From Burkholderiaceae bacterium (GTDB taxonomy: Bacteria > Pseudomonadota > Gammaproteobacteria > Burkholderiales > Burkholderiaceae_C), in the NCBI GenBank assembly GCA_026125795.1, contig JAHCKM010000001.1:1550001-1614000 (forward strand): DNA of 64,000 nt, written 5' to 3'. The number at the start of each line of letters is the position of its first letter. The first letter of the stretch is position 1. The notes under the pieces are model-generated. The model ran no database searches. It was not told the origin of the DNA and saw only the letters and a list, made by a program, of their open reading frames with translations. The translations under genes and the position numbers were made by a program. Positions 1-64,000 of the stretch are shown here, in pieces.

Positions 1-134
1 ACGAAGAACAACCACATGAACGCCGTGGTCCCCACCGCCTTGATCCAGAACAAGGTGCCGACGCATGCGCGGACGCGGCGCAGCGCCGGCGCAGCCACAT
101 CGCCTGCCGCGGGCAGCAGCGGGCGATAGGTCAC
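1..134 (-). CDS. Partial membrane protein, possibly PAP2-family phosphatase (N-terminus only)
   Basis: The minus strand is open from a GTG at 132-134 to the left edge, giving 44 codons. After a basic stretch it encodes a hydrophobic segment containing FWIKAVGTTAFMWLFF, which would be a first membrane helix. From memory this resembles the start of PAP2/inositol phosphorylceramide synthase-type membrane phosphatases of Burkholderiales, but the catalytic part is outside the window. It is divergent from the methyltransferase to its right. The frame stays open upstream of 134, so the start is a guess. Confidence 0.4.
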   Translation of the reverse strand, partial: MTYRPLLPAAGDVAAPALRRVRACVGTLFWIKAVGTTAFMWLFF

Positions 135-252
135 TGGAAGGCTTTCGTGCGTCGCACTGCGGGATGTGGGTCTCGGCGCACTCGCCGGAGAGGCCGCGCG
201 AGGGTACCACCGGCCGCGCGGAACCACTGCCCCATCTGGCCATAATGCGCGC

Positions 253-1032
253 GTGAGACCTCCAAGCGTTCCCCCATCGCGCGTCGAACCCGTGGGCCTC
301 GCGCCGCACGCGCCGTTGACGCAGTACTACCACGACGAAGACGAGCACCAGCGCTTCCTGCGCTCGATGTTCGACGGCACCGCTGCCGACTACGACCGCG
401 TGGAGCGTCTGCTCGCGCTCGGCACCGGGCCGTGGTATCGGCGCCAGGCCTTGCGCCGCGCCGGCCTGGCGCCCGGCATGGAGGTGCTCGACGTCGGCAC
501 CGGCACCGGGCTGCTGGCGCGCGAAGCGCTCACCTGGTGCCGGCCCGGCGGCAGCGTGACCGGCGTCGACCCCAGCGCCGGCATGATGGCGCAGGCGCAC
601 CTGCCCGACGTGGCGCTGCTGCAAGGCCGCGCCGAAGAGCTGCCGTGCGGCAACGCCACCGCCGATTTCGTCAGCATGGGTTATGCGCTGCGCCACCTGA
701 GCGACCTGGACCGCGCGCTGGCCGAGTTCTTTCGCGTGCTGCGGCCCGGCGGGCGCCTGTTGATGCTCGAGATCACCAAGCCGCAAGGCCGCATGGCGAC
801 GCTTGCGCTCAAGGGCTACATGCGTGCCGTGGTGCCGGTGGCCGCGCGCCTAGTGACGCGCAGCGCCGACACCGCCACGCTGTGGCGCTACTACTGGGAC
901 ACGATCGAGGCCTGCATCCCGCCCGTGCAGGTGCTCGATGCGATGCGCCGCGCCGGCTTCGTGCAGGTGAGCCGCTACGTCGAGCTTGGCATCTTCTCCG
1001 AATACACGGCACGCAAGCCGGGGTGGGCATGA
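253..1032 (+). CDS. Class I SAM-dependent methyltransferase (UbiE-like)
   Basis: A soluble methyltransferase of about 259 residues from the GTG at 253. An in-frame start at 166 would add 29 low-complexity residues that look non-native. SAM-binding motif I is VLDVGTGTG at about residues 78-86. A UbiE-like post-motif follows, with GYALRHLSDLDRALAEFFRVLRPGG-type spacing over about 20-30 residues. The stop overlaps the next start (ATGA), so it is the first gene of a five-gene run with the FAD enzyme, MipA-like protein, acyltransferase and glycosyltransferase. Such sets occur with aryl-polyene pigment loci, so it may methylate the polyene head group. The substrate is inference. Confidence 0.75.
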   Translation: MRPPSVPPSRVEPVGLAPHAPLTQYYHDEDEHQRFLRSMFDGTAADYDRVERLLALGTGPWYRRQALRRAGLAPGMEVLDVGTGTGLLAREALTWCRPGGSVTGVDPSAGMMAQAHLPDVALLQGRAEELPCGNATADFVSMGYALRHLSDLDRALAEFFRVLRPGGRLLMLEITKPQGRMATLALKGYMRAVVPVAARLVTRSADTATLWRYYWDTIEACIPPVQVLDAMRRAGFVQVSRYVELGIFSEYTARKPGWA

Positions 1033-2348
1033 CTGAATCGTGTGATGTGCTCGTGGTGGGCGGCGGCCCGGCGGGCTCCACCGCCGCCGCGCTGCTGGCA
1101 CGCCGGGGCCGCAAGGTGGTGCTGCTGGAGAAGGGGCAGCATCCGCGCTTTCACATCGGCGAATCGCTGCTGCCGGCCAACGTGAGACTGTTCGACGAGC
1201 TCGGGCTGCGCAGCGAGCTCGAGCGCATCGGCATCCGCAAGTGGGGCATCGAGTTCGTCTCGCCGCAGCACGCGCACTCGAGCTTCCTGGAGTTCGCCGA
1301 CGCGTGGGACAAGAGCATGCCCTATGCGTGGCAGGTGCGCCGCTCGGTGCTCGACGAGATCCTGTTCCGGCATGCGGCCTCGTGCGGTGCGCAGGCCATC
1401 GAGGGCTGCCGCGTCACCCAGGTGGAGCTCGACGCCGACGGCGCGAGTGCGCAGGCGGTGATGAAAGACGGCACGCCGCGCCACTGGCGTGCGCGCTACC
1501 TGATGGACGCCTCCGGCCGCGACACCTTGCTGGCCGGCAAGTTCGGCACCAAGCGCAAGAACGAGGCGCACGGCAGCGCCGCGATCTTCGGCCACTTTCA
1601 CAACGCGCGCCGGCTGCAGGGCAAGCTCGAAGGCAACATCAGCATCTTCTGGTTCGAGCACGGATGGTTCTGGTTCATCCCGCTGGCCGACGGCTCCACC
1701 AGTGTCGGCGCGGTGTGCTGGCCGTACTACCTGAAGTCGCGCGACAAACCCTTGCGCGAGTTCTTCAACGACACCATCGCGCTGGCGCCGGCGCTGCAGG
1801 AGCGCCTGCGCGACGCCACGCTGATCGACGACACGGTGTACGCCACCGGCAACTACAGCTACGCCAGCACGCATGCCTGCGGGCAGCGCCACGCGCTGCT
1901 CGGCGACGCGTTCGCCTTCATCGACCCGGTGTTCTCCTCGGGCGTGTACTTTGCGATGCGCAGCGCGTTCGGCGCGGTCGAGCTGGCGACCACCGAGCTC
2001 GACCAGCCCGCCCGCGCGCCGGCCGCCAGGGCGGCCTATGCCAAGCTGGTGCAAAAGGGGCCGAAGGAATTCTCCTGGTTCATCTACCGCATGACCAACC
2101 CGACGATGCGCGGCTTGTTCATGTACCCCAAGAACCCGCTGCGCGTGAAGGAGGCGCTGCTCACCGTGCTGGCCGGCGACGTGCACCGCGAGTCGAGCAT
2201 GTGGCGCTCGCTCTTCGCGTTCAAGGTCATCTACTACCTGAGCTGGCTGCGCGACGCGCCCGCGGCGTTCCGAGCCTGGCGCGCCCGCCGTCGCAACGTG
2301 CGGCAGGTGGGGCCGACCAAGGGGGAGAACGTGCTTGTCGAGAGCTGA
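1029..2348 (+). CDS. FAD-dependent oxidoreductase (tryptophan halogenase/geranylgeranyl reductase-like)
   Basis: The 439-residue protein begins with a Rossmann FAD-binding motif, VVGGGPAGSTAA, near residues 9-20. A second FAD motif, GDAFAFIDPVFSSG, lies near residue 290, and the HIGESLLP segment is typical of the flavin halogenase-like branch. I did not find the WxWxIP signature of true halogenases, although WFWFIPL at about residue 214 resembles it. Enzymes of this family sit in xanthomonadin and aryl-polyene clusters, where an oxidative or halogenating role on the aryl head is proposed. It overlaps the methyltransferase by ATGA, so the two are probably translationally coupled. Confidence 0.8.
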   Translation: MTESCDVLVVGGGPAGSTAAALLARRGRKVVLLEKGQHPRFHIGESLLPANVRLFDELGLRSELERIGIRKWGIEFVSPQHAHSSFLEFADAWDKSMPYAWQVRRSVLDEILFRHAASCGAQAIEGCRVTQVELDADGASAQAVMKDGTPRHWRARYLMDASGRDTLLAGKFGTKRKNEAHGSAAIFGHFHNARRLQGKLEGNISIFWFEHGWFWFIPLADGSTSVGAVCWPYYLKSRDKPLREFFNDTIALAPALQERLRDATLIDDTVYATGNYSYASTHACGQRHALLGDAFAFIDPVFSSGVYFAMRSAFGAVELATTELDQPARAPAARAAYAKLVQKGPKEFSWFIYRMTNPTMRGLFMYPKNPLRVKEALLTVLAGDVHRESSMWRSLFAFKVIYYLSWLRDAPAAFRAWRARRRNVRQVGPTKGENVLVES

Positions 2349-3165
2349 ACGCGCGCGGAGCCTGCATGGTGCGATCGCGATCGCTCTGCTGGCCGGCTGC
2401 ACGGGCGCGGCGCGCGCCGACCAGCCGCTGTGGGAAGCCGGCATCGGGGTCGGCGTGCTGCGACTGCCGCACTACCGCGGCTCCGACCAGAGCCACACCT
2501 GGGTGCTGCCGGTGCCGTACTTTGTCTACCGCGGCGACATCCTGCGCGCCGACCGCGACGGGGCGCGCGCGCTGCTGGTCAACGCCGAGCGGCTCGACGT
2601 CGACATCAGCGTGGCCGCCACCGCGCCGACGCGCAGCGAGGACAACCGGGCGCGCGCCGGCATGCCCGATCTGGCGCCGACCTTCGAGATCGGCCCCAAC
2701 GTCAACTTCACGCTGGCGCGCGGCGGCCCATGGAAGCTGCAGGCTCGCCTGCCGGTGCGCGCCGCCTTCACGCTCGAGTCGGGGCCCGACATGATCGGCT
2801 GGCTCTGCGCGCCCAACGTGAACGTCGACGTGCGCACGCACGGCTGGAACGTGGGCGTGCTGACCGGCCCGATCTTCGGCACGCGCCGCATGAACGGCTA
2901 CTTCTTCGACGTGGCGCCCGAGTTTGCCAGCGCGTCGCGGCCGGCGTACCGCGCACCGGGGGGTTATGCCGGCTGGCGCGTGGTCAGCGGCGTGTCGCGC
3001 CGCTTTGGCGAGTTCTGGACCGGTGCGTTCGTCGCCGCCGATACCGTGCGCGGCGCGCGTTTCGACGACAGCCCGCTGGTGCGCAAGCGCGACACGGTGG
3101 CGTTCGGCTTCGCGGTTTCGTGGGTGTTCGCCCAATCGGGCCAAAGGGTGGCGCGTGAGGATTGA
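2335..3165 (+). CDS. MipA/OmpV-family outer-membrane protein
   Basis: A 276-residue protein with an N-terminal export signal ending near LAGCTGAARAD, followed by amphipathic beta-strand sequence. It has the family's WEAGIGVGVLRLPHYRGSD opening and YFFDV/WVF-type closing strands. MipA/OmpV proteins are small outer-membrane beta-barrels. The start is a TTG at 2335, chosen because GGGGGAG sits 7 bases upstream. The start lies inside the end of the FAD gene. Its place in a pigment-type operon suggests a role in the outer envelope where aryl polyenes are anchored, but this is inference. Confidence 0.75.
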   Translation: MSRAERARSLHGAIAIALLAGCTGAARADQPLWEAGIGVGVLRLPHYRGSDQSHTWVLPVPYFVYRGDILRADRDGARALLVNAERLDVDISVAATAPTRSEDNRARAGMPDLAPTFEIGPNVNFTLARGGPWKLQARLPVRAAFTLESGPDMIGWLCAPNVNVDVRTHGWNVGVLTGPIFGTRRMNGYFFDVAPEFASASRPAYRAPGGYAGWRVVSGVSRRFGEFWTGAFVAADTVRGARFDDSPLVRKRDTVAFGFAVSWVFAQSGQRVARED

Positions 3166-3931
3166 GCGGCTGCCGCAACGCGCTTGGCCCAAGGCGTTGG
3201 CTTGGCCGGTGCTGCAGCTGCTGCTGCTGTTGCTCGGCGCGATGTCGGTGCTGTGGAACGCGATCGCGCTGCTGCTGTACCCGCTGCTGCCGCGCGCCGC
3301 GGGCCAACGCATCGGCCGCGCCGGCATCGCCTACGGCTACCGCATCTTCTGGGCGGCGGCGCGTGCCTCGGGCCTGCTGCGCATGGAGGCGCACAGCCTG
3401 CGCCCCCTGGCCGACGAGCAGGGCCTGGTAATCGTGGCCAACCACCCAAGCCTGCTCGATGCCTTGATGCTGGTGGCGCAGCTGCCGCGCAGCTTCTGCG
3501 TGATGAAGGCCAGCCTGATGCGCAACCCGTTCCTCGGCCCCGGTGCGCTGCTGGCGCGTTATGTGCCCAACGACGGCGGTGCGCACACGATGCTGCGCCG
3601 CGCCGTCGACGACGTGCGCGCGGGCGGCCAGCTGGTGATGTTCCCGGAAGGCACGCGCACCACCAGTGCCGTGCTCAACCCGTTTCACGGCGGCTTTGCG
3701 CTGATCGCGCGGCGCGCGCGCGCGCCGGTGCAGACGGTGTTCATCGACACCACGTCGCCGTACCTGGGCAAGGGCTGGCCGATCTGGAAGCTGCCGCCGC
3801 TGCCGATCGAGTTTGAGGTGCGCATCGGGCGTCGATTCGAGCCGGGCCCGGAGGTCGATGCCTGGGTCCAGGAGATCGAGCGTTACATGGCGGCCAACGT
3901 GCGCCAGATGCCGCTGCACCCGAACGCATGA
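3155..3931 (+). CDS. 1-acyl-glycerol-3-phosphate acyltransferase-like (PlsC domain)
   Basis: A 258-residue membrane-associated acyltransferase. One or two hydrophobic N-terminal helices (VLQLLLLLLGAMSVLWNAIA) precede the catalytic H(X4)D motif in NHPSLLDA and the substrate-binding FPEGTR motif. The GTG at 3155 is preceded by AAAGGGTGG and overlaps the MipA-like gene by 11 bases. The stop overlaps the glycosyltransferase start (ATGA). PlsC-like enzymes in aryl-polyene loci are thought to build the lipid anchor. That function here is inferred from context. Confidence 0.8.
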   Translation: MRIERLPQRAWPKALAWPVLQLLLLLLGAMSVLWNAIALLLYPLLPRAAGQRIGRAGIAYGYRIFWAAARASGLLRMEAHSLRPLADEQGLVIVANHPSLLDALMLVAQLPRSFCVMKASLMRNPFLGPGALLARYVPNDGGAHTMLRRAVDDVRAGGQLVMFPEGTRTTSAVLNPFHGGFALIARRARAPVQTVFIDTTSPYLGKGWPIWKLPPLPIEFEVRIGRRFEPGPEVDAWVQEIERYMAANVRQMPLHPNA

Positions 3932-4815
3932 CGCCGCAGGCGTTGCCATCGTCGATGACGCAGCCGACATCGACGACGCACGCGATGCCGCAAGCATCGG
4001 CCACGCCCGCGATGGCGCAGGCATCGCCCACGCCCGCGATGGCGCAGGCATCGTCCACCCACGTGGTCGTCATCCCGAGCTACGACACCGGCCCCAAGGT
4101 CTACGAGACCGTGAGCGCGGCGCGCATGCAATGGCAGCCGGTGGTCGTGGTGGTCGACGGCAGCACCGACGGCACCGCCGAAGGCTTGCTGCGAATGGCT
4201 GCCGACAATCCGGGCCTGCGCGTGTGGGTGCTGCCGCACAACCAGGGCAAGGGCGCCGCGGTGTTGCGCGGACTGCACGAGGCGCGCGCCGCCGGCTTCA
4301 CGCACGCGCTGACGATGGACGCCGACGGCCAGCATCCGGCCGACCTGATCCCGGCGTTCATGCAGGCCAGCCGCGAGCGGCCCGATGCGATGATCCTCGG
4401 CCGGCCGGTGTTCGACGCCAGTGCGCCGCTGCTGCGCGTGCGCGGGCGCCGCGTGTCCAACTGGTGGACCAACCTGGAGACACTCGGCGCCGGCGTGGCC
4501 GACTCGTTGTACGGCTTTCGCGTCTACCCGATCGATGCGCTGCTGGCGGTGATGCACGGCCAGCGCTGGATGCGCCGCTTTGATTTCGACACCGAGGCGG
4601 TGGTGCGCCTGGCCTGGCGCGGCGTCAAGCCGATCAACCGCGATGCGCCGGTGAAGTACTTGAGCGCCGACGAGGGCGGCGTGTCGCACTTTCGTTATGT
4701 TCGCGACAACGCGCTGCTCACCTGGATGCACACGCGGCTGATGGTCGGCTTTGTGCTGCGGCTGCCGCTGCTGCTGTGGCGGCGCGTGCGCGGCGCGCCG
4801 CCGTTTCAGCGCTGA
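3928..4815 (+). CDS. Family 2 glycosyltransferase
   Basis: A 295-residue GT-A fold glycosyltransferase. VVVIPSYDTG is the N-terminal nucleotide-binding strand, VVVVVDGSTDGT follows, and TMDADGQHP carries the DxD metal/sugar-nucleotide motif. The first 46 residues are low-complexity (Thr, Pro, Ala, Met, Gln) and include a 27-base tandem repeat, so the working start may lie further in. It is the last gene of the plus-strand run. GT2 enzymes accompany aryl-polyene and xanthomonadin clusters and would glycosylate the lipid carrier. Sugar and acceptor are unknown. Confidence 0.82.
   Translation: MTPQALPSSMTQPTSTTHAMPQASATPAMAQASPTPAMAQASSTHVVVIPSYDTGPKVYETVSAARMQWQPVVVVVDGSTDGTAEGLLRMAADNPGLRVWVLPHNQGKGAAVLRGLHEARAAGFTHALTMDADGQHPADLIPAFMQASRERPDAMILGRPVFDASAPLLRVRGRRVSNWWTNLETLGAGVADSLYGFRVYPIDALLAVMHGQRWMRRFDFDTEAVVRLAWRGVKPINRDAPVKYLSADEGGVSHFRYVRDNALLTWMHTRLMVGFVLRLPLLLWRRVRGAPPFQR
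3994..4047 (+). repeat. 27-bp tandem repeat in the glycosyltransferase N-terminus
   Basis: Two nearly identical 27-base units (3994-4020 and 4021-4047) each encode nine residues, ASATPAMAQ then ASPTPAMAQ, and a third partial unit (AS) follows. Because the unit is a multiple of three, copy-number change would alter the length but not the frame. Confidence 0.85.
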
Positions 4816-5131
4816 GGGCGGCCGGCTGCAGGCGCGGCGGGATCGGCTGCGTTTGAGCCAGTCCTGTCGGATTTCAAGGTGTGCCGTCGCGCGTCGGCGC
4901 TGCCTACGCCATGTGCTCGATGCCATCGGGCGGCCGAACCCAGGGATGCATGCGCTCTTCATAGACAGAGAACGTCGGAGCGGGAAAGCCCGGATCGGCG
5001 AATGCCGTGGCTGGCCAACATCGTGCCAACATCGCGCCCTCGGACCCGCGGGCCCTCAGGATTAGACGCCGGCGGCCTTCGCTGGGTCAAACCGGCCCTC
5101 AGCCAGCGACATCAGTGTTGAAGGTCACAAC
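4816..5131. other. Intergenic region between convergent genes
   Basis: 316 bases separate the plus-strand glycosyltransferase from the convergent ABC substrate-binding protein gene. No open frame with recognisable protein sequence, clear U-tract terminator or RNA gene was seen. It marks the right border of the first pigment-gene block. Confidence 0.5.
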
Positions 5132-6187
5132 TCACTCGATCACTTGATCGGCGCCGGCCAGCACGCTCTGTGGGATCGTGAGGCCGAGCGCCTTGGCAGC
5201 CTTCAGGTTGACGACCAGCTCGAGCTTGGTCACCTGCTCGAACGGGATGTCGCCCGGCTTCGTGCCCTTGAGGATCTTGTCGATGAAACTCGCGGAGCGC
5301 CGGGCCATTGCGGTCAAGTCGCCCTGGTAAGAGATGAGGCCACCAGCATCCAGGTAGCCAGCGCCGCCCCAGACCGACGGCAGCCGGTGCTTGGCGCACA
5401 GCTCGCCGAGCCGCACGCGGTGCACCCAGAACGTGGAGTCGGCGAGCACGGCCACTGCATCCACCCGCTCGCGCGCCATCGCTGCAAAGGCGGCGTCGAA
5501 GTCGTCAGGCCCGCGTGCTTCGAAGACCATGACCCGAACACCGAGCGTGCGCTCGACGTTCTGCTTCTGCAGATACGATTCGAGCCCCGCGCGCCCATAA
5601 GTGAAGGGGTTCGTCAGCACCGCAAAGCGGCGCGCCGTCGGCACGATGTCCTTCATCAGTTGCAGGCGCTTTTCGACAATGCCCTGGAACGCACCCGACA
5701 GCCCCGTGACATTGCGGCCGGGGCGGGCGTGACTGACCGCCAGCCCCGCGGCAACGGGATCGTCGATCGCCAGGGCAACGATCGGGATCGCGGTGGTCGC
5801 GTCCTTGGCGAGAATCGCCATGCGTGGTCCCAGGACCACAAGCAGGTCGGGTAGAAGCGCGAGCAACTCGGCCAGCAGTCCAGGCAAACGTTCCTGGTTG
5901 CCCTCCGACCAGCGGAAATCGATGGTGAAGTGCTGCCCCTCGACATAACCCAGTTCGCGCAAGCCCTGGCGCATGGGCTCGACCCATGTGCGCAGGACGA
6001 CCGGGTCGGGCGCACTGCCACCGATGAAACCGATGCGTGCCATCTTGCCCACCGGTTGCGCGACACCCCGCAGCGGCCACGCAGAGAGGCTGCCGAGCAT
6101 GGCTCGGCGGCGCATGAGATCGATTGCCGCCGGCGCGGGACTCGCGCTCGATCTCGCACGTGCCCGTGAGGCCGTAGCCATGTTCAC
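5132..6187 (-). CDS. ABC transporter substrate-binding protein (ABC_sub_bind/TrpX family)
   Basis: A protein of about 351 residues of the TrpX/YnjB-like periplasmic binding family: KMARIGFIGGSAPDP, then FRWSEGNQERLPGLLAELL, LSGAFQGIVEKRLQLMKDIVPTA-type spacing, and a C-terminal NLKAAKALGLTIPQS. An N-terminal signal follows an arginine-rich start (MRRRAMLGSLSAW at about residue 25). The start is GTG at 6187 (GAGACGG upstream) or the inner ATG at 6115. No partner permease or ATPase is adjacent, so it is an orphan binding protein. Such orphans are very common in Burkholderiales. The ligand is unknown. Confidence 0.8.
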   Translation of the reverse strand: MNMATASRARARSSASPAPAAIDLMRRRAMLGSLSAWPLRGVAQPVGKMARIGFIGGSAPDPVVLRTWVEPMRQGLRELGYVEGQHFTIDFRWSEGNQERLPGLLAELLALLPDLLVVLGPRMAILAKDATTAIPIVALAIDDPVAAGLAVSHARPGRNVTGLSGAFQGIVEKRLQLMKDIVPTARRFAVLTNPFTYGRAGLESYLQKQNVERTLGVRVMVFEARGPDDFDAAFAAMARERVDAVAVLADSTFWVHRVRLGELCAKHRLPSVWGGAGYLDAGGLISYQGDLTAMARRSASFIDKILKGTKPGDIPFEQVTKLELVVNLKAAKALGLTIPQSVLAGADQVIE

Positions 6188-6551
6188 TGAACCGTCTCGT
6201 TGGTGCGTTTGCAGACCATGAGGTCAGGAGGACGTCCGCACCGCAGGCATCGAGCAGCAACGTTGGCGCTATCCGGGGCGGCAATCTTCCACCGGTGATT
6301 TCAGCACCCAAGCCGTGTCGAATCCACGGTGATGGTGCCGAACAACGAACGGTTTGATGTTCACTATTGACATGCCGTTGTTCGGGACGGTGACCACGGT
6401 CAGCAACCACTGCAGAGCGGGAAACGCACGCGGTGCGCGCACGTCAGCGGATGAGTCGCGTCATGCGCTCGGGCGGGGCTGGTGGACAAAGCCGCGCGCG
6501 TCCGTGTTCTCCCTGTTCAGTTGTGGACCTCAAGAGAAGGCACGGACGGCG
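6188..6551. other. Intergenic region with inverted repeat
   Basis: 364 bases between the start of the orphan binding protein gene and the end of dhaK. It contains an inverted repeat (listed separately) and a TTGACA-like hexamer at about 6367, but no convincing gene. Fragments translate poorly in every frame. Confidence 0.5.
6337..6385. repeat. Inverted repeat upstream of the orphan binding-protein gene
   Basis: CCGAACAACG at 6338-6347 is repeated in reverse complement as CGTTGTTCGG at 6376-6385, separated by 28 bases. Extending outward gives 13 bases per arm with one mismatch. It lies about 150 bases before the GTG at 6187. It could be an operator or a scar of a lost element; neither is shown. 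Confidence 0.55.
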
Positions 6552-7541
6552 TCAGCGCCCCCAGCGCAAGGCCGCCGTGTGCACCGGCGCATCCCACAAC
6601 GCAAGCACGTCACCGTCCACGGCGCTCACGGTGATCGAGCAGCCCGCCATCTCCAGCGAGGTGACGTACGAGCCCGTCAGATGCCGAGCCACCTTGATGC
6701 CGGCGCCTTGCAGCACCTTGTGCGCGGCGTTGACCATCAGGTAGAGCTCGAGCAGCGGCGTGCCGCCGAAGCCGTTGACCAGCAGGAGCACTTCGCGCCC
6801 TGGCCTGAGCGACAGATCCTTGAGCACCGCGCCGGCGAGCTCGGCGGCAATGTCGTCCGCCGAGCTCAGCTTGACACGGCGTCGGCCGGGCTCGCCGTGG
6901 ATGCCCACGCCCATCTCCATCTCGTCGGCGCCGATCTGGAACGTGGGCTTGCCGGCGGCCGGCACGGTGCACGATGTGAGCGCCACGCCCATCGATGCCG
7001 TGGCGCCGTTGACGCTGTCGCCCAGCGACTTGAGCGCGGCAAGGCCGTCGCCGCGCTCCGCCGCGGCACCCACGATCTTCTCGACGATCAGCGTGCCGGC
7101 CACGCCGCGCCGCCCGGTGGTGTAGGTGGAGTTCTCGACCGCGACGTCGTCGTTGACGATCACCGTGGCGTTCTCGCGATCGAGCATCTCGGCGGCCATC
7201 TCGAAGTTCATCATGTCGCCGGAGTAGTTCTTCACGATGAAGAGCACGCCCGCGCCGCCGTCCACCGCCTGCGCGGCGGCCAGCATCTGGTCGGGCGTGG
7301 GCGAGGTGAACACCTGGCCTGGGCACGCGGCATCGAGCATGCCGTGGCCGACAAAACCGGCATGCAGCGGCTCGTGGCCCGAGCCGCCACCGGAGATCAG
7401 CGCCACCTTGCCGGGTTTCAACTGGCGCCGCCGCACGAACTGGCGCTGTTCGCCCAGCGCCACGATGTCGGCGTGCGCGGCGGCGAAGCCGTCGAGGCTC
7501 TCGGACAGTACGCTGTCGATGTCGTTGATGAGTTTCTTCAT
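6552..7541 (-). CDS. dhaK: Dihydroxyacetone kinase subunit DhaK
   Basis: The 329-residue substrate-binding subunit of dihydroxyacetone kinase. GGGSGHEPLHAGFVG near residues 51-65 is the substrate loop. The covalent substrate-binding histidine is in GVGIHGEPG (about H215; H218 in E. coli). NDDVAVENSTYTTGRRG is also typical. The ATG at 7541 is chosen over an upstream start because AGGAGCTGCC precedes it. It is the last gene of the transporter operon, 19 bases after dhaL. It should phosphorylate dihydroxyacetone or a related short keto-sugar arriving through the adjacent ABC transporter; the exact sugar is inference. Confidence 0.92.
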   Translation of the reverse strand: MKKLINDIDSVLSESLDGFAAAHADIVALGEQRQFVRRRQLKPGKVALISGGGSGHEPLHAGFVGHGMLDAACPGQVFTSPTPDQMLAAAQAVDGGAGVLFIVKNYSGDMMNFEMAAEMLDRENATVIVNDDVAVENSTYTTGRRGVAGTLIVEKIVGAAAERGDGLAALKSLGDSVNGATASMGVALTSCTVPAAGKPTFQIGADEMEMGVGIHGEPGRRRVKLSSADDIAAELAGAVLKDLSLRPGREVLLLVNGFGGTPLLELYLMVNAAHKVLQGAGIKVARHLTGSYVTSLEMAGCSITVSAVDGDVLALWDAPVHTAALRWGR

Positions 7542-7560
7542 GGCAGCTCCTATCGGAGGT

Positions 7561-8148
7561 TCACAGGGCATCGCACAGCGCACCGATGATCAGTGCCATC
7601 GAACGGGAGCCCGGATCCACGTGGCCGAGCGCGCGTTCGCCGAGGAACGACGCACGGCCCTTGATCGCGTCCATCTGGGCGGTGGCTTGTGCGCTGTCGA
7701 AGGCGCATTGTTTGACGCGCGAGACCAGATCGTCACCTCCCTGGGCCAGCACCTTCTGCACCGGGTCGAGCACGTCGAGCAGCGTCTTGTGGCCGACCTC
7801 GACCTTGCCGAGCCGGCTGAGCGCCGCAATGCCGGCCGAAAGCGCGCCGGCCAGATCGGCTGCGCGTGGCCGCGGCGGCAGCTCCTTGGACAGCGTGACC
7901 AGCAGCGTGCCGAACACCGGGCCCGACGAGCCGCCCACGGTCGACATGCACGTCATGCCCATGCCTTTGAGCGCCTCGTTGAGGTCCTTGCCGTCCAGCT
8001 CCGGCAGCTTGGCCTGGATGGCGAGCGCGCCGCGCTTCATGTTGAGCCCGTGATCGCCGTCGCCGATCGCCGAGTCGAGCTCGGTCAGCTCCTCGACGTG
8101 GTCGACCAGCGTCTGGGTGCAGGCCATGATGATGGTGCGCAATTGCAT
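7561..8148 (-). CDS. dhaL: Dihydroxyacetone kinase subunit DhaL
   Basis: The 195-residue nucleotide-binding subunit. It has the metal/nucleotide motif ELDSAIGDGDHGLNM near residues 25-40, the GGSSGPVFGT loop, and the family C-terminus DPGSRSMALIIGAL. The ATG at 8148 follows TAGGAGAAACG. It lies between the second ATPase gene and dhaK. No DhaM (PTS phosphodonor) gene is in the window. The phosphate source is therefore either ATP directly or a DhaM encoded elsewhere. Confidence 0.92.
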   Translation of the reverse strand: MQLRTIIMACTQTLVDHVEELTELDSAIGDGDHGLNMKRGALAIQAKLPELDGKDLNEALKGMGMTCMSTVGGSSGPVFGTLLVTLSKELPPRPRAADLAGALSAGIAALSRLGKVEVGHKTLLDVLDPVQKVLAQGGDDLVSRVKQCAFDSAQATAQMDAIKGRASFLGERALGHVDPGSRSMALIIGALCDAL

Positions 8149-8156
8149 CGTTTCTC

Positions 8157-9197
8157 CTAATCGCGGATGCGCTGGCCGCCGTCGTCGAAGAACAGCGGCG
8201 CGTTGAACTCCACCGACACCGCGCAACCGGGCTCGAGCCCGCTGGTGTCGCGGCACAGCGCGACCAGCTCGATCTCGTCGGAGGCGGCGCCGCCGAGCGC
8301 CACGTAGACATGCGTCTGGTCGCCCAGATGCTCCACGCGACGCACCAGCGCGCGCGCATGCCCGCTGTCATGCCCGTTGGCCGGCCGCAGCTTCGAGCCG
8401 TCGGGCCGCACACCGATGGTGGCTGCCGCCGGCGGCGCCGGCAGGTTGCCGGCTGCGGCGCGCGGCAGCAGGTTGATGCGCGGCGAACCCAGGCGCGCGG
8501 CTACGGTGCTGCTGGCCGGATCGCGGTAGATCTGCTGCGGCGTGCCCACCTGGACCAGCGCGCCGCGGTCGAGCACGCCGATGCGAGTGGCCAGCGTCAT
8601 CGCCTCGATCTGGTCGTGCGTGACGTACAGCAAGGTCGCGCCCAGGTCCTGCTGGATGCGCTTGAGCTCCAGGCGCAGATCGTTGCGCAGCTTGGCGTCG
8701 AGCGAGGACAGCGGCTCGTCCATCAGCGTGACGGCGGGCTCGCGCACCAGCGCACGACCGATCGCCACGCGCTGCATCTGGCCGCCGGACAGCTTGGTGG
8801 CCGGGTTGCCGAGCTTGTCGTCGATGCGCAGCAGCTTGGCCACCTCCATGACCTTGCGCTGGATCTCGGCCTCGGGCGTGCGCCGCAGCGGCGAGCGCAA
8901 CGGGAACGCCAGGTTGTCGAACACGTTCAGGTGCGGGTACAGCGAGTACTGCTGGAACACGAAGGTCACGTCGCGCAGCGCGGGGGCGATCTGCGTGACA
9001 TCGTGGCCGCCGATGTGCACGCTGCCGGCATCGGGCTGCTCCAGACCGGCCACCAGGCGCAGCGTCGTGGTCTTGCCGGCGCCGCTCGGTCCCAGCAGCA
9101 CGATGAACTCGCCGGAGGCCACCTCGAGCTGCAGCTCGCGCACCGCCTGCACGTCACCGAAGCGCTTGCTCAGCCCTTTGAGCAGCAGGTCAGCCAT
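8157..9197 (-). CDS. ABC transporter ATP-binding protein (MalK/UgpC type), canonical
   Basis: A 346-residue CUT1 ATPase. Walker A is GPSGAGKTT near residues 37-45, the signature is LSGGQMQR, Walker B is VTLMDEPLSSLD, and the switch histidine is in YVTHDQ. A C-terminal OB-like regulatory domain runs from about residue 240. Its start overlaps the end of the other ATPase gene by 8 bases. It should energise the two permeases upstream in the operon as one half of a heterodimeric ATPase pair. Confidence 0.9.
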   Translation of the reverse strand: MADLLLKGLSKRFGDVQAVRELQLEVASGEFIVLLGPSGAGKTTTLRLVAGLEQPDAGSVHIGGHDVTQIAPALRDVTFVFQQYSLYPHLNVFDNLAFPLRSPLRRTPEAEIQRKVMEVAKLLRIDDKLGNPATKLSGGQMQRVAIGRALVREPAVTLMDEPLSSLDAKLRNDLRLELKRIQQDLGATLLYVTHDQIEAMTLATRIGVLDRGALVQVGTPQQIYRDPASSTVAARLGSPRINLLPRAAAGNLPAPPAAATIGVRPDGSKLRPANGHDSGHARALVRRVEHLGDQTHVYVALGGAASDEIELVALCRDTSGLEPGCAVSVEFNAPLFFDDGGQRIRD

Positions 9198-10332
9198 GCG
9201 AGGCTCCCAGGTTGGCTGCGGCGCGCGGGTGGCGTGCGACCGCGTGGGCGTCGTGGCGCGCGGTGCGCAACGCGCGACCGCTGCCGGCGTCGAACAGCGA
9301 CACCTGCGCGGTGTCGAAGGCCAGGCCGAGCGGGTCGCCGCGCTTCACCTCGAGGTCGGGTCCGACACGGGCGCGCAGCAGCGTGCTGCCCTGTGCCACG
9401 CGGCAGGTGACGATCTGGCTGCTGCCGAGGTACTCGGTGCCGAGCACTTCCGCCCGCAGCGATGACTCAGCGCTGAAGCGCACGTGCTCGGGTCGCACGC
9501 CGACCAGCAGCTCGGCAGGCGCATCCTCGTGCAGCTCGGGCACCGGCAGCAGCGTCTCGCCGAGGCGCAGTTGGCGCACGCCGGCGGTGTAGCCGCCGGG
9601 CAGCGGCAGGAAGTTCATCGCCGGCGAGCCGATGAAGTCGGCGACGAACACGCTGGCCGGTCGGTCGTACACCTCCTGCGGCGCGCCCAGCTGCTCGATC
9701 ACGCCGTTGTTCATGATGGCGATGGTGTCGGCCATCGCCATCGCCTCGAGCTGGTCGTGCGTCACGTAGACCGTGGTGGCGCGCAAGCGGTCGTGCAGCG
9801 CGCGCAGCTCCTGGCACATCAGCTCGCGGAACTCCGAATCGAGCGCGCCCAGGGGCTCGTCCATCATGAAGGCGAGCGGCTGGCGCACGATGGCGCGGCC
9901 CAGCGCCACGCGCTGGCGGTCGCCGCTCGACAGGCCCGAGGTCGGCTTGTCGAGCAGGTGTTCGATGCGCAGGATGCGCGCCGCATCGGCCACCTTGGCG
10001 GCGATCTGATCGCGCGGCACACCTTGCGAGACGAGCGGAAAGGCGATGTTGCGGCGCACGTTCATGTGCGGGTACAGCGCAAAGAGCTGGAACACGAACG
10101 CGATGTCGCGGTGCGATGCGCGCTTGAAGGTGACGTCCTCGCCGCCGAGGAAGATGCGGCCCGAGGTCGGCAGCTCGAGACCGGCGATCATGCGCAGCGT
10201 CGTGGTCTTGCCGCAGCCCGAGGGCCCGAGCAGGCAGAAGAACTCGCCGTCGCGCACCGTGAAGGTGGAGTCCCTCACGGCCGTGAAGTCGGCGAACGCC
10301 TTGTGCAGGTTCTGGACGCGGATCTCGGCCAT
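9190..10332 (-). CDS. ABC transporter ATP-binding protein with degenerate signature
   Basis: A 380-residue CUT1 ATPase. Walker A GPSGCGKTT, Walker B AFMMDEPLGALD and the YVTHDQ switch are intact. The ABC signature reads LSSGDRQR rather than LSGGQ(Q/R)QR, so two positions are changed. The C-terminus carries an extra His/Arg/Ala-rich tail of about 25 residues after the regulatory domain. It pairs with the canonical ATPase downstream, overlapping by 8 bases. One consensus and one degenerate site in a heterodimer would make the two ATP sites unequal, as is known in other ABC transporters. Confidence 0.88.
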   Translation of the reverse strand: MAEIRVQNLHKAFADFTAVRDSTFTVRDGEFFCLLGPSGCGKTTTLRMIAGLELPTSGRIFLGGEDVTFKRASHRDIAFVFQLFALYPHMNVRRNIAFPLVSQGVPRDQIAAKVADAARILRIEHLLDKPTSGLSSGDRQRVALGRAIVRQPLAFMMDEPLGALDSEFRELMCQELRALHDRLRATTVYVTHDQLEAMAMADTIAIMNNGVIEQLGAPQEVYDRPASVFVADFIGSPAMNFLPLPGGYTAGVRQLRLGETLLPVPELHEDAPAELLVGVRPEHVRFSAESSLRAEVLGTEYLGSSQIVTCRVAQGSTLLRARVGPDLEVKRGDPLGLAFDTAQVSLFDAGSGRALRTARHDAHAVARHPRAAANLGASHG

Positions 10333-10342
10333 GCTTTCGCCC

Positions 10343-10531
10343 CTATTGCGGGAACTTGGAGACGATCGTGAACAGCACGACGCCGGCCAGCATGGTGGCG
10401 AACGAGTACGTGTACAGGACCATTGCGAACGGCTGCAGCATCATGAAAATGCCGAGCGCGATCACGATGCAGGCCGCCATCTCGAGCGGTCCGCGCCGCA
10501 ACCAACGTGGCCAACTGGTGGAGGCTCTCAT
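10343..10531 (-). CDS. Small membrane protein of the transporter operon
   Basis: A 62-residue protein: basic N-terminus (MRASTSWPRWLRR) then two predicted membrane helices (about residues 18-37 and 40-57) ending SKFPQ. The ATG at 10531 overlaps the TGA of the upstream permease (ATGA), and the next ATPase follows 10 bases on, so it is very likely translated. I do not recognise a family. Position suggests an accessory subunit of the transporter. It does not match my recollection of GlpU/DUF2160. Confidence 0.65.
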   Translation of the reverse strand: MRASTSWPRWLRRGPLEMAACIVIALGIFMMLQPFAMVLYTYSFATMLAGVVLFTIVSKFPQ

Positions 10532-11487
10532 TTGCGGACTGCCCCGAAGGTGATTCCGCGCAAGAGGTGCTTGCGCAGCAGGACCGTGAATACCAGGATC
10601 GGCAGCAGGAACAACATCGTGCCCGCCGCCACCGCCGGCCAGTCCTGCCCGCCCTCGCCGATGATGATGGGGATGAACGGCGGCGCGGTCTGCGCCTCGC
10701 CGCTCGTCAGCAGCACCGCAAAGGCGTACTCGTTCCACGCGAAGATCAGGCAGAAGATCGCGGTGGCCACGATGCCGGTCGTCGCCTGCGGCAGCACCAC
10801 CTTGCGAAAGGCCTGCAGCCGCGTGTAGCCGTCGACCATTGCGGCCTCCTCGTACTCGCGCGGGATCTCGTCGATGAAGCCCTTGAGAAGCCACACCGCG
10901 AGCGATACGTTGACCGCCGAGTACAGCAGGATCATGCCGAGCTTGGTGTCCGACAGCCCGAGCTCGCGGTACATCAGGTAGATCGGAATCGCCACCGCGA
11001 TCGGCGGCATCATGCGCGTGCTCAGGATGAAGAACATCAGGTCGTCCTTGCCGGGCACCTTGAAACGGGAGAACGCATAGGCCGCCATCACGCCCAGGCC
11101 GACCGAAAGGATGGTCGAGCCGATCGCGATCACCAGCGAGTTGGCGAAGCGCGGCAGGTAGTTGGAGCGGCTCACCACCACCATGTTGTTGTCGCGCGCG
11201 ATGCGCTCGCATGCGCTGTCGGCCGGCGGCAGGTTCTTGATGTACTCGTCGGTCTGGCGCGAGCGCGTGGTGAACAGGTTGCAGAAGCCTTCGATCGACG
11301 GCTCGAACACGACCTTGGGCGGATAGCTGATCGAGTCGGGCGGGCTCTTGATGCTGGTGAGCGCAATCCACACCAGCGGCACCAGCGTGACGAGTGCGTA
11401 GAGCACGACCACCGTCATCGCCAGCCGCTTGGAGCGCGGCGTCGGTTCGACCACCGAGTGCGCGGTGCTGATGCCTTGTGTGCTCAT
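10528..11487 (-). CDS. ABC transporter permease (CUT1, MalG-like)
   Basis: A 319-residue inner-membrane protein with about six helices. The ATPase-docking EAA loop is EYEEAAMVDGYTRLQAFRKV near residue 215. A periplasmic insert of roughly 50 residues (SIEGFCNLFTTRSRQTDEY onward) lies after the first helix. It is the second permease of the operon, four bases after the first and overlapping the small membrane protein. It should form the translocation channel with the MalF-like permease. Confidence 0.9.
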   Translation of the reverse strand: MSTQGISTAHSVVEPTPRSKRLAMTVVVLYALVTLVPLVWIALTSIKSPPDSISYPPKVVFEPSIEGFCNLFTTRSRQTDEYIKNLPPADSACERIARDNNMVVVSRSNYLPRFANSLVIAIGSTILSVGLGVMAAYAFSRFKVPGKDDLMFFILSTRMMPPIAVAIPIYLMYRELGLSDTKLGMILLYSAVNVSLAVWLLKGFIDEIPREYEEAAMVDGYTRLQAFRKVVLPQATTGIVATAIFCLIFAWNEYAFAVLLTSGEAQTAPPFIPIIIGEGGQDWPAVAAGTMLFLLPILVFTVLLRKHLLRGITFGAVRK

Positions 11488-11491
11488 GGGG

Positions 11492-12445
11492 TCACCGGTT
11501 CTTCACGGCGTTGAGCGCCTTGACATAGATGTTGGCGAGGCCGAACACCGCGACGAAGAGAATGATCGCCAGCGCCGACGAGTAGCCGGTGCGCCACTTC
11601 TCGAACGCCTCGCGCTTGAGCGTGATCGACACCACTTCGGTGGTCGATCCCGGGCCGCCGTTGGTCAGCAGGTTCACCAGGTCGAACATCTTGAAGTTCT
11701 CTATGCCGCGGAACAGAACGGCCAGCATCACGAACGGCAGCACCATCGGCAACGTGATGCTCCAGAACTGGCGCCACGGCGACGCGCGGTCGACCTCGGC
11801 CGCTTCGTAGATGTGGTCGGGGATGCTGCGCAGCCCGGCCAGGCAGATCAGCATCACGTACGGCGTCCACATCCAGGTGTCGACGATGACGATCGCCCAC
11901 GGCGCCAGCTTCACCGAGCCGAGCATCTCGAAGCTCGACGGCGTTATGCCGGTGAAGAACGACACCGCGTAGTTGAACAGGCCGATCTGCGGTTGGTAGA
12001 GAAAGGCCCAGAAGTTGCCCACCACGGCGGGTGACAGCATCATCGGGATCAGGATCACCGTGGTCCAGAAGCCGTGGCCGCGGAACTTGCGGTCGATCAG
12101 CCAGGCCAGGCCGAAGCCGATCAGCGTCTGCAGCGTGATGGTCCAGAACAGAAAGTGCGCCGTCGCCTGCATCGGTCCCCACACGTCGGGGTCGGTGAGG
12201 ATGCTCACGTAGTGATCGATGCCCACGTCAAGCACCGGCGCGTTGGGTCGGTTGGCGCGGAAGTTGGTGAACGACAGCCGCACGGTCCAGATCAACGGGA
12301 AAATGTTGATCGCCAGCAGCAGCACGATCGTCGGCGCGATGAAGAGCCAGGCGATCGCGCGGTCCGACAGGCCACGCACGCGGCGCGCAAAGGCCGGCGG
12401 CGTGATGTGCGCGGCGCGTTCGGCGAGTGACGGTGGAGCGTTCAT
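11492..12445 (-). CDS. ABC transporter permease (CUT1, MalF-like)
   Basis: A 317-residue inner-membrane protein with six predicted helices. The EAA loop is IYEAAEVDRASPWRQFWSIT near residue 220, followed by LTNGGPGSTTEV, which is typical of sugar permeases. It is the first permease after the binding protein gene in transcription order, and the second permease starts four bases after its stop. It is assigned to sugar or polyol uptake with the adjacent kinase genes. Confidence 0.9.
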   Translation of the reverse strand: MNAPPSLAERAAHITPPAFARRVRGLSDRAIAWLFIAPTIVLLLAINIFPLIWTVRLSFTNFRANRPNAPVLDVGIDHYVSILTDPDVWGPMQATAHFLFWTITLQTLIGFGLAWLIDRKFRGHGFWTTVILIPMMLSPAVVGNFWAFLYQPQIGLFNYAVSFFTGITPSSFEMLGSVKLAPWAIVIVDTWMWTPYVMLICLAGLRSIPDHIYEAAEVDRASPWRQFWSITLPMVLPFVMLAVLFRGIENFKMFDLVNLLTNGGPGSTTEVVSITLKREAFEKWRTGYSSALAIILFVAVFGLANIYVKALNAVKNR

Positions 12446-12499
12446 GGCGGGGTCGATGAGGCGGTTTCAAGCGGCCGCCGCGGATCCGGCTTTGGCTTC

Positions 12500-12607
12500 G
12501 GCATCACATCGCTGACGCGATATGAGCCTTCGCCGAAGCGCGAGCGCTTTGCCGGTCCGCTGGCGGCGCCCCCTAGAGGCGGCGGCCAGGCCGCTTCAAG
12601 GGTGGGT
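12500..12607. repeat. GC-rich palindromic intergenic element
   Basis: The 162-base gap between the binding protein gene and the first permease holds a GC-rich stretch with several short inverted repeats, such as GAAGCGCGAGCGCTT. A CCCCCTAGAGGCGG segment lies just after the binding-protein stop. It may act as a hairpin that lowers permease expression relative to the binding protein, as is common in such operons. This is inferred from position. Confidence 0.4.
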
Positions 12608-13948
12608 CTACTTCACCTTTCCGTCTTCCTTGAAGACCTTCTTCCAATCGGCGACAAGTCCGTCGAGCGCCTCCTTGGCGGTGCCCTTGTCGGCCACCAC
12701 GAAGTCATGCACGCGTTTCTGTTCGGCCAGCAGCAGTTGCGCATAACTCGGGTCGGCCCAGAAATCGACCACCTGGTCCATCGCATCGAGGAACTCGGCC
12801 GCGAACGGCGCGCTCTTCTTGAAGCCGGGGTCGTTCAGCACCGCCTTGTGGCACGAGTAGCCGCCGAGCGACCACCACTTCTTCTGCACGTCGGGCGACG
12901 CGAACCACTTGATGTAAGCCAGCGCCTCGTTGCGGTTGGGCGAGTACGCGACCACCGAGATGCCCTGGCCGCCGAGCTGCGAGCCCTTGCCCTTGTCGCT
13001 CGGGTTGACGAAGAAGCCGATCTTGTCGCCGCCGACGTTGGGGTCCTTGTGCAGGCCCGGGAAGAAGGCGAACCAGTTCATCATCATCGCCACCTGGCCC
13101 GACTTGAACGCGTCGAGGCCTTCACCCATGTACGAGTTGGTCAGCCCGGGCGGCGTGCAGCACTTGTAGAGCGACTTGTAGAACTCCAGGCCCTTGATCG
13201 CGTCGGGGCCGTTGACGAAGCCGTCCATCGCATACGGCTTCTTCGGGTCCTGGTACTTGAAGCCCATGGGGTACAGCACGTTGCTCACGCCCATCGTGAT
13301 GCCTTCGGAGCCGCGCTCGGTGAAGAGGTAGGTGCCGTAGACCTTCTTGCCGTCGATGGTGCGGCCGGAGAAGAACTCCGCCACCTGCTTGAAGTCGCTC
13401 CAGGTCTTCGGCGCCTCGAGCTCGCGGTTGTGCTTCTTCTTGAACTCGGCGCGCAGCTCGGGCTTGGCGAACCAGTCCTTGCGGTAGGTCCAGCCGAGCG
13501 CGTCGCCCATCGCCGGCAGGGCCCAGTAGTTGGGCGTGCCCTTGGGCCACTCGGCGTAGCCGGTCACGGTGGCCGGCGCGAAGTCGCTGATCTTGATGCC
13601 TTCCTTGGCGAAGAAGTCGTTCAGCTTCACGTAGTGGCCGCTCTCCGCCGAGCCGCCGATCCACTGGCTGTCGCCGATGATCAGGTCGCACAGCTTGCCC
13701 TTGGAGTTGAGCTCGTTGAGCATGCGGTCGGCGAAGTTGGGCCAGGGCACGAACTCGAACTTCATCTTCACGCCGCTCTTGGCAGTGAAGTCCTTCGACA
13801 GCTCAACCAGCGCGTTGGCCGGGTCCCAGGCGGCCCAGCACAGCGTGATGGTCCTGTCTTGTGCCTGCGCAGCGGCACTGCACAGGCCGAGGACGGCGGC
13901 GGTGGCCAGCGCGGATGGCGCCGGCAGCTTGGACAGCAGCGATTTCAT
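12608..13948 (-). CDS. Extracellular solute-binding protein of the sugar/polyol ABC transporter
   Basis: A 446-residue periplasmic binding protein (family 1). A signal peptide ends near AAAQAQ (about residue 27). The mature protein opens DRTITLCWAAWDPANALVELSKDF-like over its first 25 residues and contains GGQGISVVAYS and KWFASPDVQKKWW. The ATG at 13948 is chosen because GGAGACCCGCC precedes it. It is the first structural gene of the operon, just downstream of the LacI-type gene. With dhaL and dhaK in the operon, dihydroxyacetone or a related triose/tetrose is a plausible ligand. The ligand cannot be read from sequence. Confidence 0.9.
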   Translation of the reverse strand: MKSLLSKLPAPSALATAAVLGLCSAAAQAQDRTITLCWAAWDPANALVELSKDFTAKSGVKMKFEFVPWPNFADRMLNELNSKGKLCDLIIGDSQWIGGSAESGHYVKLNDFFAKEGIKISDFAPATVTGYAEWPKGTPNYWALPAMGDALGWTYRKDWFAKPELRAEFKKKHNRELEAPKTWSDFKQVAEFFSGRTIDGKKVYGTYLFTERGSEGITMGVSNVLYPMGFKYQDPKKPYAMDGFVNGPDAIKGLEFYKSLYKCCTPPGLTNSYMGEGLDAFKSGQVAMMMNWFAFFPGLHKDPNVGGDKIGFFVNPSDKGKGSQLGGQGISVVAYSPNRNEALAYIKWFASPDVQKKWWSLGGYSCHKAVLNDPGFKKSAPFAAEFLDAMDQVVDFWADPSYAQLLLAEQKRVHDFVVADKGTAKEALDGLVADWKKVFKEDGKVK

Positions 13949-13997
13949 GGCGGGTCTCCTCATGGGGGTGAAGGTCACGGGCACATCCGACCGCCGT

Positions 13998-15041
13998 TCA
14001 ATGCAGGTTCTCGGCCGTCAAGATTTCGATCGGCGGCTGCACCACGTTGAGTGCGCCGCGCACGTTCTCGCACAGCGCGCGCAGCACGCGCGCAGCGGTG
14101 GAGATGCAGTAGTGAATGTCCTGGTGCAGCACGTAGGCCAGCCCGTTGGCGGCCAGCAGCGCGCGGTGCTCGTCGGTGAAGTCGTGCGCCACCACGCCCA
14201 CGCCGCCGGTCAGGCCCAGGCTCTCCATCGCGCGCGCCACGCCGGCGCTGCCCGAGCCGACGTTGTAGATGCCGGCGATGCGGCTCAGGTCGACGCTGTC
14301 GCTGCGCAAGAAGCGCAGCAGCGCCCGGCACGCACCGGTATCCCCGGCGGGCAGATCGGGCGTGCGCAGCACCTTCAGCTTGGGAAAGCGCTCTTCGATC
14401 ACCTGCGCGAAGCCGATGCGCCGCTCGATCTCCGACGACAGGCGCGTCGCCTGCGACGACAGCAGCAGCGTGTCGCGCGGGCCGCCGGGCGTCATGCGAC
14501 CGAGCAGCAGCCCCGCCGTGCGGCCCGCGGCACGGCTGTCCGCGCCGATGTGGGTTTCGCGCATCGAGCCGGCCACGTCGGAGAACAGCGTCACCACGTG
14601 CACGCCGGTGCGCACCAGCTCGTTGATCGAGAGCTTGACCGGCGGCAGGTCGGGCGCCATCACCGCGACGCCGTCGCACTCGCCGAGCTGGCCCAGCTCG
14701 GCGGCAAACGCGCCCGCGTCGCCGGCGTCGAAGCGGTGCGTGACCTCGGTGATGTGCTGGTGGCGGAATTCGCCTGCGGCCTGGGCGATCAGCCGCTCGA
14801 CCAGCTCGTTGAACGGCGTGGCCTCGGCGGGCAAGACAAACGCGAAGCGGAAGTTCTCGCCCTTGCGCGGGCGACCGCGCTGCGGTGGTGTGCCGAGCTC
14901 GGCCACCACCTGCAGCACACGCTGCACCGTCTCGGGGTTGACGCCGGGGCGATGGTTGAGCACCCGATCGACCGTCGCGGTCCCGACGCCGGCCTGACGG
15001 GCGATCTCGGCGATGGTGGCGGTTGAGGTGGTGGTGGGCAT
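13998..15041 (-). CDS. LacI-family transcriptional regulator
   Basis: A 347-residue regulator. The LacI helix-turn-helix is TIAEIARQAGVGTATVDRVL with hinge RRGRPRKG-like residues, then a periplasmic-binding-protein-like sensor domain (FRFAFVLPAEATPF onward). The preferred start is ATG 15041. A start at 15077 would add 12 residues encoded across an inverted repeat that looks like an operator. It precedes the transporter/kinase operon in the same direction and most likely controls it. Confidence 0.88.
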   Translation of the reverse strand: MPTTTSTATIAEIARQAGVGTATVDRVLNHRPGVNPETVQRVLQVVAELGTPPQRGRPRKGENFRFAFVLPAEATPFNELVERLIAQAAGEFRHQHITEVTHRFDAGDAGAFAAELGQLGECDGVAVMAPDLPPVKLSINELVRTGVHVVTLFSDVAGSMRETHIGADSRAAGRTAGLLLGRMTPGGPRDTLLLSSQATRLSSEIERRIGFAQVIEERFPKLKVLRTPDLPAGDTGACRALLRFLRSDSVDLSRIAGIYNVGSGSAGVARAMESLGLTGGVGVVAHDFTDEHRALLAANGLAYVLHQDIHYCISTAARVLRALCENVRGALNVVQPPIEILTAENLH

Positions 15042-15042
15042 G

Positions 15043-15075
15043 GCCGAACGCTTGATGTGATCATCGTAGTTCGGC
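15043..15075. promoter_or_regulatory. Inverted repeat, candidate operator of the LacI-type regulator
   Basis: GCCGAAC (15043-15049) and GTTCGGC (15069-15075) are perfect reverse complements, with the internal palindrome TGATCA between them. The repeat sits immediately upstream of the regulator's preferred ATG and next to an AT-rich stretch (15076-15105) that is unusual for this window and looks like promoter DNA. Autoregulation is inferred. Confidence 0.5.
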
Positions 15076-15105
15076 ATATAAATAAATCAATCAAACAATC
15101 ATCGG

Positions 15106-15636
15106 GGTTTGCACCGATGCTCCGCCACTGCGCATGTGTCGATCGACACTCCCGCTCGGACCCGGTCCACGGATCACGCATCACATCGCCCAGAAGCTGC
15201 ACTGCGTCGGCAAGCGATCCAACCGCGTGTCCTGTTGATGGCAGGAATCGCCCGATCTCGGTCCTTTTGGACACAGCCTTGCGCTGGTACCTTCGATCCA
15301 TCGTGCCGGCGGCGGCACTGGAGCAAGCACTGCGCGACATCGACGCGCGCTAGGGCGCAAGCACCGGCGACCTCAAACGCGATGCAGCTGGAGTACCCGA
15401 GAAGGTGATTCAGGAAGGCCGCTGGATTTGTGTTGTCGCGAATCGCCACCCGTCCGGGCATCTGCCCGGCGACCGATCTCAATCGCTCATCTGCTCGCGC
15501 CACACGCTATCGAAAACCTCGCAGAAGGCCTGCTGAGGAATCGATAGAGGCCTGAACCGATTGCGCAGCACTGCCATGGGAAGGCGTTCGTGGCATCGGA
15601 ACGGCTTGCACGGCGGCCTGTTTGCTCAGCTGTTCG
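15106..15636. other. Intergenic region, no supported gene
   Basis: About 530 bases between the regulator's promoter and the SnoaL-like gene. A plus-strand frame ends at 15353 in ALEQALRDIDAR and is open again just after, which could be a decayed gene. No family was recognised and codon use is not convincing. No RNA gene was seen. Confidence 0.4.
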
Positions 15637-16002
15637 CTATTCAGGAGACGCGTAGTGCACGTACGACTCGCGGACCATGCCGTCCTTGTCAAAGAACAGC
15701 ACTTCGACGACATGGGTGCCCGTGATGCCCTTGTAGTGGATCGCGATGCTGTCCACGCCGCGCAGCACATCGAGCACGGTGAACTTGATGTGGTCGAACA
15801 CCTCGAAGCCCTTCTTCACGTAGGCACGCAGCGCCGCCTTGCCGTGCACCGTGCCGCTGGGGTCATGGCTCAGCCGTGCAACCAGTGGGGAGTGGAAGAT
15901 CACGTCGTTGGTGTAGAAGGCCAGCACGCGATCGAGATCCTTCGACTCGAACGCGGCGACCCAGCGCTTCACGTAGTCGGCGGTCTTCTCCACTGTCAGC
16001 AT
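15637..16002 (-). CDS. SnoaL-like nuclear transport factor 2 family protein
   Basis: A 121-residue single-domain protein with the NTF2-like cone fold signature: YVKRWVAAFESKDLDRVLAF, TNDVIFHSPLV, GKAALRAYVKKGFEVF and a C-terminal EVLFFDKDGMVRESYVHYA. The ATG at 16002 is preceded by AGAGGAGACGCC. Such proteins are small isomerases, hydrolases or binding proteins. Nothing indicates the substrate. It lies between the catabolic operon and the pigment operon and is not obviously part of either. Confidence 0.8.
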   Translation of the reverse strand: MLTVEKTADYVKRWVAAFESKDLDRVLAFYTNDVIFHSPLVARLSHDPSGTVHGKAALRAYVKKGFEVFDHIKFTVLDVLRGVDSIAIHYKGITGTHVVEVLFFDKDGMVRESYVHYASPE

Positions 16003-16181
16003 CGGCGTCTCCTCTCGGCGGGTTGTGGCGGCCCATCCGGGCCGAGCGTCGATCCAGTGTGCCACGCGACCGCCTTGACCGGCATCGCGTCAAGCCAGGA
16101 TCGGCCCGCGGCCGGGCGGCGGTGCGGCCACGCGCAGCAACACGGCGCGGCCTTCGAATCGAGGCGATCGGTGCGCCTGCC

Positions 16182-16973
16182 CTATTCGCGACGTGCGCCC
16201 TGGGCGGCACGCCCTGAGTCTCCCTGCAGCGCCCGGCTCGCCACGCGCGGCCACGGTGCACGCTGCAGCCAGCGCGCCCACAGCGCGTTCCAGGCCGGCC
16301 AGTCGTGCCCGCCCGGCACTTCGAGCGCGTGGTCCGCGGGCAGCAGCGCCGCCATCAGCCGGTGGCCTTCGATGAAACGATCCTGCGCGCCGGTGTACAG
16401 GTGCACTTTTTCGCGCAGCCGCTCGGGCGCGCTGCCGAGCCAGGTCCACAGGCCGGCCTCCGGGCCGTCAAGGTGCGCAGAGCGTGCAAACGCGGCCGCG
16501 CCGCCGGCGCCCGCCACCTGTTGCACCAGCGCGGCCTGGCCGAGGTAGGGCGCGATCGCGAGCACGCCTTCGATCGCCTCCGGTTGCTGCCGCAGCGCGC
16601 CGAGCGACGCGAAGCCGCCGAGCGAAATGCCCACCAGCCAGATGCGCCGGTAGCCGGCGGCCTGTGCCACCGCGATCACGTCGAGCCGCAGGCGCTCGAG
16701 CATCGTGCCGTTGTCGACATAACCGAGGTGTGCATCGGCCAGCCACACGTCGGCGGCGAAGCCGCGGGCACGCAATGCGCGCACGAACCCTTCGTCGACG
16801 AAGTCGCGCGGCCAGCTGTACACCCCCGGCAGCATCACCACCAGCAGCGGCGCCGGCGCCTGCGGCGACAACGGCTCGCGCCGCACCTGCATCGGCACCG
16901 TGGCGGCACGCGGCAGCCAGCGGCAGCCGGCCAGGGCCGGCAGCGCCAGAGCGCACGCGCGGCGCGTGATCAC
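16182..16973 (-). CDS. Alpha/beta hydrolase, predicted lipoprotein
   Basis: A 263-residue hydrolase with nucleophile elbow GISLGG and a closing HDW that could supply the catalytic histidine. The N-terminus ITRRACALALPALAGCRW contains a lipobox-like LAGC, so a lipid-anchored export form is predicted. The start is GTG 16973 or 17003; neither has a clear ribosome-binding site. It lies 69 bases after the ketoreductase stop and is probably the last gene of the aryl-polyene operon. It may act as a thioesterase/esterase releasing or transferring the product; this is inference. Confidence 0.65.
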   Translation of the reverse strand: MITRRACALALPALAGCRWLPRAATVPMQVRREPLSPQAPAPLLVVMLPGVYSWPRDFVDEGFVRALRARGFAADVWLADAHLGYVDNGTMLERLRLDVIAVAQAAGYRRIWLVGISLGGFASLGALRQQPEAIEGVLAIAPYLGQAALVQQVAGAGGAAAFARSAHLDGPEAGLWTWLGSAPERLREKVHLYTGAQDRFIEGHRLMAALLPADHALEVPGGHDWPAWNALWARWLQRAPWPRVASRALQGDSGRAAQGARRE

Positions 16974-17042
16974 GGACGTCGCGTGTACTGCAAGGTGAAG
17001 CACAACCGCGCTTGGCTGGCATCGACGCTGCTCGTGACCACC

Positions 17043-17774
17043 CTAGACGATCCCCCCGTTGATCGAGATCACCTGGCCGGTGATGTAGCCGGCATCCGCG
17101 CTGCACAGGAAGGCCACCAGCGCGGCCACCTCGTCGGGCGTGCCGGCGCGCTTGGCGGGCACCCAGGCCTCGATCTGCTTGGCGTCGAACACGGCATCGG
17201 CCATCGGGCTCGCGATGATGCCGGGCGCCACCGCATTCACCGTGACGCCGCGGCTCGCCACCTCGAGCGCGAGCGCCTTGGTGGCGCTGTTGAGCGCGCC
17301 CTTGGCGGCGGCGTAGTTCACCTGGCCCTTGTTGCCCAGGATGGCGGCCACCGACGAGAGGTTGACGATGCGGCCCCAGCGCGTGCGCAGCATCGGCAGC
17401 AGCAGCGGCTGGGTGACGCGAAAGAAGCCGTGCAGCGACACGTCGATGACGCGGTGCCACTGTTCGGCGCGCATCGCCGGGAACACCGCATCGTCGTGCA
17501 CGCCGGCGTTGTTCACCAGGATCTGCACCGGGCCGCCTTGCAGCAAACGTTCGCAGGCGGCGCGTGTGGCGGTGTCGTCGGTGAGGTCGAACACCAGCGC
17601 TTCGGCCCGGCCGCCGTCGGCCACGATGGTTTCGGCGAGCGTCTGCACCGCGTCGGCACGCGTGTTGGCGTGCAGCAGGACCACCGCGCCTTGCGCCGCC
17701 AGGCGGCGCGCGATCGCGCTGCCGAGCGCGCCGCTGGCGCCGGTGACGAGGGCACGTTTGCCTTGGTGGCTCAC
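17043..17774 (-). CDS. 3-oxoacyl-ACP reductase (FabG-like, aryl-polyene type)
   Basis: A 243-residue short-chain dehydrogenase. The NADP-binding TGASGALG is near residues 11-18, NNAG near 88, and the catalytic Ser-Tyr-Lys are at about S141, Y154 and K158 (YAAAK). The GTG at 17774 overlaps the dehydratase stop (GTGA). In aryl-polyene synthesis this enzyme reduces the beta-keto group in each cycle. Together with the dehydratases and ketosynthase in the same operon it forms the type II polyketide-like elongation set. Confidence 0.9.
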   Translation of the reverse strand: MSHQGKRALVTGASGALGSAIARRLAAQGAVVLLHANTRADAVQTLAETIVADGGRAEALVFDLTDDTATRAACERLLQGGPVQILVNNAGVHDDAVFPAMRAEQWHRVIDVSLHGFFRVTQPLLLPMLRTRWGRIVNLSSVAAILGNKGQVNYAAAKGALNSATKALALEVASRGVTVNAVAPGIIASPMADAVFDAKQIEAWVPAKRAGTPDEVAALVAFLCSADAGYITGQVISINGGIV

Positions 17775-18247
17775 GATGCACCCGGCGCAGGCGATGCGAG
17801 CGGCGTGTCGAGCACGACCGTGGTGCGGCCTTCGACCAGCAGGCGGCCGTGCGCGTCGCGCAGCTCGAAGCGGTACATCGCCTGGCCCGCGTCTCCCGCC
17901 AGCCGCCGCGCCTGCACACGCAGCGGACCGGTTGCGGTGTCGAGCCGCCCGACGTGCATGCGCACGTCGCGTGCGCTGGCCAAAAAGCCCGAGCTCGGCG
18001 GCTTGGCGCCCGCCGTCGCCAGGCGACCGTGCAGCGCCATCGCCTGCGACGCGTATTCGAGCGCGCTCGCCGCGGGCAACTGCTCGTCGAGCCGAAGCGG
18101 GTTGGACGGCGCGGCGTGATTCGTGATCCGGCACAGGATCGTGTCGGCATCGCACGCGTCCATCGCCTCGAGCAGGCACATCGCGCCCTGGTGAGGCACA
18201 CGTGCGGCGATGCCGGCGCGGTCGAGGGTGGCGGGCATCGGGTTCAC
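17771..18247 (-). CDS. 3-hydroxyacyl-ACP dehydratase (hotdog fold, ApeP-like)
   Basis: A 158-residue hotdog-fold protein with the dehydratase active-site segment VPHQGAMCLLEAM near residue 17 and SALEYASQAMALHG supplying the second helix. The GTG at 18247 overlaps the stop of the ketosynthase-like gene (GTGA). ATG 18238 is an alternative. It resembles the ApeP group of predicted hydroxyacyl-ACP dehydratases in aryl-polyene clusters. It should remove water from the beta-hydroxyacyl chain to give the conjugated double bonds. Confidence 0.82.
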   Translation of the reverse strand: MNPMPATLDRAGIAARVPHQGAMCLLEAMDACDADTILCRITNHAAPSNPLRLDEQLPAASALEYASQAMALHGRLATAGAKPPSSGFLASARDVRMHVGRLDTATGPLRVQARRLAGDAGQAMYRFELRDAHGRLLVEGRTTVVLDTPLASPAPGAS

Positions 18248-19041
18248 GCGCACTGCACCTGCAGCGCCAGGTTCAACCCGCCGGCCTCGACGACCAGCGA
18301 CGCCGATTGCTGGCGCGCCAGCGTCTGCAGCAACGGCAGCGCACGCGCGGCAGGAATGGCTTGGCGCAGCCGCTCCAGCCCGTCGCCGTCGCAGCGCGCG
18401 GCGCCGTCGCTGCCGGCCAGCCCCACCGACACGCGCCAGGGCGCCGGCTGCGCCGGCGGCACCAGCAGCAGAGCGAATCCGAACACGTCGGGCAGCGGCC
18501 GCAGCGCGTGCAGCGGCTCGGGGTAGGGCATGTCGCTGGCCACCAGCAGCACCGGCGCGCGCGCCGCCGTGCATTGCGCCGCGGCCTCCAGCAAGCCGGC
18601 ATTGGCGCTGGCATCCCAGGCCGCCAGGCTGGTCGATGCGCAGCGCGATTGCACCGCGATGTGCCAATAACCCGCCGGTGCGTTGTGCACCGAGTTCGTG
18701 AAGCGGGTCGGCGACATCAAACGATCGGGCTGGGCCATCGCCTCGCACATCGCGTGGCAGATCGCCGGGTCGCCGCTGGCCGATGTGAACACGGTGGCCA
18801 GCGCGGCGGGATCGGCGCCGGCCATGGCGCAAGCCTGGTCGGCCAACACCACCGCGGCCCTGATCGCCACGCTGGCGCGGCGGCGTTCGGTGGGCGGCAG
18901 GCGTTCCGGGGCCGGCACCACGGTCGGCGCCAAGGTCCAGTCGCGGGGCGTGCGCAGCAGTGGGGCGCCGCGCGTCCAATCGGCCAGACCGGGGCCGAGC
19001 AGGCCGACGCCCGCGATGCCGATGTGCAATGGCGAGTTCAC
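18244..19041 (-). CDS. Beta-ketoacyl synthase-like protein (short, chain-length-factor type)
   Basis: A 265-residue protein matching the N-terminal ketoacyl-synthase-like family found in aryl-polyene loci. It has GIAGVGLLGPGL at the start, TSASGDPAICHAMCEA, and the hallmark RFTNSVHNAPAGYWHIA. The usual catalytic Cys-containing TACSS motif is absent, so it is probably a non-condensing partner. The GTG at 19041 is preceded by a palindromic element rather than a clear ribosome-binding site. It likely pairs with the full ketosynthase encoded just upstream. Confidence 0.82.
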   Translation of the reverse strand: MNSPLHIGIAGVGLLGPGLADWTRGAPLLRTPRDWTLAPTVVPAPERLPPTERRRASVAIRAAVVLADQACAMAGADPAALATVFTSASGDPAICHAMCEAMAQPDRLMSPTRFTNSVHNAPAGYWHIAVQSRCASTSLAAWDASANAGLLEAAAQCTAARAPVLLVASDMPYPEPLHALRPLPDVFGFALLLVPPAQPAPWRVSVGLAGSDGAARCDGDGLERLRQAIPAARALPLLQTLARQQSASLVVEAGGLNLALQVQCA

Positions 19042-19044
19042 CGT

Positions 19045-19079
19045 GCCCCCTCGGCCCTGCGGGCCTTCCCCCCGAGGGG
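19045..19079. repeat. REP-like palindromic element (copy 1)
   Basis: A GC-rich hairpin in the 52-base gap between the two ketosynthase genes. CCCCTCGG (19047-19054) pairs with CCGAGGGG (19072-19079), with an inner GGCCC/GGGCC stem. Its reverse complement matches 33 of 35 bases with 48980-49014. Confidence 0.8.
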
Positions 19080-19093
19080 AGCGCGCGCGGCGC

Positions 19094-20275
19094 TCATCGC
19101 GCCGCCCCGAACAGCAGGCAGCTGTTGCTGCCGCCGAAGCCGAACGAATTGCTTGCCGTCACCGCCAGCCGCGCATCGACGGCCTCGCGCAGGTAATGCG
19201 CCTGCAGCGCGGGGTCGGGCTGCTCGCAGAACACGCCCGGCGGCATGAAGCCGCGGCGCAAGGCGATCAGCGCGATGGCCGCTTCCACCGCGCCGGCGGC
19301 GCCCAGCGCATGGCCGGTCAGGCCCTTGGTGGAGCTGGCCGGCACGCCGCGGCCGAACACGGTGCACACGGCCGCGTCTTCGGCGGCGTCGTTGTTGCGC
19401 GTGCCGGTGCCGTGCAGATTGATGTAGTCCACTTGACCGGGCTGCAAGCCCGCATCGGCCAGCGCGGCGCGCATTGCATCGATGGCACCGGCGCCTTCGG
19501 GATGCGGGCTGCTCATGTGGTGGCCGTCGCTGCTCTCGCCGCAGCCGAGCAGCCAGGCGACCGGCGCGGCATCGTCGCGCTGCAGCAGCGCGAACGATCC
19601 GCCTTCGCCCAACGACAGGCCGTTGCGCCGCGTGTCCCAAGGCCGGCACACGTCGGTGCTGAGCAGCTCGAGCGACCGGAAGCCATACAGCGTGGTCATG
19701 CACAGCGTGTCGACGCCGCCCACCACGGCAGCGTCGATCAGCCCGAGCGCGATCAGCCGCGCCGCCGCCGCATAGGCCTTGGCGCCCGACGAGCACGCGG
19801 TGGAGATCACCCAGGCCGGCCCGCACAAGCCGAGCGCCGCCTGCACGAAACGCGCGAGCGAAGCGGTGTCGTGCGTCTCGCCGTAGTGCAGCCACGACGG
19901 CAGCGCGCCGTCCGGGCCGCGCTCGCGGTAGGCGATCTCGCTTTGCAGGATGCCCGACGTGCTGGTGCCCACGAACACGCCGACACGCTGCGCGCCGAAG
20001 CGTGCCGCCGCCTGGCGCACGTGCGCGTCGAAGCCGTCGCTGCGCAAGGCCAGCGCGGCCAGGCGGTTGTTGCGACAGTCGTAGCGCGCCAGTTCGGCGG
20101 GCAGGCGCTCGTCGTCGAGCGCATCGACCGCGCCGATCCATGCATCGAGCGCCGCGGTCTCGAACGGGCGCGCCCGCAGTCCGCTGGTGCCGCTGCGCAG
20201 TGCGTGCGCATGTGCCACCTCGCCCGCGCCGAGCGCGGTGACGATGCTGAACGCGCTGATCGGCAGCGGCTTCAT
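19094..20275 (-). CDS. Beta-ketoacyl-ACP synthase (FabF-like)
   Basis: A 393-residue condensing enzyme with an intact Cys-His-His triad: C161 in STACSSGAKAY, His in LHGTGTRNND and His in KGLTGHALGAAG. GFGGSNSC closes the protein. The ATG at 20275 overlaps the methyltransferase stop region (ATGA). It should extend the aryl starter by decarboxylative condensation with malonyl-ACP. It is the only ketosynthase with a full catalytic set that I find in the window. Confidence 0.92.
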   Translation of the reverse strand: MKPLPISAFSIVTALGAGEVAHAHALRSGTSGLRARPFETAALDAWIGAVDALDDERLPAELARYDCRNNRLAALALRSDGFDAHVRQAAARFGAQRVGVFVGTSTSGILQSEIAYRERGPDGALPSWLHYGETHDTASLARFVQAALGLCGPAWVISTACSSGAKAYAAAARLIALGLIDAAVVGGVDTLCMTTLYGFRSLELLSTDVCRPWDTRRNGLSLGEGGSFALLQRDDAAPVAWLLGCGESSDGHHMSSPHPEGAGAIDAMRAALADAGLQPGQVDYINLHGTGTRNNDAAEDAAVCTVFGRGVPASSTKGLTGHALGAAGAVEAAIALIALRRGFMPPGVFCEQPDPALQAHYLREAVDARLAVTASNSFGFGGSNSCLLFGAAR

Positions 20276-21045
20276 TCCACCTCGCAGCGCAGCAGCACGT
20301 TGGCGAACGGCGTGCCGCGGCTCATCGGCAGCGCCTGCACCGCGAAGCCGAGCGCCTGCAGCGTGGCGCGCCATTGTTCGAGCGTGCGGCCGTAGGTCGG
20401 CGGCGCGCGGTGGCCGCGCACCGACGTGACGATGCGGTCGACCCATTGGCTGGCGGCAAAGCCCCAACGCTGCGATGCATCGCCCACGCGCAGCAGCAGG
20501 CGGCCGCTGGGCCTGAGCGCCGTGCGGATGCGCGCCAGCACGTCGTCCTGCGCCGCGATGTCGACGTAGTGCAGCACGTCGAGCACCACCACCACGTCGC
20601 ACGGCGGGAAAGGCGTCGTGCGCATGTCGCCGCAGATCAGCGTCGGCGGTGGTTCCAGCGTGGCCAGCGCCTGCTGCGCGCGGGCGATGTCGCGCGGCAT
20701 CAGGTCGATGCCGGTGTAACGCGTGTGCGCGGGCGCGGCACCCCATGGCTCGGGCCATTGCTTCGCAGCGGCGAAAGCATCGCAGGCCGCGAGCAGGCTG
20801 GCCAGCAGCCCCTGCCCGCAGCCGATGTCGAGCACGCGCGCCTGCGGCGGCACCGCACCGCCTTGCAGCAAGGCGCGGAATACCGGGTCGCGCCCGAGCT
20901 TGCCGCGCGCAAAGTGCCATGCGAAGCGTCCGCTGCCGCGATACCGATCGCTGGCGCTGCGGTGCAGCTCCTGCCACGCGATCTGCGGCTCCAGCGGATG
21001 CGCCGCGTCGCCCAGGGTGTGCGCGCGCAAGCCTTGGGAGCTCAT
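20272..21045 (-). CDS. Class I SAM-dependent methyltransferase of the pigment operon
   Basis: A 257-residue methyltransferase. Motif I is VLDIGCGQGLLASLL near residue 72, acidic motif II IDLMPRDI follows, and VLDVLHYVD is motif III-like. The stop overlaps the ketosynthase start and the start overlaps the deacetylase stop, so translation is coupled on both sides. In aryl-polyene pathways a methyltransferase decorates the aryl head group. Whether this one or the gene at 253 does so cannot be told from sequence. Confidence 0.85.
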   Translation of the reverse strand: MSSQGLRAHTLGDAAHPLEPQIAWQELHRSASDRYRGSGRFAWHFARGKLGRDPVFRALLQGGAVPPQARVLDIGCGQGLLASLLAACDAFAAAKQWPEPWGAAPAHTRYTGIDLMPRDIARAQQALATLEPPPTLICGDMRTTPFPPCDVVVVLDVLHYVDIAAQDDVLARIRTALRPSGRLLLRVGDASQRWGFAASQWVDRIVTSVRGHRAPPTYGRTLEQWRATLQALGFAVQALPMSRGTPFANVLLRCEVE

Positions 21046-21887
21046 CGTGCCGGCTCCGCCGAGCGCAGCGGCACCGCGGCGCGCAGCGTGATCGACTGCA
21101 GGCCGAGCTGCGCGCAGTGCGCAAGGAGCCTGGGCAACACCTCGAGCACCACCGGCTGGCCGTTGCGCGTGAGGCGCGCGTGTCCATCGTGCAGCAGCAC
21201 GATGTCGCCGGCCGCCATGCCGCGCGTCAGCCGGCTCAGCACACGTTGCGCGTCGGCGCTCGCGGTGTCGAAGCCGCGCCGCGTCCAGCTCACCAGGTGC
21301 AGCCCGAGGCGGTGCAGCACCGGATCGAGAAACGGATTGCGCAGGCCGGCCGGCGCGCGAAAACAATGCGGGCGCTGGCCGCTCAGCGTGGCGAGCACGT
21401 CCTGCGCGCGTTCGATCTCGCGCCTGAGCGCGGCCGGCCCCGACAGCGAGAACGTGTGGCGGTGCGCGTGGCTGTGGTTCTGCACGTCGTGACCGCGTGC
21501 CACGATCTCGCGCAGCAGCGCCGGCTGTGCCTGCGCGCGCTGCGCGATGCAGAAGAACGTGGCCTTCACGCCGTGCGCATCGAGCAGGTCGAGCACACGC
21601 GGCGTCACCTGCGCGTCGGGGCCGTCGTCGAGCGTCAGCGCGAACTGGTGCCGTTCGATCGCCGGCGGCGGCAGGCGCGTGAGGTTGGGGCCGAGCAGCT
21701 GGCTGCGAGGCCACAGCCCGGCGGCCGTCAGCCCGGCTTGGTTCAACGCCACGCCGCCCAGCGCCCACGGCCAGGTCTCGGGGGCGATGGCCACCGCGCC
21801 GGCGGCCAGCGCGTGCAGCCCGAAACTCGCAGTCAGCGCAGGCGGCGCGCTCCAGCGGCGAACAGGTACAGCAGGTTGCAACGCCAT
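21042..21887 (-). CDS. Polysaccharide deacetylase family protein (NodB domain)
   Basis: A 281-residue protein with an N-terminal hydrophobic segment and a NodB homology domain. The catalytic TLDDGPDA is near residue 97, the metal-binding HSHAHRHTF near 151 and FRAPAGLRNPF follows; IVLLHDGH closes it. The start is ATG 21887 and the stop overlaps the methyltransferase ATG. It probably removes an N- or O-acyl group from an envelope sugar and may work with the glycosyltransferase at 3928 on the lipid-sugar anchor. That link is inference. Confidence 0.85.
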   Translation of the reverse strand: MALQPAVPVRRWSAPPALTASFGLHALAAGAVAIAPETWPWALGGVALNQAGLTAAGLWPRSQLLGPNLTRLPPPAIERHQFALTLDDGPDAQVTPRVLDLLDAHGVKATFFCIAQRAQAQPALLREIVARGHDVQNHSHAHRHTFSLSGPAALRREIERAQDVLATLSGQRPHCFRAPAGLRNPFLDPVLHRLGLHLVSWTRRGFDTASADAQRVLSRLTRGMAAGDIVLLHDGHARLTRNGQPVVLEVLPRLLAHCAQLGLQSITLRAAVPLRSAEPAR

Positions 21888-21916
21888 CGTGGGGCCGACC
21901 TCGGGTCGGCGGATTC

Positions 21917-24283
21917 TCACACAGGGCCAGCCGCACGCGGCCGCGCCGACGGGCTCGCATACGCGGCCGACATCAGCAGCGCCAGCAGCGCGCCCGGCGC
22001 CACCACGCGGCCGATGGCCGACAGCGCCGGAATCTGCGACAGCGCGATCAAGCCGAACGACAGCACGATCGTGATGTTGGCCAGCAGCAGCGACGCCAGC
22101 GTGTCGGCGTCGGCCACCGGCTGGTGGCGCAGCCAATCCATGAACAGCGAGTAGTTGGAGCCCACCGCCACCACCAGCAGCAGTCCCACCAGATGCAGGA
22201 TGCCCAGCGGCACGCCGGCTAGCGTGAAGCCCGCCATCGTCAGCAGCACGGCCAGCAGCAGCGGCTTGCACACTGCGAGCAGGCGCGGCAGCGAACGCAG
22301 CCACCAGCCCATCAGCAGCACCACGCCGAGCGCGCCGAGCAGAGCCTGGCCCTGCGCCTCGCCGAGGTAGTGCCGGTACAGCCGGCGCAGCTCGTCGCCG
22401 ATGCCAAGCACGTGGGCGCCGTCGATGCCGCGCAGAGCCTGCTGCAGCGTGTCCTCCAGCCCCTCGGCATCGCGGCCGACCGCCGGCACCAGCGGCAGCA
22501 GCGCGGTGGTGTGGCCGTCGTCGCCTTGCACCAGCAACGCGGCGACGATCGGCGCCACCGGCGTGCCGGCCAGCGATGCGGCGCTGATCGGCGCGGCCGT
22601 GCGCGCGCGCTGCACGTCGTCGATGAACGGCTCCAGGCGCTGCGCGCTCAACGAGCCGCCGCGGGTCGCTGCCGCCAGGCGGGCGCGCAGCGTCGGCGCA
22701 TCGGGCAAGGCATCGCGGCGCCGCTGTTGCATGGCCTGGCTCGGCAGCCATCGCGTGACGGCCTCGTAGCCGGCGAGCTGACCCTGCCGCACCAGCGCAT
22801 CGAGGCGCGCCGTCACGGACTCCACGCGCTGCAGCACCGTCTCGACGTCGGTGCCGGTCACCGCCACCAGCGTGCGCTCGTCGCCGGCCATCAGTTCGTT
22901 GCGCAACTCGGCATCGAGCGCCAGCGCCTGTGCCGACACCGGGCTCAACGACGACAGCTCGGTCTGCCACAGGCGGTCCTGACGCCACAGCAGCACCGCC
23001 AGTGCGGCGACCCCGAGCAGCGTGAACACGTGGCGTGTGCGTGGCATCCCCTGCACCAGCCGATCGGCCCAGCGGCCGAGCCGGCGCCGCAAGCCGACGC
23101 CGGGCGTGCCATCGGGCAGCACCAGCGGCAACAGCCAGCGCGTGGTCAGCGCGGCCGCGATCAGGCCGGCGATCGAGAACACGCCGAGCTGTGCCAGGCC
23201 GGGAAAGCCCGAGAACGCCAGCGCGAGAAAACCGCACACCGACGTGAACAGCCCGAGCCGCACCGTGGGCCAGCCTTCGCGCAGCCAGCGTCGCCAGCCC
23301 GGCTCGCCGCCCGTCGGGTTGCGGGCCTGGATCAGGTAGTAGATCGCGTAGTCCACCGCCTCGCCGATCAGCGTGATGCCGAAGCCGAGCGTCATGCCGT
23401 GCACGCCGCCGAACACGATCGACACCGTGGCCACTCCGGCGACGACGCCCGAGGCCACCGGCAGCACGGCGGCGCCGAGCGCGCGCACCGACGCAAACGC
23501 CACCAGCAGCAGCGCGCTGATGGCGAGCGTGCCCGTGAGTGCGAGCGCCATGGTCTCGCCACGGATCTGCGCGCGGCTGTCCACCGCGAACTTCGGCGCG
23601 CCGCTCAGGTCGAGCTGCAGGCCCGGCGCGGCCACCGCGGCAAAGGCCTCGCCGATCGCCTGCAGCGCGCGCTCCTGCGCGTCGAGGTCACCACCCTCGG
23701 CGCGGCTTTGTGTCATCAGCAGCGCGCGCTGCCCGTCGCGCGACACCCACACGCCGTCGTGCGTGCGCGGGCCGCCGAGCGGCACCGCGCTCTCGGCGAT
23801 GCGCTCCAGCTCGCCGGTGGGGTCGCGCTCGAGCACCGGCTTGACCACCGCACCGGCCGGCGTGCCGAGCAGCGACAGCGTGTCGTCGATCGCCTCGCGC
23901 AGGCCTTCGGCGCTGAAACGCCGTGTATCGATCGCCGGGCTGATCTGGTAACGATGCTCCAGCGCCCAGCGGCCGACTGCGGCAAAGGGCGCGAAGTCGC
24001 CGTTGAGCACCTGCTCGAACCGCGCGTTGGCGCGCAGGCGTTGTGCCAGCGCGCGCGATGTCGCGGCGCGCTGCGCGGCATCGCCGCCGCGGATGCCGAT
24101 CAACAGCGTGCGCGCGGCCACGCCGCTCTTGAGCTGCTCGATCAGCACGCGCTGGCGCGCGTCGGGCGCGGCCGGCAGAAACGCCGACAGGTCGGCGCTG
24201 AAGCGCGTGTGCAGGATCACCGTCACGCAGGCGGCCAGCGCGCCCAGCCACAGCGCCAGCGTGAGGGCAGCGCGCCGCGTCAC
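21917..24283 (-). CDS. MMPL/RND-family exporter of the pigment operon
   Basis: A 788-residue inner-membrane transporter with two repeats of one helix plus a large periplasmic loop plus five to six helices. Examples are GMTLGFGITLIGEAVDYAIY in repeat 1 and LVGLLLVVAVGSNYSLFMDW in repeat 2, each carrying the conserved acidic or polar residue of MMPL proteins. The GTG at 24283 overlaps the LolA-like stop (GTGA). MMPL exporters are constant members of aryl-polyene clusters. They are thought to move the lipid-linked pigment toward the outer membrane with the LolA-like protein. Confidence 0.9.
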   Translation of the reverse strand: MTRRAALTLALWLGALAACVTVILHTRFSADLSAFLPAAPDARQRVLIEQLKSGVAARTLLIGIRGGDAAQRAATSRALAQRLRANARFEQVLNGDFAPFAAVGRWALEHRYQISPAIDTRRFSAEGLREAIDDTLSLLGTPAGAVVKPVLERDPTGELERIAESAVPLGGPRTHDGVWVSRDGQRALLMTQSRAEGGDLDAQERALQAIGEAFAAVAAPGLQLDLSGAPKFAVDSRAQIRGETMALALTGTLAISALLLVAFASVRALGAAVLPVASGVVAGVATVSIVFGGVHGMTLGFGITLIGEAVDYAIYYLIQARNPTGGEPGWRRWLREGWPTVRLGLFTSVCGFLALAFSGFPGLAQLGVFSIAGLIAAALTTRWLLPLVLPDGTPGVGLRRRLGRWADRLVQGMPRTRHVFTLLGVAALAVLLWRQDRLWQTELSSLSPVSAQALALDAELRNELMAGDERTLVAVTGTDVETVLQRVESVTARLDALVRQGQLAGYEAVTRWLPSQAMQQRRRDALPDAPTLRARLAAATRGGSLSAQRLEPFIDDVQRARTAAPISAASLAGTPVAPIVAALLVQGDDGHTTALLPLVPAVGRDAEGLEDTLQQALRGIDGAHVLGIGDELRRLYRHYLGEAQGQALLGALGVVLLMGWWLRSLPRLLAVCKPLLLAVLLTMAGFTLAGVPLGILHLVGLLLVVAVGSNYSLFMDWLRHQPVADADTLASLLLANITIVLSFGLIALSQIPALSAIGRVVAPGALLALLMSAAYASPSARPRAAGPV

Positions 24284-24873
24284 GGCGCTCGGGATCGCAC
24301 CACCGGTTCGATCGTCATCACCGAGCGGTCGCCGTCGGCCAGCTGCAGCTCCACCACGCGCACGTCGGACTGGTGGCCGTCGATGCGCAACTGGCGCACC
24401 ACGCCGAGCAGCCGGAGGTCCAGCGGCACCAGCGTGAGCGTCCAGCGCGCGGGCACGCCCTGGACCGTGGGCGTGAAGTAGCGCTGCAGCGCGCTGCCGT
24501 CGCCGGCCAGCGTGCCGCGCATCGCCTCGACCATCGCCGCCAGCTCCGGCACGCTGTCGAGCGTGAGGCGACGCACGCGCTCGCCGCGTTGCAGCGTGAG
24601 CTGGTTGCCCTCGACGATGAACGACTCGGGCCGCGGCGTCAGCGTGTGGCGTGCCAGCTTGTCGGGCGCGGTGAAGGTGAGCGTGCCGGTGTAGGTGAGC
24701 GTCTGGTCGAGCACCGACACGAAACGCTGCTCGACGAACCGGGCCTCGCCGGAGCGGCGCCGGGCCAGCACGAGCATCAGCTGGTCGAAGCCGAACGCGG
24801 CCCGCGCCGGCGGCGTGGCACCGGCCAGGGCGGCTGCCATCGCAAGGCACACGCGGCGGCGTTCAGCCCGCAT
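24280..24873 (-). CDS. LolA-like outer-membrane lipoprotein carrier protein
   Basis: A 197-residue periplasmic protein. The signal peptide ends near PPARAA (about residue 25). The mature part has LolA-type features: RFVEQRFVSVLDQTLTYTG, LTFTAPDKLARHTLTPRPE and ESFIVEGNQLTL. The ATG at 24873 overlaps the acyltransferase gene by 11 bases, and the stop overlaps the exporter start. It would carry the lipidated aryl polyene, or a lipoprotein needed for it, across the periplasm. Confidence 0.82.
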   Translation of the reverse strand: MRAERRRVCLAMAAALAGATPPARAAFGFDQLMLVLARRRSGEARFVEQRFVSVLDQTLTYTGTLTFTAPDKLARHTLTPRPESFIVEGNQLTLQRGERVRRLTLDSVPELAAMVEAMRGTLAGDGSALQRYFTPTVQGVPARWTLTLVPLDLRLLGVVRQLRIDGHQSDVRVVELQLADGDRSVMTIEPVVRSRAP

Positions 24874-25789
24874 CTTCGTTCCAGAAGTCGTAGAAGTTGA
24901 ACCAGTTGGTCGGTGCCCCGCGGCACAGGCTCTCGAGCCGCTGCACGTAGGCCTGCATGGCATCGCGTAGCAGATTGTCGCGCGCCCGCGCGTCGGCCGG
25001 CGGCGCGCTGAAATCGGCCAGCGGCTCGAAGCGGACTTGGTAGCACGCGCCCCCGCGGTACAGACCCACCATGAAGACCAGGCGACGCTTGAGCAGCAGC
25101 GCGAGCCGGAACGGGCCGTCGCTGAAGCGTGCGGGATGACCCAGGAAGGGCATTTCGACCAGCGAACTGCGCGCACCCTCGTGGCCGAGCACACGATCGC
25201 CCAGCATGCCGACCAGCCCGCCCGCATCGAGCCAGTCGCGCACCGCGAGCGTCGAGCTGGGGCGGCCGATCGCGATGATGTCGAGGTGAAAGCCCGGCGC
25301 GATCGCCTGCAGCGTCTCGTGGATCAGGCGGGCGTTGTCGGGGTACATGGCCATCGCCACGCGCAGCCCCGGGCGGCTCGCACCCACCGCGTGCAGCGCC
25401 TCGAAGCTGCCGATGTGGGCGCCGATCAGCAGTGCGCCGCGGCCCTGCGCCACCAGTGCGTCCATCAGCGGCGCGCCTTCCAGTCGCAGATCAAAGTCGC
25501 GCAGGCGGCCGCGCGCCAGGTAGACGCGGTCGAGCACGGTGGCGGCAAAGCTGTGGATGTGGCGATAGCGGTCGCCGAAGGTGGCGCGGCGGCCCAGCGC
25601 ACGCGCGAGGTAGCGCGCCGAGTGCCGGCGCGCGGTCGGCGCGAACGCGAGGAAATACCAGGTGATCGGGTGCAGCACGAGGCGCGCCACGCGTCGGCCG
25701 CAAACCACGGCGATCCATGCCATCAGCCGCAGCAGCAGGCGGTTGCCGCGTTCGCCGTGTTGTGCCCAGCTGGCGGCTCGTTCGGTCAC
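24863..25789 (-). CDS. Lysophospholipid acyltransferase family protein (LpxL/HtrB-like)
   Basis: A 308-residue membrane-associated acyltransferase. After an N-terminal hydrophobic region it shows the catalytic H(X4)E-type segment GALLIGAHIGSFEAL near residue 120, then LGDRVLGHEGARSSLVEMPFLG-type sequence found in lipid A late acyltransferases. The GTG at 25789 overlaps the dehydratase stop (GTGA). It is predicted to acylate the glycolipid anchor to which the polyene is attached. Confidence 0.85.
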   Translation of the reverse strand: MTERAASWAQHGERGNRLLLRLMAWIAVVCGRRVARLVLHPITWYFLAFAPTARRHSARYLARALGRRATFGDRYRHIHSFAATVLDRVYLARGRLRDFDLRLEGAPLMDALVAQGRGALLIGAHIGSFEALHAVGASRPGLRVAMAMYPDNARLIHETLQAIAPGFHLDIIAIGRPSSTLAVRDWLDAGGLVGMLGDRVLGHEGARSSLVEMPFLGHPARFSDGPFRLALLLKRRLVFMVGLYRGGACYQVRFEPLADFSAPPADARARDNLLRDAMQAYVQRLESLCRGAPTNWFNFYDFWNEDAG

Positions 25790-26109
25790 TTGGCCTTGGC
25801 CAGCGCGCCGCGCGCGACCGTGGTGGTGCCGCAGCGCACGCTGAAGGCGACCGACGCCGCCGTGTCCTCGAGCCGGATCTGCAACGTTTGTCCGGGGCCC
25901 ACCGCGGCGAGGAACTTCACCTGCCGCAGCGTCGGTGCGCTGCCGATGCGCTGCGCCCATGCGGCACGCTGGCCGATGGCACGAAGCACCAGCGCCACCA
26001 GAACCGCGCCCGGCAGCACCGGTGCGCCGGGAAAGTGGCCATCGAAGGCCGGCAGGTCGGCGGCGATCGGTTGCTCGGTCTCCACCGGTGCCAGCAACTC
26101 AGCGTTCAT
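25786..26109 (-). CDS. Hotdog-fold dehydratase (ApeI-like)
   Basis: A 107-residue hotdog protein with DGHFPGAPVLPGAVLVALVL, the FabZ-type active-site histidine and HFPG turn, followed by APTLRQVKFLAAVGPGQ. Both ends overlap neighbours by ATGA/GTGA. Aryl-polyene systems carry two dehydratases of this kind; this is the FabZ-like partner of the gene at 17771. Confidence 0.85.
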   Translation of the reverse strand: MNAELLAPVETEQPIAADLPAFDGHFPGAPVLPGAVLVALVLRAIGQRAAWAQRIGSAPTLRQVKFLAAVGPGQTLQIRLEDTAASVAFSVRCGTTTVARGALAKAK

Positions 26110-27479
26110 CGCTCGCCGCGCTCGAGCCGCGCCAGCGTCTGCAACGCAAACTCGCGCAGGCCTTGTGTGGTGAGCTTGCCGGTGGCTTCGCGCGGCAGGC
26201 GGTCCACGTGCACGACGCGGCGCGGCACGAAGGCGCCCTCGATCTCGCCGCGCAGCGCGTGGATGATCCGGCGTGCGCTCAAGGTGGGCGCGACGACGAA
26301 CGCCACCAGCCGCACCACGCCCTCGGGCACGTCGTCGGGCAGCCAGAACGCACCGTCGTCGACGCCCGGGATCCGGTTGAGATGGAAATTCAGGTGCGAA
26401 AGCGAGCTGCGCTTGCCGGCCACGTGGATCAGGTCGTTGGCGCGGCCGAGCAGGCGGAAATGCTGCGCGTCGACCAGCTCCAGCAGATCGGCCAGCGGCG
26501 TCGGCTGCAGCACATGGCCGCCCGCGACGATGAAGCGCTCGCCATCGGCGGCGGCTTCGGTGTGCAGCCGCAACTCGCCGAGTGTGGTCCACACCTCGCC
26601 GGCGGTGGTGCGGCGCGCGGCCACCTGGCCGGCCTCGGTGCAACCGTAGATCTCGATCAGGCGGCCGCCGAGGCGATCTTCGGCCTGCTGCGCCATCTGC
26701 GGCGACAACGGCGCCGTGGCCGACAGCAGCAGATCGACCGGCGGCAGCCCGACGCCGGAGCCCAGCAGCGCTTTCAAGTGGACCGGCGTGGTCACCAGCG
26801 CACGCGGCCGCGGCAGCCGCGCCAGCGCATCGGCGATGTCGGCCGGATAAAACGGGCGCCCGGCATCGAACGCTGCACCGCCGAGCAGCGCCAGCAGCAC
26901 CGACGATTCAAAGCCGTAGCTGTGCTGGGCCGGCACCGTGGCGACGATGTTGAGCCCGGCGATATCGGGCCAGTCGAGCAGGCGCGCGAGGCTGCGGCGC
27001 TCGGCCTCGATGCTCAGCGTGAGCGCGCGCCAGCGCCGCCGCTGCGGCTGCGGCACGCCGGTGGAGCCCGAGGTGAGCAGGCAGGCCGACCACAGCTGGG
27101 GATCGAAAGCGGGGACCGGTGCCGCGGCATCGATGGCATCGTCGTGCGACAGCACGATCGTGCGCAGCCCGCCGGTGTCTTGCCGCGCGTCGTCGACCAG
27201 CGCGTACGGGGTCGCGCCCGGCTGCGCCACCTGGCGCAGCGTCTGCGGCATCGCATTGGGCGGCAGCAAGCTCATCTGGCCGCGCATCAGGCCGGCGATC
27301 AGCCCGACCAGGAACAGATAGCGGTCGTTGCACAGGTTCACCGGCTGGCCGTCGGCCGGCAGGCGCTCGGCGAGCGCGGCGGCCTGCGCGACGAAGCGCT
27401 GCGCGCTGATGGGCTGCCCATCGCGCCAGGCCAGCGTGCGCGACAGCGCTGCCGGTTCGAACAGCGGTTCCACGCTCAT
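26106..27479 (-). CDS. AMP-dependent synthetase/acyl-ACP ligase (ApeH-like)
   Basis: A 457-residue adenylate-forming enzyme. The P-loop is LLTSGSTGVPQ near residue 137, the motif YGCTEAG lies near 283, and FRLLGRANDLIHVAGKRSS-type sequence and the C-terminal lysine region LPREATGKLTTQGLREF follow. It should activate the aromatic starter acid and load it on the ACP encoded two genes upstream. Start ATG 27479 overlaps the membrane-protein stop. Confidence 0.87.
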   Translation of the reverse strand: MSVEPLFEPAALSRTLAWRDGQPISAQRFVAQAAALAERLPADGQPVNLCNDRYLFLVGLIAGLMRGQMSLLPPNAMPQTLRQVAQPGATPYALVDDARQDTGGLRTIVLSHDDAIDAAAPVPAFDPQLWSACLLTSGSTGVPQPQRRRWRALTLSIEAERRSLARLLDWPDIAGLNIVATVPAQHSYGFESSVLLALLGGAAFDAGRPFYPADIADALARLPRPRALVTTPVHLKALLGSGVGLPPVDLLLSATAPLSPQMAQQAEDRLGGRLIEIYGCTEAGQVAARRTTAGEVWTTLGELRLHTEAAADGERFIVAGGHVLQPTPLADLLELVDAQHFRLLGRANDLIHVAGKRSSLSHLNFHLNRIPGVDDGAFWLPDDVPEGVVRLVAFVVAPTLSARRIIHALRGEIEGAFVPRRVVHVDRLPREATGKLTTQGLREFALQTLARLERGER

Positions 27480-28132
27480 GGCACGGGTCGTCTGGCGTCG
27501 AGCAAACGCGTGTCGCGGTAGGCCCTGAACGCCTGCGACAGCGTCGTGCGCTCGAACTCCGGATGCAGCCGGTAGCGCACCAGGTGTTCGCCGACGAACA
27601 GCGACACCGCGCTGAGCGGCGTCACAAGGTTGGCGAACACCGACCACCACCACCACGGCGCGGCAATGAACAGGCCGAGCGACAACACGACCATCAGCGC
27701 GAAGTAGGCGCTCCAGACGGCGGTGACCTGGCGCGTGTAGCGCAGCATCGCCGGCGTCAGCGAGCCGTGCACGCGCGCGGCGAACGTGCTGATCAGCGGC
27801 ATCGCGCCGCGCCGCAACGTGGCGCCGAACACGCAGCCGAGCGCGAAGTGGATGCCGGCGTGCTGCAGCACGTAGAGGTGCTCGATGCGATGCAGCCCAT
27901 CGTGCGTGGTGACGTAGGCCCACAAGCCGCAGGCCGCGACCATGCAGGCGAGCAGCGTCGGCAGGTGGCGCTGCTGCACCGCGAGCGCCGACACGCCCAG
28001 CAGCAGCGGCCCGAGGAGAACCAGCACAGCCCAGGGCTCTTCGGCCGCGAACACCATCAAGAGGTGCGACAGCAGCGCATAGCCGGCCAGTGCCAGGACT
28101 GCGGCAATCACACGCCAGTGGGCAATCAACAC
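27476..28132 (-). CDS. Conserved integral membrane protein of the pigment operon (COG4648-like)
   Basis: A 218-residue protein with about five or six hydrophobic helices, beginning IAAVLALAGYALLSHLLMVF. It includes a conserved HIEHLYVLQHAGIHFALGCVFG-like region and the central PWWWWSVFANLVTPLSAVSLF. It starts with GTG 28132 directly after the ACP stop. Membrane proteins of this type sit between ACP and ligase in many aryl-polyene loci. No biochemical role is established that I know of. Confidence 0.8.
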   Translation of the reverse strand: MLIAHWRVIAAVLALAGYALLSHLLMVFAAEEPWAVLVLLGPLLLGVSALAVQQRHLPTLLACMVAACGLWAYVTTHDGLHRIEHLYVLQHAGIHFALGCVFGATLRRGAMPLISTFAARVHGSLTPAMLRYTRQVTAVWSAYFALMVVLSLGLFIAAPWWWWSVFANLVTPLSAVSLFVGEHLVRYRLHPEFERTTLSQAFRAYRDTRLLDARRPVP

Positions 28133-28429
28133 TTACTTGGTGCGGTGCTGCGCCACGTGCGCGGCCAGCGAACGCAGCGATTGGAAGATCGCGTGGTTGT
28201 TCTCGTCGTCGGCGCGCAGCTGCATGCCGTAACGTTGCGAGACTTCGAGCGCCAGCTCGAGCACGTCGATCGAATCGAGGCCCAGACCCTCGTTGAACAA
28301 CGACGCCGACGGATCGATCTCGTTGGCCTTCATGTCGAGGTTGAGCGCGCCGACGAGCAGATCGGCCAGCTCCGACTCCAGCGCGCTCGGCGCTGCGCCG
28401 TTGGGGGTGGCTCCGTTGGGGCTGGACAC
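28133..28429 (-). CDS. Acyl carrier protein of the aryl-polyene operon
   Basis: A 98-residue carrier protein. The phosphopantetheine serine is in GLGLDSIDVLELAL, followed by QRYGMQLRADDENNHAIFQS. It is the first gene of the fourteen-gene minus-strand operon. The GTG at 28429 is preferred because a TACAAT box lies at 28460-28465, right where a longer version (ATG 28459) would begin; the extra residues MRLFPRASRT look unlike an ACP. It carries the growing polyene chain. Confidence 0.85.
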   Translation of the reverse strand: MSSPNGATPNGAAPSALESELADLLVGALNLDMKANEIDPSASLFNEGLGLDSIDVLELALEVSQRYGMQLRADDENNHAIFQSLRSLAAHVAQHRTK

Positions 28430-28459
28430 GGTACGGCTCGCTCGTGGAAACAGCCGCAC

Positions 28460-28465
28460 ATTGTA
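28460..28465 (-). promoter_or_regulatory. Candidate -10 box of the aryl-polyene operon
   Basis: TACAAT on the minus strand matches five of six bases of the sigma-70 -10 consensus, about 30 bases before the ACP GTG. No good -35 hexamer is present at the usual spacing; a GGCCGC/GCGGCC hairpin (28468-28486) lies there instead. The hairpin is also a possible terminator of the DUF2306 gene. Confidence 0.35.
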
Positions 28466-28517
28466 GGGGCCGCCTCAGCAGCGGCCGGCCAACCTCGCGG
28501 CCGCACCGTGCAAAGCG

Positions 28518-28931
28518 CTACACGAACAGACTCGCCGCAGCGCGGCCGAGAAAGCGCGCCGGCGCCAGCGCGAACAGCCCGGCGACGATGCAGCCGCCGA
28601 TGTACAGCCCGGTCATCATGCGGCGGTGGCCGGCGACGTTGCCGCGCCGGATGTACCCGATGGCCAACGGCAGCAGCACCGCCACCGTCAGCGTGAGCAG
28701 GTGGATCGGCGTGTAGCCCGCGATGTTCGGGATGCGGTAGTCGCGGATGAACACCGACGATGCGGCCGCGGCGGCCATCAGCACGACCCACGACCAGCCG
28801 AGCGTGCGGTGGCCGAACGTGCCTTTGCGCCGCGCCAGGATCGCGATGCCGAGCAGCAGCGCGGCGAGCGCGGTTATCAGGTGCAGGAAGATGATCGGCT
28901 TGTCGTGCAGCAGCGTGACGAAGCGGTCCAT
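28518..28931 (-). CDS. DUF2306-family membrane protein
   Basis: A 137-residue inner-membrane protein with four predicted helices. It has the conserved pattern HLITALAALLLG, KGTFGHRTLGWSW, PIHLLTL and GNVAGHRRMMTGLYIGG, with histidines at helix ends as in DUF2306 proteins. No function is established. It lies upstream of the pigment operon on the same strand but a candidate promoter separates them. Confidence 0.8.
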   Translation of the reverse strand: MDRFVTLLHDKPIIFLHLITALAALLLGIAILARRKGTFGHRTLGWSWVVLMAAAAASSVFIRDYRIPNIAGYTPIHLLTLTVAVLLPLAIGYIRRGNVAGHRRMMTGLYIGGCIVAGLFALAPARFLGRAAASLFV

Positions 28932-29074
28932 GGGGTTCCCTTCATGGATGCGATGGAACGGGTGTCCATGCTAGGAACCGCCGCTGTCGGCCGCGATGGC
29001 CGCGCGACGTGACGAGGGCTGCGGCGACAAGATGTCGGTGCCGCGGCGCCAGATGTCACCGCGCCAAGCCGCCG

Positions 29075-29869
29075 CTACATGCCCTTGAACAGGTGTGCGT
29101 AGAGCCGGCTCGCGGTGAGCCGCTCGGGCCGCTCGCGCAGCGTGAGCGTGACCTTGCCCGATTCATGCCGCAAGGCGCTGGCGATCGAGCGCGCGCGCAC
29201 GACCGTGCCGCGGTGCACCTGCCAGAAGCGCTGCGCGTCGAGCTGCGGCAACAGGTCTTTCAGCGACATGCGGATCAGGTGTTCCTTGTCGGCCGTGACC
29301 ACGCGCACGTATTTGTCGGCCGCTTCGAAGTACACCACCTCGTCGATCGGCACCATGTGCACCGTGTTGCCGCTGCTGGCCTGGATCACCTCAAGCCGAC
29401 CCGCCGGCGCGTCGCGGGTCGGCGCGGCGAGCAGCGCGCGCAGCTGCTCCAGCGTCTGCGGCAGCGGGCCGCCCGAGGCCGCGCGTTCGGACAGGCGCGC
29501 GCGCAGGCGCTGCGCGCAGGCTGCGAGCCGCTCGGGGTTCACCGGCTTGACGAGGTAGTCGACCGCCTGCGCCTCGAAGGCCTGCAGTGCGTACTGGTCG
29601 TAGGCGCTGATGAACACCAGCAGCGGGAACGGCTCGGCGGCCGGCCAGTCCTCGGCCAGCGCCTGCGCCACCTCGAGTCCGCTGGCGCCGGGCATGCGGA
29701 TGTCGAGAAAACAGACCGCCGGCCGCTGCTGCAACGCCTGCTGCAGCGCGCTGTCGCCATCGGCCACCGCGGCCACCACGTCAAGCTCGGGCCACGCGGT
29801 CTTCAACTCGGCGCGCAGGCTCTCGAGCAGCAAGGGCTCGTCTTCGGCGATCAACGCGCGCACGTTCAT
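29075..29869 (-). CDS. LytTR-family response regulator
   Basis: A 264-residue regulator. The receiver domain has acidic EDE near residue 9, phosphoacceptor D in CFLDIRMPG (about residue 56) and K in VDYLVKPVN. A C-terminal LytTR DNA-binding domain follows (VVYFEAADKYVRVVTADKEH, FWQVHRGTVVRARSI). Its ATG overlaps the stop of the sensor kinase gene (ATGA), so they form one unit. LytTR regulators usually act on nearby or envelope genes; the target is unknown. Confidence 0.92.
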   Translation of the reverse strand: MNVRALIAEDEPLLLESLRAELKTAWPELDVVAAVADGDSALQQALQQRPAVCFLDIRMPGASGLEVAQALAEDWPAAEPFPLLVFISAYDQYALQAFEAQAVDYLVKPVNPERLAACAQRLRARLSERAASGGPLPQTLEQLRALLAAPTRDAPAGRLEVIQASSGNTVHMVPIDEVVYFEAADKYVRVVTADKEHLIRMSLKDLLPQLDAQRFWQVHRGTVVRARSIASALRHESGKVTLTLRERPERLTASRLYAHLFKGM

Positions 29870-30963
29870 GATGGCGATTGTTGCAGCGGCAGCCGCACGG
29901 TCGCCAGCGTGCCGCCTTCGCCATCCGATGCTTCTTCCAGCGTCAGCGATGCGCGCCCGCCGTACAGCGCGGCCAGGCGCTCGCGCACCTGGCGCAGACC
30001 GAAGCGGGTGCCGCCGGAGGCCGGCACGTTGGCCAGCCCGATGCCGGTGTCGCGCACCCGAAGCAGCAGCATGTCGCCGTCGCGCGTGGCGCTCAGATCG
30101 ATGCGGCCGCCTTGCACCTGCGGCTCCAGCGCGTGCTGGATGCAGTTTTCCACCAGCGGCTGCAGCAGCAGCGGCGGCACCGGCAGCGCGCGCAGCTCAT
30201 CGGGCAGGTGCACGCGCACGGCCAGGCGCGGTCCCATGCGCACCGCCATCAGCGCCAGGTAGTCGCCGAGGCGCTCGAACTCGTCGGCCAGCGCGTGCGA
30301 GCCGCTGCGCGATGCCGCCAGCGTGGCGCGCAGGAATCCGATCAGGCGGTCGAGCATCGCCTGCGCGCGCGGCGGGTCGGTGCCGATCAGCACGCGCAGA
30401 TTGGCCAGCGTGTTGAACAGCATGTGCGGCTCGAGCTGCGATTGCAGCAGCTTCAGTTGCAGCTCGGCCGCGCTGCGCTCGGCGGCCTCGGTCATCGTCT
30501 GCAGCGTCAGCATGCGGCTGCGCGAATAGAAGAACCACACCGCGGCCAGCGTGAAGCCCAGGCTGACCATCAGGATCAGGGACAGTGCGCGCAGGTTGTT
30601 GCCGAACGGGCTGTGCGTGCGCGCGCCACCGGTGATCGCATCGGCGAGCAACGATCCGCCGTAGTAGCCCAGCACCGCGGCACCGATGCACCACGGCAGC
30701 ATCCATGTCCAGCCGGGCCAGTTGGCCCGCAGCGCCGCGCTGTCGCGACCGTGGCGCCGCATCCATGCCGCCAGGCCATAGCGGCCGGCTTCGATCAGCA
30801 GCTGGATGCTCAGGCCGATGCACCAGGAGTAGACCAGCGTGCGCACGAACGGGTCGTCGAACATCACGCTGATGAACGTGGCCGCGATCAGCCCGATCGG
30901 CACGCCCACACGCAGCTCGCGCCACAGCCACAGCAGAATGCGGCGCCCGTCGATCAGGTCCAT
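29866..30963 (-). CDS. LytS-type sensor histidine kinase
   Basis: A 365-residue membrane kinase with four predicted N-terminal helices and no large periplasmic sensor. The His_kinase domain has phosphoacceptor H in QSQLEPHMLFNTLANL, and the ATPase domain has N-box LVENCIQHAL and G-box RDTGIGL. It is coupled to the LytTR regulator downstream by a 4-base overlap. The signal is probably membrane-borne or cytoplasmic because there is almost no periplasmic loop. Confidence 0.9.
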   Translation of the reverse strand: MDLIDGRRILLWLWRELRVGVPIGLIAATFISVMFDDPFVRTLVYSWCIGLSIQLLIEAGRYGLAAWMRRHGRDSAALRANWPGWTWMLPWCIGAAVLGYYGGSLLADAITGGARTHSPFGNNLRALSLILMVSLGFTLAAVWFFYSRSRMLTLQTMTEAAERSAAELQLKLLQSQLEPHMLFNTLANLRVLIGTDPPRAQAMLDRLIGFLRATLAASRSGSHALADEFERLGDYLALMAVRMGPRLAVRVHLPDELRALPVPPLLLQPLVENCIQHALEPQVQGGRIDLSATRDGDMLLLRVRDTGIGLANVPASGGTRFGLRQVRERLAALYGGRASLTLEEASDGEGGTLATVRLPLQQSPS

Positions 30964-31166
30964 CGCCTCGGCAGTCTATCGGGGCCGGTCGGGAACCAGC
31001 ACGGTGGACGGCGGCAGGGCATTCACGGCGCGGCGCCTTGTCTGATTCGGAATGCGCCCCATGCTCGCCGCGACGCCGCAGCGTGCCCAGCGCCGCGCGA
31101 CCGGTTGACGACAGCGCTCGCGAAGCGGCGCTCCGGCGGCGCGAAGTGAGGCCGCAGCCGTTGCGG

Positions 31167-31634
31167 TCAGACCAGCAGCTCGGCCTCGGGCCGCGCACCG
31201 CGCAAGAACAGCAGCGCCGGTTCCACCGCGGTGATCGGCGCGTGCAGCACGTCCTTGCGGCCGAGGTGAAAGCCGCCGGCGCCGAGCTGCAGTTCGCCGA
31301 TCTGCACCGTGCCTTCCAGCACCATGCACTCCTCGTCGATCGGATGGCGGTGCGTCGGCAGCTGGGCGCCGCGCTCGAGCTTGAGCAGGTAGCTCCAGGT
31401 GTCGCCCGCGGCGTGCAGCAGCTTGAGCTGCACGCCGGGGCCGAACGCCTGCCACACGCCCTGGTGCGCGTGCACCGTCAGGTGCTGCGCCCGCTGCTCC
31501 TCGGCGATGCGCTGCAGCACGCGGCGCTTGACACGCGCGGCCAGCGCCGCATCCATCGGCTCGGGCATCAGCGCGTCGTGCAGCTGATCGACGATGTCGG
31601 CATCGAGCGGAGGCGGCGTCGGATGGTGGGTCAT
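31167..31634 (-). CDS. ChrR-like cupin anti-sigma factor
   Basis: A 155-residue protein with a C-terminal cupin domain: metal-binding THRHPIDEECMVLEG near residue 95, then GAGGFHLGRKDVLHAPI. The N-terminal 50 residues are helical but lack the HxxxCxxC zinc motif of classical ChrR, so it may sense through the cupin only. The ATG overlaps the sigma-factor stop (ATGA), which supports the anti-sigma assignment. Confidence 0.75.
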   Translation of the reverse strand: MTHHPTPPPLDADIVDQLHDALMPEPMDAALAARVKRRVLQRIAEEQRAQHLTVHAHQGVWQAFGPGVQLKLLHAAGDTWSYLLKLERGAQLPTHRHPIDEECMVLEGTVQIGELQLGAGGFHLGRKDVLHAPITAVEPALLFLRGARPEAELLV

Positions 31635-32257
31635 GGTGGAGATCCTGCGCCCTGCCGGGCGTCTTGTGCGAGCAGCGCACGCAGCTTGTGCTGGGCGCGC
31701 AGCAACACCGATTTGACGGTGCCCAGCGGCAGCGCCGTCGCGGCGGCGATCTGCACATGGGTTTGATCGCGGTAGTACGCCAGTCCCAGCAACCAGCGCT
31801 CCTGGTGCGACAGCCGCCCGAGCGCGGCATGCAGCCGCGTGCCGGCCTGCGCCTGCGACAGCAGGTCGGGCGGGCCGGCCTCGTCGCTCGCCACGTCGGC
31901 CGGCTCGGCCTCACCGGTGGGTGCGCGCAGCTGGCGCTGGCGCAACACGTCGAGCGCTCGGCTGCGCACGATGGTCAACAGCCAGGCCATCGCGCTGCCG
32001 CGCGCGGGGTCGAAGCGGCCGGCGTCGCGCCAGGCCTGGAAGAACGCGTCGGCCAGCGCGTCGTCGAGCTCGGCGTCGCGCAGGATGCGCCGCGCCAGCG
32101 TGCGCGCGTGCACGATGCTGGCGTCGTAGAAGGCCTCGAACGCCTGGGCGTCTCCCGCTGCGGCGCTCTGCAGCAGCGCCGCCAGCCGTGCGTCGCGCGC
32201 GCGGCGTTGCGGGTCGATGGCGGTTGCGCAGGCGTCGGCGTTGGCGGCTTCAGGCAT
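31631..32257 (-). CDS. ECF-family RNA polymerase sigma factor
   Basis: A 208-residue sigma factor. Region 2 is AFEAFYDASIVHARTLARRIL and AWLLTIVRSRALDVLR; region 4 is LSHQERWLLGLAYYRDQTHV with GTVKSVLLRAQHKLR. The ATG at 32257 is chosen over upstream in-frame starts because the upstream residues are arginine-rich and non-native. It is co-transcribed with the cupin anti-sigma. By analogy with ChrR systems it may respond to oxidative stress, but the target promoters are not visible. Confidence 0.9.
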   Translation of the reverse strand: MPEAANADACATAIDPQRRARDARLAALLQSAAAGDAQAFEAFYDASIVHARTLARRILRDAELDDALADAFFQAWRDAGRFDPARGSAMAWLLTIVRSRALDVLRQRQLRAPTGEAEPADVASDEAGPPDLLSQAQAGTRLHAALGRLSHQERWLLGLAYYRDQTHVQIAAATALPLGTVKSVLLRAQHKLRALLAQDARQGAGSPP

Positions 32258-32523
32258 GGCTCTTGCGCGAGAGGCCGACCTTACCAGAGGCGGGCTCTGG
32301 CGGCCGGCGCGCCGCGCTGTGACGTCGCCCGCGCGGCGCCGTGCGGCCGTGGCGTGGCGGCGTGGCTGCATGCGCGGGACTACGGCGCATCCGGCAAGGC
32401 GGATTCATCACAAGAGGGCGGAACTCACGCTCGGGCGAATCCAGCGGTTGCCGATGGCCGTACTGCATCGCACGACGGCCGCCGCCGTCGGCCCCAGGCA
32501 ACAACCCGAGCACGGAGACTTTG

Positions 32524-33012
32524 ATGAGAGACGCCTTCGCCGAAGTGAGCCACCAGGAATGGATTGCCGCGCCCGTGGAACTGGTGCGCGCCCAGTTCGC
32601 CGACCTGCGCCACCACATCCACACCAACGTGCATCCGAAGCTGCGCTTCCAGGTGCTGCTGCAGGAGCCGGGCCGCGCCCGCTTCGTGCAGGAAGTGAGG
32701 CTGCTCGGTATTCGGCAGCGCGACGTGTTCGAGCGTGTGGTGCGCGCCGACGGTTCGATGATCGACACCTCGATCGAGGGTTTCAACAAGGGCGGCACGC
32801 TGGAGTTCCACTTCCACGGCGATGCACGCGACGGCCGCGCGGGCACCCGGGTGGACGTGACGATCCGGCTGCCACTGCCGCCGGTGATCGGGCGCCTGCT
32901 GCGCGGCGTGCTGTGCGCCCAGATCCGGCGCGAGCTGCGCGCCGCGGTCGCAGAGGACAAGTACGACCTCGAGGTGCGCGGCTACCACGCCCCGGCGCTG
33001 GTCGCCGGCTGA
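32524..33012 (+). CDS. SRPBCC (START-like) family protein
   Basis: A 162-residue single-domain protein: SHQEWIAAPVELVRAQFADL, then HPKLRFQVLLQEPGRARFVQ and RTGTRVDVTI-like strands with a C-terminal amphipathic helix. This is the helix-grip fold pattern of polyketide cyclase/START proteins. The ATG at 32524 has GGAG six bases upstream. It is divergent from the sigma-factor gene and might be a target of it. The ligand is unknown. Confidence 0.7.
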   Translation: MRDAFAEVSHQEWIAAPVELVRAQFADLRHHIHTNVHPKLRFQVLLQEPGRARFVQEVRLLGIRQRDVFERVVRADGSMIDTSIEGFNKGGTLEFHFHGDARDGRAGTRVDVTIRLPLPPVIGRLLRGVLCAQIRRELRAAVAEDKYDLEVRGYHAPALVAG

Positions 33013-33020
33013 CCGGGCGG

Positions 33021-33040
33021 GCGCCCCCGCGCGGGGGGGC
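33021..33040 (+). terminator. Candidate terminator hairpin
   Basis: GCGCCCCCGC followed by GCGGGGGGGC forms a 10-base stem with one mismatch just after the SRPBCC stop. Only a weak T-rich stretch follows. Confidence 0.45.
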
Positions 33041-33111
33041 GGCAGCCGCTTTGCAAACCTTTACCTCCTGAGCGTGTCCACCGGGCATGCCGGTTGCGCC
33101 GTTGTCGGGTG

Positions 33112-33654
33112 ATGGACGCACTCTCGACGCGGCCGGCGTTGCGCCCGCTCGCCGCTCTGACCGTCGTGGCCGTACTGCTCGCCGGGTGTGCGGCGCCGCC
33201 GTACCGCCATGCCGCGCCGCCGCCCGTGGCCGTGGCGCCGCAGCCGACCATGTACTTCTACCCCGAGCTATCCCAGGACGAAGGCCGCCAGGACCGCGAC
33301 CGCTACGAGTGTTACCGCTGGTCGGTGCGCGAGAGCGGCGTCGACCCCGGCATGACGCCGGTGCGCCACGTGCCGCCCCCGCGTGGTGCGGTGCGCGATG
33401 GGGGCGAGGTGGTGGCCGGTGCCGCCACCGGGGCCATCGTCGGTGCGGCGGTGTCGTCGCCGCGCCGCACCGGCGAAGGCCTGGTGCTGGGTGCGATCTT
33501 CGGCTCGCTGATCGGCGCTGCCGCGCAGGAGAGCCGCGTGCAGGCGGCCGAAGCGGCCCATGCACGGCGGCTGGCGCATCAACAAGTGCCGATGGACAAC
33601 TTTCGGCGCGCGATGGGCGCCTGCATGACCGGGCGCGGCTACCGCGTGGGCTGA
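33112..33654 (+). CDS. Glycine-zipper lipoprotein with YECxRW motif
   Basis: A 180-residue predicted lipoprotein. The lipobox is LLAGC at about residue 25. YPELSQDEGRQDRDRYECYRW follows, then a glycine-zipper hydrophobic block (VVAGAATGAIVGAAV and LVLGAIFGSLIGAAA) and ACMTGRGYRVG at the C-terminus. The YECxRW...DP and ACxxGRGY elements recur in the next gene, so the two are related. Such proteins sit in the envelope; function is unknown. Confidence 0.75.
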   Translation: MDALSTRPALRPLAALTVVAVLLAGCAAPPYRHAAPPPVAVAPQPTMYFYPELSQDEGRQDRDRYECYRWSVRESGVDPGMTPVRHVPPPRGAVRDGGEVVAGAATGAIVGAAVSSPRRTGEGLVLGAIFGSLIGAAAQESRVQAAEAAHARRLAHQQVPMDNFRRAMGACMTGRGYRVG

Positions 33655-33694
33655 GCCCGGCTTGCAGGCCGCCGGGCTGGATAAGGAGGATTCC

Positions 33695-34405
33695 ATGCTG
33701 CGACTTCATGCCATCGCCGGGCGCGCCGCCATGCTGGCCTGCGCGCTGTTCACCGTCGCGCTGCCGCCTGCGCACGCCGACGAGCGCCAGCGTCCCGGGC
33801 CGCCGCGGCTGAGCCATCGCCTGCCGCCGGCGCCCCCGGCCCATGCGCCGCGCTCGGGCCAGTGGTTCGACAACGCGCACGGCCACCGGCACTACTACCC
33901 GGTGACCGGCTGGCGTGTCGCCCGGCCGCCGGCGCATGTGCACTGGGTGCCGTGGCACGGCGTGCGCTACGGCTACTACAACGGCGTGTGGTATCAGCCG
34001 TACGGCGCCGCCTATGTCGTGGCGCGGCCGCCGGTGGGCATCGTGGTCAGCGGCCTGCCCGCGTTCGCCACCGTGGTGGCGATCGGCGGCATCAGCTACC
34101 TGTATGCCAACGGCGTGTACTACCGCGACCGCGGTGACGCCACCTACGAGGTGGTGCCGTCGCCGATGGTGGTGGGCACCGGTCACGACGGCGGCCCGAT
34201 GCGCACCTTTGTCTACCCCAAGCTCGGCCAGTCGGCCGAGAAGCAGGCGAGCGACGAGTACGAGTGCCACCGCTGGGCGGTGGACCAGACCGGCTTCGAC
34301 CCGAGCGCGGCCGCTGCGGGTCAAGCGACCGGGCCCGCGCAACGGTCGGACTACGCACGCGCGCAGAACGCCTGTCTCGAGGGGCGCGGCTACACGGTGC
34401 GGTAG
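33695..34405 (+). CDS. Secreted DUF6515-like protein with YECxRW motif
   Basis: A 236-residue protein. The signal peptide ends near PAHADE. A Pro/His-rich region follows, then aromatic repeats (HRHYYPVTGWRVARPP, VWYQPYGAAYVV, ISYLYANGVYY) as in DUF6515 proteins, and finally the same C-terminal module as its neighbour: FVYPKLGQ, YECHRWAV, GFDP and ACLEGRGY. The ATG at 33695 has a strong AAGGAGGATTCC upstream. Probably periplasmic or outer-membrane associated. Confidence 0.75.
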   Translation: MLRLHAIAGRAAMLACALFTVALPPAHADERQRPGPPRLSHRLPPAPPAHAPRSGQWFDNAHGHRHYYPVTGWRVARPPAHVHWVPWHGVRYGYYNGVWYQPYGAAYVVARPPVGIVVSGLPAFATVVAIGGISYLYANGVYYRDRGDATYEVVPSPMVVGTGHDGGPMRTFVYPKLGQSAEKQASDEYECHRWAVDQTGFDPSAAAAGQATGPAQRSDYARAQNACLEGRGYTVR

Positions 34406-34409
34406 CGCA

Positions 34410-34432
34410 CAGGAATTGCTGCGCAATTCCTG
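34410..34432. terminator. Hairpin 1 of a triple set
   Basis: CAGGAATTG and CAATTCCTG form a perfect 9-base stem with a CTGCG loop, five bases after the DUF6515-like stop codon. Confidence 0.7.
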
Positions 34433-34448
34433 CGCGAGTCTGATCAGT

Positions 34449-34481
34449 GGGATCAGGCTCGGCAGAGCCGATCCTGATCCC
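34449..34481. terminator. Hairpin 2 of a triple set
   Basis: A 15-base stem (34449-34463 with 34467-34481, one mismatch) closes a three-base AGA loop. It lies between convergent genes and could terminate transcription from either side, although no long U-tract follows. Confidence 0.7.
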
Positions 34482-34520
34482 AAGGGAGACGGCGCTGCGT
34501 GTTACTGCGCGCCGTCTTCG

Positions 34521-34548
34521 AAGGCGGGCGGCGTGCGCCGCCCGCCTT
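34521..34548. terminator. Hairpin 3 of a triple set
   Basis: AAGGCGGGCGGC and GCCGCCCGCCTT form a perfect 12-base stem around a GTGC loop. On the minus strand it follows the DUF1499 gene by about 18 bases, and on the plus strand it ends in TTGT. Confidence 0.75.
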
Positions 34549-34565
34549 GTCGCGCAGCGACTCCT

Positions 34566-35051
34566 TCAGTGCAGCAATTGCGCGCGGATCGCTTCGATGC
34601 GCGCGCGGTTGACGCCGAAGTCCTTGCGCCCGAGGCGTGACGCCGAGCGCACCTGGATCGCCTGGGCGCCCGGGTCGTACCAGAACTCGGCGTCGTCGGT
34701 GAAGCGCAGCAGCCGGGTCTCGAAACGCGCGTACAGGTAGTCATCGCGCTGCTCGACCACGTGGGCGCCGGGCAAGCGCTCGATCACGGCGCGCAGCCGC
34801 GCCATCGAGGCCTGCGCGCCGCCGGCAGCGGGCAGCGGTGCGATCCGCGCGTAATCGCGCATCGGATGGTCGACGAACAGGTCGGCCTGGCTGCTCACGC
34901 TGTTGGGCGTGGCGGACGGCCGCTTCAGCCGCCCGCCGTGAACGCCCAGGTCGGCGGGCGCTTTGCCGCGCAAGAACCCCAATTGGCCGGCGGCGACGGT
35001 GAGCAACCCCAGCGCCGCCAGCGCGATCACGATGCCGACCAGCCAGTTCAT
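34566..35051 (-). CDS. DUF1499-family protein
   Basis: A 161-residue protein with one N-terminal membrane helix (NWLVGIVIALAALGLLTVAAG). The DUF1499 domain follows: RLKRPSATPNSVSSQ, VVEQRDDYLYARFETRLLRFTDDAEF and IQVRSASRLGRKDFGVNRARI. The final segment, SASRxGxxDxGxNRxR, is the family hallmark. Function is not established. It is convergent with the DUF6515-like gene. Confidence 0.88.
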   Translation of the reverse strand: MNWLVGIVIALAALGLLTVAAGQLGFLRGKAPADLGVHGGRLKRPSATPNSVSSQADLFVDHPMRDYARIAPLPAAGGAQASMARLRAVIERLPGAHVVEQRDDYLYARFETRLLRFTDDAEFWYDPGAQAIQVRSASRLGRKDFGVNRARIEAIRAQLLH

Positions 35052-35112
35052 CGAGGGTCCTTTGCTCGCTCACGGCAGACGGCGCGATTGTGATGGCTAT
35101 ATTCGGCGCGTC

Positions 35113-36726
35113 ATGAACGCGATCGATCGATGGGCATGGGCCAGGCTGTGGCTGCTCGGCGCCGTGCTGGCGGGTTGTGCGGCCGCACCGGTGGCGCGCG
35201 AAGAGCCGCCGTTGCCGTACTCGGCGGCGGTGGCGGCGCGGTTTGCCGCGCCGCGCGTCAGCCACGACACGCCGGGGCTGCGCGCCGGGCGCGAGCAGTT
35301 CACCACCAACGAAGAGCTGCAGGCCTGGCAGCGCGAGCTGCTGCGCCGCGGCGGCCGCGACGGCACGCGCATCGAAGGCGTGGACGTCGGCCGCTCGCAG
35401 CGCAACGAGCCGCTGCAGGCGCTGCGCTTCACGCGCGGCGACGGCCGGCCGGCCGTGCTGCTGATCGGCCAGCAGCACGGCGACGAGCCGGCCGGCGCCG
35501 AGGCGCTGATGGTGGTGGCCGAGCAGCTGGCCGGCGAGCGGCTGCCCGGCGTGCTCGATCGCATCGACGTGGTGCTGCTGGTGCGCGCCAACCCCGACGG
35601 TGCGGCCTGGGGCACGCGCGTCGCGGCCGACGGGCACGACATCAACCGCGACCACTTGCTGCTGCGCACGCCCGAGGCCCAGGCGCTGGCCGCGCTGGCG
35701 CGGCGCTTCAACCCGGTGGTGGTGGTCGACGTGCACGAGCACACGGTGGTGGGCCGCTACCTGGAGAAGTTCAACGCGGTGCAGCGCAACGACCTGCTGC
35801 TGCAGTACGCCACCACCGCCAACTATCCGGCTGCGCTCCGCGAGGCCAGCGAGCGCTGGTTCATGCAGCCGCTGCAGCAGGCGCTTGCGCGCGAGGGCCT
35901 GACACACGAGTGGTACTACACCAACCCCACGACGCCCGGCGACCTGCGGCTGAACATGGGCGGCATGCAGCCCGATACCGGGCGCAACGTGCACGGGCTG
36001 AAGCAGGCGGTGAGCCTGCTGCTGGAATCGCGCGGCGTCGGCATCGGCCGCCTGCACCTGCAGCGGCGCGTGCATTCGCACGTGGTGGCCGTGCGCAGCG
36101 TGCTGGAGAGCGCGGCGGCCAACGCCCCGGCGCTTGTTGAGCTGCAGCGCAGCGCCGGCGCCGAGGTGGGCGCGCGGGCGTGTCGCGGCGACGTGACGGT
36201 GCTGGCCGCCGCCACGCCGATGCAGCGCAACGTGCTGATGCTCGATCCGCAGACCGGTGCCGACAAGCCGGTGCAGGTGCAGTGGGGCTCGTCGCTGCAT
36301 CCGCGCGTGCTACGTTCGCGTGCGCGGCCGTGCGGCTATTGGATGGCGGTCGATCAGCTCGATGCGGCCAACAAGCTGCGCGAGCTCGGCGTGCGTGTGT
36401 GGCGTCTGAGCGCCGACACGCAGCTGCAGGCCGAACCGTGGCTCGAGCGCTCGCGCAGCGAGAGTGCGCGCCCCGATGTGCGCGGCACGATCGCCGACGC
36501 CGCGCCCACGATGATCGCGGTGCAGGTCGATTTGGCGCCCACGCAGCCGCTGGATGCACCGGCGGGCAGCTGGTACGTGCCGCTCGACCAGCCATTGGCC
36601 CACCTGGTGGTGGCCGCGCTCGAGCCCGACACGCCGAACAGCTATTTCGCCAACCGCATCGTGCCGGCGCTCGAGGCGGTGATGCGCGTGCGCACGCCGC
36701 CCGCGGTGGCGCTGTCGCGGCCCTGA
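35113..36726 (+). CDS. M14-family zinc carboxypeptidase, predicted lipoprotein
   Basis: A 537-residue exported peptidase. Lipobox VLAGC is at about residue 21. The zinc site is HGDEPAG (HxxE) near residue 121 and the third ligand is in VVDVHEHTV. INRDH also lies in the active-site region. The C-terminal half carries an extra domain rich in beta-strand. M14 enzymes remove C-terminal residues or cleave peptidoglycan peptides; the bacterial lipoprotein form suggests a cell-wall or nutrient role. ATG 35113 is preceded by no strong ribosome-binding site. Confidence 0.85.
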   Translation: MNAIDRWAWARLWLLGAVLAGCAAAPVAREEPPLPYSAAVAARFAAPRVSHDTPGLRAGREQFTTNEELQAWQRELLRRGGRDGTRIEGVDVGRSQRNEPLQALRFTRGDGRPAVLLIGQQHGDEPAGAEALMVVAEQLAGERLPGVLDRIDVVLLVRANPDGAAWGTRVAADGHDINRDHLLLRTPEAQALAALARRFNPVVVVDVHEHTVVGRYLEKFNAVQRNDLLLQYATTANYPAALREASERWFMQPLQQALAREGLTHEWYYTNPTTPGDLRLNMGGMQPDTGRNVHGLKQAVSLLLESRGVGIGRLHLQRRVHSHVVAVRSVLESAAANAPALVELQRSAGAEVGARACRGDVTVLAAATPMQRNVLMLDPQTGADKPVQVQWGSSLHPRVLRSRARPCGYWMAVDQLDAANKLRELGVRVWRLSADTQLQAEPWLERSRSESARPDVRGTIADAAPTMIAVQVDLAPTQPLDAPAGSWYVPLDQPLAHLVVAALEPDTPNSYFANRIVPALEAVMRVRTPPAVALSRP

Positions 36727-36748
36727 CCCGGAAACGGGCTGCGCTTCT

Positions 36749-38356
36749 TCAGCGTCGCCGGCCGCCGCCGAGGATGCCGCCGAGCACGCCGCGGATGATC
36801 TCGCGGCCCACCGCCGAGCCGATGGAGCGCATGGCCGAGCGGGCCGCCGACTCGGCCAGGCCTTCGCGCTTGCCGCCGCGCGGTCCGGTGGAGCCGAAGA
36901 GCACGTCCTTCAGGCCACCGAGCACGCCGCTGTCGTCGGCCGCACCGCCCGGGGCGGTGCCGCGCGCCGCCTTGGCACCCTGGGCAGCGGTTGCGCTGAT
37001 CGCGGCACGGCCCTTCAACGCCTCGTAGGCCGATTCGCGGTCGGACATCTTCTCGTACACGCCGGCCACCAGCGAGTCGGCCATCAGGGCCTTGCGCTGC
37101 TCGGGCGCGATCGGCCCGATCTGGCTGCCCGGCGGCAGCACGAACACGCGCTCGGTGACGCTGGGGCGGCCCTTCTCGTCGAGAAAGCTGACCAGCGCCT
37201 CGCCCACCGCCAGCTCGGTGATCGCCTTGGACATGTCGCCCACCTTGGGGTTGGCGCGCATCGTCTCGGCCGCCGCTTTCACCGCCTTCTGGTCGCGCGG
37301 CGTGAACGCGCGCAGCGCGTGCTGCACGCGGTTGCCGAGCTGGGCCAGCACCTTGTCGGGCACGTCGAGCGGGTTCTGCGTCACGAAGAACACGCCCACG
37401 CCCTTGCTGCGCACCAGCCGCACGACGAGCTCGATGCGCTCCACCAGCGCCGGCGGCGCGTCGTCGAACAGCAGGTGCGCCTCGTCGAAGAAGAACACCA
37501 GCTTCGGCTTGTCGAGGTCACCCACCTCCGGCAGCGTCTCGAACAGCTCGGACAGCATCCACAGCAGGAAGGTGGCGTACAGGCGCGGCGCTTTGAGCAG
37601 CTTGTCGGCCACCAGGATGTTGACCACGCCCTGGCCGCGCGCAGGCGACGGGCCGCCCCTAGCCTGCGCAGCGCCCCCTTGGGGGGCATGAGCCGAAGGC
37701 GACCCTGGGGGCCAGGGAACGGTCTGCATGAAGTCGCCGATGTCGAGCATCGGCTCGCCGAAGAACTTGTCGCCGCCCTGTTCCTCGATCTGCAGCAGCC
37801 CGCGCTGGATGGCACCGATCGATGCGGCGCTGATGTTGCCGTACTCGGTGGTGAACTGGCTGGCGTTGTCGCCCACGTGCTGCAGCATCGCGCGCAGGTC
37901 TTTCATGTCCAGCAGCGCGAGGCCGTTGTCGTCGGCGATCTTGAACACCAGCTGCAGCACGCCGGACTGGATGTCGTTGAGCTCGAGCATGCGCGCCAGC
38001 AGCAGCGGCCCCATGTCGGTGACGGTGGCACGCACCGGATGGCCCTGTTCGCCGAACACGTCCCACAGCGTGGCGGGGCAGCGCGTGGGCGCGGGCTCGG
38101 GCAGGCCGCGGTCCTTGAGGATCTTGGCCACCTTGTCGGGCAGCGTGCCGGTCTGCGTGATGCCGCTCAGATCGCCCTTGACGTCGGCCATGAACACCGG
38201 CACGCCGATGCGCGACAGGCTCTCGGCGATGCTCTGCAACGTAATCGTCTTGCCGGTGCCGGTGGCGCCGGTGATGAGGCCATGGCGGTTGGCCAGCGCG
38301 GGCAGCAAGAAACACTCGATGTCGCCGTGTTTGGCAACCAGGATCGGATCGGACAT
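36749..38356 (-). CDS. HerA-like ATPase (DUF853 family)
   Basis: A 535-residue cytoplasmic ATPase. Walker A is GATGTGKT at residues 30-37, Walker [13 protein letters not shown], and [20 protein letters not shown]-like sequence of the HerA/FtsK superfamily follows. The C-terminus is glycine/arginine-rich ([10 protein letters not shown]). It contains a 31-residue proline/glycine/alanine-rich segment (nt 37628-37720) that breaks the family's usual GDFMQT...[10 protein letters not shown] connection. Family members may process DNA ends or act in stress; the specific role is unknown. Confidence 0.88.
37628..37720 (-). repeat. In-frame palindromic-repeat insertion inside the DUF853 gene
   Basis: Ninety-three bases, exactly 31 codons, encode a Pro/Gly/Ala-rich run between DFMQT and VVNIL. 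The DNA includes CGCCCCCTTGGGGGGC and CCCTGGGGGCC, the kind of GC palindrome found between genes elsewhere in this window. It appears to be a mobile repeat that landed in-frame. It was judged an insertion against remembered DUF853 sequences, where a short Asp/Gly-rich linker is usual. Confidence 0.65.
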
Positions 38357-38394
38357 GCAGACGCTCCGGCGGCCAGGATCGGCCTGGAGAGAGT

Positions 38395-39150
38395 CTAGCT
38401 CTCGCGCTCGGTTTCGACGCCGTCCAGCAGGTGCTGCAATCGCCGCGGGTCGGGGATGCGCAGATCGCGGTTGCGCACGAACAGCAGCCGCTGGGCCTGC
38501 AGCTTGGAGAACGAGCGGCTCACGGTCTCGACCGTGAGGCCCAGGAAGCTGCCGATCTCTTCGCGCGACATGCGCAGGGTGATCGAGGTGGCGGAGAAGC
38601 CGCGCGCCTGCATCCGGTTCGACAGGTTGAGCAGGAAGGCCGCGAGGCGCTGTTCGGCAGCCAGGCTGCCCAAGTGCAGTATGACGTTGTGCGTGCGCAC
38701 GATCTCGCGGCTCATCATGCGGTGCAGCTGCTGCCGCAGCGCGCCGACCTCGTTGGCCAGGTCTTGCAGCCACTCGTAGGGAATCACGCAGACCACCGAG
38801 TCCTCCAGCGCCACCGCGTCGACCTGGTGTCGGCGGCTGTCGATGCCGTCCAGGCCCAGCAGGTCACCGCCCAGCTGGAATCCGGTCACTTGCCCGCGTC
38901 CCTCGGGCGTGAACAGGCAGGTCTTGAAGGACCCCGCCCACAGCACGAAGATCGACTCGAACGGGTCGCCCGAGCGGAACAGATGCTCCGCGCGCGCCAC
39001 CTTGCGCCGCGCTGCGACCAGCCGCCGGTCGATGTACTCCAGTTCGGGCGCGGACAAGCCCAACGGCAGGCACATCTCGCGCAGGTTGCATGCGCCGCAG
39101 ATGGACCTCAAGTCGACCTGCTGCCGGAGTTGAATGACGGCGGAGTTCAC
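38395..39150 (-). CDS. fnr: FNR-type transcriptional regulator with [4Fe-4S] ligands
   Basis: A 251-residue Crp/Fnr regulator. Three N-terminal cysteines (C18, C21, C27 in [10 protein letters not shown]) and a fourth in [13 protein letters not shown] match the four iron-sulfur ligands of E. coli FNR. The DNA-recognition helix is [20 protein letters not shown], nearly the FNR consensus. It is divergent from the cytochrome locus and separated from it by 156 bases containing an FNR-like box. It is expected to sense oxygen and control anaerobic genes. Confidence 0.93.
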
Positions 39151-39234
39151 AACGACAGATGTGCCACCACGCTGCCCGGGGCCGGTTGCGCATTGACAAG
39201 TCAGGGGTTTCTCTTAGCCGTACGTGTGTTGCGC

Positions 39235-39248
39235 TTGACCTATCGCAA
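39235..39248. promoter_or_regulatory. Candidate FNR-binding site upstream of the cytochrome locus
   Basis: TTGACCTATCGCAA matches 7 of the 10 specified bases of TTGAT-N4-ATCAA. It is centred about 65 bases before the first cytochrome ATG and 90 before the fnr start, a position suitable for activating the cytochrome genes, autoregulation, or both. Confidence 0.5.
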
Positions 39249-39306
39249 GGCAGCTCAGGTTCTGAAGAGCAGATTGCAACCGTCTTCGGCACGTAAGGGG
39301 TCGGTG

Positions 39307-39648
39307 ATGAAGAAGGCTTGCGGGGTGGTGCTGGCGCTTGCCGCGCTCGGCGCAGGGACGGGGCTAAGCGTCGCCGCCGATCCGGTCGACGCGGACGCGG
39401 CGCAGGCGCTGATCAAGAAGAGCGACTGTGGCAAGTGCCACGCGGTCGACAAGAAGAAGGACGGTCCGGCCTACAAGGAAACCGCGGCCAAGCACAAGGG
39501 CAAGGCGAGCGCCGAGGATGATCTGTACAAGCACCTGACCACCGCGCCGAAGATCAAGATCGACGGCAAGGAGGAGGAGCACAAGAAGGTCAACTCGACC
39601 AACGAGGCCGAAGTGCGCAACCTGGTGCGCTACATCCTCTCGCGCTGA
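39307..39648 (+). CDS. Periplasmic monoheme c-type cytochrome
   Basis: A 113-residue protein. The signal peptide ends near LSVAAD, and one heme motif, CGKCH, is at C41. The lysine-rich mature part ends in EVRNLVRYILSR, the usual last helix of class I cytochromes c. After the heme motif no methionine occurs, so the sixth ligand is not the usual Met; the histidine in KEEEHKK is a candidate. It is the first gene of the locus and a likely soluble carrier between the tetraheme protein and the decaheme conduit. Confidence 0.85.
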   Translation: MKKACGVVLALAALGAGTGLSVAADPVDADAAQALIKKSDCGKCHAVDKKKDGPAYKETAAKHKGKASAEDDLYKHLTTAPKIKIDGKEEEHKKVNSTNEAEVRNLVRYILSR

Positions 39649-39690
39649 GCCTGGCTTCGCCATCGTTCGCGTCGCATCGGCGGGGTCGAC

Positions 39691-40305
39691 ATGGACAAGA
39701 ACAAGAAGGAGTTCGTCGCCGTCGCGCGGCGCAACTGGAAGCTCGTGCTCGGCTTGGGCGTGCTCGGCTTGTTTGTCGCGGTGCTGCTGGTGATCGGCGG
39801 CGCTGCCGGCTTGGCCTGGACCAGCACCGAGTCGTTCTGCATCGGCTGCCACGAGATGCGCGACAACGTCTATGCCGAATACAAGGACACGGTGCACGAC
39901 CGCAACCGCACCGGCGTGCGCGCCGTCTGCACCGATTGCCACGTGCCGCGTGAGGTGGGTCCCCTGCTGGCGCGCAAGGTGGCGGCCACGTTCGAGCTCT
40001 ATGGCCACCTGACCGGCGTCATCGACACCAAGGAGAAGTTCGAGGCGCACCGGGCTGCGATGGCGCACAAGGTGTGGAAGCGCATGCTGGAAACCGACTC
40101 GCACGAGTGTCGCAACTGCCACACGGCAGACCACATGGACAAGGACAAGCAGAGCGAGAAAGCGCAGGCGCGACACGCCAAGGCCAAGGCCGAGGGCTCG
40201 ACGTGCATCGAGTGTCACTTCGGCATCGCGCACAAGGAACCCGAAGGTCCCGGACCCAAGGAGATGAAGGCTTCCAAAGAGATGAAGGTTTCCGTCACGA
40301 AGTAG
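39691..40305 (+). CDS. NapC/NirT-family tetraheme cytochrome (CymA-like quinol dehydrogenase)
   Basis: A 204-residue inner-membrane-anchored cytochrome. One N-terminal helix (about residues 17-43) is followed by four CXXCH motifs at C50 (CIGCH), C80 (CTDCH), C140 (CRNCH) and C172 (CIECH). Length and layout match NapC/NrfH/CymA proteins. In Shewanella, CymA oxidises quinol and feeds periplasmic cytochromes. Placed directly before mtrCAB homologs, this gene should be the quinol entry point. The C-terminus is lysine-rich. Confidence 0.92.
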   Translation: MDKNKKEFVAVARRNWKLVLGLGVLGLFVAVLLVIGGAAGLAWTSTESFCIGCHEMRDNVYAEYKDTVHDRNRTGVRAVCTDCHVPREVGPLLARKVAATFELYGHLTGVIDTKEKFEAHRAAMAHKVWKRMLETDSHECRNCHTADHMDKDKQSEKAQARHAKAKAEGSTCIECHFGIAHKEPEGPGPKEMKASKEMKVSVTK

Positions 40306-40337
40306 TCGGGTCTTTTCGCTCGGCTGTGGAGGGCATC

Positions 40338-43300
40338 ATGGACGTCCGTCTGATTCGCTCGATTGTCGCGGCCCCGATCGCCGCGATCGCCATGTTGATG
40401 GCAGGCTGTGGCGGCGGCTCCGGAGACGCGGGTCCGGCCGGCCCGACCGGCCCGGAGGGGCCTCCCGGGCAAGCCGGGCAGCCGGGCACGCCAGGCATCA
40501 GCGGCACGAGCGTCGTGAACATGGCTCGGAGCACGAACCCCACGGTCATCGCGGCGAATGCCGCCGTGTGGGAGACCCTGGAACCGACCGTCACGGTCAC
40601 CAGCGTCACGATCGCCAGCCCGCCGGTGGTGCGATTCACCGTCGCCGATCCCTTCGGCAAACCGGTGACCGGCCTCGGCAACACGAGCAAGTCCAGCACG
40701 GCCAAGTTCGCCGGCAACCCGAACCTCTCTTTCACGCTGGCCAAGCTGGTGCCGGCTGCCAACGGCAGCCCGAGCAAGTGGGTGAGCTACATCGTGACCG
40801 CGCTGCCGACCACCTCGGCAGCGTCGCTGTGCACGAACGATCCCAACCTGGGCTGCCCCGGGCGACCCACCAGCGACAACACCGGCACGCTGGTCGACAA
40901 CGGCGACGGCAGCTACGAATACACCTTCTGGCGTGACGTCAGGCAGGTCGGGGCGCAGGTCGCGGCGATGGCCGCATCCGCCGCCGCGGCGAATGCCAAC
41001 AACAGCGTGGCGGACCTCGGCGATCTGACATTCGCCGACACCGCGGTGCATCGGCTGACGATCCAGCTGTCCGGCGCCGCGCCGGGCACCGGCACGAACA
41101 CCCCCACCGGTGCGGACTCCGGCATCCCCGAGGTGCTGATGAGGAAGCCGGCCAACGCGATCCACGACTTCATCCCCGCCACCGGCGCCAAGATCACCAC
41201 CGAGTTCAACCGCGACATCGTCGCCACCAAGAACTGCGAGAACTGCCACCGCAAGTTGCTCGGCATCCCGGGTCTGAGCGAGGCGGAAGACTCCGCGATG
41301 GTGCACGGCGGCGGCCGCAACAACACACAGTACTGCGTCAACTGCCACACCGACCAGCGCAAGTACGGACGCGCCGAGGCCACGTACAACGCCTCGACGA
41401 TGACCTTCAGCGGCAGCACGACAAGGGTCGACGGCCGCGCCGTCTTCAACTTCCCCAACATGATTCACAAGTTCCACGCCGGGCCGCTGCTGGCGAAGAA
41501 GAACTACAACCCGAACTTCGCCGAGACCACCTACCCGCAGGACATCCGCAACTGCACGTCGTGCCACGCCGGCACCGACGCGCAGAACCTGCCCGCCCGG
41601 ATCACCAAGACCAAGGACGGCGACCAGTGGAAGACGGTGCCCAGCGCGCTGGCCTGCGGTGCCTGCCACGACGGCATCAACTTCGCCACCGGCGCCGGCA
41701 TGACGCTGGGCAACGCGGCGAGCTGCCGGGCCAACCCGACGATCGGTGGTGCACCCAACCCGGCGTGCACGCAGTCGCCGACCGCGCACGAGGGCGGCCC
41801 ACAGGCCAGCGACGCGAATTGCGCCGTCTGCCACAAGCCGGGCGTGCTGGCCGGCAGCACCGACATCGACCTGGTGCATTTCCCGGTGACGCCGCCGGTC
41901 ATGAGCAACGCGCTCACGGTGGCGGGCACCAGCGCCAACAGCAACGCGGCCTTCATCGCCTCCGGGGGCTCCGCCGGTCGGCTGCCCACCGGCGCGATCA
42001 ACGTCAGCTACGACATCAAGAGCGTGTCACGCGCGTCGAACGGCAACCCGGTGATGGTGTTCCGCATGCTGCAGAACGGCGCACCGGTGGCGCTGAACGA
42101 TTTCGCCACCGTCGCGCCCGACCCGGTCACGGGCCAGAAGGAGATCTGGCCCAACTTCATGGGCGCGCCGAGCCTGTACTGGGCGTTCGCGGTGCCGCAG
42201 GACGTTGCGCTGGCACCTGCCGTCACGGCGCCGGCGGATTTCAACGCCAGCATCTCGATCTACCTGCGCTGCCTGTGGAACGGCACCGCCGGCACCACGG
42301 CGTGCGGAGCGAGCTCGTCAGGCGCCGCCAGCACCGCCGCCGGCACGCTGGTCGCAGGTACCGGGGCCGACGCCGGCTATTACGTGGCCACCTTGACCGG
42401 GGCCACGATCCCGGCCAACGCGGTGATGCTGACCGGCGGCATGGGCTTCTCGTACAACCTGCGGACGACGCTGCCGCTGACGCAGACGAACCTGCCCGAC
42501 TTCCCGACCACCGCGTCGCCGGTGCCGGTCGGCACGGGTTCGAGCGATCTGATCGCCGGCATGCCCAACCGCAGTGGCGGCCTGATCGTCATCGCGCCCA
42601 ACGCCTCCAGGGTGGCGGCCGCGGGTTGCACCGGCGGTGCCGCCGCGGGCTGCACCACCGCCGGTGGCTACACCGGGCGCCGCGCCATCGTCGAGGACGC
42701 ACGCTGCAACGCGTGCCACCAGGAGTTGGGCACCTTCACCGAAGAGGCCTTCCACGGCGGCCAGCGCAACGACGGCACGACCTGCTCGTGGTGCCACAAC
42801 CCCAACCGCACCAGCAGCGGCTGGTCGATCGACTCCACGCACTTCATCCACGCGATCCACGGGTCGGCCAAGCGACAGGTCCCGTTCACCTATCAGGCCA
42901 CCACCACCAACCCGGCCGGCCTCTCCGAGGTCTCGTACCCCGGGATCCTCAACGACTGCGTGACCTGCCACCTGCCCGGCACCTTCGACTTCTCGGCCAC
43001 CGCTTCGGCTGCTGCCATCGGCCAGGGCGGGGACCAGGTCGACAAGCGGCAGTACCGGACCGTCGGCACGGGGACGTACTCGGCCGGGCCCGCGACGTCG
43101 CCGTTTGTGCAGCCGCCGTACGCGTCCGCGCTCGGCACGGCCTATGGCTCGGGCTTCAGCTTCAACGCGCTCACGGGTGTGGTCACGGAGGCCGCGGGAA
43201 CCACGCTGGTGATGTCGCCGACGGTGTCGGTGTGCTCGGCGTGCCACAACACGGCCGATGCGATCACGCACTTCAAGATCAATGGCGCCGCGTACTACCA

Positions 43301-43403
43301 GGCGCGCAGCTCGGCCATCACCGGGACGAACGAGACCTGCCTGATCTGCCACGGCACCGGCCGGATCGCCGACATCGCGGTGATGCACTCGAAGAACAGG
43401 TGA
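40338..43403 (+). CDS. mtrC: OmcA/MtrC-family decaheme outer-surface cytochrome, lipoprotein
   Basis: A 1021-residue protein. Lipobox LMAGC (about residue 24) is followed by a collagen-like Gly-X-Y stretch (about residues 30-55). Five CXXCH motifs start at C300, C333, C406, C440 and C495, then five more at C790, C816, C874, C966 and C1001. The 5+5 arrangement matches the two pentaheme domains of MtrC/OmcA, separated here by about 295 residues of mostly beta-type sequence. Cys pairs such as SLCTNDPNLGC may form disulfides. It should present electrons to minerals or other acceptors outside the cell. ATG 40338 follows GGAGG. Confidence 0.92.
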   Translation: MDVRLIRSIVAAPIAAIAMLMAGCGGGSGDAGPAGPTGPEGPPGQAGQPGTPGISGTSVVNMARSTNPTVIAANAAVWETLEPTVTVTSVTIASPPVVRFTVADPFGKPVTGLGNTSKSSTAKFAGNPNLSFTLAKLVPAANGSPSKWVSYIVTALPTTSAASLCTNDPNLGCPGRPTSDNTGTLVDNGDGSYEYTFWRDVRQVGAQVAAMAASAAAANANNSVADLGDLTFADTAVHRLTIQLSGAAPGTGTNTPTGADSGIPEVLMRKPANAIHDFIPATGAKITTEFNRDIVATKNCENCHRKLLGIPGLSEAEDSAMVHGGGRNNTQYCVNCHTDQRKYGRAEATYNASTMTFSGSTTRVDGRAVFNFPNMIHKFHAGPLLAKKNYNPNFAETTYPQDIRNCTSCHAGTDAQNLPARITKTKDGDQWKTVPSALACGACHDGINFATGAGMTLGNAASCRANPTIGGAPNPACTQSPTAHEGGPQASDANCAVCHKPGVLAGSTDIDLVHFPVTPPVMSNALTVAGTSANSNAAFIASGGSAGRLPTGAINVSYDIKSVSRASNGNPVMVFRMLQNGAPVALNDFATVAPDPVTGQKEIWPNFMGAPSLYWAFAVPQDVALAPAVTAPADFNASISIYLRCLWNGTAGTTACGASSSGAASTAAGTLVAGTGADAGYYVATLTGATIPANAVMLTGGMGFSYNLRTTLPLTQTNLPDFPTTASPVPVGTGSSDLIAGMPNRSGGLIVIAPNASRVAAAGCTGGAAAGCTTAGGYTGRRAIVEDARCNACHQELGTFTEEAFHGGQRNDGTTCSWCHNPNRTSSGWSIDSTHFIHAIHGSAKRQVPFTYQATTTNPAGLSEVSYPGILNDCVTCHLPGTFDFSATASAAAIGQGGDQVDKRQYRTVGTGTYSAGPATSPFVQPPYASALGTAYGSGFSFNALTGVVTEAAGTTLVMSPTVSVCSACHNTADAITHFKINGAAYYQARSSAITGTNETCLICHGTGRIADIAVMHSKNR

Positions 43404-43428
43404 TGCACCTGACCGCGGCGAAACGAGG

Positions 43429-43836
43429 GTGCATTCGGTGCGACACCACGTCATCGGCTGCGCGCTGATCCTGGCGTGCGCGGCGGTCAGCGTCGGGGGC
43501 GTCGGCGCGTCGGCCCCAGTTGCCGACCCGCACGCCCCGGCTCGGCCCGCGCCAAAGGCGCCGAACAAGGGCGCATCGGCGGCGCCGGTCAAGCCGATCG
43601 ACATCAACAGCGCGAGCCGCGCGCAGCTCAAATCGCTGCCGGGCATCGGCGACGCCGAGGCCGACAGGATCATCTCCGCGCGTCCCTACCTGAGCAAGGC
43701 GCACCTGGTGACCGAGGCCGGGTTGCCCACCGGCGTCTACCTGTCGATCCGACGTCAGATCGTTGCGGTGCAGAACAAGCAGGCGCGCGCGAAGCTGAAG
43801 GCGCTGGCCGCGTCGCAGGGCAGGGTTGGACCATGA
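43429..43836 (+). CDS. Exported helix-hairpin-helix protein (ComEA-like domain)
   Basis: A 135-residue protein: signal-like N-terminus (HHVIGCALILACAAVSVGG), Pro/Ala linker, then one ComEA-type domain, PIDINSASRAQLKSLPGIGDAEADRIISARPY. The basic C-terminus contains QARAKLKALAAS. The start is GTG 43429 or 43438. The stop overlaps the mtrA-like start (ATGA), so it is co-translated with the electron conduit. ComEA domains bind DNA, and HhH modules can also mediate protein contacts; what it does between mtrC and mtrA is unknown. Confidence 0.8.
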   Translation: MHSVRHHVIGCALILACAAVSVGGVGASAPVADPHAPARPAPKAPNKGASAAPVKPIDINSASRAQLKSLPGIGDAEADRIISARPYLSKAHLVTEAGLPTGVYLSIRRQIVAVQNKQARAKLKALAASQGRVGP

Positions 43837-44822
43837 GAGTCTTCAACGCCTGGACCGCGGCGCTGCTGCTCCTGCTTGCGGGCCTGGCCTCTCAGCCGGC
43901 GGCGGCGCAAACCGCCGCTGCGCCTGCCGGGGCCGCTTCAGCGCCAGCGGGCATCGGCACCGAGTACAGCGAAAAGGGCGCCGACACCTGCCTGGGCTGC
44001 CACGACGAGGAGGCCGACACCACGACCTTCACGACCGCGGCGATCTTCAAGACCCGGCATGCGCACCGCGGCAACAAGGCCTCTCCGTTCGGTGCCGGCG
44101 GGCTGCAATGCGAGGCCTGCCACGGCCCGGGCGGGCGCCACGCGACCAAGGGCAGCGACAAGAAGAGAAGCATCAACAGCTTGAAATCGAACTCGTTCCT
44201 GCCGGTGGCCGAGCGCAACGCGACGTGCCTGCAGTGCCACGAGAACCGCTCGCGCACCGGCTGGCACGCGGCCGCGCACGAACGCGGCGCGCTGGCCTGC
44301 ACCGATTGCCACCGGCTGCACGTCGAGCGCGACGCCGTGCTGACCAAGGCCGACCAGGCCGAGGTGTGCTACAGCTGCCACAAGAAACAGCGCGCCGATT
44401 TCCACAAGGCGTCGACGCATCCGGTGCGCTTCGGACTGATGCGCTGCAGCGACTGCCACAGCGCGCACGGCTCGCCGAGCAGCGCGATGCTGATCAAGCC
44501 GACGCTGAATCAGACCTGCTATGCGTGCCATGCCGACAAGCGCGGGCCGTTGCTGTGGGAGCACGCGCCGGTGTCCGAGGACTGTTCGCTGTGCCACAGC
44601 GCGCACGGCTCGGTGCGCAACGCCTTGCTCAACAAGAGCCCGCCGCTGCTGTGCCAGCAGTGCCACAGCCAGGCCGGGCATCCGTCGGTGGCGCGCACCG
44701 GCGGCTCGCTGCCCGGTGGCAGCGCCGGCGCCCAGATCTTCCTGCTCGCCGGCAGTTGCACCAACTGCCACTCGCAGGTTCACGGGTCCAACCATCCCGC
44801 CGGTGCGAAGCTGATGCGATGA
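43833..44822 (+). CDS. mtrA: DmsE/MtrA-family periplasmic decaheme cytochrome
   Basis: A 329-residue protein. The signal peptide ends near AAAQTAAA. Ten CXXCH motifs follow: CLGCH (C53), CEACH, CLQCH, CTDCH, CYSCH, CSDCH, CYACH, CSLCH, CQQCH and CTNCH. Length and heme number match MtrA and DmsE, which sit inside the MtrB barrel and carry electrons across the outer membrane. ATGA overlaps link it to the HhH gene before and the porin gene after. Confidence 0.94.
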   Translation: MRVFNAWTAALLLLLAGLASQPAAAQTAAAPAGAASAPAGIGTEYSEKGADTCLGCHDEEADTTTFTTAAIFKTRHAHRGNKASPFGAGGLQCEACHGPGGRHATKGSDKKRSINSLKSNSFLPVAERNATCLQCHENRSRTGWHAAAHERGALACTDCHRLHVERDAVLTKADQAEVCYSCHKKQRADFHKASTHPVRFGLMRCSDCHSAHGSPSSAMLIKPTLNQTCYACHADKRGPLLWEHAPVSEDCSLCHSAHGSVRNALLNKSPPLLCQQCHSQAGHPSVARTGGSLPGGSAGAQIFLLAGSCTNCHSQVHGSNHPAGAKLMR

Positions 44823-46963
44823 AGGATCGATCGACTCGGCGGCCGGCCCCGATCACGGACGCGACCATGAAGACCTTCAGCTCGCTGTTGCAGCTGGCCG
44901 CGCTCGGCGCGCTGTCGAGCGCCGCCTGCGTTGCGTTGGCAGCCCCCGACACCTCGCAGTGGAAGTGCGAGACGTGTCCGTTCGAGAAGGAGGGCCGCAG
45001 CGGCTCGGTCGATGCCGGGGTGATCGGCGTCAGCGACGACTCGCAGAAGTTCGGCGACTACACCGGGCTTGACCGCAAGGGTGCCTACCTGGGCCTCGGC
45101 GGCCGCGTGCGCTACCGCGGCGGCAACGGCGTGTACGGCACGCTCGAGGCGTCGGACCTCGGTCTGGGCACGCGCTCGGTCGAGTTCGACGGCGGCCGCG
45201 AGGGGCTGTACACCCTGCGACTGGGCTACGCCGAAATCCCGCGCCGCCAGGCCGACGGCGCGATGACGCCGTACCTCGGCGTCGGCGGTGCGAGGCTGAC
45301 ACTGCCCGGCGGTTTCCCCGCCGTCGACACCGCGTCGATGCCGCTGGCCAGCACGCTGCAGTCGGTCGACGTCAGCTCCAAGCGCTCGCGCTTCGACGCC
45401 GGCTTTGCGTGGACCGCCGGCGAAGAATGGAGCACGCAACTGAGCTACCGCCGCGATTTGCGCGATGGCCTTCAGCGCATCGGCGGCTCGTTCTTCATTG
45501 CCAACGCGTCGCAGTGGGTCGCCCCGCTGGACCACACGACCGACCAGCTCGAGGTGTCTGCCACCTACGGCAGCCAACGCCTGCAGGCGACGCTGGCCTA
45601 CCAGGTCTCGCTGTTCCGCAACGGCGAGGCGTCGCTGACCTGGTCCAATCCCTTCAACCCGATCAACGGCGCCGCCGCGGGTCAGCTCGCGCTGGCGCCC
45701 GACAACCAGTTCCACCAGATTCTGGCGACGGCGGGATACCAGGTCACGCCGACCCTGCGCGCCAGCGGCAACATCGCTTTCGGGCGCATGACGCAGAACG
45801 AGTCGTACCTGCCGATCACCGTCAACGGCAGCCTCGCGCCGTCCGTGCCGCCGCTGCCGGTTTCTTCGCTCGACGGCGAGGCCTATACGTTCAACGCTGG
45901 CGCGCGCGTGACCGCCACGCCGATGGACGGCCTGAACCTGCACGCGAGCTACGACCGCAACACGCGCGACAACAGGACCGACAGCCTCGGCTACCCGTCG
46001 GTGTCGACCGACATGTTCCTCAACGCCAACCCGCGCACCAACCAGCCGTTCAGCTTCTTCCAGGACCGCTTCCGGCTGGGCGGCGACTACCGGTTTCGCG
46101 CCAGCAGTCTGAAGACGTCGGTCGGTCTCGATCAGGACTATCGCGAGCGCTCGCTGCAGGAGGTGGTGACCACCCGCGAAACGACGCTGTGGGGCCGTGT
46201 GGAAGGCCGGCCGGTGGACGCCGTGCTGCTGCAGCTGAAGCTCGGCTATGGCCAGCGCGACGGTGACACCTACGGCACGGCCACGTGGATCGACCCGCCG
46301 CAGAACCCGCTGATGCGCAAGTTCAACCTGGCCGACCGCAAGCGCGAGAGCGCCGGCGGGCGCGCAGACTTCGCGCCGGCCGAAAACGTCACGCTCGGCC
46401 TCAATGCCGACTATGCGAAGGACAGATACGACCGCTCGACGCTCGGCCTGACCGACGCGCGCACGGTCAGCGTCGGCGGCGACCTGTCGGCCGCGTTCTC
46501 CGATGCTACGCAGGTGTATGCCTTTGCACAGATCGAGCGCATCCGCTCCGACCAGGCGGGCAGCCAGGCGTTCGGCGTGCCCGACTGGACGGGGCGCAAC
46601 GAGGACCGCACCCATAGCTTGGGTGCCGGTGTCAAGCACCTGGCGATGGGCGGCAAGCTCGAACTCGGCGCCGACGCGGTGCTCACGCGCATGCGCTATG
46701 ACGTCACCGTTGATGCCGGTGTGGCGGCTCCGCCGTTCCCGTCTGCCACCGCGTCGATCGATCGCCTGCGGCTGCGCGCCGTCTACCAACTGCAGAAGAG
46801 CCTCTCGCTGGTCGGCAGCTGGTGGTACGAGCGCCACGTCTCGACCGACTGGCATCTCGACGGCGTGTTGCCAGGCACCGTTTCGAACCTGCTTGCGCTC
46901 GGCGTGCAGCCGCCGCGATACACGGTGCACGCGGTGCAGTTCGGGTTGCGCTATCGCTTCTGA
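44819..46963 (+). CDS. mtrB: MtrB/PioB-family outer-membrane porin of the electron conduit
   Basis: Up to 714 residues. The signal peptide begins at MKTFSSLLQLAAL (residue 17), so the effective start may be ATG 44867 although ATG 44819 overlaps the mtrA-like stop. The mature N-terminus has WKCETCPF, the CXXC signature of MtrB proteins (C50, C53). Regular amphipathic strands then run to a C-terminal VQFGLRYRF, the aromatic end of an outer-membrane barrel. It should sheath the decaheme MtrA-like protein. Confidence 0.93.
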   Translation: MKDRSTRRPAPITDATMKTFSSLLQLAALGALSSAACVALAAPDTSQWKCETCPFEKEGRSGSVDAGVIGVSDDSQKFGDYTGLDRKGAYLGLGGRVRYRGGNGVYGTLEASDLGLGTRSVEFDGGREGLYTLRLGYAEIPRRQADGAMTPYLGVGGARLTLPGGFPAVDTASMPLASTLQSVDVSSKRSRFDAGFAWTAGEEWSTQLSYRRDLRDGLQRIGGSFFIANASQWVAPLDHTTDQLEVSATYGSQRLQATLAYQVSLFRNGEASLTWSNPFNPINGAAAGQLALAPDNQFHQILATAGYQVTPTLRASGNIAFGRMTQNESYLPITVNGSLAPSVPPLPVSSLDGEAYTFNAGARVTATPMDGLNLHASYDRNTRDNRTDSLGYPSVSTDMFLNANPRTNQPFSFFQDRFRLGGDYRFRASSLKTSVGLDQDYRERSLQEVVTTRETTLWGRVEGRPVDAVLLQLKLGYGQRDGDTYGTATWIDPPQNPLMRKFNLADRKRESAGGRADFAPAENVTLGLNADYAKDRYDRSTLGLTDARTVSVGGDLSAAFSDATQVYAFAQIERIRSDQAGSQAFGVPDWTGRNEDRTHSLGAGVKHLAMGGKLELGADAVLTRMRYDVTVDAGVAAPPFPSATASIDRLRLRAVYQLQKSLSLVGSWWYERHVSTDWHLDGVLPGTVSNLLALGVQPPRYTVHAVQFGLRYRF

Positions 46964-47002
46964 TTCGGCCGCCGCGGCATGAAGGGTTCAGCGAGGTTCA
47001 CC

Positions 47003-47371
47003 ATGAAACGACACACCCTTGCGCTGCTCGGCAGCGCGCTCCTGGCGGGGATCGCGGGAGGCTGCGCACCCGTCCCGCCGGCGGAACAAGCCGCCCTGCC
47101 TGGGGTCGACGTCGCCGCGGCCAGGTCATTGGCGATGAGGAACAACTGCTTGCGCTGCCACGGCATGACCAAGCACAAGGAAGGTCCGACCTACGCCGAG
47201 GTGGCCGCGGAGTACCGCGCCAAGCCCGATGCCGAGAACCGGCTGTACGAGCACCTCACCTCGGGCAAGGGCAAGGTCATGCCCGATGGGCACGTCGAAC
47301 ATCACAAGACCATCAGCAACAGGAGGCCGGAGGAGATCCGGAATCTCGTCCGCTGGGTCCTTGCTCAGTAG
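47003..47371 (+). CDS. Monoheme c-type cytochrome, predicted lipoprotein
   Basis: A 122-residue protein. The lipobox is IAGGC at C21 and one heme motif, CLRCH, is at C49. DGHVEHHKT near residue 98 and a final EEIRNLVRWVLAQ helix follow. It is clearly related to the first cytochrome of the locus (same KEGPTY/KDGPAY and LYEHLT/LYKHLT segments). ATG 47003 is chosen because GCGAGG precedes it; ATG 46979 would lengthen the signal. It is probably anchored in the periplasm as an electron carrier. Confidence 0.87.
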   Translation: MKRHTLALLGSALLAGIAGGCAPVPPAEQAALPGVDVAAARSLAMRNNCLRCHGMTKHKEGPTYAEVAAEYRAKPDAENRLYEHLTSGKGKVMPDGHVEHHKTISNRRPEEIRNLVRWVLAQ

Positions 47372-47375
47372 GCGT

Positions 47376-48125
47376 GTGCCTTCGGTGCACGTGTCTCCAC
47401 CCTTGGCCGCCGCCGTCCAAGTCACGGGAGCCGACGATGCCGTGGCGCTGCGCGCGCCACCGGTACCGCGCTACCTCGAACAGGTGTACTGGTGGGCCTA
47501 CGTGCACCCGAAGGCGGTGCACCTTTTCGAGCGCGATTGGCTGGTCAACGCGATCCTGTTTGGCAACTACGGCCGGCTGCGCGACGCCGCGCTGGCCGAC
47601 CTCGGGGGCACCGTGCGCGGCCGCACGCTGCAGGTGGCGTGTGCCTACGGCAACCTGACCGCGCGCCTGCAGCAGCGCCTGGCGAGCGACGCCAGCCTGG
47701 ACGTGGTGGACATCCTGCCGATCCAGTTGCGCAACCTGGCGCGCAAGCTGCCGGACGGCAGGCGGCTGCGCCTGCTGCACGGCGACTCCTCGGCACTGAC
47801 TTGCCACGACGCCAGCTATGACCAGGTGCTGCTGTTCTTCCTGCTGCACGAGCAGCCGGAGCACGTGCGCCGCGCCACGCTGGCGCAGGCGCTGCGCGTC
47901 GTGAAGCCGGGCGGCAAGGTCGTGATCGTCGACTACCACCAGCCTTCGCGCTGGCACCCGATGCGCTGGCTGATGCGGCTGGTGTTCGCCAAGCTCGAGC
48001 CGTACGCGATGGACCTGTGGCACCACGAGATCGCCGAGTTTTTGCCGTCGCAGGTGCAACCGGCTGTCCTGTCCAAGCGCACCTACTTCGGCGGCTTGTA
48101 TCAGAAGCTGGTGCTGGTCCGCTGA
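47376..48125 (+). CDS. rquA: Rhodoquinone biosynthesis methyltransferase RquA (predicted)
   Basis: About 249 residues. The opening PRYLEQVYWWAYVHPKAV and FERDWLVNAILFGNYGRL are as I remember RquA proteins. The SAM motif is LQVACAYGNLT rather than the usual GxGxG, a feature of RquA, and VIVDYHQPSRWHPMRW follows. RquA converts ubiquinone to rhodoquinone, a low-potential quinone used in anaerobic electron transport. The start is GTG 47376, 47385 or 47391. It directly follows the cytochrome genes on the same strand. An ordinary class I methyltransferase is the alternative. Confidence 0.75.
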   Translation: MPSVHVSPPLAAAVQVTGADDAVALRAPPVPRYLEQVYWWAYVHPKAVHLFERDWLVNAILFGNYGRLRDAALADLGGTVRGRTLQVACAYGNLTARLQQRLASDASLDVVDILPIQLRNLARKLPDGRRLRLLHGDSSALTCHDASYDQVLLFFLLHEQPEHVRRATLAQALRVVKPGGKVVIVDYHQPSRWHPMRWLMRLVFAKLEPYAMDLWHHEIAEFLPSQVQPAVLSKRTYFGGLYQKLVLVR

Positions 48126-48227
48126 CGCGCGCGACGGACGTGGTCGACTTCTTCATCGGTAAAATCCCGCCTCGATCGGTTGTCGGCACGCACATCCCGG
48201 CGGGCGCCCGACGGGGAGAACAGCTCA

Positions 48228-48950
48228 ATGGCCGGACATTCCAAATGGGCCAACATCCAGCACCGCAAGGGCCGGCAGGATGAGAAGCGAGGCAAGATCT
48301 GGACGCGCGTGATCCGCGAGATCATGGTCGCGGCGCGCGCCGGCGGCGGTGATGTCAACGCCAACCCGCGCTTGAGGCTTGCGATCGACAAGGCCAAGGC
48401 CGCCAACATGCCGGCCGACACGATCAAGCGCAACATCGACAAGGCCACCGGCAACCTCGAGGGGGTGCACTACGAGGAAATCCGCTACGAGGGCTACGGC
48501 ATCGGCGGCGCGGCGATCATCGTCGACACCATGACCGACAACCGCGTGCGCACCGTGGCCGAGGTGCGGCACGCGTTCTCCAAGCATGGCGGCAACCTGG
48601 GCACCGACGGCTCGGTGGCGTTCCAGTTCAAGCACTGCGGGCAGTTCGTGTTCGCGCCCGGCACGAGTGAAGACAAGGTGATGGAGGTCGCGCTCGAAGC
48701 CGGCGCCGACGACGTGATCACCGGCGACGACGGCGCGATCGAGGTGCTGTGCGCGCCGGCCGACTTCGAGGCCGTGCAGCAAGCGCTGCAGAAGGCCGGT
48801 TTGAAGCCCGATCTGGCCGAGGTCACGTGGCGCGCCGAGAATCCGGTGGAACTCGCCGGCGAGGATTCGCAGCGCATGCAGAAGCTGCTCGACGTGCTCG
48901 AAGACCTCGACGACACGCAGGCGGTCTACCACAACGCGGTGCTTGAATGA
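48228..48950 (+). CDS. yebC: YebC/PmpR-family regulator
   Basis: A 240-residue protein beginning [18 protein letters not shown], the invariant YebC start, with [16 protein letters not shown] and [22 protein letters not shown] 48228 follows GGGGAGAACAGCTCA. YebC proteins have been described as transcription regulators and, in more recent work, as translation factors that relieve stalling. It is the first gene of the conserved yebC-purD-hemF block after the electron-transfer locus. Confidence 0.96.
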
Positions 48951-48979
48951 GCGGTGCTCGGCCGCTCCGAAGCTCTCTC

Positions 48980-49014
48980 CCCCTCGGGGGGAAGGCCCGC
49001 CGGGCCAAGGGGGC
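48980..49014. repeat. REP-like palindromic element (copy 2)
   Basis: A GC-rich hairpin between yebC and the small coiled-coil gene, with CCCCTCGG (48980-48987) and CCAAGGGG (49005-49012). It matches the reverse complement of 19045-19079 at 33 of 35 positions. Its right end is close to the ribosome-binding region of the next gene. Confidence 0.8.
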
Positions 49015-49017
49015 AGC

Positions 49018-49281
49018 ATGAGCGATGGTCGCGTCGAGCAGTTGCTCGAAGAGTCCAACGCGCTGAAGCGAGAGTCGCTGGCCTTGCAGAAGGAGGCGCT
49101 GGCCGAGCAGCGCAAGCTGATCGACGACACGCGCGCCAACCTGGAGCTGGCGCGCCAGGTCAACGAGCGCGCGGCCGAGCTGCAGACCAAGGCACGGCGC
49201 GCACTGGCGCTGCTGCTGCCGCTGATCCTCGTGCTCATCGCCTACGTGAGCTGGTTGCTGTTCTTCCGCATCAGGACATGA
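49018..49281 (+). CDS. Small tail-anchored coiled-coil membrane protein
   Basis: An 87-residue protein. The first 60 residues are a charged coiled coil (EQLLEESNALKRESLALQKE, AEQRKLIDDTRANLELARQV), and the last 25 form a single membrane helix (ALLLPLILVLIAYVSWLLFF) ending FRIRT. ATG 49018 is preceded by AGGGGGCAGC, part of the palindromic element. Its stop is one base before the purD start. No named family recognised. Confidence 0.75.
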   Translation: MSDGRVEQLLEESNALKRESLALQKEALAEQRKLIDDTRANLELARQVNERAAELQTKARRALALLLPLILVLIAYVSWLLFFRIRT

Positions 49282-49282
49282 T

Positions 49283-50566
49283 TTGAAAGTTCTCGTCATC
49301 GGCGGCGGCGGCCGCGAACATGCGCTGGCCTGGAAGCTGGCGCAAAGCCCCAAGGTGCAGTGCGTCTACGTGGCGCCCGGTAACGGCGGCACCGCATCCG
49401 ACGCGCGGCTGGAGAACGTGGCCATCACCGAGCCCGAGGCGCTGGCCGACTTCGCGCAGCGCGAGAAGGTGGCGCTCACCGTGGTGGGGCCCGAGGCGCC
49501 GTTGTCGCAGGGCGTGGTCGACGTGTTCCTCGCGCGTGGGTTGCGCATCTTCGGCCCGACCAAAGCCGCGGCGCAGCTCGAGAGCTCCAAGGCGTTCTCC
49601 AAGGCCTTCATGCAGCGCCACGGCATTCCGACGGCGCGCTCCCAGACCTTCAGCGATGCCGCGGCGGCGCATGCCTACGTCGAGCAGCAGGGTGCGCCGA
49701 TCGTCGTCAAGGCCGATGGCCTGGCCGCCGGCAAGGGCGTGGTGGTGGCAATGGGCGAGCGCGCGGCGCACGAGGCGATCGACACCATGCTCGACGGCAG
49801 CGCGCTCGGCGTGTTGCACAACGAAGGCGGCGCACGCGTCGTGATCGAGGAGTACCTCGACGGCGAGGAGGCCAGCTTCATCGTGATGGTCGACGGCGAA
49901 CATGTGGTCGCGTTGGCCACCAGCCAGGACCACAAGCGCCTGCGCGACGGCGACGAGGGCCCCAACACCGGCGGCATGGGCGCCTATTCGCCGGCGCCGG
50001 TGGTCACGCCCAACCTGCATGCGCGCGTGATGAACGAGATCATCAAGCCCACGGTGGCCGGCATGCGCAAGGACGGCGTGCCGTTCAGCGGCTTCCTCTA
50101 CGCCGGGTTGATGATCGATGCCGACGGCAACCCGCGCACACTGGAGTTCAACACCCGTCTCGGCGATCCCGAGGCGCAGCCGATCCTGATGCGCCTGAAG
50201 AGCGATCTGTTCGATGTGTTGATGGCCGCCACCGACGGCGCGCTCGACCAGGTGGAGCTGCAGTGGGACCGCAGCTTCGCGCTCGGCGTGGTGATGGCTG
50301 CGGCCGGCTACCCCCAGGCGCCGCAGAAGGGCGCTGTCATCAAGGGCGTGCCGGCGCCGGCCGACGACCTGATGGTGTTTCATGCCGGCACCGCGTGGGA
50401 CGGCCAGCGCCTGAGCGTGAGCGGCGGGCGCGTGTTGTGCGTGACCGCGCTCGGCGTGACCATCAAGGCGGCGCAGCAGCGCGCCTACGATGGCCTTGTC
50501 GGCATCCGCTTCGACGGTGCGCAGTACCGCACCGACATCGGCTATCGCGCGCTGCTGCGCAAGTAG
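49283..50566 (+). CDS. purD: Phosphoribosylamine-glycine ligase
   Basis: A 427-residue GAR synthetase: [20 protein letters not shown] at the start, [20 protein letters not shown], the ATP-grasp segment [14 protein letters not shown], and [12 protein letters not shown] for metal and ATP binding. It begins with TTG at 49283, with AGGA seven bases upstream. It catalyses the second step of purine synthesis. Confidence 0.97.
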
Positions 50567-50577
50567 AGCCTTTGCCC

Positions 50578-51489
50578 ATGTTCACCGACTCCGTGCGCAG
50601 CTACCTTCTCGGGCTGCAGCAGACCATCGTCGACACGATGCAGCGCCTGGACGGCGGCACGTTCGTGCGCGACGGCTGGACGCGCGCGCCCGGCGAGCGC
50701 TTGCAGGGCGACGGCCTCACGCGGTGCATCGAAGAGGGCGCGCTGCTCGAGCGGGCGGGATGCAATTTCAGCCACGTGCGCGGGCCGGCGCTGCCGCCGT
50801 CGGCCACGCAACACCGGCCCGAGCTGGCGGGCGCGCCGTTCGAGGCGCTCGGCGTCTCGCTGGTGTTCCACCCGCGCAATCCGTACGTGCCCACCGTGCA
50901 CATGAACGTGCGGCTGTTCGCCGCGCTGCCGGCGGACAAGCCACCGGTGCAGTGGTTCGGCGGCGGCATGGACCTCACGCCGTACTACGGCTTCGAGGAC
51001 GATGCGCGCCACTTTCATCGCGCGTGCCGCGCCGCGCTGGACCCGTTCGGTGCCGAGCTGCATCCGCGCTTCAAGCGCTGGTGTGACGAGTACTTCTTCC
51101 TCAAGCACCGCAACGAGCCGCGCGGCGTGGGCGGCATCTTCTTCGACGACTTCTCGGAGCTGGGCTTCGAGCGCGGTTTCCAGATGCTGCGCTCGGTGGG
51201 CGACGCCTTCCTCGGCGCCTACGTGCCCATCGTCGAGCGCCGGCGCGACACGCCGTACGGTGAGCGCGAGCGCGAGTTCCAGGCCATCCGGCGCGGCCGC
51301 TACGTGGAGTTCAACTTGGTGTTCGATCGCGGCACGCTGTTCGGGCTGCAGTCGGGCGGACGCACCGAAAGCATCCTGGTGTCGATGCCGCCGCGCGTGC
51401 GCTGGGTCTACAGCCACCAGCCCGAGCCGGGCAGTGCCGAGGCGCGCCTGTACAGCGACTTTCTTCGGCCGCGCGATTGGTGCGAGTGA
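50578..51489 (+). CDS. hemF: Oxygen-dependent coproporphyrinogen III oxidase
   Basis: A 303-residue enzyme with the HemF hallmarks [38 protein letters not shown] and [15 protein letters not shown]. It oxidises coproporphyrinogen III to protoporphyrinogen IX in heme synthesis using O2. Start ATG 50578 is 11 bases after the purD stop. Because it needs oxygen, a cell making 26-heme conduits anaerobically would need HemN elsewhere. Confidence 0.97.
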
Positions 51490-51590
51490 GCCCTCCGCCC
51501 GGCCGTCCGAAGGAGGGTTCGCTCCCCACGGGCCTCGAAGGGGCCCGTTCCGGGCCGGGCGGGAAGGCGCGCAGCGCCAAGGGTTCCCAC
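51490..51590. repeat. GC-rich palindromic intergenic element
   Basis: The 101-base gap between hemF and nadD contains several nested inverted repeats such as GGGCCTCGAAGGGGCCC and GCGCGCAGCGC. It resembles the other intergenic palindromes in style but not in exact sequence. Confidence 0.5.
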
Positions 51591-52184
51591 ATGCGGCGCA
51601 TCGGACTGTTCGGCGGCACGTTCGATCCGCCGCAGCTGGCGCACCTGGCGCTGGCGCGCTGCGCGCGCGATGCGCTGCAGCTCGACGAGCTGCGCTGGAT
51701 TCCCACCGGACAGCCGTGGCAGAAATCGCGCACGATCACCGCGGCAGCGCACCGCGAGGCGATGGTGCGACTCACGATCGCGGGCGAGCCGCGCTTCACG
51801 CTCGAACGCTGCGAGATCGAGCGCGGCGGCCCGAGCATGACGCTCGACACCGTGCGCGAGCTGCAGCAGCGTGACGGCGCCGCGGCCTGGGTCTGGATCA
51901 TGGGTTCGGACCAGTACGCCAACCTGCACACCTGGCGCGGCTGGCGCGAGCTGCTGCAGCGCGTGACGCTGGCGGTGGCCGAGCGGCCCGGCGTGGCATC
52001 CGCGGCGCATCCCGAGGTGGCGGCGCATCCGCACACGATGGTGCCATTGCCGCCGTTGCCAATCAGCGCCACCGACATCCGTGCACGCGTCCAGCGGGGT
52101 GAATCGATTGCCGGATTGGTCACCGACGCGGTCGCGAGCTATATTGACCAGCACCATCTGTACAGGAGTGCCGACGCGCATTGA
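51591..52184 (+). CDS. nadD: Nicotinate-nucleotide adenylyltransferase
   Basis: A 197-residue enzyme of NAD synthesis. The nucleotidyltransferase motif is GLFGGTFDPPQLAHLALA, and PTGQPWQKSR, IMGSDQYANLHTW and the closing LPISATDIRARV (ISxTxxR) follow. ATG 51591 is chosen over upstream in-frame codons because they run through the palindromic element. Confidence 0.96.
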   Translation: MRRIGLFGGTFDPPQLAHLALARCARDALQLDELRWIPTGQPWQKSRTITAAAHREAMVRLTIAGEPRFTLERCEIERGGPSMTLDTVRELQQRDGAAAWVWIMGSDQYANLHTWRGWRELLQRVTLAVAERPGVASAAHPEVAAHPHTMVPLPPLPISATDIRARVQRGESIAGLVTDAVASYIDQHHLYRSADAH

Positions 52185-52700
52185 ATGGATATTCGCAAGC
52201 TGCAACGCGCCATCGTCGATGGCTTGGAAGATGTGAAGGCGCAGAACATCGCCGTCTTCAACACCGAGCACCTGTCACCGCTGTTCGAGCGCGTGATCGT
52301 CGCATCGGGCACCAGCAACCGGCAGACCAAGGCGCTGGCCAGCAGCGTGCGTGAGACGGTGAAATCGCGCGGTCTGCCCGTCCTGAGCGTCGAGGGCGCC
52401 GACAACGGCGAATGGATCATCGTCGATTGTGGTGCCGCGGTCGCGCACATCATGCAGCCGGCGATCCGCGACTACTACCGGCTCGAGGAGATCTGGGGCG
52501 ACAAGCCGGTGAGGATGAAGCTCGACGGCGGGCCGTGGCCGGCCGCGATGCCGCCGCCGGCGCAGAAAGCCGCCACTGCAGCCCGGAGGGCCGCACCAGC
52601 GCCCAGAGCATCCGCGGTCAATGCGGTGGCCCAGAACCGTCCCGCCGGCAAGAAGGTCGCCGCCAAGCCGGCACGCAAGGCGCCGGCCCAAACACGCTGA
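52185..52700 (+). CDS. rsfS: Ribosomal silencing factor RsfS
   Basis: A 171-residue protein. The RsfS domain has [55 protein letters not shown] and [14 protein letters not shown]. It binds uL14 and blocks subunit joining in starved cells. The last 45 residues form an Ala/Lys/Arg/Pro-rich tail ([17 protein letters not shown]) that is longer than in E. coli. The ATG directly follows the nadD stop. Confidence 0.96.
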
Positions 52701-52710
52701 CATCGCGGCG

Positions 52711-53181
52711 ATGCGTCTGGTGATCGCGGCGGTCGGTCAACGGCAGCCGGCATGGGCACGCGACGCCTACGACGACTTCGCCAAGCGCTTTCCGCCCGAG
52801 TGCCGCCTCGAGCTGGTGGAGGTCAAGGCCGAGCCGCGCACCAGCGGCAAGACGGCGGTTCAGATGATGGCCGCAGAGGCCACGCGCCTCGCAGCCGCCG
52901 CGCCGCCGCGCGCGCGCCGCGTCGCGCTCGACCAGCGCGGCGCGCGGCTCACCACGCAGCAGCTTGCCGAGCGCCTGCGCGCCTGGCGCGATGGCGGGCG
53001 CGACGTGGCGCTGTGGATCGGCGGCCCCGACGGGCTCGACGCTGCGCTGCGCTCCAGCGCCGACGAGAGCCTGCGCCTGTCGGACCTCACGCTGCCGCAC
53101 GCGCTGGCGCGCGTGCTGCTGGCCGAGGCGTTGTACCGGGCCTGGAGCGTGCTCGCCGGCCACCCGTACCACCGCGAGTGA
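52711..53181 (+). CDS. rlmH: 23S rRNA pseudouridine-1915 N3-methyltransferase
   Basis: A 156-residue SPOUT methyltransferase: [47 protein letters not shown] and the C-terminal [20 protein letters not shown] with HPYHRE. It methylates the pseudouridine at position 1915 of 23S rRNA. It is the last gene of the yebC-to-rlmH run before the inserted module. Confidence 0.96.
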
Positions 53182-53209
53182 AAGTGGGCGGCCGGCGTCG
53201 GCCCTCCGG

Positions 53210-53698
53210 TCATTCCGTACAGCCGCAGCTGTCGTAGGCAAAACGGCTGCCGTCGTTGTGGGGCTCGACGGCGCTCGTCGGCGGCACGCGGCGCTGCGCC
53301 GCCGCGCGGGGGCGCCCGATCACCTCCGACATGTGGCGTCCCAGTTCGCTGCCGCGTTCGGCGGCGCGAGTGAACCACAGGCGCGCCGTCTCGCGGCTCC
53401 ACCGCGTGCCGGGATGCAGCGTGTGGCCGTACCAGTGGAGCAGGGCGAGGCGTTCCATCGCGGCGACGTGACCACGTTCGGCCCCTTGCCGCAACAAGGC
53501 ATCGGCTTGTGCCGGATGACCACGCGCCTGATGCTCCATCGCATCGTCGAGCAGCGTGTCGTCGCTTGCCGCCGGAGGCGCCGGCTGGCCCCACGCCGGC
53601 GCTGTGGTCAAGGCCACCGACACGGCGGCAGCCGCCACGGCGGCCGCGCTGCGGCGCAGGCAGCGCTGCGGCTCAGGGGTGCAGGTGCGCGTGGCCAT
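53210..53698 (-). CDS. Secreted Sel1-like repeat protein ending in SRFAYDSCGC
   Basis: A 162-residue protein. The signal peptide ends near PAWGQP. One to two Sel1-type helical repeats follow (ADALLRQGAERGHVAAMERLALLHWYG, ARLWFTRAAERGSELG), and the C-terminal tail ends DGSRFAYDSCGCTE. ATG 53698 follows GGGAGAACCCC. The same tail occurs in the gene at 56632. The two flank a two-component system. Function is unknown; periplasmic location is predicted. Confidence 0.75.
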   Translation of the reverse strand: MATRTCTPEPQRCLRRSAAAVAAAAVSVALTTAPAWGQPAPPAASDDTLLDDAMEHQARGHPAQADALLRQGAERGHVAAMERLALLHWYGHTLHPGTRWSRETARLWFTRAAERGSELGRHMSEVIGRPRAAAQRRVPPTSAVEPHNDGSRFAYDSCGCTE

Positions 53699-53912
53699 GG
53701 GGTTCTCCCAGTGAGGGCTCTGTCTGCGCATCGGCCTCGGGCACCGGGCCCGTGGTGTCGTTGCGGGCGATGGCGTCGTCGCCGCGCGCGGGCCACGACT
53801 CGACCACCAGCACCACGCCGGCCACGGCGATGGTCACGATGATCGGTACCAGGGTCCAGCGCCAGCCGATCGGAGCGTCCGATCCGGCGCGGTGATAGAT
53901 CATGCGGTTCAT
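53673..53912 (-). CDS. Small single-helix membrane protein
   Basis: A 79-residue protein with a short cytoplasmic N-terminus (MNRMIYHRAGSDAPIG), one membrane helix (WTLVPIIVTIAVAGVVLVVE) and a polar, histidine-ending tail (GEPHGHAHLHP). ATG 53912 is preceded by AAGGAGTCGGT. Its 3' end overlaps the Sel1-like start by 26 bases, so the two are likely one transcript. No family recognised; the His-rich tail could bind metal. Confidence 0.6.
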   Translation of the reverse strand: MNRMIYHRAGSDAPIGWRWTLVPIIVTIAVAGVVLVVESWPARGDDAIARNDTTGPVPEADAQTEPSLGEPHGHAHLHP

Positions 53913-53927
53913 ACCGACTCCTTTTGT

Positions 53928-53951
53928 GCACGAGGCGGTTGCCTCGCGTGC
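53928..53951. promoter_or_regulatory. Hairpin upstream of the small membrane protein gene
   Basis: GCACGAGGC and GCCTCGCGTGC pair around GGTT with one bulged base. It lies 16 bases before the minus-strand start codon, in the divergent promoter region shared with the response-regulator gene. It could be an operator or a leader hairpin. Confidence 0.4.
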
Positions 53952-54073
53952 GGCCCACTCTAGGAAGCGACGCCGCGGCGCACGATCCCGCCATCGCGCC
54001 GCGCCATCCCACAAACACGCCATGCCGCCGCGCGCGGGCTGCGACACAATGGCGCGATGACGGGGAGGGTGCG

Positions 54074-54730
54074 ATGCCCGATCAGCCGGTCAGCGTGCTC
54101 GTGGTGGAAGACGAGCCCGAGTTTCTGCATCAGTACTGCGCGGCCATCGGCCGCGAGCCCGATCTGCGCCTGGTGTCGGCCGTGACGGCGCTCGGACCGG
54201 CGCTAGCGCTGCTCGAAGCCGGCGTCCCCGACGTGTTGCTGGTCGACCTCGGTCTACCCGACGGCAACGGCTGCGCACTGATCCGCGAGGCGGTGCGCCG
54301 CCGGCCCGATTGTGATTGCCTGGTGGTCACCGTGTTCGGCGACGACGGACACATCGTCGAGGCCATCGAAGCCGGTGCCACCGGCTACCTGCTGAAGGAC
54401 AGCCCTGCCGGCGAGTTGGCGCGCTGCATCCGCGAGCTGCGTGCCGGCGGATCGCCGATCAGTCCCAGCGTCGCGCGGCGCTTGCTGCAGCGCATGCGCG
54501 GCCCGGCCGACCAGCCGGCTGCGCCGGCCGCGGCCTCGCCGCTGACCGACCGCGAGGACGAGATCCTGCGCCTGGTGGCCAAGGGCCTGAGCTTCCAGGA
54601 GGTGGGAGCCGCACTGGACATCTCCGCGCACACGGTGGTAGCGCACGTGAAGAAGATCTACCGCAAGCTGTCGGTGCACTCGCGCGGCGAAGCCGTGTTC
54701 GAGGCGACGCAACTGGGGCTGTTGCGCTGA
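54074..54730 (+). CDS. NarL/FixJ-type response regulator (LuxR HTH)
   Basis: A 218-residue regulator. The receiver has acidic VVEDEPEF, phosphoacceptor D in VLLVDLGLPDGNG (about residue 56) and K in GYLLKDSP. The LuxR-type DNA-binding domain is LTDREDEILRLVAKGLSFQE with AHTVVAHVKKIYRKL. ATG 54074 follows GGGGAGGG. It precedes its kinase by 25 bases. It is part of the module inserted between rlmH and maf. Confidence 0.92.
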   Translation: MPDQPVSVLVVEDEPEFLHQYCAAIGREPDLRLVSAVTALGPALALLEAGVPDVLLVDLGLPDGNGCALIREAVRRRPDCDCLVVTVFGDDGHIVEAIEAGATGYLLKDSPAGELARCIRELRAGGSPISPSVARRLLQRMRGPADQPAAPAAASPLTDREDEILRLVAKGLSFQEVGAALDISAHTVVAHVKKIYRKLSVHSRGEAVFEATQLGLLR

Positions 54731-54755
54731 GCGCAATGCTCCTTCGGGCCAGGCG

Positions 54756-56603
54756 ATGTTCAGGCTGCTCGGGCTGCTGTGGCTGCTGGCGAGCCTGGCG
54801 CCGGTGGTGCTGCACGCGGAACCGGTGCGGCACCGGGAAGCGCAGTTCTCACTGAGCGCGAGCGCGGCCAGCGTGCCGTCTGCCGATGCCGACTGGCGGC
54901 GCGTGATCCTGCCGGACCAGTGGCAGGCCGGCCGCAACGAGGCCGCCGGCTGGTACCGCATCGACTTTGAAGTCGATCGCAAGGACGGACAGCCGTGGAT
55001 GGTGTATCTGCCGCGCCTGCGCGAGGGCGGCACGCTGTACCTCAACGGCGAGCTGCTCGCGCGCGTGCCGGAGCCCGACGCCCAGACCTGGGTGCGCTGG
55101 ATGCGCCCGCATGCGCTGCCGGTGGCGCCGGCGCAGCTGCGCCTGGGCGGCAACACGTTGATGCTGCGCGTGAACCTGGGCAACCGCGATCGCATCGTGA
55201 GCACGGTGCACATCGGCCCCGACGGCGCGGTGCGGCCGCGCTACGAAGCGCGCTACTTCGTCACCTACACGATGGCGCAGATCACCATCGCGCTGACCAC
55301 GGCCGTCGGCCTGTTCGTGGTGGCGGTGTGGTGGCGCCGGCGCATGGAGCTCGACTACGGCCTGTTCGGACTCGGCTGCCTGTTCTGGGCCGTGCACACG
55401 TTGAACTACGTGATCGAGACGGTGCCCGATCCATGGTGGATCTACTGGCGTGTGGTGCGTTACGCCGCCACCGGCGGCTTCGGCGTGACGATGACGCTGT
55501 TCTACCTGCGCCATGCCGGCTTCCGGCCGCGCGGCATGACGCGTGCCTTCATCGCCTATTGGGCCTCGGGTCCGCTGCTGCTGGCGCTCGGCGGCAGCGC
55601 GGTGCATGGCTTCGTCGACCGCTACTACCAAGGCGGCCTCCTGCTGGTGGGTTTGATCATGATCGGCGCCGCGGTGCGCTCGGTGATGCAGCGGCGCGAC
55701 CGGTACAACATCGCGTTGCTGCTGTCGGCGCTGCTCGGCATGGGGGGTTCGATCCACGACTATCTGCTGTCGCAGGGCAAGGTGGTCGACCCCGAAGGGC
55801 CTTACTTGCTGTACTTCGCCGCCGCCGCGCTGATGACGACCGTCGGCGCGATCCTGGTCGATCGTTTTGTGCAGAGCCTGTCGGCCGTGGAGCAGGCCAA
55901 CGCCACGTTGAGGCGTACCGTGGCCGAGCGCGAACAGGAGTTGGCGGCCAGCTACGCGCGGCTGCGCGAGCACGAGCGTGAACAGGCGGTGGCCGGCGAG
56001 CGCCAGCGCATCATGCAGGACATGCACGATGGACTCGGGTCACAGCTGCTCACGTCATTGGCCGCGGTCGAGCGCGGCCAGCTCGACGCCAAGGGGGTTG
56101 CACAGGCGCTGCGCGAGGCGATCGACGACATGCGGCTGTCGATCGACACGCTGGCGCCTGGCCGCGACGGCCTGCTGGAGTCGATTGGCAACCTGCGCTG
56201 GCGGCTCGAGCCGCGCTTTCGGGCGGCGGGCATCGAGTTGCGCTTCAAGCTCGACGGGCTTCCCGACCGCATCGACGCGCCACCGCACGTCGCCTTGCAG
56301 GTGCTGCGCATCCTGCAGGAGTCGCTGACGAACGCGATGAAGCACGCGCACACGCCGACGATCAGCGTGACGCTCGGCCTGGTGCACGCGCCGGAGCGCT
56401 TGTGGGTCGAGGTGAGCGACGAAGGCAGCGGTTTCCGCACCGAGGCGCCCACGGCCGGGCGCGGCCTGTCGGGCATGCAAAGGCGTGCCGCGAGCATCGG
56501 TGCCAGCCTGTCCGTGGACAGCGGCGCCGGCGGCACCCGCGTGCGATTGACCGTGCCGCTGCCGCAAGACGGCACCGGGGCGACGGTGCCGAGCGCCGCC
56601 TGA
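54756..56603 (+). CDS. 7TMR-DISM-type sensor histidine kinase (HisKA_3)
   Basis: A 615-residue membrane kinase. A signal peptide is followed by a periplasmic beta-sandwich (WRRVILPDQWQAGRNEAAGW, GGTLYLNGELLARVPEP) of about 150 residues resembling the carbohydrate-binding-like sensor of 7TMR-DISM proteins. Seven helices, a coiled coil and the HisKA_3 phosphoacceptor RQRIMQDMHDGLGSQL follow. The ATPase domain has N-box LQESLTNAMKHA and DEGSGF. It likely phosphorylates the upstream NarL-type regulator after binding a periplasmic ligand. Confidence 0.9.
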   Translation: MFRLLGLLWLLASLAPVVLHAEPVRHREAQFSLSASAASVPSADADWRRVILPDQWQAGRNEAAGWYRIDFEVDRKDGQPWMVYLPRLREGGTLYLNGELLARVPEPDAQTWVRWMRPHALPVAPAQLRLGGNTLMLRVNLGNRDRIVSTVHIGPDGAVRPRYEARYFVTYTMAQITIALTTAVGLFVVAVWWRRRMELDYGLFGLGCLFWAVHTLNYVIETVPDPWWIYWRVVRYAATGGFGVTMTLFYLRHAGFRPRGMTRAFIAYWASGPLLLALGGSAVHGFVDRYYQGGLLLVGLIMIGAAVRSVMQRRDRYNIALLLSALLGMGGSIHDYLLSQGKVVDPEGPYLLYFAAAALMTTVGAILVDRFVQSLSAVEQANATLRRTVAEREQELAASYARLREHEREQAVAGERQRIMQDMHDGLGSQLLTSLAAVERGQLDAKGVAQALREAIDDMRLSIDTLAPGRDGLLESIGNLRWRLEPRFRAAGIELRFKLDGLPDRIDAPPHVALQVLRILQESLTNAMKHAHTPTISVTLGLVHAPERLWVEVSDEGSGFRTEAPTAGRGLSGMQRRAASIGASLSVDSGAGGTRVRLTVPLPQDGTGATVPSAA

Positions 56604-56631
56604 GCCGCCGGCGCGCCAGCTGCCGCCGCCT

Positions 56632-56922
56632 TCAGTTGGAGCAGCCGCAGCTGTCGTAGGCGAAGCGGCTGCCGTCGCTGTCGCGCGCATCGACGCGCCG
56701 CTGGGGCGCGCGGCGCACCGGTGCCTTGGCCACGGCGACTTCGCTGCGTTGCGCGCCAGCGGCCGGGCGTGTGGCGTGTGCGACCGCCGCGGCCTCACCG
56801 ACGTGCGTGCGGGCCATGGCCAGACGCTGCGTGCCCGTATCGGCGGCATGCGCCGTGACGCCGGCCATGAGGAAAGCGCCCACGGTGATCGAGGCGCGCA
56901 GTGCTTGGAGGGTGTGGGACAT
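56632..56922 (-). CDS. Small secreted protein ending in DGSRFAYDSCGC
   Basis: A 96-residue protein. The signal peptide ends near VTAHAAD. An Ala/Arg/Val-rich mature part of about 60 residues follows, with C-terminus DSDGSRFAYDSCGCSN. ATG 56922 is preceded by AGGAGTTCATC. The last dozen residues are nearly identical to those of the Sel1-like protein at 53210, although the rest is unrelated. It is convergent with the kinase gene. No known family; the conserved Cys pair suggests a functional tail. Confidence 0.7.
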   Translation of the reverse strand: MSHTLQALRASITVGAFLMAGVTAHAADTGTQRLAMARTHVGEAAAVAHATRPAAGAQRSEVAVAKAPVRRAPQRRVDARDSDGSRFAYDSCGCSN

Positions 56923-57257
56923 GATGAACTCCTGTTGAACAAGGAAACGCTGGGGAAGACCGTGATGACGTGAACCCATGTTCGGGCGGTGGTTCGCATG
57001 GGGCGAGGTCGGCGTTCACGGCCTCGATCCAAAGACACCCACCGGCACCGGGGGCTGATCGGTCGTTGCTTGCACAGTCCGTCACGTGTCGGACGCGGGC
57101 GTGAGATCCACACGTGAAAGACATCCACAAGCGGACACGGGCCTGTGCCGCTGAAAACGACCACTCATCCCTTGATGAGCGATACGCAGTCGGCGGCTCA
57201 AGGCGGCCATGTCGTTGTTAGGGGGTCGATCGGCTTCAGCGGACAATCGCGGCCGCC
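56923..57257. other. Intergenic region upstream of maf
   Basis: 335 bases between the divergent small secreted protein gene and maf. It contains the TCACGTGT/ACACGTGA inverted repeat (listed separately) and no convincing gene. It is expected to hold promoters for both neighbours. Confidence 0.5.
57082..57117. promoter_or_regulatory. Inverted repeat TCACGTGT...ACACGTGA
   Basis: Two perfect 8-base arms (57082-57089 and 57110-57117), each itself containing CACGTG, are separated by 20 bases. The site is about 160-195 bases upstream of the secreted protein start on one side and 140 bases upstream of maf on the other. It could bind a dimeric regulator such as the nearby NarL-type protein; not shown. 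Confidence 0.45.
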
Positions 57258-57875
57258 ATGAGCCGTGCGTTCGTCTACCTCGCGTCGCAAAGCCCGCGCC
57301 GCCAGCAGCTGCTGCAGCAGCTGGGCGTGCGCTTCGAGCTGCTGCTGCCCGATGCGTCGGAAGACGCCGAGGCGCTGGAAGCACAACGAGGGGGCGAAGC
57401 CGCCGAGGCCTATGTGCGCCGCGTGACGCGGGCCAAGCTCGCCGCGGCGCGCGAGCGCATGCAGCGGCGCGGCCTGCCGGCGGCGCCCGTGCTGAGCGCC
57501 GACACCACCGTGGCGATCGGCCGCACGATCCTGGGCAAACCGGCCGATGCGCAGCAAGCCCAGGCCATGCTGGCGCGGCTGTCCGGGCGCTGGCACCGCG
57601 TGGTCAGCGGCGTGGCGGTGGCCGACGGCGCACGCAGTTCACTGGCGCTGAACGTGTCGCGTGTGCGCTTCGCCAGACTGCCGCGCCACACGATCGAGGC
57701 CTACGTGGCCAGCGGCGAGCCGTTCGGCAAGGCCGGTGCGTATGCGATCCAGAGCGCGCTGGCCGGCTGGGTCGAACGGATCGACGGCAGCCATTCGGGC
57801 ATCATGGGCCTGCCGTTGTTCGAAACGGCGCAGTTGCTGCGGCGCGCCGGCGTGCCGACCGCGCTCAGTCCATAA
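57258..57875 (+). CDS. maf: Maf family nucleotide pyrophosphatase
   Basis: A 205-residue protein: [18 protein letters not shown] (Maf signature SxSPRR), [15 protein letters not shown], and [13 protein letters not shown] with [16 protein letters not shown]. Maf proteins hydrolyse non-canonical or modified nucleoside triphosphates and affect septum formation. It is followed after 10 bases by rng, as in many proteobacteria. Confidence 0.95.
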
Positions 57876-57885
57876 ACTCCGCACG

Positions 57886-59349
57886 ATGGCCACACACGAC
57901 ATCCTGATCAACTGGACGCCGCAGGAAACCCGCGTCGCCATCATCGAAAACGGTGCGGTGCAGGAGCTGCACATCGAGCGCGCGCTCGAGCGCGGCCTGG
58001 TCGGCAACGTCTACCTCGGCAAGGTGGCGCGTGTGCTGCCGGGCATGCAGAGCGCGTTTGTCGACGTCGGGCTCGAGCGCGCCGCGTTCCTGCACGTGGC
58101 CGACTTGCACACCAGCAACGGCGCGCGAGCTGAAGGGCAGCCGCTGGTGCCGATCGAACGCCAGGTGTTCGAGGGGCAGACGCTGCTGGTGCAGGTGATC
58201 AAGGACCCGATCGGTTCCAAGGGCGCGCGCCTGTCGACGCAGATCTCGATCGCCGGCCGCATGTTGGTGTTCCTGCCGCAGGACAACCACATCGGCATCT
58301 CGCAGAAGATCGGCTCGCCCGAGGCGCGCGAGGCTTTGCGTGCGCGCATGCAGGCGCTGGTGGGCGATGGCGGCGGCGGCTTTATCCTGCGCACCAACGC
58401 CGAGGACGCGTCGGACGCGGAGCTGGCCGACGACATCGCCTACCTGCGCAAGGCCTGGGCCGCGATCCGCGAGGCCGCCACCAGCCGCGCCGCCGGCACG
58501 CTGCTGCACCAGGACCTGAACCTGGCGCAGCGTGTGCTGCGCGACCTGGCCAACGACGGCACACAGTCGATCCGCATCGACTCCAAGCTGCAGTTCGATG
58601 CGCTGCAGGCCTTCGGCGCGGCGTATTCGCCGGGCGCGGTGCGCAAGCTCGAGCACTACAACGGCGAGCGGCCGATCTTCGACCTCTACAACATCGAGGA
58701 AGACATCCAGCGCGCGCTGGCGCGCCGCGTCGACCTCAAATCGGGCGGCTACCTCATCATCGACCAGACCGAGGCGCTGACGACGGTCGACGTCAACACC
58801 GGCGGCTTCGTCGGTGCGCGCAACTTCGACGACACCATCTTCAAGACCAACCTCGAGGCGGCACTGGCCATCGGCCGGCAGCTGCGGCTGCGCAACCTGG
58901 GCGGCATCATCATCGTCGACTTCATCGACATGACACGCGAGGAGCACCGGGTCGCGGTGCTGGCCGAGTTCCGCAAGCAGCTCGCGCGCGATCGCACCAA
59001 GACCACGGTGAGCGGATTCACGCAGCTCGGGCTGGTGGAGATGACGCGCAAGCGCACGCGCGAATCGCTGGCCCACATGTTGTGCGAGCCGTGCCCCACC
59101 TGCGAGGGCCGCGGCCAGGTCAAGACCGCGCGCAGCGTGTGCTACGACATCTTGCGCGAGATCCTGCGCGAGGCGCGCCAGTTCAACCCCAAGGAGTTCC
59201 GCGTCGTCGCCAGCCCGGCGGTGGTGGAGATGCTGCTCGACGAGGAGAGCGCACACCTGGCCGGCCTCTCGGAGTTCGTCGGCAAGCCGATCTCGCTGTC
59301 GGCCGAGAGCGCCATGAGCCCGGAGCAGTACGACATCGTGCTGCTGTGA
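57886..59349 (+). CDS. rng: Ribonuclease G
   Basis: A 487-residue RNase E/G family endonuclease. The S1 domain covers about residues 35-130 (GNVYLGKVARVLPGMQSAFV), catalytic DVNTGGFVG is near residue 303 with IIIVDFIDM, and the zinc-link cysteines are in LCEPCPTCEGRG near residue 402. It lacks the long C-terminal scaffold of RNase E, which supports the RNase G assignment. It processes 16S rRNA and some mRNAs. Confidence 0.96.
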   Translation: MATHDILINWTPQETRVAIIENGAVQELHIERALERGLVGNVYLGKVARVLPGMQSAFVDVGLERAAFLHVADLHTSNGARAEGQPLVPIERQVFEGQTLLVQVIKDPIGSKGARLSTQISIAGRMLVFLPQDNHIGISQKIGSPEAREALRARMQALVGDGGGGFILRTNAEDASDAELADDIAYLRKAWAAIREAATSRAAGTLLHQDLNLAQRVLRDLANDGTQSIRIDSKLQFDALQAFGAAYSPGAVRKLEHYNGERPIFDLYNIEEDIQRALARRVDLKSGGYLIIDQTEALTTVDVNTGGFVGARNFDDTIFKTNLEAALAIGRQLRLRNLGGIIIVDFIDMTREEHRVAVLAEFRKQLARDRTKTTVSGFTQLGLVEMTRKRTRESLAHMLCEPCPTCEGRGQVKTARSVCYDILREILREARQFNPKEFRVVASPAVVEMLLDEESAHLAGLSEFVGKPISLSAESAMSPEQYDIVLL

Positions 59350-59503
59350 TCCGCGCGTCGCCGCGGCGTGGCGGTGAACGGCGCCACCTGCCGCGGCGCG
59401 ATCGGCGAGACGTTGTTGCGGGCCGGATGATTTGCGTCAAGGCGCGGCGGCGGGCGCGGCCAGAGACTTCCGTCTGGCGCGCCAAGGCGGCGCATGGACT
59501 TGC

Positions 59504-60226
59504 ATGTCACGTCTTACGAATCCGCGCACCCTCCTCGCGGGCACGACGGTGCCCGATCGCCGCGGCGCCCTTGCCGCGGGTGTGGCCCTCAGCCTCGGGC
59601 TGGTACCGGCTGCGGCACCCGGGGGCGGCGCGCCATCGATTCCCTTGACGCCGGTGCAGGGTGCCCCGCACACGCTGCAGGCCGCGATGGCCGCGCGTCG
59701 CTCAGTGCGGCGCTACTCGAGCGCACCGCTGTCGCTGCAATGCGCATCGGAGCTGCTGTGGGCCGGGCAGGGCGTTTCCTCCGATGGACGGCGGCGCACC
59801 GTGCCGTCGGCCGGCGGCCTCTATCCGCTCGAGCTGTACCTGCTGGCGCGCCGCGTTCAGGGGCTATCAGCCGGCGTGTACCACTATCAACCCGGGACGC
59901 ACACGATCGAAGCCACGCCGGGCCACGTCACGCCCGAGCGGCTCACCCATGCGGCGGTCGGCCAGGCGATGGTCGGCGCTGCACCCGCGGTGCTCGCCAT
60001 CCTCGCGCGCCACGCGTTCACCGCGGCCAAGTACGGCGTGCGCGCCGAGCGCTATGTGTCCATCGAGGCCGGTGCCGCGGCGCAGAACATCGCGCTGAAG
60101 GCCGCCGCGCTGGGCCTGGGCACGGTGGTCGTGGGCGGGTTCGACGAAGACGAGGTGACGCAGCTGCTGCGGTTGCCTCCGGGATTGCGGCCGCTGGTCT
60201 TGATGCCCGTGGGCACACCGGCATAA
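59504..60226 (+). CDS. SagB/ThcOx-type nitroreductase, predicted exported
   Basis: A 240-residue flavin oxidoreductase of the SagB type: RRSVRRYSSAPLSLQCASELLWAGQG, RTVPSAGGLYPLELYLLARR, GVYHYQPGTH and the late GLGTVVVGGFDEDEV. The N-terminus (RRGALAAGVALSLGLVPAAAPG) reads like a Tat-type signal. ATG 59504 is the likely start. SagB enzymes oxidise azolines in some peptides, but no YcaO partner is present here, so it is probably one of the many stand-alone members. Confidence 0.82.
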   Translation: MSRLTNPRTLLAGTTVPDRRGALAAGVALSLGLVPAAAPGGGAPSIPLTPVQGAPHTLQAAMAARRSVRRYSSAPLSLQCASELLWAGQGVSSDGRRRTVPSAGGLYPLELYLLARRVQGLSAGVYHYQPGTHTIEATPGHVTPERLTHAAVGQAMVGAAPAVLAILARHAFTAAKYGVRAERYVSIEAGAAAQNIALKAAALGLGTVVVGGFDEDEVTQLLRLPPGLRPLVLMPVGTPA

Positions 60227-60272
60227 GCAAGCCGGTCTGCCCCGCGGCGCCAAGTTCATTGAGCCCGGGCCG

Positions 60273-60572
60273 TCACGCGCCGCGCAGGAACTCGCGCGAG
60301 GCGGGCCAAGCCGCATCGCCGGGTGGCTCGGCATCGGCAGGCGCAGCGTGAGTCGGTGGCGCCACCGGCATCTCGATGCCGCCGGCCACGCCCATCGCGT
60401 GCGAGTGCGTCAATCGTTCCGCCGCGTTGGGTGATTCCTGCGGCGCATCGACGGCCGAGCCGCGTCTTGGCCATCGGATGTCGATGCGCATGCCCGATGG
60501 CGCGCGGGCGCGCAGATACCACAGCGAGACGACGCCCACTGCTGCAAGGCCGAGAAGAGATCTGGCGAACAT
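60273..60572 (-). CDS. Small membrane-anchored protein of unknown function
   Basis: A 99-residue protein with one N-terminal hydrophobic helix (FARSLLGLAAVGVVSLWYLRA) and a polar, proline/alanine-rich remainder (IDIRWPRRGSAVDAPQESPN). ATG 60572 has AGGAGCAACGT upstream. No family recognised. It is convergent with the nitroreductase gene. Confidence 0.5.
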   Translation of the reverse strand: MFARSLLGLAAVGVVSLWYLRARAPSGMRIDIRWPRRGSAVDAPQESPNAAERLTHSHAMGVAGGIEMPVAPPTHAAPADAEPPGDAAWPASREFLRGA

Positions 60573-60690
60573 ACGTTGCTCCTGGAGTCGAGTGCGGTGC
60601 CCGCATCGGCGTTTCTTGCCGACGCGCCTGCGGGGCGCTTGGCGCCGGCTGGGCCATGCCGGGCAAGCCGTATGCCCAATAACGCCGGCT

Positions 60691-62118
60691 CTAGGAGCTG
60701 CCCAGCGGCGGGGCCACATGTTCCAGCGGCTTGCGCTCGGCATTCACCGCCCAGCGCCATGCGATGGCTGCCGCGACCACCACCAGCACCGCGCCGATCG
60801 CATAGCCGATGAACACGTTGGAGCGGTCGCCGGTTTCGATCAGTGCGCCGAACAGCGCCGGCGCGGCGAAGCCGCCGATGCCGGTGCCCACGGCATAGAA
60901 GATCGAGATCGCCAGCGCGCGCATCTCGAGCGGGAACACCTCGCTCACCGTGAGGTAGGCCGAGCTGGCCGCGGCCGATGCCAGGAAGAACACGGCCGAC
61001 CAGGCCAGCGTCTGGGTGGTGGCGTTGAGCACGCCGGCCACGAAACCCCAACCGGTGAGCGCCAGCGCCACACCCGACAGCCCGTAGGTCGCGGCGATCA
61101 TCACGCGGCGCCCCACACGATCGAACAGCGGCCCGAGCAGCAGCGGTCCGAGCACGTTGCCCACTGCGAACGGCACGATGTACAGGCCCACCTCGGCATC
61201 GTCGACGCCGTGGAAGCGCGTCAGCACCAGCGCATAGGTGAAGAAGATGGCGTTGTAGAAGAACGCCTGCGAGATCATCAGCGCCAGCACCACCGCGCTG
61301 CGCGCGCGGTAGCGGCGCAGCAGCACGTGCGACACCTCCGACAGGGTCGGCGCATGGCGACGTGTGAAGCGCACGTGGCCTTGCGCTTCGTCGAGCGGCA
61401 CGCCGTGTTCGGCGCGCGCCTCGTGTTCGATCTGCGCCACGATGCGCTCGGCCTCGTCGGCCCGGCCATGGGCGATCAGCCAGCGCGGACTCTCCGGCAC
61501 GTGGCGGCGCACCAGCAGGATGGCCACCGCCAGCACACCGCCGAGCAGGAAGCCGGCGCGCCAGCCGAGCTGCGGCCCGAGCACGCGCTCGTCCAGCAGC
61601 GCCAGGCTCAGCAGCGCGCCGAGCGCGGCACCGATCCAGAAGCTGCCGTTGATCGCCAGGCTCACCCGCCCGCGCACACGCGCCGGGATCAGCTCGTCAA
61701 TCGCCGAGTTGATGGCTGCATATTCGCCGCCGATGCCCACGCCGGTGAGGAAGCGGAAGATCGCAAACGACGTGAAGCCGGTGGAAAACGCGGTGGCCAC
61801 GGTGGCGCCCATGTAGACCGCGAGCGTCAGCATGAACAGGCGCTTGCGGCCCAGCCGGTCGGCCATGCGGCCGAACACCAGCGCGCCCAGCACAGCGCCG
61901 CCGACATACAGCGACCCCGCCCAGCCGATGTCCGACGCGCTCAAGCCCAGCGTGTCGCTGCGCTCGAGCACGCTGCCGATCGAGCCGACGATCGTCACTT
62001 CGAGGCCGTCGAGCACCCACGCCACGCCGAGCGCGAGCACGATGCGCCAGTGCCAGCGCGACCAGGGCAGACGATCGAGACGGGCCGGGATGTCGCTTTG
62101 GAGCACCACGGCGCGCAC
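60691..62118 (-). CDS. Major facilitator superfamily transporter (sugar porter/AAHS-like)
   Basis: About 475 residues with twelve predicted helices. The loop 2-3 motif is GRMADRLGRKR. FRFLTGVGIGGEYAAINSAI is in helix 4, and PESPRWLIAHG is at the end of helix 6. The repeat GPLFDRVGRRV lies between helices 8 and 9. The start is GTG 62118 or 62109. The family moves sugars, organic acids or aromatic acids with protons; nothing nearby fixes the substrate. Confidence 0.87.
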   Translation of the reverse strand: MRAVVLQSDIPARLDRLPWSRWHWRIVLALGVAWVLDGLEVTIVGSIGSVLERSDTLGLSASDIGWAGSLYVGGAVLGALVFGRMADRLGRKRLFMLTLAVYMGATVATAFSTGFTSFAIFRFLTGVGIGGEYAAINSAIDELIPARVRGRVSLAINGSFWIGAALGALLSLALLDERVLGPQLGWRAGFLLGGVLAVAILLVRRHVPESPRWLIAHGRADEAERIVAQIEHEARAEHGVPLDEAQGHVRFTRRHAPTLSEVSHVLLRRYRARSAVVLALMISQAFFYNAIFFTYALVLTRFHGVDDAEVGLYIVPFAVGNVLGPLLLGPLFDRVGRRVMIAATYGLSGVALALTGWGFVAGVLNATTQTLAWSAVFFLASAAASSAYLTVSEVFPLEMRALAISIFYAVGTGIGGFAAPALFGALIETGDRSNVFIGYAIGAVLVVVAAAIAWRWAVNAERKPLEHVAPPLGSS

Positions 62119-62246
62119 TATGGCGGCATCGGACCCAAAGCATCTGCCTGACCGCGGCCGCACCAAGGCTTTTTCTGACAGCGCGTGCCGCGCTTTGCAG
62201 CCGGCTGTAACGGTGCGACGATGCCAGGGCCTTGAGGTGCCTGGTT

Positions 62247-64000
62247 GTGCTTGCCGCCGTTCGCAAAATCGCCTTCAGCCTGCCGAGCCGGATCGTGGCA
62301 GGCATGGTCGCGGCCTATCTGCTGTTCGCGTGGTTCGGCTTCGAGCCGCTCACGCGCTGGCTCGCGCCGAAGATCGTGGCCGAGAAGAGCGCACACCGTC
62401 TGACGCTGGAGCGCGCGAAGTTCGATCCGCTGCGGCTCACGCTGCAGCTCGGTGGCGTCCGGCTGGATCAGCCCGACGGCAAGCCGCTGCTCGGATTCAG
62501 CGAGCTGCTGGTGAACTTTCAGCTCTCCAGCCTGTTCAGGCGTGCCTACACGTTCAAGGAGGTGCGGCTCAGCGAGCCCGACGTGCAGGTGCACATCGAT
62601 GCTGACGGACGGCTCAATTGGATGCGCCTGGTCCAGGCGTTTGCCGGTGCGCCCGAGCCGCAGACGCAACCGGAGGCGCAGGCCCTGCCGCGTTTCCTGA
62701 TCGAGCGCGCCGTGGTGCAAGGCGGCCGTGTCGGCCTGCAAGACCAGCGGGTGGCCGGGGGTTTTCGCGCCGTGGCCGAGCCGCTTGACCTGGAGCTCAA
62801 CGACCTGTCGACGCTGCCCGAGGACAAGGGCGACCACGTGCTGTCGGTGCGCACGTCATTCGGCGCGCAGGTGCGCTGGAAAGGCGAGTTGGGCCTCAAC
62901 CCGCTGGTGGCGCGCGGCGACGTGGCGGTCGAGGAGCTGCAGCTCGCGCGCATCTGGCCGTACCTGCGCAGCCCGCTGCAGATGGCGCCGCCGGAGGGCC
63001 AGGCCGGCTTGAAGTTCGCGTACCGGCTCAGCCACGACGATGGACGGTTGACCGCGCAGGTGGAGCAGCTCGCGCTGGACCTGCAGGGTCTGACCCTGCG
63101 CGGCGCCGACGACCGCGACGCGACGCTCAAGCTCGACCGCGTGGCATTGAGCGGCGGCCGTTTCGACTGGGCCGAGCGCGCCGTGTCGCTCGAGGCGATC
63201 CAGATCGACGGCGGACGCATCGCGCTGCAGCGGGCCGCCGACGGGCGCTTCAACCTGCAGCAGTGGTTGCCGCCGGCCGGCGGCGGCGCCGCGCCTGCGG
63301 CTGCGGCTGCGGCTGCGGCTGCGGCTGCGGGCGGCGGCGACAAGCCCTGGCGCTTCTCGGTGGGGCGCGTGGCGGTCGATGGCGTGGCGTGCCGCGTGGT
63401 CGACCGGACCTTCGCCGCCCCGCTCACCGCCGAGGTCGGGCGCGTGCAGATCGTGTTGAAGGCCGATGCCGAAGCGTTGGCCGGAGCGCCCACGTTGAAG
63501 CTCGATGGGCTCGGCGTCGAGGTGCAGGGCGTGCGTCTGCTCTCCGACGCGCAGCAGAGTCCGCTGCTGGAGCTCGACCGCGTGCTGGCGCAGGGTGGCC
63601 GGCTGAGCCTGGCCGAGCGAAGCGCGACGCTCGAGACGCTCGCGCTGCACGGGGGCAAGACCGTGCTGGCGCGCGATGCGCGCGGCGAGCTGTCGCTGCT
63701 GACGGCGTTGCGAGCGGTCAAGGCGCGATCGTCTGAGCCGGCCGCCGACGAAGCCCGCAGCGCGGCGGCATGGCGTTATCGCGTCGACCACATCGCGGCC
63801 GATGGCGTGCAGCTGGCGCTGCGCGACGAGTCGGTGCAGCCGGCCTTTGGCGTCACGCTGCAACAGGTGCAGGCCGAGGCGCGCGGCTTCAGCGACGACG
63901 CGCAGGCGCCGCTGCCGGTGCGCCTGCGCCTGCAGGTGGCCGAAGGCGGGCGCTTCGAGGCCCAGGGCAGCGTGGTGCGTGCCGCGCCCTCGGCCGACGT
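62247..64000 (+). CDS. DUF748/AsmA-like envelope protein (partial, runs off the right edge)
   Basis: An open frame of at least 584 codons to the window end. One N-terminal helix (IVAGMVAAYLLFAWFGFEPL) is followed by repeated beta-strand units typical of AsmA/DUF748 proteins: LLVNFQLSSLFRRAYTFKEV, VRLSEPDVQVHIDADGRLNW, VAVDGVACRVVDRTFA. Proteins of this group span the periplasm and are linked to lipid transport or envelope assembly. The start is GTG 62247 or TTG 62232. It contains an alanine run from a hexanucleotide repeat. Confidence 0.85.
   Translation, partial: MLAAVRKIAFSLPSRIVAGMVAAYLLFAWFGFEPLTRWLAPKIVAEKSAHRLTLERAKFDPLRLTLQLGGVRLDQPDGKPLLGFSELLVNFQLSSLFRRAYTFKEVRLSEPDVQVHIDADGRLNWMRLVQAFAGAPEPQTQPEAQALPRFLIERAVVQGGRVGLQDQRVAGGFRAVAEPLDLELNDLSTLPEDKGDHVLSVRTSFGAQVRWKGELGLNPLVARGDVAVEELQLARIWPYLRSPLQMAPPEGQAGLKFAYRLSHDDGRLTAQVEQLALDLQGLTLRGADDRDATLKLDRVALSGGRFDWAERAVSLEAIQIDGGRIALQRAADGRFNLQQWLPPAGGGAAPAAAAAAAAAAAGGGDKPWRFSVGRVAVDGVACRVVDRTFAAPLTAEVGRVQIVLKADAEALAGAPTLKLDGLGVEVQGVRLLSDAQQSPLLELDRVLAQGGRLSLAERSATLETLALHGGKTVLARDARGELSLLTALRAVKARSSEPAADEARSAAAWRYRVDHIAADGVQLALRDESVQPAFGVTLQQVQAEARGFSDDAQAPLPVRLRLQVAEGGRFEAQGSVVRAAPSAD
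63295..63330 (+). repeat. CTGCGG hexanucleotide repeat, six copies
   Basis: Six perfect CTGCGG units encode a continuous alanine run inside the DUF748-like gene, between two beta-rich segments. Length changes by whole units keep the frame. Confidence 0.9.

What the first reader, a model, noticed from the sequence alone, without database searches (positions are those of the whole stretch)
39307..48125. Complete Mtr-type extracellular electron transfer locus in a betaproteobacterium
The genes run in order: monoheme cytochrome, CymA-like tetraheme, decaheme MtrC/OmcA lipoprotein, HhH protein, decaheme MtrA, MtrB porin with CXXC, monoheme lipoprotein cytochrome, RquA-like methyltransferase. CXXCH counting gives 1+4+10+10+1 = 26 hemes. 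All needed parts from quinol to cell surface are present in one place. MtrCAB conduits are well known in Shewanella and reported in Rhodoferax. The gene order with a built-in quinol entry, two carriers and a quinone-modifying enzyme is the most interesting system in the window.
Basis: partly seen in the sequence, partly recalled or inferred. Interest (0 to 1): 0.9.

Follow-up and report, generated by a model that had tools for sequence, protein, structure and literature searches.

The report
Mineral-breathing gene cluster with rhodoquinone enzyme
This bacterium carries one compact gene set that looks built to pass respiratory electrons to minerals or electrodes outside the cell, with the gene for a special low-potential quinone (rhodoquinone) at its end, which suggests that rhodoquinone feeds this wire and can be tested directly.

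Summary
Observation confirmed: eight same-strand genes (39307-48125) with 26 CXXCH motifs: MtoD-like cytochrome, CymA/NapC tetrahaem, MtrC, HhH protein, MtrA, MtrB, MtoD-like lipoprotein cytochrome, RquA; core proteins pass curated cut-offs. An Mtr conduit in a betaproteobacterium is a known kind. The last gene is what appears new: it passes the rhodoquinone-synthase model (306 vs 175 bits). In 299 genomes of the family, MtrB passes in 20, RquA in 19, both in 13 (1.3 expected). Of 15 MtrC genomes, 11 have RquA, one an RquA fragment, three MenA. Of the 80 best rquA loci elsewhere, 25 have mtr genes within 10 kb. This genome has no match to MenA, MqnC or fumarate-reductase anchor FrdC, yet two rquA genes, each beside cymA. 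Best reading: rhodoquinol drives CymA/Mtr respiration in menaquinone-less Burkholderiales. Against: rquA tracks fumarate reductase at least as closely (all 13 strong-FrdC genomes have RquA; frd genes near 12 of 20 family rquA loci), and two MtrC genomes of other families lack RquA. No paper in the searched library holds both 'rhodoquinone' and 'CymA'. Function is inferred, not shown.

The parts
38395..39150 (-). FNR/CRP-family regulator, divergent from the operon; has C-x2-C-x5-C near the N-terminus as in oxygen-sensing FNR
   Evidence: NF008365 Fnr 212.3 bits (cut-off 228, just missed), PF13545, PF00325, PF00027; cysteine pattern read by eye from the translation, its meaning is recalled
39307..39648 (+). 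exported monohaem cytochrome c, MtoD-like
   Evidence: PF00034 33.9 bits; 1 CXXCH; best solved structure 4xxl (E 2.7e-24); that 4xxl is MtoD of Sideroxydans is recalled
39691..40305 (+). CymA-like tetrahaem quinol dehydrogenase (NapC/NirT family), one N-terminal membrane helix (by eye)
   Evidence: PF03264 215.8 bits; TIGR02161 227.5 (below its 310.6 cut-off, so not NapC proper); 4 CXXCH
40338..43403 (+). MtrC/OmcA-family decahaem surface lipoprotein with a short collagen-like GXY stretch behind the lipobox
   Evidence: TIGR03507 413.7 bits, PF22113 in two stretches, 10 CXXCH, PF01391 19.6 bits (below its 27.2 cut-off); MtrF 3pmq E 1.1e-19
43429..43836 (+). small exported helix-hairpin-helix (ComEA-like) protein, conserved companion of mtrC; function unknown
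   Evidence: PF12836 33.2 bits (cut-off 27), comEA TIGR01259 23.4 bits (cut-off 152); neighbourhood
43833..44822 (+). MtrA periplasmic decahaem cytochrome
   Evidence: TIGR03508 284.9 bits, 10 CXXCH; 6r2q_A E 1.4e-83
44867..46963 (+). MtrB outer-membrane porin with N-terminal CXXC
   Evidence: PF11854 516 bits, TIGR03509 458.8 bits; 6r2q_B E 1.1e-87
47003..47371 (+). monohaem cytochrome c lipoprotein, MtoD-like
   Evidence: PF00034 27.7 bits, 1 CXXCH; 4xxl E 2.2e-28
47391..48125 (+). RquA, rhodoquinone synthase (start uncertain: GTG at 47391 or 47442 among others; the profile match begins at 47463)
   Evidence: NF038261 306.5 bits, cut-off 175; aspartates 107 and 132, 25 apart as D118/D143 of R. 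rubrum RquA
48228..48950 (+). YebC-like gene, right border of the operon, not part of the system (name recalled)
   Evidence: ORF

Best explanation
The locus is one operon for outward extracellular electron transfer that brings its own low-potential quinone. Shown by sequence: a complete set of CymA, monohaem carriers, MtrA, MtrB and MtrC plus a true RquA family member, and a recurrent genomic link between rquA and mtr/cymA genes. Inferred: RquA converts ubiquinone (about +100 mV) into rhodoquinone (-63 mV); dehydrogenases reduce it; rhodoquinol is oxidised by CymA in the inner membrane; the MtoD-like cytochromes carry electrons to MtrA inside MtrB; MtrC passes them to Fe(III), Mn(IV), humics or an electrode. 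Rhodoquinone thus takes the place that menaquinone has in Shewanella, because this genome has no detectable menaquinone pathway.
For: Family matches and haem counts. MtrB over cut-off in 20 of 299 genomes of the family, RquA in 19, both in 13, 1.3 expected, Fisher p 1e-13; by genus both in 10 of 141, p 1e-8 (neither test corrects fully for ancestry). Of 31 genomes tested for MtrC, 15 have it; 11 of these have RquA, one (G166) an RquA fragment at a contig end, the other three MenA. Of 20 rquA loci in the family sample, 14 have mtr, cymA or an octahaem MtrH/CbcL-like gene within about 10 kb, 7 of them without frd genes. In a larger, partly overlapping collection 25 of the 80 best rquA loci have mtr genes within 10 kb, 11 of them without frd; in 18 of 20 such genomes tested MenA was not found at E 1e-20. 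Own genome: no match to MenA, MqnC or FrdC and no flavocytochrome c fumarate reductase over cut-off, but two rquA genes, each with cymA and a monohaem cytochrome near it and no frd. Rhodoferax ferrireducens, an Fe(III) reducer with an mtr cluster, is stated to make rhodoquinone and to share the rquA orthologue group (passages of PMC6529003 and PMC6295460; the 1984 reference given for the rhodoquinone predates the species).
Against: rquA is tied at least as tightly to fumarate reductase: all 13 genomes with a strong FrdC (over 100 bits) have RquA, 11 of them also MtrB, and 12 of the 20 family rquA loci have frd genes within about 10 kb. Among the 286 genomes without strong FrdC only two (this one and G121) have both RquA and MtrB (p 0.012). 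In an order-wide sample of 240 genomes the only two other MtrC genomes (G425, G449) lack RquA and have no MenA over cut-off. Three MtrC genomes of the family have MenA and no RquA, and the window's CymA is 77% identical to that of one of them, G101, so rhodoquinone is not required for this kind of conduit. 33 of 80 rquA loci show neither mtr/cymA nor frd, 17 of the 50 with at least 5 kb on both sides show neither mtr nor frd. No convincing FNR site lies before the operon. No expression, quinone or electrochemical data exist for this strain in my calls.
Confidence: 0.6

Rival explanations
1. RquA serves fumarate reduction only (QFR or a reversed succinate dehydrogenase); rquA and mtr are neighbours because both are cargo of an anaerobic lifestyle and are co-inherited, not because rhodoquinol feeds CymA.
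For: frd genes lie within 10 kb of rquA in 36 of 80 loci and in 12 of 20 family loci; strong FrdC goes with RquA in 13 of 13 genomes. The abstract of PMC9814641 gives fumarate use as the role of rhodoquinone.
Against: This genome has no FrdC match and no flavocytochrome c fumarate reductase over cut-off; its four PF02910 places are one beside citrate synthase (SDH by position, inferred), NadB, a PRK08275-type protein and AprA. Neither rquA copy has frd within 10 kb; both have cymA. 11 of 25 mtr-linked rquA loci lack frd nearby. The PRK08275-type protein, named fumarate reductase/succinate dehydrogenase flavoprotein, keeps this rival alive.
Confidence: 0.22
2. The chain runs inward: Fe(II), Mn(II) or a cathode feeds electrons through MtrCAB to CymA, which reduces quinone, as proposed for Mto of Sideroxydans.
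For: Both monohaem cytochromes match 4xxl (MtoD, recalled) best. Ramlibacter lithotrophicus RBP-1 has rquA beside mtr genes (L109), and strain RBP-2 of that species is linked to oxidative EET (passage of PMC8805035). A PccH-family cytochrome sits by cymA in G121.
Against: A low-potential quinone is harder to reduce from Fe(II), and Sideroxydans ES-1 is reported to have ubiquinone but no menaquinone genes (PMC13390432, passages). Family genomes with MtrB over cut-off but no MtrC have RquA or MenA over cut-off in 2 of 5, those with MtrC in 14 of 15 (small numbers; with the four sub-cut-off MtrB genomes added it is 3 of 9, and one of these, G094, has a sub-cut-off MqnC match).
Confidence: 0.14
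3. The methyltransferase homologue is inactive or makes another product, and ubiquinol feeds CymA.
For: One RquA from the class GWC2-55-46 gave no rhodoquinone in E. coli (passage of PMC13386864). Ubiquinone is expected in betaproteobacteria (recalled).
Against: Equivalog score well above cut-off, aspartate pair with the right spacing, 54-75% identity to 18 of 19 other RquA of the sample (43% to the last). RquA activity is reported as confirmed in 15 species (PMC11707229, passage).
Confidence: 0.04

Closest known systems
MtrCAB with CymA of Shewanella
   Same: CymA-type quinol dehydrogenase, MtrA with MtrB, decahaem MtrC; the best solved match of MtrA and MtrB is 6r2q
   Different: One operon with its own cymA and two monohaem carriers; MtrC is 1021 aa with a collagen-like stretch; an HhH protein between mtrC and mtrA; rquA, and no menaquinone genes found
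Betaproteobacterial mtrCAB clusters (Groups 3 and 4 of Baker et al. 2022, PMC8805035)
   Same: mtrCAB with mtoD/cymA-type neighbours in Burkholderiales; the species Caenimonas koreensis and Ramlibacter lithotrophicus are in that paper and among my rquA-mtr loci
   Different: That paper names cytochrome-maturation and menaquinone genes as what a recipient must already have, and holds the words rhodoquinone and rquA zero times; the rquA link is added here. Which of its groups this locus joins was not tested
Mto pathway of Sideroxydans lithotrophicus ES-1
   Same: MtoD-like monohaem cytochromes and a CymA-type inner-membrane tetrahaem (ImoA there)
   Different: Here a surface decahaem MtrC and RquA are present; ES-1 is reported to have only ubiquinone genes (PMC13390432, passages)
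RquA-FrdABCD rhodoquinone fumarate respiration
   Same: RquA itself; 14 of 80 related rquA loci hold both mtr and frd genes within 10 kb
   Different: No FrdC in this genome, no frd within 10 kb of either rquA

Membership tests
MtrCAB porin-cytochrome conduit | decahaem MtrA (TIGR03508) beside MtrB porin (TIGR03509) | tested here: met
   284.9 bits and 458.8 bits, both over cut-off; 10 CXXCH in MtrA
MtrCAB porin-cytochrome conduit | surface decahaem MtrC/OmcA lipoprotein | tested here: met
   TIGR03507 413.7 bits, 10 CXXCH; lipobox by eye, surface location not tested
MtrCAB porin-cytochrome conduit | electron flow across the outer membrane | not testable with these tools
   needs protein or cells
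CymA | NapC/NirT family with four haem motifs and one N-terminal helix | tested here: met
   PF03264 215.8 bits; 4 CXXCH; helix by eye
NapC proper | TIGR02161 over cut-off | tested here: not met
   227.5 against 310.6 bits
CymA | oxidises quinol and feeds periplasmic cytochromes | not testable with these tools
   needs assay
RquA | NF038261 equivalog over cut-off | tested here: met
   306.5 against 175 bits
RquA | two SAM-site aspartates (D118 and D143 in R. rubrum) | tested here: met
   D107 and D132, same spacing of 25; correspondence inferred from motif and spacing, R. rubrum RquA itself was not aligned; in a few relatives the second is N
RquA | makes rhodoquinone | not testable with these tools
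   needs LC-MS
MtoD | closest solved structure 4xxl | tested here: met
   E 2.7e-24 and 2.2e-28, best of all chains; identity of 4xxl as MtoD recalled
MtoD | bis-His haem ligation, high potential | not tested
   ligands not modelled
Menaquinone-fed Mtr chain | menaquinone pathway in the genome | tested here: not met
   no MenA match and no MqnC match in this 98.9% complete genome; other steps of either pathway were not searched

The most novel reading that the evidence does not exclude
Rhodoquinol is the physiological electron donor of Mtr-type extracellular respiration in a large group of Burkholderiales: rquA travels with mtrCAB/cymA as an adapter that lets a ubiquinone-only recipient run a conduit that elsewhere depends on menaquinone.
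Probability: 0.55. Interest if true: 0.78.

Novelty: new variant of a known kind. Interest (0 to 1): 0.66.

Why it matters
Mtr respiration in Shewanella is explained with menaquinol, yet only 20 of 299 genomes of this family have MenA over cut-off, and a 2026 study of Sideroxydans remarks that its host of a CymA-type protein has no menaquinone genes (PMC13390432, passages). If rhodoquinone fills this gap, it names the missing quinone, predicts which Burkholderiales can reduce minerals or electrodes, gives rhodoquinone a role beyond fumarate respiration, and offers a simple kit (rquA plus cymA-mtr) for wiring ubiquinone-only hosts. The genome here is a good test bed: no MenA, MqnC or FrdC match, and two rquA genes, both beside cymA.

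Tried and rejected
FNR control of the operon: the divergent neighbour looks like FNR, but none of the three FNR-box matches with up to one mismatch in the window lies before the first gene, and the best site there has two mismatches, matched by 11.6% of simple shuffles. Sigma-70 promoter-like sites: none; terminator-like sites: 3, below the shuffle mean of 5.1.

A test of MtrC against RquA over all 299 genomes was computed but is not used, since MtrC was searched in only 31 of them. A MenA to MtrB link (4 of 20, p 0.035) is weak.

FrdC: 18 of 299 genomes pass Pfam's cut-off of 24.2 bits; I count as strong the 13 over 100 bits and drop five of about 24-27 bits, none of which has RquA over cut-off. 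Absence of FrdC is not absence of every fumarate reductase: G026 and G153 have no FrdC but a FrdA-type gene within 1.4 kb of rquA, and G121 was not tested with PF02910.

L122 counts among the 25 mtr-linked loci only through an MtrC-like stretch beside cymA; the genome that seems to be the same (G211) has no MtrC or MtrB over cut-off, so 24 is the stricter count. Some of the 25, such as L141, L146 and L157, show mtrA and mtrB but no mtrC. Six of the 80 loci look like the same records as G handles, judged from contig lengths (L122/G211, L124/G143, L130/G227, L132/G228, L141/G034 equal; L121/G017 differ by 100 bases), so the two sets are not independent. These six G copies were left out of the RquA tree; among its 94 rows none are identical.

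RquA tree (94 rows, quick): the mtr label needs at least 14 changes, 3 forced by starred branches, against a mean of 22 in shuffles: repeated gains or losses, partly clustered. 26 rows without a sure label were not counted, support is low and one row (G126) is very long.

Not tested: group membership after Baker et al., conservation of the FNR gene, the empty site in same-genus genomes, Mqn genes of G425 and G449. Structure prediction was not used. Organism name: no call gives it; the related-loci search says it may leave out the window's own record.
Full report
WHAT IS THERE. Eight genes on the + strand fill 39307-48125 with gaps of at most about 70 bp. In order: monohaem cytochrome c, CymA-like tetrahaem, MtrC/OmcA decahaem lipoprotein, exported HhH protein, MtrA, MtrB, monohaem cytochrome c lipoprotein, RquA. 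CXXCH motifs number 1+4+10+10+1 = 26. Profiles confirm each: PF03264 215.8 bits; TIGR03507 413.7 (cut-off 209.3); TIGR03508 284.9 (192.2); TIGR03509 458.8 (240.05); NF038261 306.5 (175); HhH PF12836 33.2 (27); cytochromes PF00034 33.9 and 27.7 (21.3). MtrA and MtrB match 6r2q chains A and B at E 1.4e-83 and 1.1e-87; chain A carries a wrong-looking molecule name in the table. MtrC matches MtrF (3pmq, E 1.1e-19). Both monohaem cytochromes match 4xxl best. A divergent FNR-type regulator lies at 38395-39150.

THE GENOME. The window is G000:C1:1550001-1614000 of a 6.57-Mb, six-contig assembly, 98.9% complete. It has one MtrB, one MtrC over cut-off, two RquA over cut-off, no MenA match, no FrdC match, no MqnC match, and no flavocytochrome c fumarate reductase over cut-off (best 145.9 of 285.45 bits). 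Its four PF02910 places are a strong one with citrate synthase downstream (SDH by position, inferred), NadB, a PRK08275 protein named fumarate reductase/succinate dehydrogenase flavoprotein, and AprA. The second rquA (L082 9012-9878) follows ATP-synthase-like genes and is followed, after a 151-aa ORF without a Pfam match, by a monohaem cytochrome and a NapC/NirT tetrahaem. So both rquA copies stand near a cymA, and neither has frd genes within 10 kb.

CO-OCCURRENCE. In 299 genomes drawn from the family, MtrB passes its cut-off in 20 (27 with any match) and RquA in 19. Thirteen have both; 1.27 are expected, Fisher p 1e-13; counted by genus, 10 of 141 with 15 and 15 marginal, p 1e-8. I tested 31 of these genomes for MtrC: 24 of the 27 MtrB-matching ones (three very weak ones left out), the six RquA-only genomes and G273. 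Fifteen pass. Of these 15, 11 have RquA, G166 has an RquA fragment that starts at a contig end, and G101, G204 and G281 have MenA; G091 has both RquA and MenA. Thus 14 of 15, or 15 with the fragment, have a gene for a low-potential quinone, against 36 of 299 overall. Of five genomes with MtrB over cut-off and no MtrC, two have RquA; with four more whose MtrB is below cut-off, 3 of 9 have RquA or MenA.

THE FRD CONFOUNDER. A strong FrdC (over 100 bits) is in 13 of 299 genomes and all 13 have RquA; 11 also have MtrB. Five further genomes barely pass Pfam's cut-off and are not counted. Pfam scans show frdA, B, C and D genes behind rquA in G133 and G007. Of the 20 rquA loci of the family sample, 12 have frd genes within about 10 kb: 7 together with mtr, cymA or octahaem genes, 5 without. 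Among the 286 genomes without strong FrdC, nine have MtrB, six RquA, two both (this genome and G121; p 0.012). So a part of the mtr-rquA link may be carried by frd. The window genome is one of the few cases in which that explanation is weakened.

NEIGHBOURHOOD. Of those 20 rquA loci (this window plus 19 read with about 10 kb on each side where the contig allows), 14 have an mtr gene (9, of which one, in L071, is only an MtrC-like stretch), a cymA (8) or an octahaem protein (4) nearby; 7 of the 14 have no frd; one locus has neither kind. The octahaem protein has 8 CXXCH and a formate-dehydrogenase-gamma-like domain, which I read as the CbcL/MtrH/MtoC type from the layout of that family given in PMC6295460 (passages). 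Within 10 kb, 25 have mtr genes, 8 cymA, 36 frd; 26 have mtr or cymA, 15 of these together with frd; 33 have none of these. Of the 50 with at least 5 kb on both sides, 18 have mtr and 26 frd, 11 both, 17 neither. Named carriers of rquA beside mtr genes include Ramlibacter lithotrophicus RBP-1 (L109), Caenimonas koreensis DSM 17982 (L120), Aquabacterium humicola (L124), A. terrae S2 (L130), Roseateles violae (L141), Noviherbaspirillum denitrificans (L146) and a Rubrivivax MAG (L154), whose order cyt c, cymA, mtrC, mtrA, mtrB, rquA is close to the window's but goes on with frd. I tested the genomes of 20 of the 25 for MenA: over cut-off in two (L119, L135), not found at E 1e-20 in 18.

LIMITS OF GENERALITY. 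In an order-wide sample of 240 genomes RquA passes its cut-off in 22 and MtrC in three, of which one is this genome. The other two, G425 and G449, have no RquA at E 1e-40 and no MenA over cut-off; their MqnC was not tested. The link is therefore strong in this family and present in scattered others, such as L146, L150 and L157 (Oxalobacteraceae; for the first two genera the family is recalled), but not universal. The window's CymA is 77% identical to that of the MenA genome G101, so nothing in overall sequence sets it apart as a rhodoquinol enzyme.

RQUA ITSELF. The window protein is 54-75% identical to 18 of the 19 other RquA in the alignment (one of them this genome's second copy) and 43% to that of G126. 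Its D107 and D132 have the spacing of D118 and D143, whose double replacement stopped rhodoquinone synthesis by R. rubrum RquA (PMC9814641, passages; spacing). In the tree of 94 RquA, mtr-linked rows occur in separate groups: a broad one (54 rows, support 94) that holds the window and, within it, an Oxalobacteraceae-containing group (97); the group of L149/L152/L153/L173 (95); and the group of G251 (98).

MECHANISM. Shown: gene content, family membership, recurrence. Inferred: UQ to RQ by RquA, RQH2 to CymA, then MtoD-like carriers, MtrA-MtrB-MtrC and an outside acceptor. The energetic argument uses potentials quoted in papers: RQ -63 mV (PMC11707229, passage), menaquinol -80 and ubiquinol +100 mV, MtoD +155 mV, ImoA 0 to -400 mV (PMC13390432, passages). 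If the window's monohaem cytochromes are as positive as MtoD, they may belong to a high-potential branch rather than to the CymA link; the same paper finds a second, low-potential carrier (PmcA) for that link in ES-1, but also that MtoD can take electrons from CymA and pass them to MtrA in Shewanella. Which type each of the two cytochromes here is was not tested.

LITERATURE. Baker et al. 2022 (PMC8805035; passages and part 1 of section 8 read) describe betaproteobacterial mtrCAB clusters with cymA, mtoC and mtoD and say that a recipient would need cytochrome-maturation and menaquinone genes; rhodoquinone and rquA occur in it zero times. The library holds no paper with both 'rhodoquinone' and 'CymA', one with 'multiheme', unrelated by title, and three with 'extracellular electron transfer', none on this topic by title and start of abstract. 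One search asked for any three of six terms and listed 20 of 208 papers; none of the 20 held rhodoquinone or RquA. R. ferrireducens is stated to make rhodoquinone and share the rquA orthologue group (PMC6529003, passages; the reference given for the former is of 1984, older than the species) and to have two cymA and an mtrH in its mtr cluster, the two CymA being such that they 'may oxidize different quinols' (PMC6295460, passages). I found no open paper that joins the two facts; most subscription journals are not covered.

VERDICT. As an Mtr locus it is a new member of a known kind; the operon-level rhodoquinone link makes it a variant that turns the open question of the quinone donor into a simple genetic test.

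Noticed in passing
40407-40508 (N-terminus of MtrC): About nine collagen-like GXY triplets (by eye; PF01391 19.6 bits, below cut-off) directly behind the lipobox of MtrC; runs of 9-11 in MtrC of L062, L089, L097, L135 and L154. No paper in the library holds both 'collagen-like' and 'decaheme'. A trimerising stalk for a surface cytochrome would be unusual.
   Followed up: partly
43429-43836: The exported HhH (ComEA-like) protein is a companion of mtrC: of 14 relatives found in 120 loci, 13 lie directly downstream of an mtrC (two pairs of loci, L095/L124 and L096/L130, seem to be the same records), also in MenA genomes such as G101. Role unknown.
   Followed up: partly
L076:9863-10738, and places in G007, G017, G048, G061, G121, G166, G173, G214, G251: A second, divergent RquA-like methyltransferase (103-119 bits, below cut-off) occurs in 10 of 299 genomes, 8 of which have MtrB over cut-off (p 4e-9). 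Its neighbours in L076 look like housekeeping genes by eye; product unknown.
   Followed up: partly
L082:5917-11472 (G000:C3): The second rquA of this genome sits between ATP-synthase-like genes and a cytochrome c - cymA pair, an odd company of ATPase, rhodoquinone synthase and quinol dehydrogenase.
   Followed up: partly
L081:9427-9687 (G273, same genus): Only a partial RquA match (profile 3-66, 80 bits) in a same-genus, 82% complete genome without MtrC; possibly a decayed or split gene.
   Followed up: no
L093:4205-11503 (G121): rquA next to ccm-type cytochrome-maturation genes and divergent from cytochrome c, cymA and a PccH-family cytochrome (PF22297, 194.5 bits).
   Followed up: no
G000:C4:152858-153202: AprA (TIGR02061 1088.9 bits) in the window's genome, so sulfur-compound metabolism through APS is possible.
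   Followed up: no
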